The notes under the pieces are model-generated. The model was not told the DNA's origin, made no database searches, and was given only the letters and a program-made list of their open reading frames with translations. Positions 1 to 43,430 of a stretch of 43,430 nt of DNA are shown piece after piece (within the stretch, counting starts at the first letter, position 1; every line of letters starts with the position of its first letter). The stretch is from a virus. The DNA lies in IMG/VR virus record IMGVR_UViG_3300046791_000569, positions 1 to 43,430 of that record. One strand, 5' to 3'. The position numbers and the translations under genes are program-made.

Positions 1-31
1 CGCTTTGTCCCGACGAAAGATGGCGATGTTT

Positions 32-54
32 CTAAGGGGCCCCTGGGCCCTAGA
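32..54. other. GC-rich palindromic hairpin near contig start
   Basis: The perfect 10-base palindrome AGGGGCCCCT at 35-44 is followed at once by GGGCCC at 45-50, and CTA/TAG ends allow a longer imperfect stem. It lies in the 89-base gap before the first gene. It could be a terminator without a U tract, a packaging-related site, or a chance GC palindrome. I see no clear promoter in 1-89. Confidence 0.3.
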
Positions 55-89
55 TCTCCTAATGCTGCGATGCAACAAGAAAGGCGCCG

Positions 90-743
90 ATGAGACTCGC
101 TGATCTTCCGCTCGAGCAGCACCGCCGCGCCGCCACCGCCGAGGACATCTCGCTCGACGAGGTGCGCGGCGCCATTGATCACTTCCTGCGCCTGCACGAG
201 GAGCTCAGCGACAGCCGGTCCTCCCTCGGCGGCCAGATCGATGCGCTGCAGCTCGGCCTGGTGTCGAGTCCCGATGAGACGGCCGCCAGGCGCGCCTTCT
301 CCTCGGAGTCGCGCCACCTCCACCGTGGCGTGTGGCTGGGCTTCTGGCTGCATCAGATCTCCGATGAAGAGCGCACCGTCGTCGTCTATAAGCAGACCCC
401 GCTGCCGCTGACGGAGATCGAAGACGTTGCGGCCTTCGCTGAGACGAACGCCCTGATCCTCGTGGCTGGCAACCTCATGCGCGTTCGCAAGGTGCGGACC
501 GGCGATCTCGAGTATGTGCGCCGGCGCGGCGGCGAGGTCATCGGCACGCGCGACCCGCGGCTCGACTATCACGATCCCGCTGCCCACGCAGAAGAGGGAA
601 CGATCTTCGTGCGCGAGCCGGCCATGATCTTCCCGTCGCACAAACAGGCGGCCGAGGTGCTGGGCATCACACCGCGCCAGGTCCGCACGCGACTCGAGAG
701 CGCATATCACAAGGTCAGGATCTTTCTCTCCGAAGGGAAGTGA
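90..743 (+). CDS. putative helix-turn-helix late regulator
   Basis: A 217-residue protein I cannot assign to a named family with certainty. The last ~35 residues form a plausible helix-turn-helix around KQAAEVLGITPRQVRTRL. This resembles sigma70 region 4 and the C-terminal domain of ArpU/RinA-type phage late activators. The first two thirds look mixed helical with no motif I recognise. The ATG at 90 has GAAAGG five bases upstream. Its place directly before the terminase genes, with a promoter-like site at 752-780 just after its stop, fits a late-gene activator, which is inference. Confidence 0.6.
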   Translation: MRLADLPLEQHRRAATAEDISLDEVRGAIDHFLRLHEELSDSRSSLGGQIDALQLGLVSSPDETAARRAFSSESRHLHRGVWLGFWLHQISDEERTVVVYKQTPLPLTEIEDVAAFAETNALILVAGNLMRVRKVRTGDLEYVRRRGGEVIGTRDPRLDYHDPAAHAEEGTIFVREPAMIFPSHKQAAEVLGITPRQVRTRLESAYHKVRIFLSEGK

Positions 744-751
744 AATATTTC

Positions 752-780
752 TTGACTCGGCCCGGCAATCCACGCCTAAT
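752..780 (+). promoter_or_regulatory. candidate sigma70-like late promoter
   Basis: TTGACT at 752-757 (5/6 match to the -35 consensus), a 17-base spacer, then CCTAAT at 775-780 (4/6 match to the -10). It sits in the only gap between the regulator and small terminase genes, about 60 bases before the ATG at 840. It would start the long rightward late transcript. Not tested. Confidence 0.4.
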
Positions 781-839
781 TTCACCAAGATCGACTCGTG
801 CGCCTGCCGGCCGGTGGGCGTTCTCTCCAAGGAAAACCG

Positions 840-1271
840 ATGGCCAAGGAGCTCTCCGGCGCGCAGAAGCGCAAGCGCCGGGCCGAGAAGCTCGAGCAGC
901 AGGCCGCGCTGGAGCGTGCCGCCGCAAACGATTCTGACGACGGCGGAGATGGCGATCAGGACAGCATCATCGCCAAGTACGCCCAGCTTGGCGAGCCGCC
1001 TGACGATCCACTCCTCGGACAGAAGTACGCGCTCGACCACATCCTCATCGCGATGCACGACCTGGCCGTCGACCGGTTCGTGAAGCCTCCCCAGAAGCGG
1101 GTCGGTCTCGGCGCCCTCGGGCGAACGGCCGGCATGCTCGGGCCCAAGGCACACGAGAAAGCCCGGCTCGCCGATGCCGCGAAGCGGTTGAAGCGGAAGG
1201 GCAAGACGAAGGACGGCGACGATCATGCCGAGCCGTACACGGGACGAGGGACCAAACCCCAGAACGGTTGA
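840..1271 (+). CDS. putative small terminase subunit
   Basis: A 143-residue, highly charged protein. The ATG at 840 is chosen over an earlier in-frame GTG because AAGGA lies six bases before it. The Lys/Arg-rich N terminus and C-terminal tail flank a helical centre with an acidic stretch near residues 35-45. Position directly before, and 47 bases overlapping, the large terminase is the main reason for the call; I see no sequence signature of a known small-terminase family. It could instead be another packaging accessory protein. Confidence 0.5.
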   Translation: MAKELSGAQKRKRRAEKLEQQAALERAAANDSDDGGDGDQDSIIAKYAQLGEPPDDPLLGQKYALDHILIAMHDLAVDRFVKPPQKRVGLGALGRTAGMLGPKAHEKARLADAAKRLKRKGKTKDGDDHAEPYTGRGTKPQNG

Positions 1272-2949
1272 CGAGCTGGTCTCCCTCGTCGAGGGCGAAG
1301 AGCGCTTCATCGACCTCTGCCTCATCTTCCGGCGCGACCTCGACAAGTCGTACATGTTCGAGATCGGGTGGCGGTGGGACACCCTCGAGGAGTGCTGGGC
1401 AGACGAGCCGCCGCAGACCGCGGTTTACGTCGAAGTCGACGAGAGCCAGCTCGAGCTCGCCTGGGCCTTCTGGGAGTGGATCCAGAAGCGGCGCGCCGGG
1501 GACGACGACCGCGACATCATCCTGTTCGCGGGGGGCGAGCGTGGCGGCGGCAAGACCTACTTCCTGGTGGTGATCCTGGTCGCGGTCGCCATCGAGATCC
1601 CGAACGGCCTCTGCTGGGCCGTCTCGCCGACGCTCGACAAGCGCGAGGAGATCGAGCGGACGCTACGCGACCTCGTGCCGCCAGCCTGGCGCTCTCCGCC
1701 TCACGGCGGCTACCGCGGCATGCCCGACTGCCGCTTCATGTTTCCGAACGGCTCGGCGGTGCGCTCGCTCTCGGGCGAGATGCTCGGCAAGCGTGGCGAG
1801 GCGGACTGCATCGGGCTCAACGAGGCGCAGGACCATCGCGACTTCGTCTTCGCCCACTCGCTGCCGCCGCTGCGCAAGACAGGCGGCCTGTTCGTCGCCG
1901 CTGGCAACGCGCCCGACGACGACAACGACGACGGGTCATGGACCGTCGAGCTAAAGGAAGCCCTCGAGGACGCCGGCGAGGATGGCATCGACGGAAGCTA
2001 TATCCACGTCGACGCGAGCAAGAACTCGCACATCAGTCAGGTGGCGCAGGACAAGATCGGGCGCGCGCTCTACCGTGTGGTGCCCCGCCTGGCCGCCGCC
2101 GACGTGGGCAACGTCTGGCGGCACCCCGGGCGCCGAGCCTTCCCCGACTTCCGGCCATGGTCCATCGCCGAGAAGAAGAAGTGCCCCGACGGCATCGAGC
2201 GCTTCGGCCACATCGGCGACCCTCCGGACATCGTCCCCGCCGGCCAAGAGTGGCTGGACGTCACGCGCGAGGTGACGCTCAAGAAGACTGGGGGACGCGC
2301 CTACGACTGGGCGACGGGCGGCGACTTCGGGAAGGATCCGCACTCACCGGTGGTGTGGAACAAGATCCTCAAGCGCCCCGACGGCGTGCGGGTCTACTAC
2401 GCCTCCGACGAGCTCCTGGTGCCCGGCACCGAGAACGAGCTCGCCGAAGCGATGATCGACTGGCTCGACGATCGCGACATCGACCGCGCGAAGGTGCTCA
2501 ACGTCTTCGACGGCAGCGGCCTCTGGCAGAAGATCACACGTGACCGCGACGGCAACTACAGCCACAACATCCTCAAGAGCTACGGCCTTGAGGTGGTGCC
2601 GCCCCGTAGGCCGCTCAACCCGACGAACACGCCGAGTGGCTCTGGGCGAAACCCGCACGTGCCCGACTCGCTGGCGCAGATGTCCGACGTGTTACTCGCC
2701 GACCGGCTCCTGGTCTCGCCGCGCTGCACCTGGCTGATCGAGTCGCTCAAGAAGTGCAGCATCAAGAAGCTTGCCGGTGGCGTGGTGCTCGACAAGAGCC
2801 GCGACAAGGACCAGTTCACGCACGTCACCGATGGCGAGCGCTACTTCGTCTGGTTTTTCGAGCCGAAGAAGGCGCCGCGTGCGCCCGCTCCACTCGACGA
2901 GAAGACCTTCAACGAGCTGCGGGGTATCCGGCTCCTCACGAACGGGTGA
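1225..2949 (+). CDS. terL: large terminase subunit (ATPase-nuclease)
   Basis: A 574-residue DNA-packaging motor. The ATPase half has a Walker A loop GGERGGGKT at residues 103-111 and a Walker B-like DCIGLNEAQ near 194-202, where E200 is the likely catalytic Glu. The C-terminal half looks like the RNase H-fold nuclease: GGDFGKDP near 366-372, NVFDGSG near 427-432, and a final acidic site in THVTDGERYF. It acts at the portal vertex with the preceding gene product. The start overlaps the small subunit gene by 47 bases; a later start at a GTG is possible. Length is typical for Mu-like terminases. Confidence 0.93.
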   Translation: MPSRTRDEGPNPRTVDELVSLVEGEERFIDLCLIFRRDLDKSYMFEIGWRWDTLEECWADEPPQTAVYVEVDESQLELAWAFWEWIQKRRAGDDDRDIILFAGGERGGGKTYFLVVILVAVAIEIPNGLCWAVSPTLDKREEIERTLRDLVPPAWRSPPHGGYRGMPDCRFMFPNGSAVRSLSGEMLGKRGEADCIGLNEAQDHRDFVFAHSLPPLRKTGGLFVAAGNAPDDDNDDGSWTVELKEALEDAGEDGIDGSYIHVDASKNSHISQVAQDKIGRALYRVVPRLAAADVGNVWRHPGRRAFPDFRPWSIAEKKKCPDGIERFGHIGDPPDIVPAGQEWLDVTREVTLKKTGGRAYDWATGGDFGKDPHSPVVWNKILKRPDGVRVYYASDELLVPGTENELAEAMIDWLDDRDIDRAKVLNVFDGSGLWQKITRDRDGNYSHNILKSYGLEVVPPRRPLNPTNTPSGSGRNPHVPDSLAQMSDVLLADRLLVSPRCTWLIESLKKCSIKKLAGGVVLDKSRDKDQFTHVTDGERYFVWFFEPKKAPRAPAPLDEKTFNELRGIRLLTNG

Positions 2950-2952
2950 CCC

Positions 2953-4296
2953 ATGGCCGACGCGCAGGAGACGGTAGCGCCGCGCGTCTTCCGCGAGCCG
3001 GTCATCCCGACGGCGACCGAGTTCGACGGCGTCGCGCAGGTCCGCGCCGTCATCCACCTGCTCGACTACGGAAATTTCCGGCAGCCGGCGCTGCTCATCG
3101 AGCGGATGCTCTGGAACCCGCGACTCCGCGCCGTGCTCGAGACGCGCCTCAACGGCCTCCTGGCGACCAAGATCCGTTTCGAGCCCATCCGCAACAACCG
3201 CGACGCGCGCCGCGCCGCGCGAGAGTACGCCGAGGACTGGCCAACGATGGCTCCAGGCCCGATGCGCAAGCAGTACATGCGCTGGGCGCTGCTGCTCGGC
3301 GTCGCCTTCGCGCAACGAGCATTCGCCGAATCACCGACGAGCGGCCGGCAGCTGTTCCGGCTGCGTCCCTACTGGCCCGGCTTCGGCTTCTGGTACTGGT
3401 CGACGGGCTGCTACAAGATTCAGACCTTTGATCGTGGCGTCGTCGATGTACCATCACCGACGCTCACCGACGAAGCGATGCCGGCCTCGTCGCCCTGGAT
3501 GGTCGCCGAACCATTCGGCATGAACAGCTACCGCGACGGGCTGCTGCACGCCGCGTGGCGCCCGCTGCTCGGACATGACTGGTCGACCAGGGACCAGGCC
3601 AGGGCGTCGGAGAAGCGCGGCGTCGGCATCCTCAAAGCCATCATCCCGCACGGCAGCGGCGACGAATATAAGGCGTCGCTGGCGCGGTACATGGCGGCGC
3701 TGCGCAACCTCGGCAGCGAGGGCGTGCTTCCCTGCGAGGAACGCGACGACGAGAACGGCAAGCTGAAGTTCGACGCGCAGCCATTCGAGTGGGGGACGAG
3801 CGGCGACAACGCCATCGACTCGACGATCACCACCTGTGCCGTCGCGCTGGCGATCTTGTTCCTCGGTCACAACCTGACGACCGAGGTCAAGAGCGGCGGC
3901 AGCTACGCCGCGGCGGGCGTCGGCGAGTACATCCGAGACGACGTCAAGGTGCACGACAGCGAGGCCGAGGACGCAACGCTCGGCCCGCAACTGGCCCGGC
4001 CGTACTGCCTGCTGAACTACCAGGACCCCGAGCTCGCGCCGCGCGCGATCTACCAGACCGACTCGACGGCCATCAACCAAGCGATGGCCACCATGTACCA
4101 ACAGCTCTCGATGGCCATCGGGCAGCTGCAGCAGTACGCGTCCGGAGTCGTAGACATCCCATCGCTGTGCGAGCGGTTTCGGCTGCCGCTGGCGATGCTC
4201 GAGGGCAAGATGACCGTCGACATGGGACAGCCGCATCCGCCGGCGCCCGCACCAGCGCCGACACCGGCAGTTCAACCCAAGGAGCCGACGCCGTGA
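2953..4296 (+). CDS. portal protein (DUF935/Mu gp29-like)
   Basis: A 447-residue protein in the invariant position after the large terminase, three bases after its stop. Features fitting portals of the Mu gp29 (DUF935) type include an N-terminal segment with repeated Arg-rich helices (RNGLLATKIRFEP-like region near 65-80), the aromatic stretch RPYWPGFGFWYW near 135-146, and a Gln-rich helix near 395-410. The C-terminal ~20 residues are Pro/Ala-rich and probably disordered. It would form the dodecameric ring through which DNA passes. Its stop overlaps the protease start in GTGA. Confidence 0.8.
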   Translation: MADAQETVAPRVFREPVIPTATEFDGVAQVRAVIHLLDYGNFRQPALLIERMLWNPRLRAVLETRLNGLLATKIRFEPIRNNRDARRAAREYAEDWPTMAPGPMRKQYMRWALLLGVAFAQRAFAESPTSGRQLFRLRPYWPGFGFWYWSTGCYKIQTFDRGVVDVPSPTLTDEAMPASSPWMVAEPFGMNSYRDGLLHAAWRPLLGHDWSTRDQARASEKRGVGILKAIIPHGSGDEYKASLARYMAALRNLGSEGVLPCEERDDENGKLKFDAQPFEWGTSGDNAIDSTITTCAVALAILFLGHNLTTEVKSGGSYAAAGVGEYIRDDVKVHDSEAEDATLGPQLARPYCLLNYQDPELAPRAIYQTDSTAINQAMATMYQQLSMAIGQLQQYASGVVDIPSLCERFRLPLAMLEGKMTVDMGQPHPPAPAPAPTPAVQPKEPTP

Positions 4297-5933
4297 AGAA
4301 TCCGCCCCGCGCGCTCCTCGAGCCGCTCGCCATCACCGAGGAGGGCCTGCAGCTCGTCCTCGCCGTGTGGAGCCGCGACGAAATCTTCGCTGACGTGCGC
4401 CTGCGCGCGCTCGAGGCACGCAAGGGCGAGCCGCTGAAGAACACCCGCACGGTGAGCGTCCGCGACGGCGTGGCCGTGATCCCGATCTGCGGCCCGCTCT
4501 TCCGTCACGCCGACATGTTCGCCGACATCAGCGGCGCCACCACCTACGCGGCCATCCGCCGCGACATGCAGGTGGCGCTCGACGCGGCCGACGTTCACGC
4601 GATCCTGCTCAACGTCGACTCGCCCGGCGGCGAGGTCAACGGCTGCGGCGAACTCGCCGACGCCATCCGCGCCGCCTGCGACGTCAAGCCGATCCACGTC
4701 TACGCCGGCGGCACCTGCGCCAGCGCCGCCTACTGGCTCGCCTCGGCGGCCGACCGCATCGTCTGCGCCGAGACGGCAATGCTGGGATCGATCGGCGTCC
4801 GCATCACGGTCGTCGACGACAGCAAGGCCGACGAGATCAAGGGCATCCGCAATGTCGAGATTGTCTCGTCGCAGTCGCCCGATAAGCGCAGCACGCCCGT
4901 AGACGACAGCCTCGTCGCCCGGCTGCAGGCGCGGGCCGACGACATCGCGGCCATCTTCATCGGCGCCGTCGCCAGGGGCCGTGAGGTCTCGGCGGCGACG
5001 GTGGGCAAGAGCTTCGGACGCGGCGACGTGATGATCGGCGCGGCCGCCGTCGACGCAGGTATGGCCGACGCGATCGGCAGCTTCGAGGGCGTCCTCGCCG
5101 AGATGGTGGCGATGCGTCCCGCAACCCCCACGTGGCCGGGCGCGCGCGCCGCGGCGAGGACGAACATGAGCGAAGCACAGAACCCCGCGGCGTCGATGGA
5201 CGACGAGGAGTGCGACGGCTGCGGCAAGTCGATGAGCGGCAGTGAGGACTGCTACTGCAGCGCCTGCTACCGCAGCGGCGCCAAGGCGATGGGCCTCGCG
5301 GACGACGCCAAACCCGGCGCCTACCTCGCGCGCGTCAACGCCCTGGTGCAGCTCGAGCAGCGCGCGCTGGCGGCGACCTCAGCCAAGACTGGCGAGGAGG
5401 CGATCGGCCTCATCGTCAGCGGCGCCGACGCGCTCAAGCAGCTGCCCGCGATCCGCCTCGCGGCCGAGCAGGCGGCCGCCAACGACATCCACCGCGAGCT
5501 CCGCGTCACGCTCGAGCGGGCGCTCTCCGCCCAGGGTGCGCAGCCGGCGCGGCTTTCTCTTGGCGCGCTCCAGAACACGATCCCGCTCTTCGTGGCCGAC
5601 GAGGGCAAGCGCGGCTCGATGGTCGCGGCGATCGAGAAGATGATCGCCTCCGCCGAGAGCCCTGACGGGAAGGCCTTCGATCCCATCACCCGTGAGTCGC
5701 TCCTCGACGCGGTGTGCAGCGTCGACATCAGCGCGAGCGACCTGCGCACCATCCAGTCCTACACCAAGAGCGCGCCGCCCGTCGCCGCGCAGCCCTTCGT
5801 CGAGCCGCGGCGCGACAGCGTGGCCGAGAGCCAGGAGCTCGACGCCACCGCGCAGATGATCGCCGAGATCGCGACGAAGACCAACGCCGCGCTGGACCGC
5901 AACAAGCAGCGCGCCGAGACCACCACCAAGTAA
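4293..5933 (+). CDS. S49-family prohead protease with C-terminal scaffold-like region
   Basis: A 546-residue protein starting at GTG 4293, which overlaps the portal stop in GTGA with AAGGAG eight bases upstream. Residues ~50-270 are a ClpP/SppA-like S49 peptidase: NVDSPGGEV near 107-115, nucleophile Ser144 in CASAAYW, and probable general-base Lys198 in SQSPDKR. The 54-residue Ser-Lys spacing matches bacterial SppA. After ~290 comes a different region with a zinc-knuckle pattern (CDGCGK then CYCSACY) and a long Ala/Glu-rich helical tail. This resembles lambda C/Nu3, where protease and scaffold share one reading frame. The role is scaffold removal during head maturation. Confidence 0.88.
   Translation: MKNPPRALLEPLAITEEGLQLVLAVWSRDEIFADVRLRALEARKGEPLKNTRTVSVRDGVAVIPICGPLFRHADMFADISGATTYAAIRRDMQVALDAADVHAILLNVDSPGGEVNGCGELADAIRAACDVKPIHVYAGGTCASAAYWLASAADRIVCAETAMLGSIGVRITVVDDSKADEIKGIRNVEIVSSQSPDKRSTPVDDSLVARLQARADDIAAIFIGAVARGREVSAATVGKSFGRGDVMIGAAAVDAGMADAIGSFEGVLAEMVAMRPATPTWPGARAAARTNMSEAQNPAASMDDEECDGCGKSMSGSEDCYCSACYRSGAKAMGLADDAKPGAYLARVNALVQLEQRALAATSAKTGEEAIGLIVSGADALKQLPAIRLAAEQAAANDIHRELRVTLERALSAQGAQPARLSLGALQNTIPLFVADEGKRGSMVAAIEKMIASAESPDGKAFDPITRESLLDAVCSVDISASDLRTIQSYTKSAPPVAAQPFVEPRRDSVAESQELDATAQMIAEIATKTNAALDRNKQRAETTTK
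5166..5933 (+). CDS. putative nested scaffold protein (internal start in protease gene)
   Basis: An in-frame ATG at 5166 has GAGGA at 5156-5160, a five-base spacing ideal for initiation. It falls exactly where the S49 domain ends. The product would be 255 residues: a short acidic lead, a CxxC...CxCxxC zinc knuckle, then long helices rich in Ala, Glu and Gln with a Lys/Thr-rich end. Lambda Nu3 is made this way from within gene C. Separate expression here is inferred from the start signal and domain boundary only. Confidence 0.5.
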   Translation: MSEAQNPAASMDDEECDGCGKSMSGSEDCYCSACYRSGAKAMGLADDAKPGAYLARVNALVQLEQRALAATSAKTGEEAIGLIVSGADALKQLPAIRLAAEQAAANDIHRELRVTLERALSAQGAQPARLSLGALQNTIPLFVADEGKRGSMVAAIEKMIASAESPDGKAFDPITRESLLDAVCSVDISASDLRTIQSYTKSAPPVAAQPFVEPRRDSVAESQELDATAQMIAEIATKTNAALDRNKQRAETTTK

Positions 5934-5979
5934 AGCGCCATCGGCGCTGATCCGACCCACTCAACAGGAGAACAAACCG

Positions 5980-7257
5980 ATGGCGCTCACCAGCGGCAAG
6001 CAGAATCGCAACTACGCCGGTTCCGGTCTCGAGGACTTCGCCCCCCAGAAGGGCAACACGGTCGTCATCGCCGGCGGCATCGTGATGATCGACACGAGCG
6101 GGCGCGCGCTCGCCGGTGCGAGCGGCACCGGCAATATCGGCGTCGGCGTCGCGGAAACCAACCGCGGCATCGACCGCTACGATGCGACCTCGACGGGGCC
6201 CAAGGGCCAGCTCGCCGACGGCGCGCAGTACGTCCGCTACAACGAGGGCATCTTCTGCTTCAAGAACTCGGGGACGCAGCCCTTCCTCTCGTCGGACCAG
6301 CCCGGTCTCATTGCCTACATCGAAGACGACGAGACGATCAGCAAGCTCGTCACCGGCCTCTCGCCGGCCGGCTTCTTCCATCACCTCGACGCCGATGGCG
6401 TCTGGGTCGAGATGGGCAAGGTCAAGGGCGCGCTCGCGCTCGACATGATCACCGTGACCGACGCGGCCGCCGCCCACCTGGCCGGCGCCGAGACGTTCAC
6501 CGGGATCAAGACCTTCGCCTCGGGCGCCGATCCCACCTTCGCCAAGGAGGCGGCGCATACCGTCAAGGTGGCCGACACCACCACCGCGGCCACCGCCGGC
6601 GGCGCGCTGACCATGGCGGCCGGTAAGTCGGGCACCAGCGGCACCGGCGGCGCGTACGCTCTCAAGGGCGGCGCGGGCGACACCACCGGCGCGGGCGGCG
6701 CGGCGAGCCTGACGGGCGGCGCCGGCGGCAGCGCCAGCGGCACCGGTGGCGCTGCGAGCCTCGTCGGCGGCGCGGGCACGGCCGGCAACGCGGACGGCGG
6801 CGCGGTCAGCATCCAGGGCGGCGCGAAGAACGGATCGGGCGCCGACGGCGCGATCGCCATCGGCACCTCGGCCGGCGCCGTCACCATCGGCAAGTCGACC
6901 AACATCGAGACGCACAACGGCCCGCAGGCCAGCGCGGCGACCGCCAACACCATCGCCGCCGCGGCCAGCGCCGCCATCCCGGTCACGGCGTCAGGCGTCG
7001 TCGCCATCACCACCGCCGGCGCCGAAACCAACACCCTGGCCATCCCGACCTTCATGGGTCAATGGCTCGTCCTCGTCCTCGACACGGACACGTCGGGCGC
7101 ACGCACGATCACCTCGGCGCAGAACCTCAACAAGGGCGGCGACAAGACGATCACGCTGACCTCGGCGCGCGACTTCGTCTACCTCGTCGCGGTTACCGTC
7201 GGCGGCGCGCTCCGCTGGCAGGTCGTCAGCGACCCGAGCAGCGTCGTCAGCGCGTAG
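5980..7257 (+). CDS. capsid decoration protein with Gly-rich repeat domain
   Basis: A 425-residue protein between protease and capsid genes, where head-decoration proteins of the DUF2190 kind are usual. Residues ~1-145 fit such a domain (VVIAGGIVMIDTSGRALA, then IGVGVAE). Residues ~200-300 are a low-complexity Gly/Ala tract with a recurring GGAxSLxGGAG pattern, as seen in extended polyglycine-type phage adhesin domains. A beta-rich C-terminal domain follows (~320-425). AGGAG lies upstream of the ATG. It probably coats the head; the Gly-rich part and tail domain may be surface exposed. Confidence 0.65.
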   Translation: MALTSGKQNRNYAGSGLEDFAPQKGNTVVIAGGIVMIDTSGRALAGASGTGNIGVGVAETNRGIDRYDATSTGPKGQLADGAQYVRYNEGIFCFKNSGTQPFLSSDQPGLIAYIEDDETISKLVTGLSPAGFFHHLDADGVWVEMGKVKGALALDMITVTDAAAAHLAGAETFTGIKTFASGADPTFAKEAAHTVKVADTTTAATAGGALTMAAGKSGTSGTGGAYALKGGAGDTTGAGGAASLTGGAGGSASGTGGAASLVGGAGTAGNADGGAVSIQGGAKNGSGADGAIAIGTSAGAVTIGKSTNIETHNGPQASAATANTIAAAASAAIPVTASGVVAITTAGAETNTLAIPTFMGQWLVLVLDTDTSGARTITSAQNLNKGGDKTITLTSARDFVYLVAVTVGGALRWQVVSDPSSVVSA

Positions 7258-7289
7258 TTCTTCGCCCCTGGCACCACCGACCACCACCC

Positions 7290-7352
7290 CGGGGCTCCGC
7301 CCCGTCATCCAACCAACGCGCCGAAGGCGCGTGATGCGGGGCGTCTGCCCCG
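7290..7352 (+). promoter_or_regulatory. three tandem hairpins before the capsid gene
   Basis: The 107-base gap holds three perfect stem-loops in a row: CGGGGC/GCCCCG at 7290-7304 (loop TCC), ACGCGCC/GGCGCGT at 7316-7332 (loop GAA), and CGGGGC/GCCCCG again at 7337-7352 (loop GTCT). The third ends just before the capsid ribosome-binding GGAG. Stems 1 and 3 are identical and could exchange partners. Possible roles are mRNA stabilisation, processing, or partial termination that sets capsid dosage. Confidence 0.55.
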
Positions 7353-7364
7353 ACGGAGAACCGC

Positions 7365-8309
7365 ATGAGCGTCAACGTCCAGGCCGCGATCAATCGCATC
7401 TTTCAGGAGTTCAACGCCACGATGATCAAGGCGTTCGACTCGGCGCCCGTGGTGTCGCCGAAGTACGCCGTCGAGGTGCCGTCGTCGAGCCGCAGCACGC
7501 TGCACGCCTGGCTCGGCGATCAGGCCACGGTGCGTGAGTGGAAGGGAAGCCGGAAGCACAACAGCTTCGGCACCCGCTATTGGGAGGTCGTCAACCGCTC
7601 GTGGGAGCTCTCCTACGAGTTCGACGTCAACCAGATCAGCGACGATCTGTCGAGCCTCGTGGCGGCGGCGGTGATGCGCGCGCGCCAGAACGGCGCGAAG
7701 TGGGCGCGTCACAAGGATCTGCTCTGCGCGGCGACGCTCGAGGCTGGCTTCTCGGCGCTCTGCTACGACGGCCAGTATTATTTCGACACCGATCACCCGG
7801 TCGACGTCGAGGGCATCACCAGCGGCACCTACGGCAACCTCCTCACCGGGTCGCCGCTGACGCACGCCAACTTCTACAAGGCGCTCAAGCGGCTCCACTC
7901 CTTCAAGCTCGAGGACGGTTCGCCGGCCGTCCCCGTCGGCACCGGCCTGAAGCTGATGTACCCGTCGGCGCTGATGGACGCGGCCGACGCGATCCTCGGC
8001 GTCAAGAACCTCACCGCGGCCGCGAGCTACTCGCTCTTCGGTACCAGCGGCGCCACCGAGAACCCGCTCTACGGCAAGGCCGAGCCCGTCGAGAACGCGT
8101 TCCTCACCAGCGACACCACCTGGTACCTCACCGCCGAGGACGACGGCATCATGCCGATCATGTTCCAGCGGCGCCAGGCGGTCGAGAGCAACGAGCAGGG
8201 ACCCGGCAGCCAGATCTACTACGACCAGAAGAAGGTCCGCATCGGCACCGACGCGCGCTACGAGGCGAGCTACACGCTGCCGCAGCTCGCGGTCGCCAGC
8301 CAGGCGTAA
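7365..8309 (+). CDS. major capsid protein (Mu gpT-like)
   Basis: A 314-residue head protein. The segment CYDGQYYFDTDHPV near residues 133-146 is the hallmark of the Mu gpT capsid family. The N-terminal MSVNVQAAINRIFQEF and the central VLM-type helices also fit, as does the length (~305 in Mu). It assembles into the HK97-fold icosahedral shell. The start has GGAG nine bases upstream, right after the triple hairpin, as suits a gene needing very high expression. Confidence 0.92.
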   Translation: MSVNVQAAINRIFQEFNATMIKAFDSAPVVSPKYAVEVPSSSRSTLHAWLGDQATVREWKGSRKHNSFGTRYWEVVNRSWELSYEFDVNQISDDLSSLVAAAVMRARQNGAKWARHKDLLCAATLEAGFSALCYDGQYYFDTDHPVDVEGITSGTYGNLLTGSPLTHANFYKALKRLHSFKLEDGSPAVPVGTGLKLMYPSALMDAADAILGVKNLTAAASYSLFGTSGATENPLYGKAEPVENAFLTSDTTWYLTAEDDGIMPIMFQRRQAVESNEQGPGSQIYYDQKKVRIGTDARYEASYTLPQLAVASQA

Positions 8310-8393
8310 CCAGCAGCTCAACCAGCTGGCGTTTCTCTTGGTGGAGCGCCGGCCCCATGCGTTGCCTCTCGACGGCAGCGTCAGGAGCCCATC

Positions 8394-8870
8394 ATGCAGA
8401 TCTCCGTTCGCGCCATGCCAGCGCCCGGCCACAACTTCCGCCGGCGCGCCGGTCGCGCCTGGACGAAGGATCCGATTCTTCTCAACGTCGTCGACCAACC
8501 GAAGGCGCCGCGCGTGACGCTCGACCAGGAGGGGCGCAGCGTCGTCACCTACTCCAACGAGATTTCACCGATCGACGTCGAGGCGCTCAAGGCGGACCGT
8601 TTCATCAGCGTCACGGTCGTCGGCGGCGAGCAGGGCGAGCTCTCGGAGATGAACGCGCTCAAGGCGCGCCTGGTCGATCTCGACGAGCAGATCAAGAATG
8701 CCCACCTCAATCACCAGGCCGACATCGAGGAGCTGAAGGCGTTGCGCGTCTCCTCGATGAAGCAAGCAGAGGAGTCGGGCGCGAAGATCGTGCAGCTCGA
8801 GGGCGAGCTGCGACAGGCGCAGTCCGCGATCGTCGGCGCGGCGAACGCCGGCAAGCGCGGCAAGGGGTAG
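8394..8870 (+). CDS. FluMu gp35-like head protein with coiled coil
   Basis: 158 residues. Residues ~14-75 (HNFRRRAGRAWTKDP, then ISPIDVEALKADRFISV) resemble the short domain of Mu-like gp35/HI1506-type proteins, which begin with an Arg-rich 'RRAG' stretch and end with an ALKADxxI-type helix. From ~85 to 148 it is a predicted coiled coil with Leu/Ile heptads. AGGAG lies eight bases before the ATG. The gene follows the capsid, as in Mu-like phages; the exact structural role is unknown. The 84-base gap before it shows only a weak CCAGC/GCTGG stem. Confidence 0.55.
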   Translation: MQISVRAMPAPGHNFRRRAGRAWTKDPILLNVVDQPKAPRVTLDQEGRSVVTYSNEISPIDVEALKADRFISVTVVGGEQGELSEMNALKARLVDLDEQIKNAHLNHQADIEELKALRVSSMKQAEESGAKIVQLEGELRQAQSAIVGAANAGKRGKG

Positions 8871-8873
8871 GAC

Positions 8874-9287
8874 GTGCCTCACGCTCACTTGGTGACCGAC
8901 GCCGAGATGCCGCTCTATGGGCTCTCGGCGGAAGTGACGTCGCAGTTCAACGCGGCCGAGCTCGCGGCGCAGAAGCAGAGCGTGACGGACAGCGCTCTCG
9001 GATGGATGAAGCCGACGGTGACACCGCCGCTCATCTCCTGGGGCAGCGATATCAGGTCACGCGCCACCGACCTGATCAAGATGCGCCTCAAGAGCGCCAA
9101 GGGCATGGCACCGCCCGGCGCGAACGTCGGCGACGACCAGGTGCGCGCCGATGCGGCGGCGGCGGAAGCGTGGTTCAAGGGAGTCGGCGTCGGCTCCGAG
9201 GCGGCGACCGATCTGGTCGGTAGCAGCGTCGACGGCACCGCCGCCATCCTGGCCTATCCAACGAGCGACACCCCGCGAGGCTGGTGA
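8874..9287 (+). CDS. head-tail connector (Mu gp36/DUF1320-like)
   Basis: 137 residues from GTG 8874, three bases after the previous stop, with AAGGGG upstream. The pattern of an early YGLS helix, a central Pro-rich LISWGSDIRSRATDLIK segment and a late AEAWFKGVGVGSE helix fits the helical DUF1320/gp6-type adaptor that binds the portal. Order (capsid, gp35-like, gp36-like, gpG-like) matches Mu. An alternative call is a generic neck protein. Confidence 0.62.
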   Translation: MPHAHLVTDAEMPLYGLSAEVTSQFNAAELAAQKQSVTDSALGWMKPTVTPPLISWGSDIRSRATDLIKMRLKSAKGMAPPGANVGDDQVRADAAAAEAWFKGVGVGSEAATDLVGSSVDGTAAILAYPTSDTPRGW

Positions 9288-9291
9288 CCGC

Positions 9292-9858
9292 ATGCCCCTC
9301 GACGGTGACTTCAACGGGCTGCGCAAGCTCGAGCGGAGCATCGCCGATCTCTCGAAGACCGGCGGCGCGTCGCAAGCGCAGGTCGCGCGCGGCGTCATCA
9401 GCGAGGTCCGCGGCCTGCTGCGCGAGCAGTTCACCAGCGGCATCGGTCCTGACGGTTCGCCGCTGACGCCGACGGTGCGCGGTCGCCCGGCGCTCGTCTC
9501 GCGCAAGCTGCCACAGGCCTTCACCGGATCGCCCATCCCCGGCGGCGCAGCGATGTCGCTGCGGGTCGAGTGGCTCGAGGCGCACCAGCACGGGCACACA
9601 TTCCCGTCGCGGCAGGCAGCCGGCCAGACGATGATCTTCCGCAAGGGGAAGCTCGTCAGCCAGGCGCGCGCCGCGAAGGGCTGGCAGGGCCCGAAGTCGT
9701 GGCAGGACGTGCGCTCGAGGGCGCACACCGTCGGCCAGCGTGTGCTACCCGCGCGCGCGATCGTACCCGAGGGCGCGCTGCCGCCGCGGTGGGCGCAGGC
9801 GGTGGGCCAGGGCGCGACCAACGGCATGCAGGCCTGGTACGAGCGGGCGGCGAAGTGA
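9292..9858 (+). CDS. tail completion / virion morphogenesis protein (Mu gpG-like)
   Basis: 188 residues from ATG 9292. The segment REQFTSGIGPDGSPLTP near residues 44-60 matches the conserved F..G..PDG.PW-type motif of the Mu gpG / P2 gpS family. A following basic GRPALVSRKL and C-terminal RAIVPEGALP also fit. These proteins join tail to head. A longer in-frame start at 9151 would overlap the connector gene, so 9292 is preferred. Confidence 0.72.
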   Translation: MPLDGDFNGLRKLERSIADLSKTGGASQAQVARGVISEVRGLLREQFTSGIGPDGSPLTPTVRGRPALVSRKLPQAFTGSPIPGGAAMSLRVEWLEAHQHGHTFPSRQAAGQTMIFRKGKLVSQARAAKGWQGPKSWQDVRSRAHTVGQRVLPARAIVPEGALPPRWAQAVGQGATNGMQAWYERAAK

Positions 9859-10052
9859 TCACGATTTCCTGCGTCGGCTGCGGCAAGACCAACCCCGTCG
9901 CCGTCATCGACATGTGCGCCGTCACGGCGAGCGCTGGGCGTTCGATTCGGTTTCACCTGCCGCAAGGATGGACACTCGTCGGGACAGGCAGCGCCAGTGC
10001 GCTCCACTGTGGCCCATGTCGGGAACTCGCGGCGACAGCGTCCGCGAAGTAG
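9855..10052 (+). CDS. small zinc-knuckle protein
   Basis: 65 residues from GTG 9855, overlapping the previous stop in GTGA. It has two CxxC pairs: CVGCGK near residues 5-10 and CGPCRE near 54-59. This is a likely single zinc ribbon with a beta-rich middle (RSIRFHLPQGWTLVG). Its function is unknown. Being inserted within the head-tail joining genes and translationally coupled, it may be structural or a chaperone. Real expression is inferred from the overlap and the metal-binding pattern. Confidence 0.55.
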   Translation: MITISCVGCGKTNPVAVIDMCAVTASAGRSIRFHLPQGWTLVGTGSASALHCGPCRELAATASAK

Positions 10053-10061
10053 CGAGGTGAC

Positions 10062-10547
10062 ATGGCCGACGACGATCCCATCACGGACCTCGCCGAGCTC
10101 CTCGCCCAGACGTCGGCGCTCTCCTCGCGCGGCGTCCGCGTCTTCCCCTGGGCACCGTCGCAGTCTCTCGAGACCGCCGCGAACCGCGTCGTGATCTTCC
10201 CTGTCATCTCCGACGGTAGACCACCGGCCAACGTCGGTGACGCCATCGCTGACGAGGACGTGCGGATGCTGGCGCAGTTGTGGGCCAAGACCGGCGGCGG
10301 CGGCTGGAACCTCAAGCGCTGGTTCATCCAGGCGCTCGACGAGCAGGCCATCGGCAACAGGGTCCAGCCCGCTGGCTACTTCTGGGACCGCAAGACCTAC
10401 CAGGTGGTCTGGCCGCGTGACCCCGACACCGGACTGCAGGGCCAGTACCTCGAGATGACCTTCATCGTCCGCTTCGTCGCCGCTGCGCCGCCCGCCGAGG
10501 GCGAGGGCCGCGTCGACGCTACCAGCATCGACGGCACCATCACCTGA
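10062..10547 (+). CDS. putative tail terminator (Mu gp37-like)
   Basis: 161 residues, preceded by GAGG at good spacing. Position between the gpG-like gene and the sheath gene is that of Mu gp37 / lambda gpU-type terminators. Residues ~80-140 show an alternating beta pattern (YQVVWPRDPD, then LQGQYLEMTFIVRFVAA) ending in the long strand typical of these small alpha-beta proteins. The assignment rests mainly on context. Confidence 0.5.
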   Translation: MADDDPITDLAELLAQTSALSSRGVRVFPWAPSQSLETAANRVVIFPVISDGRPPANVGDAIADEDVRMLAQLWAKTGGGGWNLKRWFIQALDEQAIGNRVQPAGYFWDRKTYQVVWPRDPDTGLQGQYLEMTFIVRFVAAAPPAEGEGRVDATSIDGTIT

Positions 10548-10559
10548 TCGGAGGATCGC

Positions 10560-13004
10560 ATGTCCCTCGGCTCGAATCGGATGCACGTCACCGCCGGCGG
10601 AGGGCGCCAGCGCGTCTCCGGCGCCCAGCTGGCGCGCGCGGTGGTGCAAATGGCCGTCTCCACGCTGGGGACGCCCAACGTCGTCACCAAGATCAGCGAC
10701 CCTTCTGGCCTCGCCACGCTCCTCGACGCGGGCCAGCTCCCCGAGGCGATGGCGATGCGCCTGCGCGGTGGCCAGACCGCCTACGGCATGTCGATCGAGC
10801 CGACCGTCCCCGGCGCGCTCGGTGAGGTGGTGCACCTCGGCAGCGGATCCGGCAGCGTCACCGTCGACACCGCGCCGCACAAGGTCGTCGACATCATCAT
10901 CGATGAGGCCGGCGGCGTCGGCACCTTCTCGCTCAAGTACCGCGTCGGCGGCACCGGCAACTACTCCGATCCGGTGGTCAGCGTCGGTCCCGATCCGTGG
11001 GTCTACCGCGTGCCCGGCACCTTCTGCCGCCTCTCGTTCGCCGAGGGCATCTACGCCGAGGGAAGCACTCTCTCAGTCGGCGTCGACGGTGTGATCGTCA
11101 CGTCGGGTGGCGCCGCCACGCCGGGCTCTGTCACCTCGAGCGTTGGACCCTTCCACATCAATCTCACCGAGCACTGGGACGTGTCGATCGACGAGGGCAC
11201 GCCGCAGGTCTTCACCTTCAGCGGCACCCAGGGCTTCAAGACGGGCAGCGGTGCCGTCAACGCCGGCGTCGCTGGCAGCTTCGTGGTCCGCATCAACGAG
11301 GACCTCAACACCGACCACACCATCACCTTTGCCGGCAGCGAGAACAGCGAGGCTCTGGCGCTGGCGAAGATCAACTCGCAGTTGATCGGTGCGACGGCGA
11401 TCGACGCCACCAATCAGATCAAGATTCGCTCGGACCGGTACGGCACAGGGAGCAAGGTGCGCATCGTCTCGGGTACCGGCGCCCTGCTGACCGATCTCGG
11501 ATTCGCGACGGGCCTCGGCACCGCCGGCACCGCGACCGTCGACAAGGACGGCGGCGGCGCGGTCTCCAAGACCATCGCCTTTCTCGACGCCGCCACCGCC
11601 GACGAGCTCGACACCGCCCTCGTCGTGACTGGCGCCAGCCTCAACGCCGTCGTGTCGGGCCCCACCGCCGGCGCGCTCACCCTGGCGAGCTCGACCGCCG
11701 GCGGGGCGCCTAAGGGCGTGCAGATCAAGAGCGCGTCCACCAACCGCCTCGGCTTCGACATCCTCGAGCACAACGGCGTCGACAACGGCGACATCGAGGG
11801 CGTCACCGCCGAGAGCGACCCGATCGACAACTACGAGGTCAAGCTCACCGTCAAGAAGGCCGGCGCGCTCGGAACGGCGATCCTCGGCGTCAGCGTCGAC
11901 GGTGGCACGACCACGCGGCCGCCGCAGGTGATCCCGACGTCGGGGAAGATGGTGATCCGCGGGACCGGCCTGGTGCTGACCTGCGCCGACGACTTCGTGG
12001 TCGACGACACCTACGCCTTCTTCACCGCCGGGCCCAACTTCACCACGTCGGACCTGACCGATGCGCTCGAGGCGCTGCGCAGCGATCGCACCTTTAAGAC
12101 CTGCCTCGTCCACGTCGCCACGCTCCCCTCGTCCACCGCCGACGCCTTCGCCGCAGCGGAAGCGTCGGACGCGGCGATGGTCACCGCCTTCGACGCGGGG
12201 CTCGACCAGGAGATCATTGTCGAGTGCCCGGCGCTCAACGATATCGTGATCGACAGCGCCGTCGCCATCCTTGACGTCAACGACACCGACGCGGTGATCA
12301 TGGCCGCGCGCGAGGGCCTCGACCTGCAGCGCACGTCCGTCTTTGCCGGCACGCACCGCATGGTCTCGCAGCTGGCGGGCAGCGGCAGCATGCAGCTCAA
12401 GCGGCCGCTCGGCTGGGCCGTCGTCGACCGCTACGTCGACACCGAGCCGCGGGAGTCGGTCGCCGCGCTCGAGCCCAAGGGCAAGCTCCGCATCACCGAG
12501 ATCGGCCGCGACGAAGCGATGACGCCCGGCCTCGACGACGTCCAGATCAACACCATCTGCACCTACCGCAGCCGCCCGCGCGAGGCCTACCTGAGCATCA
12601 CCAGCGGCGGCTACGGCTGGAAGAACCTCACCACGCAGGACGACTTCCAGGACGCCGAGGGCGTGCGCGCGCTGAACGTCATGTTGACGGCGCTGCGCGT
12701 GGTCGCCGACGGGTTCCTCGGCCAGAAGCCCCCGACCAACCCCGACGGGACCATCACCGAGAAGAAGGCGCTCGCCTGGGACACCATCGTGGATCGGGCG
12801 GCCAAGCGGTCGCTCGGCATGATGAAGGGCGGCGACTTCAAGACGCCGCAGGCCTCGTCCGTCTCCGCCTCGATCGTCCGCTCGTCGCAGCTCGGCACCA
12901 CGCCGCGGCGCCTCGACATCAACTACACGCTCCAGAAGCTGGGCTTCGTCTCCGACGTCAGCGGCGAGGTCTTCTACTCCGGCGTTCTCACCGTGGAGGG
13001 GTAA
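10560..13004 (+). CDS. tail sheath protein with large insertions
   Basis: 814 residues, well above the usual 370-560 for sheaths. The C-terminal ~300 residues carry the conserved sheath core: GSMQLKRPLGWAVVDRYV near 605-622, DDVQINTICTYRS near 658-670, and a final domain ending NYTLQKLGFVSDVSGEVFYSG. These fit the DUF2586-type sheath of Mu-like phages. The N-terminal half contains repeated beta-rich immunoglobulin-like stretches that probably decorate the outside of the tail. It contracts during DNA delivery. The following tube gene and the baseplate set confirm a contractile tail. Confidence 0.82.
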   Translation: MSLGSNRMHVTAGGGRQRVSGAQLARAVVQMAVSTLGTPNVVTKISDPSGLATLLDAGQLPEAMAMRLRGGQTAYGMSIEPTVPGALGEVVHLGSGSGSVTVDTAPHKVVDIIIDEAGGVGTFSLKYRVGGTGNYSDPVVSVGPDPWVYRVPGTFCRLSFAEGIYAEGSTLSVGVDGVIVTSGGAATPGSVTSSVGPFHINLTEHWDVSIDEGTPQVFTFSGTQGFKTGSGAVNAGVAGSFVVRINEDLNTDHTITFAGSENSEALALAKINSQLIGATAIDATNQIKIRSDRYGTGSKVRIVSGTGALLTDLGFATGLGTAGTATVDKDGGGAVSKTIAFLDAATADELDTALVVTGASLNAVVSGPTAGALTLASSTAGGAPKGVQIKSASTNRLGFDILEHNGVDNGDIEGVTAESDPIDNYEVKLTVKKAGALGTAILGVSVDGGTTTRPPQVIPTSGKMVIRGTGLVLTCADDFVVDDTYAFFTAGPNFTTSDLTDALEALRSDRTFKTCLVHVATLPSSTADAFAAAEASDAAMVTAFDAGLDQEIIVECPALNDIVIDSAVAILDVNDTDAVIMAAREGLDLQRTSVFAGTHRMVSQLAGSGSMQLKRPLGWAVVDRYVDTEPRESVAALEPKGKLRITEIGRDEAMTPGLDDVQINTICTYRSRPREAYLSITSGGYGWKNLTTQDDFQDAEGVRALNVMLTALRVVADGFLGQKPPTNPDGTITEKKALAWDTIVDRAAKRSLGMMKGGDFKTPQASSVSASIVRSSQLGTTPRRLDINYTLQKLGFVSDVSGEVFYSGVLTVEG

Positions 13005-13006
13005 CC

Positions 13007-13483
13007 GTGGCCAACCGCAGCAACACCGTCAACGGGGCCGAGTACCAGCATGCGAACGTTGGCCTTGAGCTGGCCATCAGCGGCGACACGAAGGAGGTCA
13101 AGACGTTCAAGGACATCTCCTACGAGTTCAGCGCCGAGACGAAGGCGACCAACAACGCCGAGGGTGACATCGACGGCTGGACGATGGACAACCTCAAGAC
13201 CACCGGCGCGATCACCATGCGCCTGTCGGAGTGGTTCGAGATCAAGAAGTGGGCGGCCGAGCAGGTGCCGGAGCTCGGTATCCTGCAAATCGAGTTCCGC
13301 GTCACAGTCACCTTCGGCCCGCGCCTCGACAACCTCAAGAAGGACGCCTTCACGATGAAATTCCAGAAGGAGATGAGGAAGTCCACCGACAACCAGGATG
13401 TGCTGGTCAACGACATCCCGATCTTCATCTACGACCCCGACCTTCAGGACGGCAACCCGGTGAAGTACTCGCAGCAGGAGTAG
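13007..13483 (+). CDS. tail tube protein
   Basis: 158 residues from GTG 13007 with GGAGG nine bases upstream, two bases after the sheath stop. The sheath-then-tube order is nearly invariant in contractile tails. Beta-rich pattern includes a strand near 65-75 (AITMRLSEWFE), a strand near 95-105 (IEFRVTVTFGP), and the end DIPIFIYDPDLQDG. I could not match it to a named tube family by eye. Confidence 0.7.
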   Translation: MANRSNTVNGAEYQHANVGLELAISGDTKEVKTFKDISYEFSAETKATNNAEGDIDGWTMDNLKTTGAITMRLSEWFEIKKWAAEQVPELGILQIEFRVTVTFGPRLDNLKKDAFTMKFQKEMRKSTDNQDVLVNDIPIFIYDPDLQDGNPVKYSQQE

Positions 13484-13486
13484 TCG

Positions 13487-14239
13487 GTGTCCCTCAAGAT
13501 TTCTCCCCTCCCGTCAGGCGACGACCTGGCGCAGCTCCTCGCGCTCCACGCGCACCGCTACCCGCAACCCGCCCATCTCACTGTGATCGGTGACGGCGGC
13601 GAGAAGCAGCGCCTACCACTCATCCTCGGCAACCCGACGGGCGCCTGCGTCATGCCCGATGGCGAGAAGGTGTCGCCGGCGTGGAACACGATCGTGCGCT
13701 CCGCGATCCAGCAGCGACGCGAGTCGGGCGGCATCGGCGAGCAGCTCATCAAGGACTGCCTGCTCTGGCCCGATCGCCGCACCTGGGCGACGTGGCACCA
13801 GCGCTGGCCTGGCATTGCGGCCAACGTCCTCGAGAGCATCGGCAAGAAGGTCGGCCAGGCGCCGGTCTCGGCGACGTGGACGGAGGAGGAAGAGCCGCCG
13901 GCGACGATCGCCGCCGCGCTCGCATCGCGCCCGCACGCTGTCTGGCGGCGCATCGCCCCGCACGGCGTCGAGATCCATCTGGCGATCGATCCGCCCGACG
14001 GCGCGACCTGGCGCCTCTTCGAGTCGGCAACGGCAAAGACCGACGCCGATGCGTGGGAGCGTGTGCGCGAGCTCGTCGAGGCGCGCGTGCCGGCCGTGGC
14101 GCGGACGGACGGCAAGTCGATAGCGCTGACGGAGATGCTCGCGCGCTGGCCAGGCGCGGCCATCTCGATCACCGGGGAGATCCTGTCCCTCGTCGGCAAC
14201 AACGTCGAGGTGGAGCTGGGGGAATTCTCGCCCGCGTGA
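13487..14239 (+). CDS. tail assembly chaperone, first frame
   Basis: 250 residues from GTG 13487 in the slot between tube and tape measure, where chaperones (lambda gpG, Mu gp41) are encoded. Contains a Trp-rich helical region near 90-115 (WPDRRTWATWHQRWPG) and a beta-rich end. Its last codons include GGGGGAA at 14218-14224, and its stop overlaps the next small frame in GTGA. A -1 shift at this point would extend it by 58 residues. The family is not recognised by sequence, so the role is inferred from position and layout. Confidence 0.6.
   Translation: MSLKISPLPSGDDLAQLLALHAHRYPQPAHLTVIGDGGEKQRLPLILGNPTGACVMPDGEKVSPAWNTIVRSAIQQRRESGGIGEQLIKDCLLWPDRRTWATWHQRWPGIAANVLESIGKKVGQAPVSATWTEEEEPPATIAAALASRPHAVWRRIAPHGVEIHLAIDPPDGATWRLFESATAKTDADAWERVRELVEARVPAVARTDGKSIALTEMLARWPGAAISITGEILSLVGNNVEVELGEFSPA
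14218..14224 (+). promoter_or_regulatory. candidate -1 slippery heptamer
   Basis: G GGG GAA in the frame of the chaperone gene, five codons before its stop. A -1 slip moves GGG to GGG and GAA to GGA, then reads on to 14400. The first codon re-pairs perfectly, the second only weakly, so it is not an ideal X XXY YYZ site. GTG reinitiation at 14236 is the competing explanation. Confidence 0.35.
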
Positions 14240-14400
14240 GGCGGGCGCACGACGGCGACATCCTATCGGCCGCCGACGATGAACTCGAGCTGCGCGGGAT
14301 CGCGAACCCCACGCCCGGCCAGCGCGCCGCGGCGCTCATCGACGTCGAGTTCAAGCTGAAGCTGATTCGTCTCGCCGACGCCTGGACGCCGAGGAGGTAG
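14236..14400 (+). CDS. tail assembly chaperone second frame / small coupled gene
   Basis: 54 residues if started at GTG 14236, which overlaps the upstream stop as GTGA with GGGGGA 13 bases before. It lies in the -1 frame relative to the chaperone, exactly as the T part of lambda G/GT or the gp42 part of Mu. Acidic and helical (DDELELRGIANPTPGQRAA, then IDVEFKLKLIRLAD). It is too short to be much on its own, which favours either fusion by frameshift or a coupled mini-gene. Confidence 0.55.
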   Translation: MRRAHDGDILSAADDELELRGIANPTPGQRAAALIDVEFKLKLIRLADAWTPRR

Positions 14401-14402
14401 CC

Positions 14403-16043
14403 GTGGCTCTCGACTTCCAGCTCAACCTCACCGGGTCCTTCGCCGCGACGCTGGCCCCGATCAACAAGGGTCTCGGCGACGCGAACAAGAACCTCCCCGA
14501 GGCGAAGAAGAACGCGGCGCTCTTCGAGGCCGAGCTCGGCAAGATGAAGTCGACGGTCGGCGGACTCTCGCTCGACTTCTCGTCGCTGTCCAAGGGCGGC
14601 AGTCTCTTCAGCTTCAACATCGCCGATGGGATCGCCGCTGCGGTCAGCGTGGTTACGTCGCTGGCGTCGGCGGTGATCGATCTCGGTCGGTCGGCGATCA
14701 AGAGCAGCGCCGCCTATCAGGACCTCAACCTCGCAGTAAAGCTCACCGCCGGTGACAAGGCCGAGGCCGTCAACCGGCTCGCCGACAGCTTCAGCAACAC
14801 CCGCTTCGACGACGACGAGGTCAAGAAGGCGCTGCTCCCCCTGCTCGACGCGGGGATCCGCGACGTGAACGTCCTCGACGACATGGCGACCGCGGCCGCC
14901 GACATCTCGGCGAGGCAGAACACTGGTCTCGAGGGATTCCAGTCGGCGCTCGACGCGTTCAAGACCATCTCGATCAAGCGCGAGGTCAGCTCGAAGCAGC
15001 TCGTCGGCCTGGGCATCAACGAGAAGGACTTCTACAAGAGCCTCGCCGAGGACCTGGGCGTGTCGGCGGAGCGTGCGAAGGCTCTCGCCGAGAAGGGCAA
15101 GTTGTCGTCGGAGGATCTGCTCCACACGGCCTACAAGGAGATCGCGGTGCGGCAAGGTGGTGCGCTTGGCGTCGCGGCGCTCGAGGGCGGCAAGACGCTC
15201 GGTGCGACGCTGCGCCGCCTCGAGAACCTCCCAAACAACCTCCTCAAGCAGCTCGCCGACGGCGAGGGGATGAAGACGCTGCAGGGCGTCCTCGACAACT
15301 TCATCGAGGTGATGTCGGGCGACCAGGGAAAGCAGCTGATGGCGGAGATCGGCAACCTCCTGGCCGACGCGACCAAATTCATGCTCGGCTTCCTGTCGAA
15401 CAAGGACGGGCTGCGCGCGATGGGCGAGACGATGAAGGGCGTCGTCGAGACGGTGCGCGACGCCGTGAAGTGGTACCACGAGCTCCTTGTCCAGTTTCAG
15501 GGCTTCACGAAGGCCGTCTACGCTTTCGGCGGTTTCGCGAAGAAGGTCGGACTCGGGCCGGTGCTCACCGCCGAGGCCGACGCCAAGAAGAACGAGATCT
15601 CGGCGCAGATGCCGATGGACCTCCTCGACGGGCTCAACAAGGGGCTCGCCAAGGGGCAGGGCGAAGGCAAGCAGGCGGGCGCCGACATGATCGGAGCCGT
15701 CGCCGCCGGCGCCGACGAAAAGGCCGAGCGGCACAGCCCCTCCCGCCTCTTCGCCCGTCTCGGCATGGACCTGGCGCGAGGGATGGCGGTCGGCATGGAC
15801 GACAGCGCGCCGCGCGACGCGGCGCGGCGCATGGTCAACGACGCGGTGATGGCCCCGCCGAAGGGCGCGGCGCTAGACAGGCTCGCGACCGCAACGTCGT
15901 CGAGCGTCCGCACGATCGGCGACATCAGCATCGCGGTCACCTTGCCGCCCGGTCAGCGCGACGAGAGCGAGGGCCAGGCGGTGCAGCGCATCGCGCAGGC
16001 GGTGCGCGTCGAGGTCCGCAAGATCTTCGAGGAGGCAGCGTGA
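14403..16043 (+). CDS. tape measure protein
   Basis: 546 residues from GTG 14403. The N-terminal third is helical with a hydrophobic patch near 75-100 (IADGIAAAVSVVTSLASAVIDLG). Residues ~105-260 look like the tape-measure N domain (SSAAYQDLNLAVKL, then KREVSSKQLVGLGI). Near 440-460 is the recurrent tape-measure C-terminal signature RHSPSRLFARLGMDLARGM. It sets tail length; at roughly 1.5 angstrom per residue this is a short tail of about 80 nm. The stop overlaps the next start in GTGA. Confidence 0.85.
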   Translation: MALDFQLNLTGSFAATLAPINKGLGDANKNLPEAKKNAALFEAELGKMKSTVGGLSLDFSSLSKGGSLFSFNIADGIAAAVSVVTSLASAVIDLGRSAIKSSAAYQDLNLAVKLTAGDKAEAVNRLADSFSNTRFDDDEVKKALLPLLDAGIRDVNVLDDMATAAADISARQNTGLEGFQSALDAFKTISIKREVSSKQLVGLGINEKDFYKSLAEDLGVSAERAKALAEKGKLSSEDLLHTAYKEIAVRQGGALGVAALEGGKTLGATLRRLENLPNNLLKQLADGEGMKTLQGVLDNFIEVMSGDQGKQLMAEIGNLLADATKFMLGFLSNKDGLRAMGETMKGVVETVRDAVKWYHELLVQFQGFTKAVYAFGGFAKKVGLGPVLTAEADAKKNEISAQMPMDLLDGLNKGLAKGQGEGKQAGADMIGAVAAGADEKAERHSPSRLFARLGMDLARGMAVGMDDSAPRDAARRMVNDAVMAPPKGAALDRLATATSSSVRTIGDISIAVTLPPGQRDESEGQAVQRIAQAVRVEVRKIFEEAA

Positions 16044-16609
16044 GCAAGCTTCCTCGCCTCGGCCCGCCAGGCAGCGGCAGCGGACCGCTCATCCGGGGTG
16101 GGTGGGACACGGCCATCATCGGCGGCATCGCTCTGCCCGGTCGGTGCGACATCACCAAGGGCGGCAAGAAGATGCAGGTGGACGTCAAGAAGGCGGCCGG
16201 CAAGTCAGGCGGCAACCCGACGACGCACGGCATCCCGCCCGAGGAGTTTGACGTCGAGGTCACTGTCTGGACCGACGAGCAGGTCGACTGGCTAACGTCG
16301 ATCTGCGCCGACCTTCTGCCGGCGCCGGGCACTACTCCGAAGATCCTGACGTTCGATCACCCAGCGACGAGGATCCTCAAGGTCACCTCCGTGATCGTCA
16401 TCGGCTCGACGGCGCTGCAATCCAGCCCGCTCGGCCCGCGCGCACGCAAGATGACGATCCACCTGCGCGAGAAGATGGCGCCCAAGAAGGGCGAGACGAA
16501 GACGGCGAAGGGCACCGCCTCCATCCCGAACAAGCGCCGTGAGGACACCCAGCGCCGCAACCCGCTGCCGTCGCAGCAGCCGAGCACCACCGCGCCGCCG
16601 AGGACCTGA
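16040..16609 (+). CDS. putative baseplate/tail-tip protein
   Basis: 189 residues from GTG 16040 overlapping the tape measure stop. Residues ~15-145 are beta-rich (GGWDTAIIGGIALPGRCDI, later FDVEVTVWTDEQVDWL). The last 40 residues are Lys/Arg/Pro-rich and likely disordered. Its place between tape measure and hub is that of Mu gp43-type or LysM-bearing adaptor proteins, but I see no clear LysM repeat. Function not recognised beyond tail tip. Confidence 0.5.
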   Translation: MSKLPRLGPPGSGSGPLIRGGWDTAIIGGIALPGRCDITKGGKKMQVDVKKAAGKSGGNPTTHGIPPEEFDVEVTVWTDEQVDWLTSICADLLPAPGTTPKILTFDHPATRILKVTSVIVIGSTALQSSPLGPRARKMTIHLREKMAPKKGETKTAKGTASIPNKRREDTQRRNPLPSQQPSTTAPPRT

Positions 16610-17277
16610 TGTCGCTCGTCACCTGCGCCAGCGCGGACGTGCTCCACGGGGAGATTCACCTCGAGCTGCGCGACGCCTGGCTCGCCCGGTTCGTGCTCGA
16701 CACGCCAACGACACCCTCGGGAGCCTGTCTCATCAAGGCGGAGGGCGGGCTGCTGCTCAACGGATTCATCGTCGAGGGCGGCGTCCAGCTCGACGCCGCA
16801 CACGTTTTCGTGGTCGGCGGCAACGGCGGCTTGGCGAAGCTGGTCAAGGGCGCCTACAAGGACGGCAAACTACGAGACCCGCTCAACGCGATCGCCAAGG
16901 CCAGCGGCGAGACCCTCTCGTCGACGATCGCGGACGATGTGCTCAACCTGTCGCTGCCGGCCTGGTCGCTGGGCCAGCAGCGGGCGGGCGCCGCGCTCGA
17001 CGAGCTCGCCGCCTTCGCCAGCGTGGCGAGCGGTAGCGCGATCGGCTGGCGCATCCTCTCCGACGGCACGATCTGGATCGGCGCCGAGTCGTGGCCCGGC
17101 GCCACGCTCCCCGACGATGCCGAGGTGGTCGACTACTTCCCCGCCGAGCGCCGCACGGTGATCGCGCCTGCGACCCCGGCGCTGCTGCCCGGCGTGAACC
17201 TGGCTGACGTCGGCAAGGTCGTCGCGGTCGACCACTGGATCGAGCCCAGCGAGGTGCGAACGTGGGCGACGGTCTGA
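16609..17277 (+). CDS. putative baseplate hub protein
   Basis: 222 residues; the ATG overlaps the previous stop as TGATG. Contains DPLNAIAKASGETLSSTI near 85-102, then a helical LDELAAFASVASGSAIGWRIL near 125-145 followed by DGTIWIGAESWPG. That is a fold arrangement common in hub proteins such as P2 gpD / Mu gpP, where a small helical domain precedes beta strands. It lies directly before the spike gene, as hubs do. Shorter than Mu gpP (379), so it may be a reduced hub. Confidence 0.5.
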   Translation: MSLVTCASADVLHGEIHLELRDAWLARFVLDTPTTPSGACLIKAEGGLLLNGFIVEGGVQLDAAHVFVVGGNGGLAKLVKGAYKDGKLRDPLNAIAKASGETLSSTIADDVLNLSLPAWSLGQQRAGAALDELAAFASVASGSAIGWRILSDGTIWIGAESWPGATLPDDAEVVDYFPAERRTVIAPATPALLPGVNLADVGKVVAVDHWIEPSEVRTWATV

Positions 17278-17888
17278 AGGCAACCTTTCAGCGGGCAGTG
17301 CGGCGCGCGCTCGGGCTCGAGGACGATCCCGGCAAGCCACCACGCATCGACCGCCTGGCTCCGTACCGCGCTGAGGTGCAGGCGGCAGCGACCGACGGCT
17401 CGACAGTGGACGTGCAGCCTGCGAGCTCGCGAGTGGACGGCCACAAGGGCGTCAGGCAGCTCGTCGGGATCCCCGGCGCCGTCGTCGTCGTCGAGAAGGG
17501 CGCCGTCGTTCACCTACTATGGGAGGGCGGAGACCCGTCCCAGCCGCGCGCCGTTCCGATGTGGGAGAGCGGGGCGCAGCTGGTGAAGCTTGAGATCAAG
17601 GGCGGCGAGCTCATTCTCACGGCGGGCAGCGACAAGGACATCCAGCTCAACATCAGCGGCAGCGGGAAGATCAAGCTCGGCGGCAGCGCGTCCAAGTCGG
17701 TCCTCGAGTCGATCATCGACGACATCAAGGACCTCGTGTCGACGACGCTGACGACGATACTGCAGGGCGGCACCGCTGGCTCGCCAGTGAAGCAGCAGAT
17801 CGTGCTGGCCGGCAACCTCTCGTCTGCCACGGTCGCGACGACCACCGCCGACGACTACAAGAACGACAAGGTGACGCATGGGGCGTGA
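17262..17888 (+). CDS. baseplate spike protein (gpV/Mu gp45-like)
   Basis: 208 residues from GTG 17262, overlapping the hub gene by 16 bases. Residues ~30-95 look like the OB-fold of gpV-type spikes (YRAEVQAAATDGSTVDVQP, then IPGAVVVVEKGAVVHLLWEGGDP). Residues ~105-150 show the repeated short strands of a trimeric beta-helix (GGELILTAGSDKDIQLNISG, SGKIKLGG). I do not see the HxH iron-binding tip of P2 gpV; the C-terminal ~55 residues are instead helical then beta. The role is membrane puncture. Confidence 0.7.
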   Translation: MGDGLKATFQRAVRRALGLEDDPGKPPRIDRLAPYRAEVQAAATDGSTVDVQPASSRVDGHKGVRQLVGIPGAVVVVEKGAVVHLLWEGGDPSQPRAVPMWESGAQLVKLEIKGGELILTAGSDKDIQLNISGSGKIKLGGSASKSVLESIIDDIKDLVSTTLTTILQGGTAGSPVKQQIVLAGNLSSATVATTTADDYKNDKVTHGA

Positions 17889-18060
17889 TCTCGGCCAGGT
17901 CGGGTACGAGGCCTTCCTTCACGCGCGCGGCAAGAAGGCGACGCCGTGGGCGGAGCTGGCCCCCGACGAACAGAACGCATGGCGCGTCGCTGTCGTCGCT
18001 GGCGTCGAGGCGAAGCTCGGCCGCGACCGCGCCTCACTGGTGAAGCAGAAGGACGCCTGA
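17878..18060 (+). CDS. small tail-region protein
   Basis: 60 residues, overlapping the spike stop by 11 bases. Helical and basic, with YEAFLHARGKKATPWAELAP resembling short proteins in which 'PW..L...EQ..W' is conserved among phages and which often lie in accessory clusters. Function not known. Coupled on both sides (TGATG to the next gene), so it is likely expressed. Confidence 0.5.
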   Translation: MGRDLGQVGYEAFLHARGKKATPWAELAPDEQNAWRVAVVAGVEAKLGRDRASLVKQKDA

Positions 18061-18371
18061 TGGCGATGACGGCGGCGGGCATGGCGCTGGCCATCAAGAC
18101 GGCGATCGCGGCGCTGCCCGTTGGTGACACCTCGATCCCGCCCGTATTCAACATCGGCACCGGGAAGTACGAGGTCGACCCGGCCAACGCCGGAACCGAC
18201 CTCGACCCTGACGCATCGTGGCTGGCCATCGCGACGGGCATCCTCGCCGAGATCCAGGCCAACGGTGCGGCGAAGATAGGTGCTGCCGTCGGCGGGCTAC
18301 AGAAGGACAACACCGGCGGCAACCCCGCAACGCTGGCGCCAGGCACCGACAAGTTCTTGCCGATCGTGTGA
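18060..18371 (+). CDS. small hypothetical baseplate-region protein
   Basis: 103 residues; the ATG shares its A with the previous stop. It starts with an Ala/Met-rich helix (MALAIKTAIAALPVG) and ends in a Gly/Asn/Thr-rich loop. The pattern (two helices around an acidic loop DLDPDASWLAIATGI) is not assigned. Its position between spike and gp25-like wedge suggests a small baseplate part or assembly factor. Confidence 0.5.
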   Translation: MAMTAAGMALAIKTAIAALPVGDTSIPPVFNIGTGKYEVDPANAGTDLDPDASWLAIATGILAEIQANGAAKIGAAVGGLQKDNTGGNPATLAPGTDKFLPIV

Positions 18372-18378
18372 GGTCTCC

Positions 18379-18567
18379 ATGAACAAGCCGCTGACCGTCG
18401 ACGAGGCCGCACGCATCGACGGGATGGGCGCCGTGTCGCCGCACTCCTGGGCCGCCACCATCACGGCGCAGCGCCAGGGCGCCGTCGTCATCCTCGATCG
18501 CCACGCCGTACTCGCCCAGCAGGCCGCAGCGGCGAAGCACGCGCGGCGCGCCAAGCGAGGCCGGTAG
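18379..18567 (+). CDS. small basic hypothetical protein
   Basis: 62 residues, with AGGT seven bases before the ATG and a one-base gap to the next gene. The N half (LTVDEAARIDGMGAVSPHSWAA, read in two parts) recalls a helix-turn-helix-like start; the C half is Ala/Lys/Arg-rich (AAAKHARRAKRGR). It could bind nucleic acid or be a spurious short frame. Tight packing with both neighbours favours a real gene. Confidence 0.42.
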   Translation: MNKPLTVDEAARIDGMGAVSPHSWAATITAQRQGAVVILDRHAVLAQQAAAAKHARRAKRGR

Positions 18568-18568
18568 C

Positions 18569-18958
18569 ATGGACACCGGCGTCGACGTCGCAGCGCTCGA
18601 CGACCTGCCCGATCCCGAGGTGCTCGTCTCGGGCGCGCTCAACCGGGCCTACGCGCTCGCGCGGCGGCTGCTCAATCCGACGGGCTGCCTTGAGGAGATC
18701 GGCGACTTCGAGGCCTACGACTCGATCGACGTCCGCGAGTGGCTCGGCGATCGCCCGAACGCGACCACCCTGCGCTCCCGCGAGACGCAGGCGGCGCAGG
18801 TGCTCGGCGCCGATCCGACCGTCACCTCGGTCGACGTGACGGTCACCTACCTCGCCGGCGCAGTTCGGATCGCCGTAGAAGCCGAGGGGCAGGACGGACC
18901 GACCGCCTTCGTGCTGACCGTCGACAAGGTCACCGCGTCGCTGCTGATGGGGAGCTGA
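18569..18958 (+). CDS. baseplate wedge protein (Mu gp46 / gp25-like)
   Basis: 129 residues. DFEAYDSIDVREWLGDRPN near 46-64 followed by a helix rich in ETQAAQVLGADP, then paired beta strands (VTSVDVTVTYLAGAVRIAVEA). This is the organisation of the GPW/gp25 wedge family and Mu gp46. It sits directly before the baseplate J gene as expected and overlaps it as TGATG. Confidence 0.72.
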   Translation: MDTGVDVAALDDLPDPEVLVSGALNRAYALARRLLNPTGCLEEIGDFEAYDSIDVREWLGDRPNATTLRSRETQAAQVLGADPTVTSVDVTVTYLAGAVRIAVEAEGQDGPTAFVLTVDKVTASLLMGS

Positions 18959-20499
18959 TGGCCACTCCGACCTTCGACGAGATCCTCGCCCTGCCGACGC
19001 AGGCCGAGCTGATGCAGCAGGACGTGCTGCCCGAGCTCGTCCGCCAGCGCGTGCGGGTGACCGACTGGATCGTGGGCGGCATCTACCGCGCCGCCGTCTT
19101 CGCCATCTCCAAACTGGGCGTCGACGTGCGGGGGATGATCGCCGCCTTCACTGCCGCCAACTTCGAGGACTGGGCCTTCGGCTTCGTCGAGGCACCGAAC
19201 GGGATTGACGTCACGCCCTGGTGCACCCTCGTCGCCAAGCAGCGCTACTCCGTCGACCGAATTGCGGCGACCTACACACGCCGGCAGATCCTCTTCACCA
19301 ACAGCACCGCGCGCCAGTACTCATCGCTGAATTCGGGCGACATCATCATTTCGTTCCCGTCGGGAAATCGGTACGTGCTCGACGAGGACGGCGTCACGAT
19401 CCCGGCGAACGACGAGATCAGCCTGACCTTCCGCTCGGAGTTCGCCACCGACTCGACCCTCGGTCGCGTCTACGGCAACGACCCGTCCGACGCGACGATC
19501 GGCATGGTCACAGCCAACCTTCCCGGCGTGGAGGCGACCAACCCGTCGTCCGACTTCAGCGACGTCACCCAGATCGGTCCCGGTTTCGGCGTAGTCACCC
19601 CGACCGGCGTGCCGAACGGCGACTACACGATCGCCATCCGCATCCTGGCGACGGGCCAGGCCGGCGCCGCGTCGTGGGCCTACTCGATCAATGGCGGCGC
19701 CTTCTCGTCGCCCACGACGGCGGCGTCGGTCGTCGACGCGGGCAGCACCGGGATCACCATCACCCTGACCAACGGCGACGCGCCCGCCAGCGCCTTCATC
19801 CAGGGCAGCGGCTACTACTTCCAGGCGCCCGGATCCGACATCATCGAGGTCGGCCGCGACATCGAGACGCCCCAGGCGCTCGGCACCCGCTGCCGCGGGC
19901 TCTATCCGTCGCTGGCCTTCCCGCAGGATCCGGCGACGGGCAACTGGATCCCGATCTCGCCGACGATCAGCGGCTACGTCGCGCTCGCCCTCTCGGCGAG
20001 CAGGCAGGTGGTGATCGCCTTCGTCCAGACCGACGGGACGATCAACAACAAGCTGCTGATCTACATCGCCGGCCAGGGGGCGCCCCTCCCGATCGGCGTC
20101 GTCGCCACGGTGCAGGCCTTCTTCGACGTCTGGTCGATGCTGACCGATCTTCCCGTCGTCGCCACGCCGGCCTCACGGACTATCACGCTCGCCGCCGCCA
20201 CCGTCTACGTCAAGTCGTCGATGCGCGCGGTGACGCAGTCGGCGATGCAGATTCGACTGCAGAAGTACTTCGCAGGTCTCGACACCAATTCCGTACTGAC
20301 CATCAACGGTCGCGTCGACCACGCCTACGTCGCCAGCCTCATCCGCACCACGCCAGGCGTGACCCGGTTCGACGACACGGCCCTGACCATCAACGGCGCC
20401 GCCGCCGATCTAGTGCTGCCCGTCACCTCCGGCGCGTTCGAGCAGGCCTACTGGACACAGGACGTTGCCACCGACTTCAGCTGGGTCGCGACGTCATGA
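18958..20499 (+). CDS. baseplate J-like protein (Mu gp47-like)
   Basis: 513 residues. The N terminus (FDEILALPTQAEL, then an alpha-helical leader) and the C-terminal end (VASLIRTTPGVTRFDD, INGAAADLVLPVTSGAF) fit the baseplate J/gp47 family, which ends in a 'pGV..v....... i.gp.' pattern. A central region (~200-290) looks like an inserted beta domain (TPTGVPNGDYTIAIRI). It forms the wedge ring that triggers sheath contraction. Start overlaps the previous stop as TGATG, stop overlaps the next start as ATGA. Confidence 0.8.
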   Translation: MATPTFDEILALPTQAELMQQDVLPELVRQRVRVTDWIVGGIYRAAVFAISKLGVDVRGMIAAFTAANFEDWAFGFVEAPNGIDVTPWCTLVAKQRYSVDRIAATYTRRQILFTNSTARQYSSLNSGDIIISFPSGNRYVLDEDGVTIPANDEISLTFRSEFATDSTLGRVYGNDPSDATIGMVTANLPGVEATNPSSDFSDVTQIGPGFGVVTPTGVPNGDYTIAIRILATGQAGAASWAYSINGGAFSSPTTAASVVDAGSTGITITLTNGDAPASAFIQGSGYYFQAPGSDIIEVGRDIETPQALGTRCRGLYPSLAFPQDPATGNWIPISPTISGYVALALSASRQVVIAFVQTDGTINNKLLIYIAGQGAPLPIGVVATVQAFFDVWSMLTDLPVVATPASRTITLAAATVYVKSSMRAVTQSAMQIRLQKYFAGLDTNSVLTINGRVDHAYVASLIRTTPGVTRFDDTALTINGAAADLVLPVTSGAFEQAYWTQDVATDFSWVATS

Positions 20500-21524
20500 G
20501 CGGCGAGTTCGAGCGGTGGGCCAAAGGACTGCGGCTCGGGTTCCTCGGCGAGGTCGGCAAGCGCATCATGGGCGGCCTGGCCGCGTCGTTCGGCGACCGC
20601 GCACGCGAGCTCGCGCTGCAGGGCGTGCTCGAGCACATGCCCGAGTTCGCCAGCGCCGAGGCCAACGCGCTCACCGCGAGCGAGCGGCAGATCGAAGCCG
20701 GAGCGACCGAGACCAACGAGCACCTGGCGCAGCGGCTCATCGACGCGATCCCGACGCACCGGCTGGCGGCGACGGCGCTGGGCTTCCTGCTGGCGCTCGA
20801 GGGTGTCGGCTACGACTACGACAACGGGCGGCCGGTGCTGGTGCAGCAGAACGGGCGCGCGTTCTTCTTGGTGCCAGCGGCGACGGCGCTGCCAGATTAC
20901 ACGGTCAGCAGGGACGTGCCCAACCGGGACGACGTGAAGATGTTCATCACGACGCTCGGCGCCAACCCCTTCGTGCACGGCGACTTCGCCGGCTCGCCGC
21001 TGACCGCCACCGCGCCGATCGGCTCGACCAGCGTCTTCGTCACCGACACCACTCCCTTCCGCGTCGGCGGCTACCTGGCGCTCGACGTCGGTACACCGTT
21101 CCTGATCCTGACGATCAACACCGGGACAGGCGAGATCGAGCTCGACACTGGCGGCACGGCGGTCGGACACCCCGCCGGCAACAACGCCATAGCCTGTGAC
21201 TCCGACGGGATCCCGTTTTACCCCTGGCTCCTCTTCGACCTTGACGACGACTTCTGTTCGCGATTCTCGCTCATCTTCTCGACGGTGCCGTCGAGCTGGA
21301 CCGACGTGCAGGACCCACCAACGGAGTTGACGGCGCCGACGTCGGCCGAGGTCAATCAGATCCGCCGCCTCGGCAACCGGTGGCGGGGCGGCAAGGCCAC
21401 GTTCGTGTCGATCGTCGTGCCGCTCATCGGCGAGCTCTGGGATTGGCCGGTCGGTATCTGGGACGACGGCGGCCTCTGGGACGACGACGCAACGGGCGTC
21501 ACTTGGACCACGACGGAGACCTGA
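20496..21524 (+). CDS. tail protein I / Mu gp48-like baseplate protein
   Basis: 342 residues. Follows baseplate J with an ATGA overlap, the standard place of gpI/gp48. The N half is helical; the middle holds an inserted beta domain (APIGSTSVFVTDTTPFRVGGY near 170-190). The end carries EVNQIRRLGNRWRGGKATF and a Trp/Gly/Asp tail (GIWDDGGLWDDDATG), resembling the repeated 'W..g..W.dg' ends of gp48-type proteins that contact the fiber. It links baseplate to fibers. Confidence 0.65.
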   Translation: MSGEFERWAKGLRLGFLGEVGKRIMGGLAASFGDRARELALQGVLEHMPEFASAEANALTASERQIEAGATETNEHLAQRLIDAIPTHRLAATALGFLLALEGVGYDYDNGRPVLVQQNGRAFFLVPAATALPDYTVSRDVPNRDDVKMFITTLGANPFVHGDFAGSPLTATAPIGSTSVFVTDTTPFRVGGYLALDVGTPFLILTINTGTGEIELDTGGTAVGHPAGNNAIACDSDGIPFYPWLLFDLDDDFCSRFSLIFSTVPSSWTDVQDPPTELTAPTSAEVNQIRRLGNRWRGGKATFVSIVVPLIGELWDWPVGIWDDGGLWDDDATGVTWTTTET

Positions 21525-21525
21525 C

Positions 21526-22458
21526 ATGAGCAGCACTTACACGGGCGACCGGACAGCGACGCAGGCGCCGAGCCCCGCACCAGGGGCCGACGTCAGTCCG
21601 AAGCTCGTCCTTCCCGCCGGCCTGGATTTCCGCAACGCCGCCAGCGTCGAGCAGGCATTCAAGACGACGGCCGATTACATCGACTGGCTGACCCACACCG
21701 CCGAGATGCGCGACTACGCGCCGGGCATGCGCTTCCGCGAGAACTGGCTCGGCTTCGCCAACATCGCCGGACCCATCCAACCCAACGGCATGGCGACCAA
21801 CTGGCGCTCGGTGTCGACGGCGAGCACGGCCGGCGGCGTCAAGAGCGGCCTCGTAGGGAACGACTCGCAGTCGCCGTGCATGCTCATCCTGCCGGGCACG
21901 CAGAGCGGCGACAATGTGTGGCTGGTCACCGCCACCGTCAACGGCGCCGGGCCCGCAGTACTCGCTGACACCGGCGGACTCTTCAGGGCCGGTGGCAGCG
22001 GTACCGGTTGCCGTGCCCGGGTGCAGTGGGCGGGCGCTCTTGAGGACGCTGTCGGCAACACCACGACGTTTCTGATGGGATGCAGCGATGTGGCCGAGAC
22101 GGATCGCGCCTTCAAGAACAACGACGCCACCGGGAAGTTCGCAGGCTTTCAGAAGCAAAGCGCGCAGACCAAATGGAACTGCGTGACCGCTGGTGGTGGC
22201 GCGGCGACGACAACCAGCGCCGTTGGGCCCGTCGTCGCCGATGGCGTGCGGAATTTGTTCGCCATTGAGATCGACACGACGATCGGAACGCCGGAAGTTC
22301 GTTTCTATATCGACGACGTGCTTGTCGCGACACACACCGCCAATCTACCGGGAGTGGGCCAACGCCTCGCCTTCGGCGGCATTCGGACCTCGACGGCGGC
22401 GCAGACCTACCTGCGAGTGTTCCCGGTCTACGCCTACGCCGACGTCGTGGACGTCTAG
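21526..22458 (+). CDS. putative tail fiber with lectin-like domain
   Basis: 310 residues, one base after the gp48-like gene. A short N-terminal linker (to ~60) leads to a beta-sandwich-like region. The final ~90 residues, with RNLFAIEIDTTIGTPEVRFYIDDVL and GVGQRLAFGGIRT, follow the concanavalin/LamG-like pattern of many phage tail proteins. The likely function is receptor contact or decoration. Its stop codon shares CTAG with the leftward lipoprotein gene. Confidence 0.6.
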   Translation: MSSTYTGDRTATQAPSPAPGADVSPKLVLPAGLDFRNAASVEQAFKTTADYIDWLTHTAEMRDYAPGMRFRENWLGFANIAGPIQPNGMATNWRSVSTASTAGGVKSGLVGNDSQSPCMLILPGTQSGDNVWLVTATVNGAGPAVLADTGGLFRAGGSGTGCRARVQWAGALEDAVGNTTTFLMGCSDVAETDRAFKNNDATGKFAGFQKQSAQTKWNCVTAGGGAATTTSAVGPVVADGVRNLFAIEIDTTIGTPEVRFYIDDVLVATHTANLPGVGQRLAFGGIRTSTAAQTYLRVFPVYAYADVVDV

Positions 22459-22874
22459 AGCGTCACGCACTTCTTCGTCGCCGGGTCGCACCAGGCGATG
22501 GCCTGACTGAACGTCAGGCAGCACGGAATGCCAGTCGTGCAAAAGCCGCCGAGTTCCATGCAGCAAACGTGCTGTGGCTTCCCACTTGCCGTCGCGCAGT
22601 GCAGCCCCTGGTTGGTGCCGTTGACGTTGCCGCAGCAGTCGGCGTTGGCGGCGCACTCGGTTTTCGGCAGAAGGCACATCCACAGGTCGGGCGTCGACGC
22701 GACCGTGAGGTCGGGCGCCGGCGACACATAGCCAGTGAAGTCACGGGGCGATGGTTTCAGATCGAGCGACGGCTTCAGGTCGGGCAGCTCCGATGTCTCC
22801 GCGAGGTCGCTGACCAGGTAGATCTCGCCACCGCCGCACCCGCCCAGCACTAGCAACACAAGCAGCTCACGCAT
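22455..22874 (-). CDS. Cys-rich lipoprotein (moron candidate)
   Basis: 139 residues, opposite to all neighbours. A short signal peptide ends in the lipobox LGGC (Cys13). Then comes an Asp/Leu/Pro-rich spacer (LPDLKPSLDLKPSP, PAPDLTVASTPDL). Then comes a compact Cys-rich domain of about 12 Cys (CAANADCCGN, HVCCMELGGFC, IPCCLTF), probably disulfide-linked outside the cytoplasm. Spacers and domains like this are common in Myxococcota lipoproteins. An extended -10 lies just ahead. I infer expression from the prophage and a surface role such as superinfection exclusion; the family function is unknown. Confidence 0.75.
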   Translation of the reverse strand: MRELLVLLVLGGCGGGEIYLVSDLAETSELPDLKPSLDLKPSPRDFTGYVSPAPDLTVASTPDLWMCLLPKTECAANADCCGNVNGTNQGLHCATASGKPQHVCCMELGGFCTTGIPCCLTFSQAIAWCDPATKKCVTL

Positions 22875-22880
22875 TCCACG

Positions 22881-22889
22881 ATTCTAGCA
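22881..22889 (-). promoter_or_regulatory. extended -10 promoter for lipoprotein gene
   Basis: Read leftward: TGC TAGAAT, an extended -10 with 5/6 match, and no good -35. Transcription would begin about seven bases on, at or next to the ATG at 22874, so the mRNA could be leaderless. This gives the gene an origin of transcription separate from the rightward late operon. Confidence 0.45.
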
Positions 22890-22890
22890 C

Positions 22891-22907
22891 CGCTCGCCCA
22901 ACGAGCG
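22891..22907. terminator. short stem-loop between divergent genes
   Basis: CGCTCG / CGAGCG with loop CCCAA in the 43-base gap between the leftward lipoprotein and the next rightward gene. There is no U tract on either side, so a classical terminator is doubtful. It overlaps where the lipoprotein promoter -35 would lie and could be an operator or an mRNA 5' structure. Confidence 0.3.
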
Positions 22908-22917
22908 AGGAGCCCTC

Positions 22918-23340
22918 ATGCGCGGCATCCCCTTCGACCTGCCCGGCGCCCTGGCGCTTGGCGCGGGCGACCTCGACACCACGTTCGTCGGCGGCACCGC
23001 CTACGCCCTCTCCGGTACCGCCGAGCTGCACGCCGCGCTCACCAGCACCTTCGACGCGGCCAGCGCCTCGACGAGTATCGGCTACCGCTTCGAGGTCTGC
23101 GACGGCGATCCCGACGACGAGGACGATTGGACGCCCATCGTCGGGCGGGACGCGTCGACGGGCGAGGCCTACGACCCCGACACCGGGCTCGTCTTCGCGA
23201 CGGTCGCCGGCACCACGGTCAAGGGCCGCATGATCACCACGTCGCACGGCGGCGCCAAGTTCGTGCGCGTCGCGGCGCTGCGGGTGGGCGTCACCAGCGG
23301 CGACGACGCGGCGAGCTCGAGCTTGCGGGTGATCCCGTGA
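22918..23340 (+). CDS. hypothetical virion-associated protein
   Basis: 140 residues with GAGGAG eight bases before the ATG. Beta-rich throughout (STSIGYRFEVCDGDPDDED, FATVAGTTVKGRMI, KFVRVAALRVGVT), like the small Ig/jelly-roll-like proteins near phage fibers. The acidic loop near 60-70 may bind a cation. Its GTGA overlap with the next gene ties it to the adhesion genes. No family recognised. Confidence 0.55.
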   Translation: MRGIPFDLPGALALGAGDLDTTFVGGTAYALSGTAELHAALTSTFDAASASTSIGYRFEVCDGDPDDEDDWTPIVGRDASTGEAYDPDTGLVFATVAGTTVKGRMITTSHGGAKFVRVAALRVGVTSGDDAASSSLRVIP

Positions 23341-24140
23341 AGCGCATTCTCCTCGGCCTGCTTGTCGGCCTCGCCGTCGCCGGCGCCACCGTCCACGCCG
23401 CCGACCAGGTGGCGTTCTATCAACACATCACTTCGCTCGGCTCGGCCCCGCGCGCCCGCGGGACGCTCCACTTCATCGGCGCCACCGTGGCAGACGACTC
23501 GACCAACAAGCGCACCACGGTCACCATCGACGCGCCCAGCACGGCGACGGTGACGGGGCTGACGACGGCGCTCGCGCTCAAGGCGTCGACGGCTCAGCTG
23601 GCGAAGCCGTGGTGGTCGCCGATCGATGCAGTGCGCTCGGGGCGTGTCGCGATCACGATGGGCAGCGGCGCACTCACCGTCGGGAGCAAGGTCAACTTCA
23701 CGCAGGCCGGTAGCGTCACGGGGATTCGTTTCTGGTGGGGCGACGCGACGGCCACGGTGGTGACGTGCCGCATCTACAAGGCGAGCGACGGGTCGCAGAT
23801 CAAGACCGTCGACGTGACCGTCCCCACCAGCAGCGTCGGGACATACACCGGCACCTTCGCGACGCCGCTGACGATCGACGACACCAATCTCGACCTGGCC
23901 TACTTCGTGACCGTCTACGACGGCCACAAGTATCCCTACGTCGCTGCAGGAGACTGGGGCACGTCGCCCATCCTGCCTCTTCCGGGGACGCCAGGTGGCG
24001 GCGGCGCGCCGACGAAATTCTATGCGGCACCGTGGGAGTTCGTGCAGCTGACCGATCTCTTCACGTCGGGCAACGTCGGCACCGGCACGGCCGAGAGCAA
24101 CACGCTCATCGTCGCCGCCGAGCCGGTGTTCGTGTACTGA
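23337..24140 (+). CDS. signal-peptide-bearing DUF4082-like protein
   Basis: 267 residues from GTG 23337 (GTGA overlap). It begins with a textbook Sec signal: KR, a hydrophobic core LLGLLVGLAVAGAT and a VHA-A cleavage site near residue 22. Residues ~95-215 resemble a DUF4082-type beta-sandwich (GSVTGIRFWWGD, then SSVGTYTGTFATPLTIDD, then NLDLAYFVTVYDG). Virion proteins made in the cytoplasm rarely carry a secretion signal, so it may be exported to the host surface or periplasm. A Gly/Pro loop follows. The stop overlaps the next start as TGATG. Confidence 0.6.
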   Translation: MKRILLGLLVGLAVAGATVHAADQVAFYQHITSLGSAPRARGTLHFIGATVADDSTNKRTTVTIDAPSTATVTGLTTALALKASTAQLAKPWWSPIDAVRSGRVAITMGSGALTVGSKVNFTQAGSVTGIRFWWGDATATVVTCRIYKASDGSQIKTVDVTVPTSSVGTYTGTFATPLTIDDTNLDLAYFVTVYDGHKYPYVAAGDWGTSPILPLPGTPGGGGAPTKFYAAPWEFVQLTDLFTSGNVGTGTAESNTLIVAAEPVFVY

Positions 24141-26077
24141 TGGCCACCCTGCGCCTCACCTGCATCCTCGACAACGGCACGCTGTCGACGGAGCAGGCCA
24201 CGCCGCCGCTGCGCCTGGTCAAAGGCGAGGACGCCGAGGTGGTCATCACCGTCCTCGACAACGACCGCACGGCGCACGACCTCGCCGGCGACACGATCGT
24301 GTTCGCATTCCGCGAGAGGTCGGCGGCGACGGGCGTGCAGCGCGAGGCCACGCCCAACTCACCATCGACGTTGGGTATCACCCGCGTCACGCTCGTCCCC
24401 GGTGACACCAACGGGATCGCGGTCAAGGCAGGCGAGTACGTCTTCGATGTCTGGCTCTGTGACGACGATGGGCTGTGGTCGCAGATCTACCCACTGACCC
24501 AGCTGACCATCGCGGACGCTGCCTACGTCTCGGGCAGCGACGTCACCAACCCAACGCCCAGCGTACCGCTCGCGCAGGGTCCGCAGGGCGAGCAGGGCAT
24601 CCAGGGCGAGCCCGGCGCAGATGGCGTCGACGGAACGAACGGCAGCAATGGAACCAACGGCACGAACGGAGCCGACGGCGCCGGCGTCACCTCCAGCGGC
24701 TTCGCGCTCCCCTCGGCGAGCGCGACCGTTCGCACCATCTACGCCAACACCGCCGGCAACGACTCGACGGGGAACGGCACGATCGGCAACCCGTACCGCA
24801 CGCCCGAAAAGGCGCTGGCCGCCGCGCTGATCTTCTCGCGCCTCTACCGCACCGTCGTTGACCTGACCGACCTCGGCACCCACGACGTCACCAACCTCTA
24901 TCAGTTGCCGACGTTCGACGGCGACTTCGACGTGCGCAAAGTGGACGGCGCCTCGTCGTGGCGTGACTACTTCGTCGGCGGGCTGTCGATCGTGGCGACG
25001 CCGACGACGGAACGCACCTTCACGTCGGGTGAGATCTCGTCGCAGGTCGGCGCGGCCACCACCGGCATCACCACGATCACGCACACCCAGCCGGGCATCG
25101 TCGCTGATTCCCTCGTCGGAAAGCTCTGCTGGGGCGCCGCAGCGAGCAACGGCCTCGTGCCCATGCTCGGCGCCATCACCGCCAACGACGAGACGACCTT
25201 CGAGATCTCCTGGTCCTCGACGGGCAACGGCGCCATGACCTACCCGATCAAGATCGGCGTGCCGTCGGCGAACCTGCGCAACGTCCTCGGCAATCCGGTC
25301 TTCGCGCTCGGGCCGCAGCGCTGCGGGATCGTGTTCGCCGGGATCGACTTCACGACCTACTCGCCGACCTACGCCGCGATCGGCTCGATCTCCTGGTCAC
25401 CGACGCAGCCGCCCTCGGAAACCGTCTACATGGTGGGCTGCCGTCACACCGGAGTGAACCTGTCCAACATGCGGACGTTCGCCGAGTACGGCTGCGTCGT
25501 CACCGCCGGTGTGCATATCACGCTCGCGATCGACAAGTCGATCCACGGGCAGAGCTCCTACTCGGCGCTCACGTCGTTCGGCTACAACGAGGCGACTGGC
25601 AAGCAGGGCGCGGGTGTCTGGCGCAACTGCGTAATCGACACCTGCGCGCCGCACGGCAGCTGGACGAAGGGACGGCAGGGGCTCTCGATGGGCGCTCTGT
25701 TCCTCGATCGCTGCGCCTTCCGCTCATCGGGCAGCGTCGAGACGGCGATCTTCATCTACGCCAGCCAGGGCGACGTCACGAACTGCACGATCGACGACAG
25801 CCCCGGCAGCGCGCTCAACGTGCAGGGCTTCGGGCGCGCGGTGGTGCAGCACGTCCACGGGAGCGCCAACGGCGGGCCGATCGTGGCGCGCTTCCACGGT
25901 CAGATCAACGTCGTGGACTCGAGCGTCGACGTCGCAGGAACCGGTGGCAACGACCTGCAGGTGGGCCTGCACGGGACGCCGATCTCATGGGCGACGTTCC
26001 GCGCGCTCAACCCGCAGGTCAAGAACGACTTCGGCTCGAGCGGCGACGGCTCGGTCATCTTCGAGGAGACGCCATGA
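24140..26077 (+). CDS. tailspike/adhesin with collagen-like stem and beta-helix
   Basis: 645 residues. Residues 1-140 look like a virion-binding beta domain (similar domains precede collagen stems in phages). Residues 147-182 are 12 Gly-X-Y triplets ([13 protein letters not shown], then [10 protein letters not shown]), a triple-helical trimeric stem. Residues ~195-610 fit a right-handed parallel beta-helix of the pectate-lyase kind, with [15 protein letters not shown] after it and repeated short strands ([18 protein letters not shown]). Likely the host-recognition or depolymerising spike. I cannot point to catalytic residues. Confidence 0.72.
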
Positions 26078-26535
26078 TGTGGACCGGCCCCTTTATCCTC
26101 TGCGTCGACGACGACCCCGCCACCCGCGACGCCTTCGCGAGCTGGGCCGAGGTGCTCGCCTTGCCCGCCGAGACGTTCGCCACCGCCGAGAGCGCCGCCT
26201 CCCGCCTCGGTCGCGGCGACGTCGGGGTCTTGCTCACCGACTCGATGCGGCGCGCCGGCATGAGCGGGCTGCAGTTGCTCGAGCACGCGCGGGTCGTCTC
26301 GCCCGAGACGCTGCTGGTGTCGGTGAGCGGGCGCGTCGACGACGAGTATCAGGCGGCGGCGGCGAAGCTGGCGCACCACGTCGTCGGCAAGCCGTGGCAG
26401 TCGTCGCAGATGGAGCAGATCATTCGGAGCGGGCCGAGCCTCGCGGACCTCGCCTATTCGGCGGCGGTGCGGGTGTCGCGCGAGATCGACAAGTCGATCG
26501 AGAGGATGGCCCATGGCCGCGAACGGAGAGCGTGA
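26074..26535 (+). CDS. stand-alone response-regulator receiver domain
   Basis: 153 residues; ATG 26074 overlaps the spike stop as ATGA (a second ATG follows at once). Residues 7-108 carry the receiver signature. The acidic pair is D12/D13 in LCVDDDP, the phospho-acceptor Asp56 is in LLTDSMRRAGMSG, Ser84 sits at the Thr/Ser switch in VSVSGR, and K106-P107 are in VGKPW. All catalytic positions are kept. The ~40-residue C terminus is helical with no DNA-binding or enzymatic output. A CheY-like protein in a phage late operon is unusual; it could capture phosphoryl groups from a host kinase or compete with a host regulator. That is inference. Confidence 0.85.
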   Translation: MMWTGPFILCVDDDPATRDAFASWAEVLALPAETFATAESAASRLGRGDVGVLLTDSMRRAGMSGLQLLEHARVVSPETLLVSVSGRVDDEYQAAAAKLAHHVVGKPWQSSQMEQIIRSGPSLADLAYSAAVRVSREIDKSIERMAHGRERRA

Positions 26536-27076
26536 CGCCACCGTCGAGACGCTGATCGAGATCGGCGAGAGACTGGAAGCCGCGCGCCAGCATTCCACGC
26601 TGGTCAACCGGACCCTCGTGGTGACCAACGAAAGCCTCAAGAAGATCCTCCCGGAACTCGAGCGCGTCGCCCGCGGGCGCGAGGAGCGCAACCTCATCAT
26701 CGACACGGAGAGCAACCGCTCCCTGACGATGGCGAGTCAGCACCTCGCCGAGGCGAAGGCGACCTACGAGAAGACGATTGCCTTGGCGCGCGACGAGCTG
26801 CGCAGCGCGGTCGAGCGCGTCGAGGCGACTGTCACCGAGCACCGGCGCGAGGACAGTGCCGTCCACCGCCTGCCACCGCACGAGCCCGAGGACGGCGACG
26901 CGCTCAAGACCGCCAAGCTCATCCTCGGCTTGCCGTGGTGGCGCTTTCTCTCGATCCTCGTCGCTGCCGTCGTGCTACTCGGCGCTTCGGGTGTGTTCGG
27001 CGCGTGGTGGCGCGACCACTTCGGCGGCACCACGTCGTCGGTGAAGGTCGAGACGCACGAGAGGCACGCGCCGTGA
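26513..27076 (+). CDS. coiled-coil protein with one C-terminal membrane helix
   Basis: 187 residues, overlapping the receiver gene by 23 bases. Residues 10-112 are a near-continuous coiled coil with heptads. Residues ~143-165 (WRFLSILVAAVVLLGASGVF) form a single membrane helix flanked by Trp pairs, followed by a short polar tail. It could be an i-spanin-like or pinholin-like lysis factor, or a membrane receptor coupled to the receiver protein next door. Topology (long soluble part first, then the anchor) is tail-anchored, atypical for i-spanins. Confidence 0.6.
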   Translation: MAANGERDATVETLIEIGERLEAARQHSTLVNRTLVVTNESLKKILPELERVARGREERNLIIDTESNRSLTMASQHLAEAKATYEKTIALARDELRSAVERVEATVTEHRREDSAVHRLPPHEPEDGDALKTAKLILGLPWWRFLSILVAAVVLLGASGVFGAWWRDHFGGTTSSVKVETHERHAP

Positions 27077-27178
27077 GCGACCGCGCGGCGGGAGGCCGCC
27101 AGCGCGGCCGACTTCCTCGACGAGCGCGACGTGCGAGCGCTGCTGAAATCCGAGTCGCCGCGAGAGTGAATGCTGGGC

Positions 27179-27367
27179 TTAGGAGCCTGACGGCTCTGGT
27201 GTGCGGTTCGATTCCGCAGCCCTCGCGGTCGCTCGCTCTTTCGCCTCGCGATCAACCCTCCACTTCGTCAGCACGGAGCGATTGCGACAGCAGGGCAGAC
27301 AGAACGTGGCGGCGGGCCGGCGACGCTCAACCAACCTTCCGCATCCCCAGCAAGTACGACGGTCCAC
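27179..27367 (-). CDS. small zinc-ribbon protein
   Basis: 62 residues on the leftward strand from GTG 27367, with GAG-rich sequence just upstream. CWGCGR near 6-11 and CLPCCR near 23-28 make a two-knuckle zinc ribbon; the rest is basic and helical (KWRVDREAKERATARAAE). Composition and motif support a real gene; no homolog is recalled. It sits in a gap between two rightward lysis-region genes and is part of the leftward cargo of this region. Confidence 0.5.
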   Translation of the reverse strand: MDRRTCWGCGRLVERRRPAATFCLPCCRNRSVLTKWRVDREAKERATARAAESNRTPEPSGS

Positions 27368-27378
27368 GCCCTCACTCT

Positions 27379-27398
27379 GCGCCGTCCATCGACGGCGC
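27379..27398. other. perfect 8-bp hairpin and adjacent CAAGTCAC repeats
   Basis: GCGCCGTC / GACGGCGC with loop CATC, directly upstream of the leftward zinc-ribbon gene. Two copies of CAAGTCAC follow at about 27401 and 27415. No U tract is present. It may be an operator for the leftward gene or a structured leader of the rightward one. The rest of 27076-27450 shows the 30-codon in-frame extension after 27076 and nothing else clear. Confidence 0.3.
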
Positions 27399-27449
27399 GC
27401 AAGTCACCTCACAGCAAGTCACAGAACGCCACAAGTTAGGAGTTTGCCC

Positions 27450-28172
27450 ATGCGCCCCACCCGCATCATCCCGCTCTGCCTGCTCCTCCTCGGCCTCGCG
27501 CTGATCGCCCGCGCGCACGCCGCACCCGACGCTGCGTTCTACGACGCGAGTATGCAGCACGCCGTCACCGTGGCGCCGCTGCAGGTGGTCACCGCGCCGG
27601 CCGCTGCACCCGTCGAGGTGCCGATCCAGGAAGCGGTCGCGCTCACCCTGACCCTCTTCGCCTTCTGCCTGCGCCGCTTCTCGCCACACGTCGCGTGGCT
27701 GCATACCGGCACCGGGCTCGCGCTCATCTCGGCGCTGACCATGATCCTCACCGCCGTCGCAGGCGCCATCGCTCACCAGGGCGTCGGCGTGCGCGTGGTG
27801 CTGGTGGCGCTCACGTCGGCGATGACGGCGGCGCTCGCGCAGGCCAACACGTCGCCGGAGGGAACGGGCGCGCTCGCCGTGCCGCCGCCGTTGCCCGACG
27901 CGGACGTCACCGCGCGCCAGTCCATCGACGGTGCCTCGGTCAGGTCGCTGCTGCCGTTGCTGTTCGTGGCGTCGCTGCTCGTCGGTGGGTGCGCGGCCCA
28001 GCTCCGCCGCGCCGTGGCCGCGCACAACGTCGCCGACCAGCACGCGGCGACCACGATCAAGGACGCGGTGAAGGACGCGCGCGCTTGCATGCCGGGGGCG
28101 GCGCCGTGTGTCGAGGCGGCGCTCAAGGTCATCGAGCAGCAGGCGGGCGCGGTGCCGGCGGTGATGCCCTAG
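27450..28172 (+). CDS. multi-span membrane protein with internal lipobox (lysis candidate)
   Basis: 240 residues; AGGAG eight bases before the ATG. Residues 1-25 are a Sec-like signal (LLLLGLALIARAHA-A). Two to three further hydrophobic spans lie at ~61-75, 88-108 and 115-132, a holin-like count. After a Pro-rich linker (~143-152) a second signal-like stretch LLPLLFVASLLVGGC ends in a lipobox with Cys181, then a soluble helix. It looks like a holin-type and an Rz1/o-spanin-type module in one frame. Fusion or shared coding is inference. Its stop shares CTAG with the convergent gene. Confidence 0.55.
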   Translation: MRPTRIIPLCLLLLGLALIARAHAAPDAAFYDASMQHAVTVAPLQVVTAPAAAPVEVPIQEAVALTLTLFAFCLRRFSPHVAWLHTGTGLALISALTMILTAVAGAIAHQGVGVRVVLVALTSAMTAALAQANTSPEGTGALAVPPPLPDADVTARQSIDGASVRSLLPLLFVASLLVGGCAAQLRRAVAAHNVADQHAATTIKDAVKDARACMPGAAPCVEAALKVIEQQAGAVPAVMP

Positions 28173-28735
28173 CCGTCGACGGCGATGAGGCAAGTACGCC
28201 ATCCTCGTCGGCCGTCCTCGCCAACCCTGAGTCCGGGGTACGGGTAACTCCGCCGAAATCGCTCACCACCATCGAGAACGTGCTGCGTCCCTGTCTGCCG
28301 CACGATCGTCCAAGCCCCGAACAATCGCGGCCCCGTCGATGGCTTGTCGTCGAAGATGCTCACGCGGTCGCCAATCTTCAGGTGAAACGCCCATGCGTTG
28401 TAACCGCTCCGGCCGGGCGTCAGCGTGCCGACGTGCCGCGCACAGCGAGTGTAGTTCGTCGGCGTCCGCAGCGTGATACCGCAGACGTAGCAGAGTGACG
28501 GCGCCACGGGTTGCCGCCGCAGCATCTCGGCGTACCGACGAGCGAACGTGTCGATGTCGGGAGACCGACCGACGTCCAGCCATGACAGCGTTGACGGTTC
28601 CTCGACGTACCCCGCCGCTTTTAGCCGCTCGATCTCCGCCCGCGCGCTCGCCGCCTCGTGCTGGTTCGCCGTCGGGTGGTCGGCCATGTCGCGCAGCTTC
28701 TCGAGGCGCGTGCGGGTGTCGCGAAGGTTGCGCAC
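28169..28735 (-). CDS. zinc-knuckle protein, last gene of leftward cassette
   Basis: 188 residues from GTG 28735, whose first base is the last base-paired overlap of the upstream TAG (TAGTG). The N-terminal half is helical (RDTRTRLEKLRDMAD). CYVCGI and a following CARHV near 100-120 give a zinc-binding pattern, then a beta-rich end (KIGDRVSIFDDKP, GAWTIVRQTG) that may be a small SH3/KOW-like barrel. Function not recognised. It is the distal gene of a four-gene leftward run; its stop shares CTAG with the rightward membrane protein. Confidence 0.6.
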   Translation of the reverse strand: MRNLRDTRTRLEKLRDMADHPTANQHEAASARAEIERLKAAGYVEEPSTLSWLDVGRSPDIDTFARRYAEMLRRQPVAPSLCYVCGITLRTPTNYTRCARHVGTLTPGRSGYNAWAFHLKIGDRVSIFDDKPSTGPRLFGAWTIVRQTGTQHVLDGGERFRRSYPYPGLRVGEDGRRGWRTCLIAVDG

Positions 28736-29052
28736 TAGAACACGTCCCGTCGCCGCCGTCGGGCCGGGGCCGGGCGTTTCGCGCAGTCCTCGCACGGCTC
28801 ACCACACCGTGGACACCGTGCATCCGCCATCGGGGTCGCTGCGAGGTCGCCCTGCACATCCCGCCGCATGTACTCCCGCAGCCTCTCGCTCCACCCGGGG
28901 CCGTGCTTCTCGCGGTAGGCGTCGAGGAGCCACACCGGGACGCGGATCTGAGTGGTGGGCTCGGCGGAGAGGGAGCCGGGCGGGCGGCCGATGCGCTTGC
29001 GGGTCAATGGTCGAACCCGCAGAGGCCAGTGCGGCAACGCTCCCGCCGACAT
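28735..29052 (-). CDS. ribbon-helix-helix-like protein with zinc knuckle
   Basis: 105 residues; GGAG ten bases before the ATG. After a Lys/Arg-rich lead, TTQIRVPVWLLDAYREKHG followed by WSERLREYMRR has the strand-helix-helix rhythm of Arc/CopG proteins and small phage relatives. The C-terminal CPRCGEPCEDC is a tight zinc-binding cluster. Probably DNA- or RNA-binding and possibly the regulator of this cassette. That role is inferred. Confidence 0.6.
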   Translation of the reverse strand: MSAGALPHWPLRVRPLTRKRIGRPPGSLSAEPTTQIRVPVWLLDAYREKHGPGWSERLREYMRRDVQGDLAATPMADARCPRCGEPCEDCAKRPAPARRRRRDVF

Positions 29053-29146
29053 TGGTCCATCTCCGCACCCTTGAGCCGATGCGCAGCGAGCGGATCAAGC
29101 AGCGCCCGCGCGAGCCAACCGACCCATGACCACTGCGTTGGGCCGC

Positions 29147-29449
29147 TCATCGAATCGACTTGGCGACTTCGTGTTGGTGGCCGGCGGCGTCAAGGTCGCG
29201 CGTCGTGATCTTGTACTGCTCGTCCTCGGGCAGGTTCAGTAGTAGGTGAACCAACTCCGATAGCGCGATCCGGCGCAAGCACTCGCAACCGCCCGGTTCG
29301 GTCACCTCGACGTAGTACGCGTCGTGCTCGTCGACGATGCGCAGTTTATGGCCGTGCTCCGTCGCTCCGGGCGGGAGAGCGATCTCGAACGGCGTCGCGA
29401 CCAGCTTCGTGACCACGGGCCGCATCTCCAGCCACGGCGCGTTGCTCAC
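29147..29449 (-). CDS. small hypothetical protein of leftward cassette
   Basis: 100 residues from GTG 29449, overlapping the upstream gene as GTGA. Beta strands in the first 60 residues (KLVATPFEIALPPG, HKLRIVDEHDAYYVEVTEPG), one CxC pair, then a Leu-rich helix (ELVHLLLNLPEDEQ). I recognise no family. The 94 bases between it and the next gene hold only the latter's ribosome-binding site. Confidence 0.55.
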   Translation of the reverse strand: MSNAPWLEMRPVVTKLVATPFEIALPPGATEHGHKLRIVDEHDAYYVEVTEPGGCECLRRIALSELVHLLLNLPEDEQYKITTRDLDAAGHQHEVAKSIR

Positions 29450-29970
29450 TTCGCTCCTCGCAGGACCGCCGCAGCCTGCCGGAACAGCCCCGCCGCTCGC
29501 GTTGCCTCCACTGAACGGAGGATCCCAACCCGTCGAGCCTCCTGGTCCAGTTGATGGGCGTGCGCCTCAAGCTTCTCGTCGATGGCGCTCGGCACGGGTT
29601 CGCCGTTGTCGATCCGCTCCTGCTTCAGCTTGTCGAGCTGCTCGCGCACGTCGGGCGACAGGAGATAGTCGGGCTTCGCCTTAACGCGGGCGCTGGCTTC
29701 GTCGAGGACGTGCTGCAGTGAGACGGGACCGGGACTCCCCCACGACATGCGCGCGTGCTCCTCGCAGAGGTTCCACGGCGGCGGGTACGCCCGCTCCGGG
29801 TGCATGACGTGCGTCGCTGGCTTGCCGCAGAGGACGACTGGTTTCTCCGCCTTCGTTTTGGTCTTGTGCTGACGTGACCTGACCGTGAAGTCGCAGGTCG
29901 GCGCCGTGCCTTCTCGGTGCCCGCCGGGGCAGTCATCCCCGACGAAGTGCGTCCGTCCGTTGTCGATCAT
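29446..29970 (-). CDS. zinc-binding protein, first gene of leftward cassette
   Basis: 174 residues. ATG 29970 is preferred to a GTG at 30009 because GGGAGG lies seven bases before it. The N half has Cys/His spacing (CPGGHREG, CDFTVRSR, CGKPATHVMHP, CEEHARM), reminiscent of the metal scaffold in treble-clef/HNH-like folds but without a clear catalytic His-Asn-His set. The C half is helical (REQLDKLKQERIDNG). It is the promoter-proximal gene of a cassette inserted among lysis genes. A nuclease-like or ubiquitin-like-binder role is possible but not shown. Confidence 0.6.
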   Translation of the reverse strand: MIDNGRTHFVGDDCPGGHREGTAPTCDFTVRSRQHKTKTKAEKPVVLCGKPATHVMHPERAYPPPWNLCEEHARMSWGSPGPVSLQHVLDEASARVKAKPDYLLSPDVREQLDKLKQERIDNGEPVPSAIDEKLEAHAHQLDQEARRVGILRSVEATRAAGLFRQAAAVLRGAK

Positions 29971-30011
29971 GATCGCCCCTCCCTTCGCGCCGCGGCGCAG
30001 TTCCAGCACGG

Positions 30012-30041
30012 AATCTAGTACCCGCCCGACTTTCCTGTCAA
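30012..30041 (-). promoter_or_regulatory. sigma70-like promoter of the leftward cassette
   Basis: Read leftward: a perfect TTGACA (30036-30041), an 18-base spacer, and TAGATT (30012-30017; 4/6), with CTAGAT at 17 bases as an alternative. It leaves a ~35-base leader before ATG 29970. It is the best -35 in the window outside the immunity region, and it lies between two divergent genes. It would allow expression from the repressed prophage. Confidence 0.6.
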
Positions 30042-30062
30042 CAAGAAACTCGAGGTATCTTC

Positions 30063-30464
30063 ATGCCCACCGACCCAATCCGCGACCTCCTCGACATCGC
30101 CACCAAGATCCGCGACATCGCCGCGGATCACGACGGCATCACCTGGGAGAGCGCCTTCTCGCACCCCGCCGTCGTGGGCCTGCGCGATGACCTGCTCGCG
30201 CTCCTCGGCGCGGCCGACACCGCCAGCGCCATGATCGCGGGCGTCGAGACGCTGAACGCCGAGTGGGACCGGATGCACGCCGTCGTGCCGCTCGACGTCG
30301 CGGCGTGCGGCGTGGTCGCGGCGGCGGCACGGTCGCTGTCCTACGCGGCGGTCGCGAAGGCGGGCGAACCGCTTCAACTGTTCGTGTTCACGATGCGCGA
30401 GCTGCTGCCGTGGCTCGAGCGGGCGCTGCAACTAGGCGTGGCGCTCGTCGCGGCGGTGGTGTGA
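30063..30464 (+). CDS. hypothetical protein, holin-like context
   Basis: 133 residues; GAGG eight bases before the ATG. All-helical with Ala-rich segments (CGVVAAAARSLSYAAVAKAG near 79-98) and a hydrophobic C terminus (LQLGVALVAAVV) that could dip into membrane. It ends one base before the endolysin gene. A small holin or antiholin is possible, but hydrophobicity is only moderate. Confidence 0.5.
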   Translation: MPTDPIRDLLDIATKIRDIAADHDGITWESAFSHPAVVGLRDDLLALLGAADTASAMIAGVETLNAEWDRMHAVVPLDVAACGVVAAAARSLSYAAVAKAGEPLQLFVFTMRELLPWLERALQLGVALVAAVV

Positions 30465-30465
30465 C

Positions 30466-31203
30466 GTGACCAGCACCATCCGGCTCGGCGACGGCGGCGC
30501 GGCCGTCGCATCGCTCCACCAGCACCTGCTCGAGGCGGGCCTGCTGCCGCCCGAGGCCGGCGAAGAGGCGCGCGCCGGCCACTTCGGCGCCGCGACGCTC
30601 GGCGCGGTCAAGACGTTCCAGGTCAAGCACGCGCTCGCCCCCGACGGCATTGTCGGCGCGCGGACCTGGGCGGCGCTCCTCGGCATCAGCGAGGCGGCCG
30701 CGGCCATGCCCGAGCCGGACTACGCCGCGATGTCACCGCTGATGAACGCGGCGGTGCGCCTGGCCAGCATCGAGCTCCACAAGGGCGTCGTCGAGATCCC
30801 GCCGGGCAGCAACCGCGGCCCCGAGGTCGAGCAGTACCAGCTCGGCCGCTGGCGCGATGGAAGCTACCTCGTCGGCCTCGCCTGGTGCGCGCGCTTCGTT
30901 CTGTGGTGTGTCGAGGGCGCGGCGATGGCGTTCGGCGTCAAGGCCCCCACGGCTGGCGGCGGCGACCTCGCAGGCGCGACGAAGTGGCTGGCCTGGGCCA
31001 AGGCGACCGGGCGGCTGATCGCCGCGCCGCGGCCCGGCTGCGTCGCCCTGGTGCGCGTTGAGGGGCACGGCCACGTGTGGCTGGTCACTCGCGTCGAGGG
31101 CGACCGGCACGCCACGATCGAGGGCAACAGCGGCAACCGCGTCGCGGGGCGCTGGCGGCCGAACGCCGGCGTCGAGGGGCAGCACTTCATCAGCCTCGAC
31201 TAG
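30466..31203 (+). CDS. endolysin: peptidoglycan-binding plus CHAP domain
   Basis: 245 residues from GTG 30466. Residues ~3-72 are a PG_binding_1 domain (LGDGGAAVASLHQHL, then GHFGAATLGAVKTFQ, PDGIVGARTWAALLG). Residues ~95-245 are CHAP-like: catalytic Cys141 in LAWCARFV, His203 in GHGHVWLVTRVEG, and a conserved IEGNSG near 218-223. It cuts peptide cross-links of host murein at lysis. No signal peptide is seen, so release needs a holin. Its stop shares CTAG with a small convergent gene. Confidence 0.9.
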   Translation: MTSTIRLGDGGAAVASLHQHLLEAGLLPPEAGEEARAGHFGAATLGAVKTFQVKHALAPDGIVGARTWAALLGISEAAAAMPEPDYAAMSPLMNAAVRLASIELHKGVVEIPPGSNRGPEVEQYQLGRWRDGSYLVGLAWCARFVLWCVEGAAMAFGVKAPTAGGGDLAGATKWLAWAKATGRLIAAPRPGCVALVRVEGHGHVWLVTRVEGDRHATIEGNSGNRVAGRWRPNAGVEGQHFISLD

Positions 31204-31367
31204 TTCCAGGTCCGTCCCTCCTCGTCCTCGAGCGCCAGATCCACCAGGGCGCGCTCGAGCGTCGCCACCTCTACGCGTAGCCGGTCGCGCTCCTCGCGCG
31301 CCTGGTCGCGCTCCCGCCGCAGCACCTCGCAGTCACAAACCAGATCGAGCAGTCGGAGTGGGTCCAT
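31200..31367 (-). CDS. tiny coiled-coil protein
   Basis: 55 residues, ATG 31367 to TAG at 31200-31202, sharing CTAG with the endolysin stop. From residue ~15 it is a charged Leu-heptad helix (EVLRRERDQAREERDRL, then VEVATLERALVDLALEDEE). Two Cys (DLVCDCEV) precede it. No strong ribosome-binding site is visible. The clean coding pattern and the repeat of the CTAG layout support it; function unknown. Confidence 0.45.
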   Translation of the reverse strand: MDPLRLLDLVCDCEVLRRERDQAREERDRLRVEVATLERALVDLALEDEEGRTWN

Positions 31368-31449
31368 GCCGACGTTGTCGGGGCGGGCGCGCGAAAGTTG
31401 CGTTCCCAGCCGACCAGCGCGAAAGCATTGGCATCCCGTCGCGCCTGGT

Positions 31450-31535
31450 CACTGATTTTTCGCTTCTACCGTCGCTGACTACAGGAATCGCACTCTAGAG
31501 GCCGAGGGTTCGATCCCCTTCAGCTCCACTGATTT
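31450..31535. repeat. CACTGATTT direct repeats flanking attP core
   Basis: Identical CACTGATTT at 31450-31458 and 31527-31535, 77 bases apart, bracket the tRNA-like core. The second copy begins in the last base of the acceptor arm. Such repeats could be integrase arm or core-binding sites. The stretch 31368-31450 shows no gene. Confidence 0.4.
31496..31530 (+). other. attP: attP core: 3' end of a tRNA/tmRNA-like gene
   Basis: A complete T arm is present: stem GAGGG/CCCTT (31504-31508 and 31516-31520) around the seven-base loop TTCGATC. A seven-base acceptor strand CAGCTCC (31521-31527) and discriminator A follow. The 5' part of a tRNA is missing. The acceptor end CAGCTCCA is that of many ssrA (tmRNA) genes, so tmRNA is the best guess for the host target. 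It is 90 bases from the integrase stop. Tyrosine integrases commonly use tRNA/tmRNA 3' ends and carry such a copy to restore the gene. Confidence 0.72.
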
Positions 31536-31593
31536 CAGGCACTTACGACGCACCGACTTCTCTGGTAACAAACTCCTGGTTTTCCTGTTCCCA

Positions 31594-31623
31594 TGACGCC
31601 GCCTGTTCCCGCAGGCGGCGTCA
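31594..31623 (-). terminator. strong stem-loop at integrase stop
   Basis: A perfect 12-bp stem, TGACGCCGCCTG / CAGGCGGCGTCA, with a six-base loop. The integrase TGA is inside the stem. Pyrimidines including CTCTTT follow on the rightward side, so it may end transcription in both directions, isolating attP between the endolysin side and integrase. Confidence 0.6.
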
Positions 31624-32673
31624 CCTCTTTCCACCGTCGAGCACCCTCCACGCACGCTGCGCCGCAGCCCCCGCGGCCGCGCCGGGCGCCGCGTAGCTCT
31701 GCTCCGTCGTGCTGACCGACTCGTGGCCGAGCGCTGCCGCCACCTGGTGGCCGCTCTGCCCTGCTGCCAGCGCCAGGGTCGCGTGCAGGCCCCGCATGCC
31801 GTGCGCCGTCACCACCGGCACCTTGGCCAGCCGGCAGATCGTCTGCACGCACTCCCTCGGCCAGTCCCTCCAGTGCGCCCCGAACAGCAGCGCCTGGTGG
31901 TCCTGCCCGAGGTCGAGCTCGGCCTGCAGCTTCCGCTTGGCCACCAGCTCGAGCAGCAACGGCTGCAGGAGCTCCGGCACCTCGAGCGTCCGCCGCCCCG
32001 CCTCCGTCTTGGAGTCGGGGATCCACAGCCGCCGGCCGCCATCGTCCACGTCCCGCACGACGCGGCTCACCACCTCGCCGGCGCGCATCCCAAGCAGCAT
32101 GGTGCACAGCGCCGCCGTGGCGCCCTCGTTGCCGCCCCGCGCGAGCTCGAGCGCCCTGGCCAGCCAGGTGCGCGCCTCGTCGATCCGGAGCTGCGGCTTG
32201 CCGTGCCGCCGCCGGCCGATGCCGGTCGTGGTGTCGAGCGGGTTGCGGGCCAGCCACCGCTGCAGGACGCACCAGTTGAGGAACGTCTTGGCCTCGGCGA
32301 GCATGTTCCGGTGGCTGTCGACGGCGTAGGACTCGGATGCCTTCCCGTAGAGCGTCTTGCAGCGCGCCACCGTGAGGCTGGTGAGCGCCTGGTCGACGTC
32401 ATCAAAGAAGGCCTCGAGCCGCCGGCGTGTCGTGGTGACCGACGTCGGGCGGTTGCCCTTCGTCGTCAGGTGCTGCTCGTAGCTGATGAGGCTGGTGGCC
32501 ACGGTGCGGCCGCGCGCCTCTACTTCGCGCCGCGCCCGGCGGATGCACTCCTCGGCTTCTTCCCTCGTCGGGAAGGACTCAGAAGCCGACTCACCGCCTG
32601 CTCCACGTGAGACGACGCGCCATCGGTTGCCGTGTCGGTAAGGTCCATAGATCCCTCCTGTTTCTCGTCGCAT
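31621..32673 (-). CDS. int: tyrosine recombinase integrase
   Basis: 350 residues; AGGAG six bases before ATG 32673. N-terminal ~60 residues resemble an AP2-like arm-binding domain (YGPYRHGNRWRVVSRG), then a core-binding domain (~62-150). The catalytic domain has Arg197 (LLGMRAGEV), Lys222 (DSKTEAG), His291-x-x-Arg294 (AHGMRGLHATLA), His317 (LGHESV) and the nucleophile Tyr327 (TTEQSYA). It joins attP to the host attB, here probably a tmRNA or tRNA 3' end. The C-terminal Ala-rich tail is short. Full catalytic set suggests it is active. Confidence 0.93.
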   Translation of the reverse strand: MRRETGGIYGPYRHGNRWRVVSRGAGGESASESFPTREEAEECIRRARREVEARGRTVATSLISYEQHLTTKGNRPTSVTTTRRRLEAFFDDVDQALTSLTVARCKTLYGKASESYAVDSHRNMLAEAKTFLNWCVLQRWLARNPLDTTTGIGRRRHGKPQLRIDEARTWLARALELARGGNEGATAALCTMLLGMRAGEVVSRVVRDVDDGGRRLWIPDSKTEAGRRTLEVPELLQPLLLELVAKRKLQAELDLGQDHQALLFGAHWRDWPRECVQTICRLAKVPVVTAHGMRGLHATLALAAGQSGHQVAAALGHESVSTTEQSYAAPGAAAGAAAQRAWRVLDGGKR

Positions 32674-32807
32674 GGGTCTCCTTCTGGAGGACGCGACGGG
32701 ATGCCGTCGCGGACGATACCACCACGGGCCTCGAGGAGCTGGATGACGCGGGCGGCGATGCGCTCGGCCATCGCGTCCTCGTGCGCGAGCAGGGAGCGGC
32801 GCGCCAT
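32520..32807 (-). CDS. small gene overlapping integrase, excisionase position
   Basis: 95 residues; the ATG at 32807 follows the upstream stop directly (TAGATG). It overlaps the first 154 bases of integrase in another frame. The N-terminal helix MAERIAARVIQLLEARG is like the lead helix of AlpA/Xis-type small regulators, but no clear winged helix follows. The tail is Ser/Lys/Arg-rich. Position suggests recombination directionality or integrase control. The frame is well supported only in its upstream half. Confidence 0.45.
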   Translation of the reverse strand: MARRSLLAHEDAMAERIAARVIQLLEARGGIVRDGIPSRPPEGDPCDEKQEGSMDLTDTATDGASSHVEQAVSRLLSPSRRGKKPRSASAGRGAK

Positions 32808-33721
32808 CTACTTCGCCAGCGACGCCGCGGCCTCACGCAGACGCTCTTTGTCGTCGCGCTCCCGCTTCAGCACATCATTCCAGCGGCGGCGATTCAGGAC
32901 GCCGGTGAACGCCTCGCGGATGAGCTGTTGCAGGACGTCAGGCGGAAGCGCGTCCACCTCCCACGATGACGCTCCGTGCTCCCGTGCGTACGCCTCGTAG
33001 CGGCTGTCGCTGGTCTTCGCCGGGTTGGGCGGCGGCTGGTATTGCCGGATCTGCGCCATCGTGAGCGCCAACTTCTGCACGTCGAGCCGCTCCACTCCGA
33101 ATTCCTTCAGGCGATCGCGGATGTCGCGGACCATGTCCTCGCCCGAGGGGTCGTGGTCGCCGAGTAGAACAAGACCGGCTCGCGCTCGCGCTTCTCGGGA
33201 TCGTAGCTGTCGCTCTCGGCCTGGTTGCTGCGCTCGATGAAGCGGCGCGAGGCCTCGTACATGGCCGACGCCGAGGAGTAGCCCTTGTTGACCATGAGCG
33301 TCGCGTGGAACTCCGCCGCGAGCGGCTCGAGGACGCCGGCGAGGGCCTGCTTCTCCACCCACAGCTCGACGTAGCTGTCTTGGTCATCCCAGCGCGGTAG
33401 CCGGTAGCTGCGGATCGAGCTGTCGACGAAGTCGCGGACGTCCTCGTAGTCGCGCCACACCGTCGGCTCGCGCCCACGGTCCTCGATCGCGTCCCAGTCG
33501 ATCATGCCAGCGTAGCGTGCGTCGGCGAGCAGTCCGGTCAGGTTCTTGTAGGACGTCGGCGTGTTGGGGATCAGGTCGCGGGCGACGAACTGGTAGTAGA
33601 GCTGCCTCGCCGTCAGGCGAAGGCCCTGGTTTCCGTACGTCGTGACGATCTCCTGCATCTGCTGGATACGCTCGAGCGACGCGGGCTTGAAGTTGGTGGA
33701 CCGGAACGCAACCGCGCTCAT
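32808..33721 (-). pseudogene. frameshifted Spo11/TopoVI A-like toprim protein
   Basis: Two frames read as one ~304-residue protein if one base is restored at about 33164. The first frame gives residues 1-186 (ATG 33721, ATGA overlap) and the second the rest to TAG 32808. The N part has a winged-helix-like domain with TARQLYYQFVARDL, where Tyr42/Tyr43 sit like the catalytic Tyr of topoisomerase VI A/Spo11. Then come WVEKQALAGV (toprim Glu123) and, after the break, LGDHDPSGED (toprim DxD). No B-subunit is nearby, as in 'Mini-A' proteins of mobile elements. Either a contig error or an inactivated gene. Confidence 0.8.
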
Positions 33722-34176
33722 GACGTCGCCTCCCGTCGCGCCAGCTCGTGCCCGGGCGGGGCGAAGGCGTCGAACAGCTCATTCATCGAGGTGAGGATCT
33801 CCGCCTCGCGGTACATCAGCTCCGGCTCGAGCTCGCCGAGCTGGACCACCGCGCCGCGCTTCCCCTGGCCCATCGCGTAGCCGAACTCCCACGAGGCGGA
33901 GCGGCCTGACGGCAGCACCAGCACGCACGCCTCGCAGGCCTTCAGCGCGTTGATGTCGAAGGCATAGCCGGCCTGGGCGATCGGGTGCTGCAGCGCCGCC
34001 CGGTACTCCGCCGGCGACCAGTTCTGCCAGTTCGGATCGATGTCCCGCCAGTTGAAGCCGTGGCCGCCCGGTTCCGGGTTCCGGAAGTCGTACACCTCGT
34101 GGCCGCACCGGCGAAGCGCCAGCACGATCCCGGGCTGCAGTAGGTTGCGCCACGACGACGCGACGTAGACGCGCAT
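33718..34176 (-). CDS. nucleoside 2-deoxyribosyltransferase-like protein
   Basis: 152 residues; the ATG shares a base with the ParB-like stop and its own stop overlaps the toprim start as ATGA. Starts with the Rossmann-like strand MRVYVASSWRN and ends its core with LVLPSGRSASWEFGYAMGQGK, where Ser93 and Glu97 match the active-site S..E.G of nucleoside deoxyribosyltransferases. An Asp (near 74) also fits. A conserved phage family of this type has 'YDFR.P' as here. It may salvage or edit nucleotides, or cleave a nucleotide-like signal. Confidence 0.7.
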   Translation of the reverse strand: MRVYVASSWRNLLQPGIVLALRRCGHEVYDFRNPEPGGHGFNWRDIDPNWQNWSPAEYRAALQHPIAQAGYAFDINALKACEACVLVLPSGRSASWEFGYAMGQGKRGAVVQLGELEPELMYREAEILTSMNELFDAFAPPGHELARREATS

Positions 34177-36038
34177 CAGGCGCACGCCGAGCAGAGGTCG
34201 GGCTCCGACCAGCTGCAGGCGTCTCCGTTGTCGTCGGTGCAGGCGTGGGCCTCGTCGCAGCCGCACACGCGACACGTCGGGATGGCGGCGGGCTTCTTCT
34301 CGGCCGCCTCGCGCTCGGCCTTCTTGGAGCGCTCGACGTGCGGGGCGTCGAGGGGCTTGCCCCTCTTGCCCTCGGTGTTGGTGCAGCCCGCGCCGACCTC
34401 GGCCCGGCAGACCGCGCACGAGACGGCCAGGGCGGGGTGCTGCGGTGGTGCGGGCGGCGGCTCCGTCTTCGCGTGATCAAGGCACGCGTTGAGGTCGACG
34501 CCGTAGAGCTCGCAGAGCGCGTCGAACGCTGGGCGGTTGTGGGCCTCGGGGTTCGGCATGTTCGGGATGCGGCGATCGATCGCCATCTCGAACACGAGCC
34601 CGCGCAGCTGCGCTTCGGTCATCGACGCCATCCACTCGCGCACCTTCTCGACGAGCTTCTCACCCCAGAGGTCCTCGCGGTCGAAGCCGCGCCGCTCGAG
34701 CGCCGCGTCGCCGCCGTCCATCTCGATGTACTCCTCGACCAGCAGCTGCAGGAAGGTCCGATCGGTGGGCGCCGCCTCGGCCTTCGCCACCAGCTCGGCG
34801 ACCGCGAGCTGGATGCCGCGGCGGCCGGCCTCGAACGCCTCCTGCTCCTTCTTCCTCACCGGCGACACCGCCTGCCGCTGCTCCTTCTCCTTCTTCGGAT
34901 CATGCCCCGCCGCCTTGAGCAGCCGGTTGACGTCCTTCTTCGGCAACAGATCCACCACCTCCTCGGTGTGCGGGTTCTTGGCGACGACGATGGGTGTGTC
35001 CTTGAGCTGCTTGCCGATGAGCTGACGGAGCGTCCTGCCCTTCGGGTCCTGGTGGTTCCGCGCGTCGAGGTCCTGGTAGCCGACCGGGGCGCTGTACCTG
35101 TCCTTGAACGTCTCCTTCGCTTCCTTCGGCGACAGCACCCTGTGGCCCTTCGACTGCGCCTCGTCGACCTTCTTCTTCCAGCCCGCCTCCTTCTTCTGCT
35201 CGAAGCAGCCGGGATCGGTGCAGAGGTCGTCGTGCTCAACCTCGGCGAAGAGCTCGCCCTGGTTGCCGGTCCTCTTTGGGCAGGCGCCGCACGCGCCCGC
35301 CGCCGGCACCAGCGTAGCGTCGCTGGCGTCGAAGGGCGCGTCCTTGAGGACGAGCATGCAGTGCTGCTGGACGTAGTGGCACGCCTGGTCGGTGCCCCAT
35401 GGCTGGTCCTTGCCGTAGCCCTTGGCGATCGCGGCCGCGGCCTGCTCCTGCAGCTTCGCGTTCGAGACGCGAGCCAGGAACACGGCGGTGCCGATCGTCA
35501 TGCGCCCGTCGAGGAACGCCTTCCGGCCGACCGGCCCGAGCGCGCAGAGCTTGAGGCGCGAGTAGATGTGCCCCTTCGACTTGCCGACTTCGGCCACCAG
35601 GTCGTCGACCGTGTGGCCGTGCTTCTCCATCAGCTGCCCGTAGGCGTCAGCCTCCTCGAGCGGGTGGACGTCGGCGCGCTGCGCGTTCTCGGTGAGCTGC
35701 GCGACGATCACCTGGTCGTCGGTCAGATCGCGGATGGTCGCGGGCACCGTCTTGAGGCCGGCGGCGCTCGCTGCGCGCCACCGGCGCTCGCCGCACACGA
35801 GCTCGTGCTCGCCCTTCTTCTTCGGGTGCGGGCGGAGCAGCAGCGCCTGCAGGATGCCCTGCTCCTTCACGCTGGCGGTCAGCTCGGCGAGCTCGCCCGT
35901 GCTGATGGTCTTGCGCGGGTTCGTCGGCGAGGCGTGGATGCGCTTGAGATCCACCTCCTCGAGCCGGGCGAGCAGCGCCGGCCTCTTCGCCGCCGACTTC
36001 GGCTCGGCGCTCTTCTTCGCGGGCTTGGTCTTGGACAT
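34176..36038 (-). CDS. ParB-like nucleotide-binding/DNA-binding protein
   Basis: 620 residues; ATG 36038 is preferred to an earlier start because AAGGAGG sits six bases upstream. Residues ~28-130 are a ParB N-terminal domain (SPTNPRK, CGERRWRAASAAGL, ENAQRADVHPLEEA). A helix-turn-helix follows (~143-165, VGKSKGHIYSRLKL). The long middle has a Cys pair cluster near 270-305. The end has two zinc clusters (CAVCRAEVGAGC and CRVCGCDEAHAC, then CSWSEPDLCSAC). Such large ParB-like proteins occur in many phage early operons and seem to bind DNA, not partition it; no ParA is nearby. Confidence 0.83.
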   Translation of the reverse strand: MSKTKPAKKSAEPKSAAKRPALLARLEEVDLKRIHASPTNPRKTISTGELAELTASVKEQGILQALLLRPHPKKKGEHELVCGERRWRAASAAGLKTVPATIRDLTDDQVIVAQLTENAQRADVHPLEEADAYGQLMEKHGHTVDDLVAEVGKSKGHIYSRLKLCALGPVGRKAFLDGRMTIGTAVFLARVSNAKLQEQAAAAIAKGYGKDQPWGTDQACHYVQQHCMLVLKDAPFDASDATLVPAAGACGACPKRTGNQGELFAEVEHDDLCTDPGCFEQKKEAGWKKKVDEAQSKGHRVLSPKEAKETFKDRYSAPVGYQDLDARNHQDPKGRTLRQLIGKQLKDTPIVVAKNPHTEEVVDLLPKKDVNRLLKAAGHDPKKEKEQRQAVSPVRKKEQEAFEAGRRGIQLAVAELVAKAEAAPTDRTFLQLLVEEYIEMDGGDAALERRGFDREDLWGEKLVEKVREWMASMTEAQLRGLVFEMAIDRRIPNMPNPEAHNRPAFDALCELYGVDLNACLDHAKTEPPPAPPQHPALAVSCAVCRAEVGAGCTNTEGKRGKPLDAPHVERSKKAEREAAEKKPAAIPTCRVCGCDEAHACTDDNGDACSWSEPDLCSACA

Positions 36039-36155
36039 GTCGATCCTCCTTGAGGGGCCGGCCGACGAGTCGATCGTCGACGCCAGGGGAATGAGCCCAT
36101 GGGGCGCGCCACCGGCGCCGGCCAACAAAAGGGCGACGTCGTCGCCCTGGTGCTG

Positions 36156-36893
36156 CTACAGCGGGTTGCTGCCCTTGCCCTCGTCGGCCGCCTCGCGCGC
36201 GCGGTCGCTCGCTCGCACGCGCTCCTTCATCCGGGCCGACAGCGACTTGGCGTCGACGGCCTCGACGGCAGCGAACCCACGACCGCCGAGCTTGTTGACC
36301 CACTGGACGCGGTACGAGACCCGCTCCTCGCCGTCGCGTCCCGTGAAGGTCTCTTCCTCGACGACGATCTCGGCCTCGCCGTTCACGGTCGACAGATCGG
36401 CCAGCTCGTCGCCCTTCCACCCACAGTTCCGCAGCGACTCGACCGTGCGATCGACCGTCGTGTCGGTGAGCCAGCCCGTCCAGGTGATCCCGCCACCGTC
36501 GAACATGCCGCCGCTGACCTTGAAGTCGATGCAGACACCGTCGGTGCCCTTCTTCGGCGACTTGGTCAGCCAGGCGCGCATCGCCTTGGCCTTGTGCTTT
36601 CCACTTCCGACTTCTGCGCCCATGGTGATCTCCTCGTGCCCGTCGACGACGGGCGGTTTGGTGTCTCGACGGCGCGCGTGGGCGCCGCAGTAGTCCAGAT
36701 CGATCCCGACCTTGGTCCTGTGGCTGGCGCACATCCGCCGGCTGCAGGTCTTGCCGGCGTGCGCGCCCTCGAGCGGCCAGTCGCACAGTGCCGCCGTGCG
36801 CCCGCTGCAGCCCGGCTCCTGGCAGCTCGGCTGCGGTCCGCGCGTGCAGACCACCGCCATGCCGCCGGGGACCGGGTAGAGGTGGCACGCCAT
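36156..36893 (-). CDS. Cys-rich zinc-finger plus DUF669-like protein
   Basis: 245 residues from ATG 36893 (TGATG overlap). Residues 1-75 form a Cys/His-rich module seen in phages as a separate protein (HLYPVPGGMAVVCTRG, CDWPLEGAHAGKTC, CASHRTKVGIDLDYC). Residues 91-245 resemble DUF669-type recombination accessory proteins (TWTGWLTDTTVDRT, SYRVQWVNKLGG). An internal ATG at 36623 with GAGGAG six bases upstream begins exactly at the second module, so both the fusion and a 155-residue protein may be made. The 117-base gap to the ParB-like gene holds its ribosome-binding site only. Confidence 0.65.
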   Translation of the reverse strand: MACHLYPVPGGMAVVCTRGPQPSCQEPGCSGRTAALCDWPLEGAHAGKTCSRRMCASHRTKVGIDLDYCGAHARRRDTKPPVVDGHEEITMGAEVGSGKHKAKAMRAWLTKSPKKGTDGVCIDFKVSGGMFDGGGITWTGWLTDTTVDRTVESLRNCGWKGDELADLSTVNGEAEIVVEEETFTGRDGEERVSYRVQWVNKLGGRGFAAVEAVDAKSLSARMKERVRASDRAREAADEGKGSNPL

Positions 36894-38176
36894 CAGAGTC
36901 CGGAGCTCGCGAGCTCGCGCTCGGCCGCGGTGGCGACCGGCGCCACCTTCGCGCCCTTGACGACGACGGCCCTGACCGGCGTCGAGGTGGTGGTGCGGAT
37001 GCCGCCGGCGGCTGCGATCTTCTCGACGATGGGGCCGGCGTCCTTCTTCTTGCGCCCGAGCTGCACCAGGCCGCTCTCGATGGCCGCGCGGGACGTCACC
37101 GGCTCGAACTTCACAGCCCGCATCGCCAGCTCGGGCTCGTCGCGCAGCAGCACCGCGTTGGCGATCTCGCCGATCAGGTAGCGCCTGGTCGTCGGCTGCT
37201 CCTGCAGCACACGCCCGTCGGCCAGCTCGATCTCGCCCTCCTGGCGCACGCGCACGTCGATCGCCGCGCGCATGTGGCGCAGGAGCTGCTCGGCCAGCTC
37301 GAGCCGCTGGTAGGCGCGACCGACGCCCTCCTTCGACAGCACCATTGTCTCGGCGGTGATGGTGTCGGCCGAGACGTCGCCGGCGACGCGTTCGGCGAGG
37401 CGCCGCACCAGCTGCGTCTGGCCAGGGCACGACGCGAGCGCCGGGCAGTAGCGGCACCACGGCCCCAGCGAGACACTGCGGGCCGCCGTCACCTCGTCGA
37501 GCTGATCGAGGTGCCGCGCCAGGGCCCGCAGCTGGGTCCGGAACACGGCGAGGTCCTCGCCCGTGAAGACCGCGCGGTCGACGTAGGTCTTGCCGTCGTC
37601 GCGGAGGTAGACCAGCGCCACCTGCGCGCCGCTCGCGTCGACTGCCGCCGCGGCCGCCACCGCCAGGAACCGCAGCTGCCACGCGTTCTCGGCGTCGACG
37701 AGCTTGTGCCCGGTCTTCCAGTCGGCGACCAGGACGTCATCGCCGATGCGGCCCACCAGGTCGGCGGTGCCCACCAACTCGCCGGCGCGCGCGCCGCTGT
37801 AGTTCCGCTCGAGGCCTTCGCCGAGGAGCCGGCCGGCGCCGTCCTTGTCGGAGTACGACCAGGCGAGCGCGACCTCGAGCTGCGCGCCGAGCGGGAGCAG
37901 CCCGAAGTCGAAGCCCTCGCAGAGGGCGTAGTGGTCGGCGTCCTCGGGGATGGCGGCGAGCAGCTCGGTGCGCGCCTCCTCAAGCGCGTCCTCGTACTTG
38001 AGCTGCGGGTCCATCACCATCTTGCTCGCGGCGCGTGCCCGCACCGCCTCGATGAACTTGTGCGTCGCCGTGCCCGTGTCGGCCGCGGCGCCGGCGGCCT
38101 GGCGCGCCTGGGGTAGGATGGCGCTCGGTGGGCAGGCGAACACCCGGTCGAGCGCGCTGGCGGTGAGCCGGATCAC
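36893..38176 (-). CDS. Cas4/AddB-like PD-(D/E)XK exonuclease
   Basis: 427 residues from GTG 38176 (GTGA overlap). Motifs include GTATHKF with His39, then LVGTADLVGRI and VLVADWKTG giving Asp139, Asp152 and Lys154, and Gln167 in NAWQLRF. Cys15 near the start with WCRYCPALASC (Cys241, Cys244, Cys250) makes the four-Cys iron-sulfur cluster of AddB/Cas4 enzymes. It likely resects DNA ends for the annealing protein encoded just upstream. Length and order match DUF2800 phage nucleases. Confidence 0.87.
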   Translation of the reverse strand: MIRLTASALDRVFACPPSAILPQARQAAGAAADTGTATHKFIEAVRARAASKMVMDPQLKYEDALEEARTELLAAIPEDADHYALCEGFDFGLLPLGAQLEVALAWSYSDKDGAGRLLGEGLERNYSGARAGELVGTADLVGRIGDDVLVADWKTGHKLVDAENAWQLRFLAVAAAAAVDASGAQVALVYLRDDGKTYVDRAVFTGEDLAVFRTQLRALARHLDQLDEVTAARSVSLGPWCRYCPALASCPGQTQLVRRLAERVAGDVSADTITAETMVLSKEGVGRAYQRLELAEQLLRHMRAAIDVRVRQEGEIELADGRVLQEQPTTRRYLIGEIANAVLLRDEPELAMRAVKFEPVTSRAAIESGLVQLGRKKKDAGPIVEKIAAAGGIRTTTSTPVRAVVVKGAKVAPVATAAERELASSGL

Positions 38177-39081
38177 GCGGCCTTGCCCTGCTGCAGCCGC
38201 TTCACCGCCGCCGGGTAGACGCGGTCGCCGAGCGTGCGGCGGTGACGGTTGGTCTTGTCGGGGAAGCGCGCCACCGCCTCGCTCGTGATGGCGTCGAGGT
38301 CCGCCTTCGACGACGCCTCCATCATGCGGGTGGCGAAGCTGTCGAAGGCCGTCTCGTCGACGCGCGCCGGGTCCACGGGCGGCGCAGCGTCGGTGCTCGC
38401 CTTGATGTCCTTGGCGGTGAGCGGCGCCACCTTCTCCTCGCCGGCGGCGAGCTTCTGCGGCTTCTCGGTCGGCGGCTCGACCACCACTTCGGCCTCGATG
38501 ATCCGTGGGGTGGGGCGCTCGACCGTGACGCGCGGCGCGGTCGGCGCCACCTCCTCCTCGATCTCGCCCTCGACGTAGATCCCGAAGAGGACCTCGGGGT
38601 AGATGGCGCGCGCCAGCTCGGCCGCGGCGCGGGCGCGGAGCATCGCGCGCGGGTACTTCTTCCAGTTGTCCTTGTGGCCGAGGCCGGCGAGCTTCCCGTC
38701 GGCCATCGTGAAGGACATCGACACGGGCCTGGTCTCGTCGGAGCGGAGCGTCTCGTACGTGGCGATCTCGTCGGTCGACTCGGCGAGGCGGAAGTACGTG
38801 CAGGCGCGACTGCGACGGACGAGCGCGATCATGAGGTCGGCCGACAGCTGCGGCTTGCCCTCGATGAGGTGCACGCCGCGGATGCTCTGCATCGCCGTCA
38901 GGCCGAGCTCGCGGCCGCAGAGGATGACGGCGAGGACGCTGCCCGGGCTCTTGGCCTTGCCCACAGCGTCGCCGGCGGCGAGCTCGGTCGCGAGCCAGTG
39001 CGCCTCGCGCACGTCGGTGGGCTCGAGCGCGAGGTCGGTGTTGCGCGTGTCACGAACGGCGAGGGCGGTTTCATTGCTCAT
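38173..39081 (-). CDS. RecT/Bet-like single-strand annealing protein
   Basis: 302 residues; AAGGAG six bases before ATG 39081. The segment CGRELGLTAMQSIRGVHLIEGKPQLSA (read in two parts, ~50-80), then a charged WKKYPRAMLRARAAAELAR near 137-155, fit the phage RecT/Bet superfamily, in which 'GL.A.QaI..I..I.GKp.l.a..m..l..' is conserved. The C-terminal third is Pro/Glu/Lys-rich and may bind the nuclease. It anneals complementary strands during replication and recombination, coupled to the Cas4-like nuclease by a GTGA overlap. Confidence 0.82.
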   Translation of the reverse strand: MSNETALAVRDTRNTDLALEPTDVREAHWLATELAAGDAVGKAKSPGSVLAVILCGRELGLTAMQSIRGVHLIEGKPQLSADLMIALVRRSRACTYFRLAESTDEIATYETLRSDETRPVSMSFTMADGKLAGLGHKDNWKKYPRAMLRARAAAELARAIYPEVLFGIYVEGEIEEEVAPTAPRVTVERPTPRIIEAEVVVEPPTEKPQKLAAGEEKVAPLTAKDIKASTDAAPPVDPARVDETAFDSFATRMMEASSKADLDAITSEAVARFPDKTNRHRRTLGDRVYPAAVKRLQQGKAA

Positions 39082-39158
39082 GGTGACTCCTTGGGTCAGG
39101 CCGGCGGCGCCGACAGCAGCGCAGACCGGGACGACGAAGGCCGAGCCTCCGTCATGCC

Positions 39159-40016
39159 TCACGACGCGACGGCGGCGCAGGCGCGGATGTCTTCGAGCGC
39201 CCGCTCCGTCGTGGCGAAGAAGTGCGGCACGCGGCCGGTCGAGGCGCGGTAGATCATCGAGCCGGCGCGATGCGGTCCGTACTCCGCCTCGAGCGCCGCA
39301 CCCGCCTCGCCCGCGAAACGGATCGCCCACCCCGCGCGACAGTGCGTCGTCTCACAGGTGTGCCACTGCGACATGTCGAGTCGACCCGTGCCGGCCTCCA
39401 CCACGTCGAGAATCTTCCGATCGAGGTGCGGCACCACCGGGACCTCGGGGTGGCGTTCTCGGTAGCGCGCTGCGCGATCAGCGGCGCGAGCGGCCTGCTC
39501 CTGCGGAGTGGTCGCGCGCTGGTACGGCACCGCTGCGGGATCGACAGGGCTCACCATCGGGACGTTCCGAGCGTCGGCCAGGTTCGCGTCGGCCAGGTTC
39601 GCGTCGGCCAGGTTCGCGCCGGCCAGGTTCGCGCCGGCCAGGTTCGCGTCGGCCAGGTTCGCGTCGGCCAGGTACGCGTCGGCCAGGTTCGCGCGGGCCA
39701 GGTTCGCGTCGGCCAGGTTCGCGTCGGCCAGGTACGCGTCGGCCAGGTTCGCGTCGGCCAGGTTCGCGCCGGCCAGGTTCGCGTCGGCCAGGTACGCGTC
39801 GGCCAGGTTCGCGTCGGCCAGGTTCGCGCCGGCCAGGTTCGCGTCGGCCAGGTTCGCGTCGGCCAGGTTCGCGCGGGCCAGGTTCGCGTCGGCCAGGTTC
39901 GCGCGGGTGCCGATCGCCTGCACCACGGCCGCTCGCAGCGGCCGCGGTTCATCGTCGCTGACGTCGCAGGAGTAAATCACGACGCCGGTGAAACGGTGCT
40001 TGATCTCGATCTTCAT
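39159..40016 (-). CDS. pentapeptide-repeat protein with conserved C-terminal domain
   Basis: 285 residues; AGGAG eight bases before the ATG. Residues ~39-149 are 22 tandem A(N/Y)LA(D/G/R) pentapeptides, a right-handed square beta-helix whose shape mimics DNA in Qnr/MfpA-type gyrase-protecting proteins. The C-terminal ~100 residues contain a Cys/His cluster ([15 protein letters not shown]) and a helical end, a combination seen in other phage pentapeptide proteins. It may guard gyrase/topoisomerase or inhibit a DNA-binding host enzyme. Target not known. Next to annealing genes in the early operon. Confidence 0.82.
39571..39900. repeat. 22 tandem 15-bp units (pentapeptide array)
   Basis: Twenty-two back-to-back 15-base units close to GCGTCGGCCAGGTTC, varying mainly at units reading GCGCC, GCGCG or GGTAC. 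They encode the pentapeptides of the leftward gene at 39159. The near identity at DNA level suggests recent expansion and allows unit gain or loss by slippage. Confidence 0.9.
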
Positions 40017-40025
40017 GGTGGTCTC

Positions 40026-40382
40026 CTAGGAAATCCGTTTGATGGTCACGCCGTCGACGAGCAGCAGGTCGCCGACGCGCAGGCGCTTGACGGCGGTCTC
40101 CACGTCTGCCCCGCAGCTGCGCAGGAAGTCGGGCAGCCACTTGACGACACCGCCGCGCACGTCTTCCTTCGTCAGCAGCACCTGCCGACGACTGCGCAGC
40201 TTCGTCGCGCGCTGGTCGAGGAAGTGGTCCCAGATCGGGCGTTCGTCTTCGTCCTGCCCGAGGTAGCTGGTGCAGGCCTCCAGCTCCTCGAGTTCCGACC
40301 ACCCGTTCTCGCGCGCCACCTGGCGCAGCAGCCAGAGTGTGCGGTTGACCTCGACGGTGACGGCGCCTCGGACGGCGGTCAC
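40026..40382 (-). CDS. hypothetical early protein
   Basis: 118 residues from GTG 40382, overlapping the upstream gene as GTGA. Helical first half (EVNRTLWLLRQVARENGWSE) and a beta-rich end (RVGDLLLVDGVTIKRIS). I see no domain I can name. It is coupled to the operon and is ten bases upstream of the pentapeptide gene. Confidence 0.55.
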   Translation of the reverse strand: MTAVRGAVTVEVNRTLWLLRQVARENGWSELEELEACTSYLGQDEDERPIWDHFLDQRATKLRSRRQVLLTKEDVRGGVVKWLPDFLRSCGADVETAVKRLRVGDLLLVDGVTIKRIS

Positions 40383-40573
40383 GCCCGCACCTCACAGCGC
40401 GAGGTGCAGCAGCCGATGCAGGTCCGCATCGACATCTCAACCGCGCCGTTCTCGTCGCGCCATGGCTTGTCGGGCCTCGAGATCGCGTGCCACCTTTCAA
40501 CGCTGACGATGCGGACACCGTTGACGAAGAGGCGACGGCAGACGCAGTTCGAACAGCGCTCGGCCGTGGTCAC
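40379..40573 (-). CDS. small zinc-knuckle early protein
   Basis: 64 residues from GTG 40573, with GTGA overlaps on both sides. CSNCVCR near 7-13 and CIGCCTSRC near 51-60 give a multi-Cys zinc site. The middle resembles a beta hairpin (VNGVRIVSVERWHAI). Function unknown; likely a small nucleic-acid or protein-binding early factor. Confidence 0.55.
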   Translation of the reverse strand: MTTAERCSNCVCRRLFVNGVRIVSVERWHAISRPDKPWRDENGAVEMSMRTCIGCCTSRCEVRA

Positions 40574-40806
40574 GACGACGCCGCCTTGATCTTCGCCTCG
40601 GCGTCAGTGGCGCGCTTCGTCCAGTACGACGCCATTTCGGCGGGGCCGACGAGCGCACCCACGACGCTTGGCGCAGGCCAGGTCCAGCTCGGCGCGTTGC
40701 GGGCCTCGCTGCGCCAGGTCCTCGCGTTGGCGAGGGCGATGCGGAGCGTCTCGGAATGATTGCGGACCACGGCTTCCTCCTCGACAGCCCGCAGCCACCT
40801 CGTCAC
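40570..40806 (-). CDS. small helical early protein, first gene of leftward operon
   Basis: 78 residues from GTG 40806. Fully helical and Ala/Glu/Arg-rich with SETLRIALANARTWRSEA in the middle. It lies ~130 bases downstream of the leftward promoter at 40938-40966. That leader (40807-40937) is GC-rich with no gene I can support; it could hold anti-termination elements. Confidence 0.5.
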   Translation of the reverse strand: MTRWLRAVEEEAVVRNHSETLRIALANARTWRSEARNAPSWTWPAPSVVGALVGPAEMASYWTKRATDAEAKIKAASS

Positions 40807-40937
40807 CGTCGCGGCCTGCCGCGGGGTGCCTCACGGCGCGCGGTGTCAGGGGCGAGAGCAGGGCCGACCGATGCCCGAAGGCTGTCGAGAGGGCCGAGCG
40901 ATCGGGTGGAGGAGAAGCGGTTGCTGTGTCGAGTCGG

Positions 40938-40966
40938 AAGATAGTTCAGGCGGGAGCGGTAGTCAA
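40938..40966 (-). promoter_or_regulatory. leftward early promoter (PL-like)
   Basis: Read leftward: TTGACT (40961-40966), exactly 17 bases, TATCTT (40938-40943). Matches are 5/6 and 4/6. Two CTTGAG repeats (at 40973 and 40984) lie just upstream, and CTTGAG recurs near the repressor start (41415-41421), so these may be operator half-sites. It would drive the whole early operon down to integrase. Confidence 0.6.
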
Positions 40967-40989
40967 CTAAAACTTGAGTGTCGCTTGAG

Positions 40990-41415
40990 CTACGACAGGA
41001 ACTTCAATCGTTCCTCAAGGATGGCTTGAAGAAGATCGCGCGCGGCATCATCGGCGCGCAGAACATAGAGCAGATCCTCGACCTGCTTACGGCTCTTGAA
41101 CGCCTCGACCCGTGGACGCAGATCCTCAACCCGCGCCTTGACCCGCTGCATCTTCGCGGCGACAGGGCGCAGTTGATCGACGTCGGCACCGACTGCGACG
41201 AGTCCCTTGCGGACCGTGTCGAGGGCGCCGGGCTTGAAGTGCGGCGTGCGGACGTACGTGCTCACCATCTGCTGGGACACGTTGGCCGCCTTAGAGAACT
41301 GCGCCTGACTCACGCCTACCTGCTCAAGCAGCTCGGCAAGTCGTTGCCCTTCGTGGTTGTCGGCCATGTCCCTGACGGTAGCGGGCGACTCTCCCATCGT
41401 TCCAGTTGTAAGCAC
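40990..41415 (-). CDS. putative phage repressor (XRE-like helix-turn-helix)
   Basis: 141 residues from GTG 41415, chosen because GGGAGG lies seven bases upstream; ATG 41397 and 41367 are later options. Residues ~25-75 make a helix-turn-helix of the XRE/Cro kind (LAELLEQVGVSQAQFSKAANVSQ, read in parts, then QMVSTYVRT). The C-terminal half is coiled-coil-like (RVEDLRPRVEAFKSRKQ) and probably mediates dimers. No RecA-cleavable LexA-type protease domain is present. Location between leftward and rightward promoters matches cI of lambda. Confidence 0.75.
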   Translation of the reverse strand: MLTTGTMGESPATVRDMADNHEGQRLAELLEQVGVSQAQFSKAANVSQQMVSTYVRTPHFKPGALDTVRKGLVAVGADVDQLRPVAAKMQRVKARVEDLRPRVEAFKSRKQVEDLLYVLRADDAARDLLQAILEERLKFLS

Positions 41416-41432
41416 CTCAAGCCCTCCCTCTA

Positions 41433-41454
41433 CAATCAGTTGACAGGTTGATTG
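41433..41454 (+). promoter_or_regulatory. palindromic operator over rightward promoter
   Basis: Inverted repeat CAATCA ... TGATTG, ten bases apart, at 41433-41438 and 41449-41454. It brackets and overlaps the TTGACA of the rightward promoter, the classic place for a repressor site. The central six-base half-sites are perfect. Confidence 0.55.
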
Positions 41455-41468
41455 AGTGGTGATTTACT
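41440..41468 (+). promoter_or_regulatory. rightward promoter (PR-like)
   Basis: TTGACA (41440-41445), 17 bases, TTTACT (41463-41468; 4/6). The start point would fall about seven bases on, at or next to GTG 41475, and no ribosome-binding site is seen, so a leaderless transcript is likely. It faces the cro-like gene. Confidence 0.5.
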
Positions 41469-41474
41469 TCCGGC

Positions 41475-41687
41475 GTGGTCGACAGTCTCTTTTGGCAAGC
41501 GGTGATGGCCCACGGCGGAGCCGTGAAGGTCGCCGAATTGCTCGGTAAGTCCGAGGCCTGGATCTACAAACTCGACGCTGGTGGCAAGCCCTCTCGCAAG
41601 TTGGAGAAGCTCATTGAGCAACGGCTGGGCGTTCCGCGAAGCTACTGGGATCTCATCGACGCGCAGTCGAGCGGCGAGGCGGCGTGA
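41475..41687 (+). CDS. Cro/YdaS-like helix-turn-helix regulator
   Basis: 70 residues from GTG 41475. Residues ~8-60 form a YdaS/Cro-like helix-turn-helix (HGGAVKVAELLGKSEAWIYK, then GGKPSRKLEKLIEQRLG). It lies divergent to the repressor with the palindromic operator between. It would act as the lytic switch partner. A second start at ATG 41502 would give a shorter form. The 14-base gap to the convergent lipoprotein gene has no terminator I can see. Confidence 0.7.
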   Translation: MVDSLFWQAVMAHGGAVKVAELLGKSEAWIYKLDAGGKPSRKLEKLIEQRLGVPRSYWDLIDAQSSGEAA

Positions 41688-41701
41688 TGCGACGCGGGAG
41701 G

Positions 41702-42445
41702 CTACTTGCGCTGGGGCTTCCGGTTGTCGCGGGTGATCTGCTCGCCCATCCGCGTGAAGCCTCCAGCCGACACCAGGCCGGCCGCGGCGAGGACGGGGAG
41801 CGTCATATCCCATCCCGCCCGTGCCTTGAAGGTGAAGTCCCCGGCGAGGTAGCCGCACGTCTCGACGCGGCTGCCCTCGACAAAGTCGCCCTCGAAACGA
41901 CCGATCACAAGGATGGCGTCGTCTATCCCGTCGCCTGCCGTCAATCGCGCGGTCGTTACACCCTCCGACTCCTTGATCTCGGCGATCCGACCCACCGACG
42001 TACACCACGGCTTGCCGGCTTGCTTGGCAGGGTTCTTCTTGAGAGCGCGGAAGGTCAAGTAGCGGGTGGGGATGGCGGCCAAATTGTAATCGTAGAGCAT
42101 GAAGCCGTCGACGCTGCCGGAGATCTTCTTGTAGACGTCGATGTCGAGCCCGTCGCGCTCGTACGCCTTGCGCATCGAGGCATAGTAGGATGCGGATCCT
42201 CGACGCTGCGAGTCGATGCGTTTGACCTGTCCCGCCACCGTGAGAGGGAAGTCGCCGCCGCACTCGGGCGCGACGCAGATCCTTGCTTCCTGGGTCGGCG
42301 GGGACGGGGACGCCTCGACCTTCGAGAGCGGGGGCGCCTGTCTGACTGGCGTCAGCGGCGAGACCACCGGAGACGGCTCGGGCTCCCTCTTCCTTGGCGC
42401 ATCGCACCCGCCGCTCAGCAGCACCGCCATCACTACGTAGCGCAT
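41702..42445 (-). CDS. lipoprotein in immunity region (moron candidate)
   Basis: 247 residues from ATG 42445. Signal peptide MRYVVMAVLLSGGC with lipobox Cys14. A Pro/Ser-rich spacer (~20-50) follows, then a beta-rich body (~60-215) with Cys pairs (CVAPECGGD and WCTSVGR, ETCGYLAG). Near the end a mild hydrophobic stretch (LPVLAAAGLVSAGG) and a basic tail occur. Located beside the repressor and opposite to late transcription, as prophage-expressed surface-exclusion genes often are. No named family recognised; the fold may be OB-like. Confidence 0.7.
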   Translation of the reverse strand: MRYVVMAVLLSGGCDAPRKREPEPSPVVSPLTPVRQAPPLSKVEASPSPPTQEARICVAPECGGDFPLTVAGQVKRIDSQRRGSASYYASMRKAYERDGLDIDVYKKISGSVDGFMLYDYNLAAIPTRYLTFRALKKNPAKQAGKPWCTSVGRIAEIKESEGVTTARLTAGDGIDDAILVIGRFEGDFVEGSRVETCGYLAGDFTFKARAGWDMTLPVLAAAGLVSAGGFTRMGEQITRDNRKPQRK

Positions 42446-42522
42446 CGCCGCACCCCCGCGCCTCGATGGGCGCTCGTCCAGTCTCCCGCGTTTCACCCGA
42501 CTTCCGCAAGGAGCTGACCGCG

Positions 42523-43029
42523 ATGGCGTCCAAGAGCGTCACGTCCATCAACATGCGTCCGGCACCACCCCCAAGTGAACCCCAAGCCGGTGGGGGTGCA
42601 CTTGGGGAGCAAGCGCCTGCTCTTGTCGATCCCGTCGCTGACACCGATGCGGCAAAGGCCGAGCGCATCATCGCCGCCTTCTACGAGGGTGGTCGCGAGG
42701 CGGTGCAGTTGTGGGGCGGCGTCGAGGCTCTGGCACGACTCTGGGGCGCCGACCTCGGCGATCTCTCCCGGCGGCTCGGTCGCAAGCCGCACAAGGGCAC
42801 CACCTGCTACGCGTTCGGCGACTTCTGGGCCCTCGCCTGCACCGAGGAGGCAGCGGCCCGGGCCTTCCTCTCGAAGCTGTCCGACGCGCTCGGCTACGAG
42901 CCGCCGAAGAAGAAGCGTCGCCAGAAGACACCCGAGGAGACGATCGCTGCGCTCAAGAAGCAGCTGAAGCTCTTCGGCCCGGCGGGTGAGCAGGCGCTCG
43001 AGCGCGCCGGCGTCGAGGACGACGGATGA
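42523..43029 (+). CDS. hypothetical early/late-border protein
   Basis: 168 residues; AAGGAG ten bases before ATG 42523 decides this start over a longer one that would read into the lipoprotein signal. N-terminal ~40 residues are Pro/Gly-rich and likely flexible. Residues ~45-120 are helical (AAFYEGGREAVQLWGGVEAL, WGADLGDLSRRLGRK). The basic end KKKRRQKTPEETIAALKKQ is coiled-coil-like. First of a coupled rightward run that leads towards the terminase genes across the contig ends. Function unknown. Confidence 0.6.
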   Translation: MASKSVTSINMRPAPPPSEPQAGGGALGEQAPALVDPVADTDAAKAERIIAAFYEGGREAVQLWGGVEALARLWGADLGDLSRRLGRKPHKGTTCYAFGDFWALACTEEAAARAFLSKLSDALGYEPPKKKRRQKTPEETIAALKKQLKLFGPAGEQALERAGVEDDG

Positions 43030-43313
43030 CGCCCGCCGAGCGCATGCTTCGCTGGCGCGCGGCCGACGCCGTCGACGATCTCGTCGAGTGTCTGGTCACT
43101 GTGAACGGGCTGCCGGCCGACTTCATCGCGGCCCGACTCGAGGGCGCGGCGTCGGCGCTACGGGACGCGCCCACGGTGGCGAAGCGGCGTGAGCGCGAGC
43201 GGCTGAAGGCCGAGCAGATCGAGAGCGAGCGCGTCGAGCTGCGGCCCGAGTGCCCGGACGTCGTCGAGGCGGACATATGGGGCGACGCCATCGCCGTGGG
43301 GTCGCGCGCGTGA
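43026..43313 (+). CDS. small hypothetical helical protein
   Basis: 95 residues; ATGA overlap with the previous gene and GTGA overlap with the next. Helical, Glu/Arg-rich (AKRRERERLKAEQIESERV), beginning with RMLRWRAADAVDDLVECL. No family recognised. Likely co-expressed with its neighbours. Confidence 0.55.
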   Translation: MTPAERMLRWRAADAVDDLVECLVTVNGLPADFIAARLEGAASALRDAPTVAKRRERERLKAEQIESERVELRPECPDVVEADIWGDAIAVGSRA

Positions 43314-43430
43314 CGCGCCGCGAGCTGCAGGCGCGCCGCACTCGACTGCGCGTCGAACGTCAACGGGGGGGGGGGGGGGGGGGCGGCCACCGGGTTAGGG
43401 GGGCTGCGAGAGGGGTCCGGGCGCCCCGCC
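43310..43430 (+). CDS. partial gene running into contig end
   Basis: Starts at GTG 43310, overlapping the previous stop, and reads basic residues (VTRRELQARRTRLRVERQ) to 43366. It then enters a poly-G tract where the frame loses meaning. The rest of the gene is missing or unresolved. A continuation at the left end of the window is expected if the genome is circular, but no matching frame is visible before 90. Confidence 0.4.
   Translation, partial: MTRRELQARRTRLRVERQRGGGGGGGHRVRGAARGVRAPR
43367..43384. other. poly-G tract, probable sequencing/assembly artefact
   Basis: An uninterrupted run of about 18 G close to the end, followed by a G-rich 46-base tail with no coding pattern. Dark-cycle poly-G and contig-end errors look like this. 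The true sequence here is uncertain. Confidence 0.7.

Follow-up and report, generated by a model that had tools for sequence, protein, structure and literature searches.

Phage and locus organization

The window analyzed here is the whole of IMG/VR record IMGVR_UViG_3300046791_000569, 43,430 bp in length, and its gene content points to a myovirus-like phage with a temperate lifestyle. Genes for the portal, the tape measure protein, RecT, and an exonuclease were recognized, a Mu-like gpT head protein was matched, and the match to baseplate J was weak. Rightward genes are the late genes, up to the endolysin, and leftward genes are the early genes plus the integrase; the integrase, the HTH regulators, and an attP-like tRNA-Ala 3' end together indicate that the phage is temperate (Table 1). 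The rightward genes also encode a 574-amino-acid (aa) protein 5' of the portal, in the position expected for the large terminase and with no PHROG or Pfam match (1225 to 2949), and, among the late/lysis genes, a protein with a response-regulator receiver domain (25987 to 26535; Pfam PF00072, E = 9e-10). Leftward genes include those for a ParB-like protein (34176 to 36128) that ends in a phage zinc-binding domain (PF24623) and a topoisomerase-like protein (33107 to 33721) whose homology to relatives fades near the C-terminal end, just before a conserved DHDPSG motif, through either a natural frameshift or a sequencing error. A leftward pentapeptide-repeat protein (39159 to 40016) adjoins RecT; over its C-terminal part it shares 61% identity with a protein of viral contig L137.

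Within the lysis block, ahead of the endolysin, an unbroken 1.8-kb block of minus-strand genes runs against the late/lysis direction between two plus-strand late genes. A preliminary description had placed here a leftward cassette of four tightly coupled genes opposing the late operon. The cassette is real, with genes A, B, D, and E scoring best in the minus frame, and the coupling is confirmed by overlaps of 4 nucleotides (nt) between A and B (GTGA) and 1 nt between D and E (TAGTG, comprising the D stop and the E start). Four genes are well supported, but a possible fifth, the 48-aa open reading frame (ORF) C, lies between B and D; if real, it would overlap B (ATGA) and the TTG start of D (TTGA) by 4 nt each. 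ATG 29052 offers D an alternative start with a better ribosome site, giving 105 aa. The promoter-proximal start of the cassette is ATG 29970, and a GTG at 30009 lies upstream of the expected transcription start.

At the distal end, CTAG at 28169 to 28172 is common to the stop codons of E and of the convergent late gene, and a scan of 27000 to 31200 found no terminator-like site. Since no terminator was found and the two stop codons overlap, the cassette is not insulated. Nothing marks it as a recent import, because its GC content is near that of the phage (67.8% versus 68.8%) and 4-nt overlaps are also frequent in the phage's early operon, which likewise runs leftward. The late genes abut the cassette flush, as in a long-settled arrangement.

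Table 1. Positions of the cassette, its promoter, and associated phage features in the 43,430-bp window
Feature	Position	Strand	Description
Cassette gene block	28169..29970	-	Four well-supported genes and a possible fifth
Promoter	30012..30041	-	Sigma-70-like, TTGACA-18-TAGATT; predicted transcription start near 30005
Gene A	29446..29970	-	174 aa; ATG start, GGGAGGGG ribosome site
Gene B	29147..29449	-	100 aa; GTG start, GAGGAG ribosome site; contains CEC; no match
Possible gene C	29004..29150	-	48 aa; C-x4-C-x4-C; weak coding score
Gene D	28735..29007	-	90 aa; TTG 29007 start; RHH-like segment TTQIRVPVWLLDAYREKHGPGWSERLREYMRR and CPRCGEPCEDC
Gene E	28169..28735	-	188 aa; GTG start; putative helical hairpin, C-x2-C-x12-C-x2-H, SH3-like strands
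Convergent late gene	27450..28172	+	Signal/TM and lipobox-like LLVGGC segments; no family match; by inspection alone, spanin-like
Divergent late gene	30063..30464	+	133 aa; no function assigned
Endolysin	30466..31203	+	PG_binding_1 (E = 1.1e-10) and CHAP (E = 4.1e-8)
attP-like core	about 31489..31528	+	tRNA-Ala gene 3' end; 35/40 identical to Acidobacteriota tRNA-Ala
Tyrosine integrase	31621..32673	-	Phage_integrase (E = 2.5e-8)
HTH regulator	40990..41415		Faces a divergent 70-aa ORF

The cassette promoter

The perfect TTGACA noted earlier ahead of the cassette was borne out: the predicted promoter is the sole site with at least 10 of 12 matching positions on both strands of the window, where 0.15 would be expected, and it is the one promoter-like site of the local scan (0.1 expected). 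Over both strands, the window contains just two copies of TTGACA, one here and one at 41440 between the divergent regulators, and both lie within the 9-mer GTTGACAGG (41439 to 41447, plus strand; 30042 to 30034, minus strand). The switch copy of this 9-mer forms the center of a perfect palindrome, CAATCA-N10-TGATTG. A search of the window allowing up to 2 mismatches found no second such palindrome; the cassette promoter does not carry one, and no inverted repeat of at least 8 nt was found at it. The absence of the palindrome fits a cassette promoter that lies outside the control of the switch regulator. Alternatively, the common 9-mer could put the cassette promoter in the lytic regulon of the phage. 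Because three common flanking bases would arise by chance with a probability of a few per cent, we treat the 9-mer as a lead only.

A host-like promoter without an operator palindrome would also suit the main rival to the interpretation that we favor below, namely that the cassette is an early-lytic operon for host takeover or anti-defence, whose promoter would fire at once on infection and whose small zinc proteins would bind host factors or proteins of defence. Other leftward genes likewise encode small cysteine-rich orphans (42493 to 42792, 4.0% cysteine; 40379 to 40573, a 64-aa early protein with CSNC and CIGC whose 10.9% cysteine is the maximum in the window), and the early leftward operon has the same habit of 4-nt overlaps. 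The cassette, however, lies far from that operon, in the late/lysis block close to attP, a usual setting for lysogenic accessory genes, and late transcription would run against it. We regard an early takeover role as a possibility to be held tentatively, with the odds clearly against it.

Cassette proteins

Coding potential was scored with a model trained on other genes of the same phage, comparing six frames. The minus frame came top for A (0.07), B (0.15), D (-0.12), and E (-0.01), and by a hair's breadth for C (-0.21), which, given this poor score, is listed as possible only. Late genes 26513, 27450, and 30063 and the endolysin scored 0.24 to 0.32, above every cassette gene. Two of the proteins had been described as clear zinc-knuckle proteins; the CCHC consensus C-x2-C-x4-H-x4-C is absent from all five, although the underlying cysteine enrichment is real, and by the standard of this phage every one of them is rich in cysteine. 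Together A, B, D, and E contain 14 cysteines in 552 residues, compared with 103 in 10,097 residues of the other genes tested in the window (Mann-Whitney P = 0.003), and five CxxC/H motifs were observed against 0.75 in shuffled sequences (P = 0.0006). These motifs bear on the suggestion that the cassette is no functional unit and consists partly of spurious ORFs in a GC-rich stretch. The low codon scores are what such ORFs would give, but none of the genes scores higher in any of the other five frames, and the ribosome sites at A and B, the overlaps, the promoter, and the cysteine motifs all argue for genuine genes, making this explanation very improbable.

The N terminus of A carries the motif THFVGDDCPGGH, followed by C48 and C69-x2-H72, for an overall pattern of C...C...C...CxxH, and its C-terminal part looks helical. 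The corresponding patterns are C-x2-C-x3-C-x2-C in D and C-x2-C-x12-C-x2-H in E. D had earlier been called an RHH-like protein with a zinc cluster; its RHH identity is weakly supported by a match to an antitoxin family, PHROG 4692, at an E value of 0.02 to 0.025, which is not significant at the size of the library. Pfam gave no match for this BrnA-like segment. A single-sequence structure model of D (pLDDT 62) has just two confident helices and yielded no Foldseek match, and that of E (pLDDT 50) shows a helical hairpin at the N terminus along with strands that hint at an SH3-like barrel; both are too weak to draw conclusions from. The cassette proteins probably bind zinc and, judging from their sequences, act through binding to nucleic acid or protein; the cysteine patterns, the RHH-like segment, and the features of the E model suggest that DNA or RNA may be among the targets.

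The PHROG 4692 match raises the further idea of a BrnT/BrnA-type toxin-antitoxin module with D as antitoxin. In genome L135, the member of this family starts within the end of an ORF that we take to be BrnT-like, with a 4-nt overlap. No Pfam or NCBIfam toxin model matched A, B, C, or E, however, BrnA has no zinc segment, and the match itself falls short of significance, so we give this idea hardly any credence.

The motif HFVGDDCPGGH of A recurs in four viral contigs (L002/L004, L003/L006, L005, and L007), near the N terminus of proteins that are otherwise unrelated and in the general form [TD]H[FY]VGDDCPGGH. It is perhaps a mobile metal-binding mini-domain.

Search for relatives

Apart from this motif, the cassette stands alone in everything searched. 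B, C, D, and E had no homologues in Pfam, PHROGs, NCBIfam, PADLOC, the PDB, phages, plasmids, the IMG/VR scans, or 832 genomes, and A had nothing in the same databases and genomes beyond its N-terminal motif, which was also its sole match in the viral contig scans that found none for B, D, or E. Phages and plasmids gave no match at either the DNA or the protein level, nor did a genome scan with A, and sequence searches of the PDB returned chance matches only. No cassette protein matched a PADLOC or NCBIfam model at E ≤ 10 or a Pfam model above the cut-offs, in keeping with the first impression that the genes correspond to no known system. A concatenated A-to-E query recovered all five proteins from the window itself as positive control and matched nothing in 832 Acidobacteriota, Actinomycetota, and Myxococcota genomes, where at most three to seven first-look candidates per genome were scored and a weak relative may be missed.

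Gene neighborhoods gave the same picture. None of the other cassette genes occurs in the viral records that carry the motif of A, and no synteny with the cassette region was found through the topoisomerase (80 viral and 39 genome loci) or the integrase (5 loci). Contig L137 has an integrase, a pentapeptide protein, and a deoxyribosyltransferase in common with the phage, in a different order, and its record does not contain the cassette. No close relative of the phage was found in the databases searched.

Position in the prophage and proposed role

The attP-like core is 35/40 identical to two Acidobacteriota tRNA-Ala genes and 34/40 to an actinobacterial one; with close matches in both Acidobacteriota and Actinomycetota, it does not single out a host phylum. 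A tmRNA origin of attP was considered and dropped, as the genes matched in other genomes encode tRNA-Ala. Since the core matches a tRNA-Ala 3' end, what the contig represents is the free phage with its ends joined. Upon integration, the integrase would come to lie at one end of the prophage and the cassette about 1.5 kb in from the other, antisense to the lytic genes. Such a place, near a prophage end and on the strand opposite the lytic genes, is a usual one for lysogenically expressed accessory operons, and published transcriptomes of prophages offer examples. The Salmonella prophage ST64B has an accessory gene, STMMW_20121, with its own promoter and antisense to the lytic genes (PMC7067206), and lysogenically expressed operons lie near the prophage ends of the mycobacteriophages Sbash, where two are leftward (PMC6426596), and Cluster N (PMC9262239).

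On balance, we think it probable that the cassette serves its temperate phage as a moron-type accessory operon, constitutively expressed in the lysogen. The moron-like part of the earlier characterization therefore stands, supported by the cassette's own predicted promoter, its strand opposite to the late genes, the temperate phage, and the distance of about 1.5 kb from the attP-like core; its defence or anti-defence part found no PADLOC, NCBIfam, or Pfam match. The missing terminator lowers the fit to a moron without excluding it, because a terminator of its own is common for a moron and not obligatory. The DNA itself shows the block of genes, their overlaps, the match to a promoter, the enrichment in cysteine, the temperate setting, and the proximity to the attP-like core, whereas expression in the lysogen, binding of zinc and of nucleic acid, and an effect on the host are what we infer. 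We speculate that transcription by the host RNA polymerase in a lysogen would begin near 30005, at a promoter without the switch palindrome, and yield one leftward mRNA for four to five translationally coupled small proteins. A would contribute two zinc-binding segments, D an RHH-like and a zinc segment, and E a coiled coil, a zinc ribbon, and an SH3-like barrel. With the lytic genes silent, these proteins could then act on the host or change how susceptible it is to other phages. Once the phage grows lytically, late transcription antisense to the operon would switch it down.

Prophage defence or superinfection exclusion by the cassette proteins acting jointly would be a special case of this accessory operon, and the confidence placed in the two overlaps. 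Its position and arrangement resemble those of the defence operons that Cluster N phages and Sbash express during lysogeny, and translational coupling of several genes suggests joint action. No PADLOC, Pfam, or NCBIfam defence model was matched, however, and no enzyme-like or membrane protein was recognized among the products, so that a defence role seems doubtful. More specifically, A, B, D, and E, with or without C, might form a multi-protein zinc-based prophage system of undescribed families that protects the lysogen or silences incoming DNA; we consider this unlikely.

The kind of locus is already known, and the protein families are not described in the libraries searched. If the accessory-operon reading is right, the cassette extends a known class by one lysogen-expressed operon, with proteins absent from those libraries. 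Loci of this sort have proved productive for finding new defence systems, and at 1.8 kb this one is small enough to be expressed whole. The cassette alone changes no picture.

Comparison with known systems

Several known systems resemble parts of the cassette. BrnT/BrnA modules would have in common with it the RHH-like segment of D, if the weak match holds; the cassette has no BrnT partner and D has its additional C-x2-C-x3-C-x2-C segment. The phage proteins with [TD]H[FY]VGDDCPGGH carry the same 12-residue motif as the start of A, joined there to unrelated domains and in records without the other cassette genes. No sequence relation was found to the Sbash and Cluster N operons (PMC6426596, PMC9262239, PMC7542560), and the cassette differs from these in sitting within the lysis block, 5' of the endolysin. 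STMMW_20121 of ST64B is a single gene with no known sequence relation to the four to five coupled genes of the cassette; like the cassette, it has no assigned function, its own promoter, and an orientation antisense to the lytic genes (PMC7067206).
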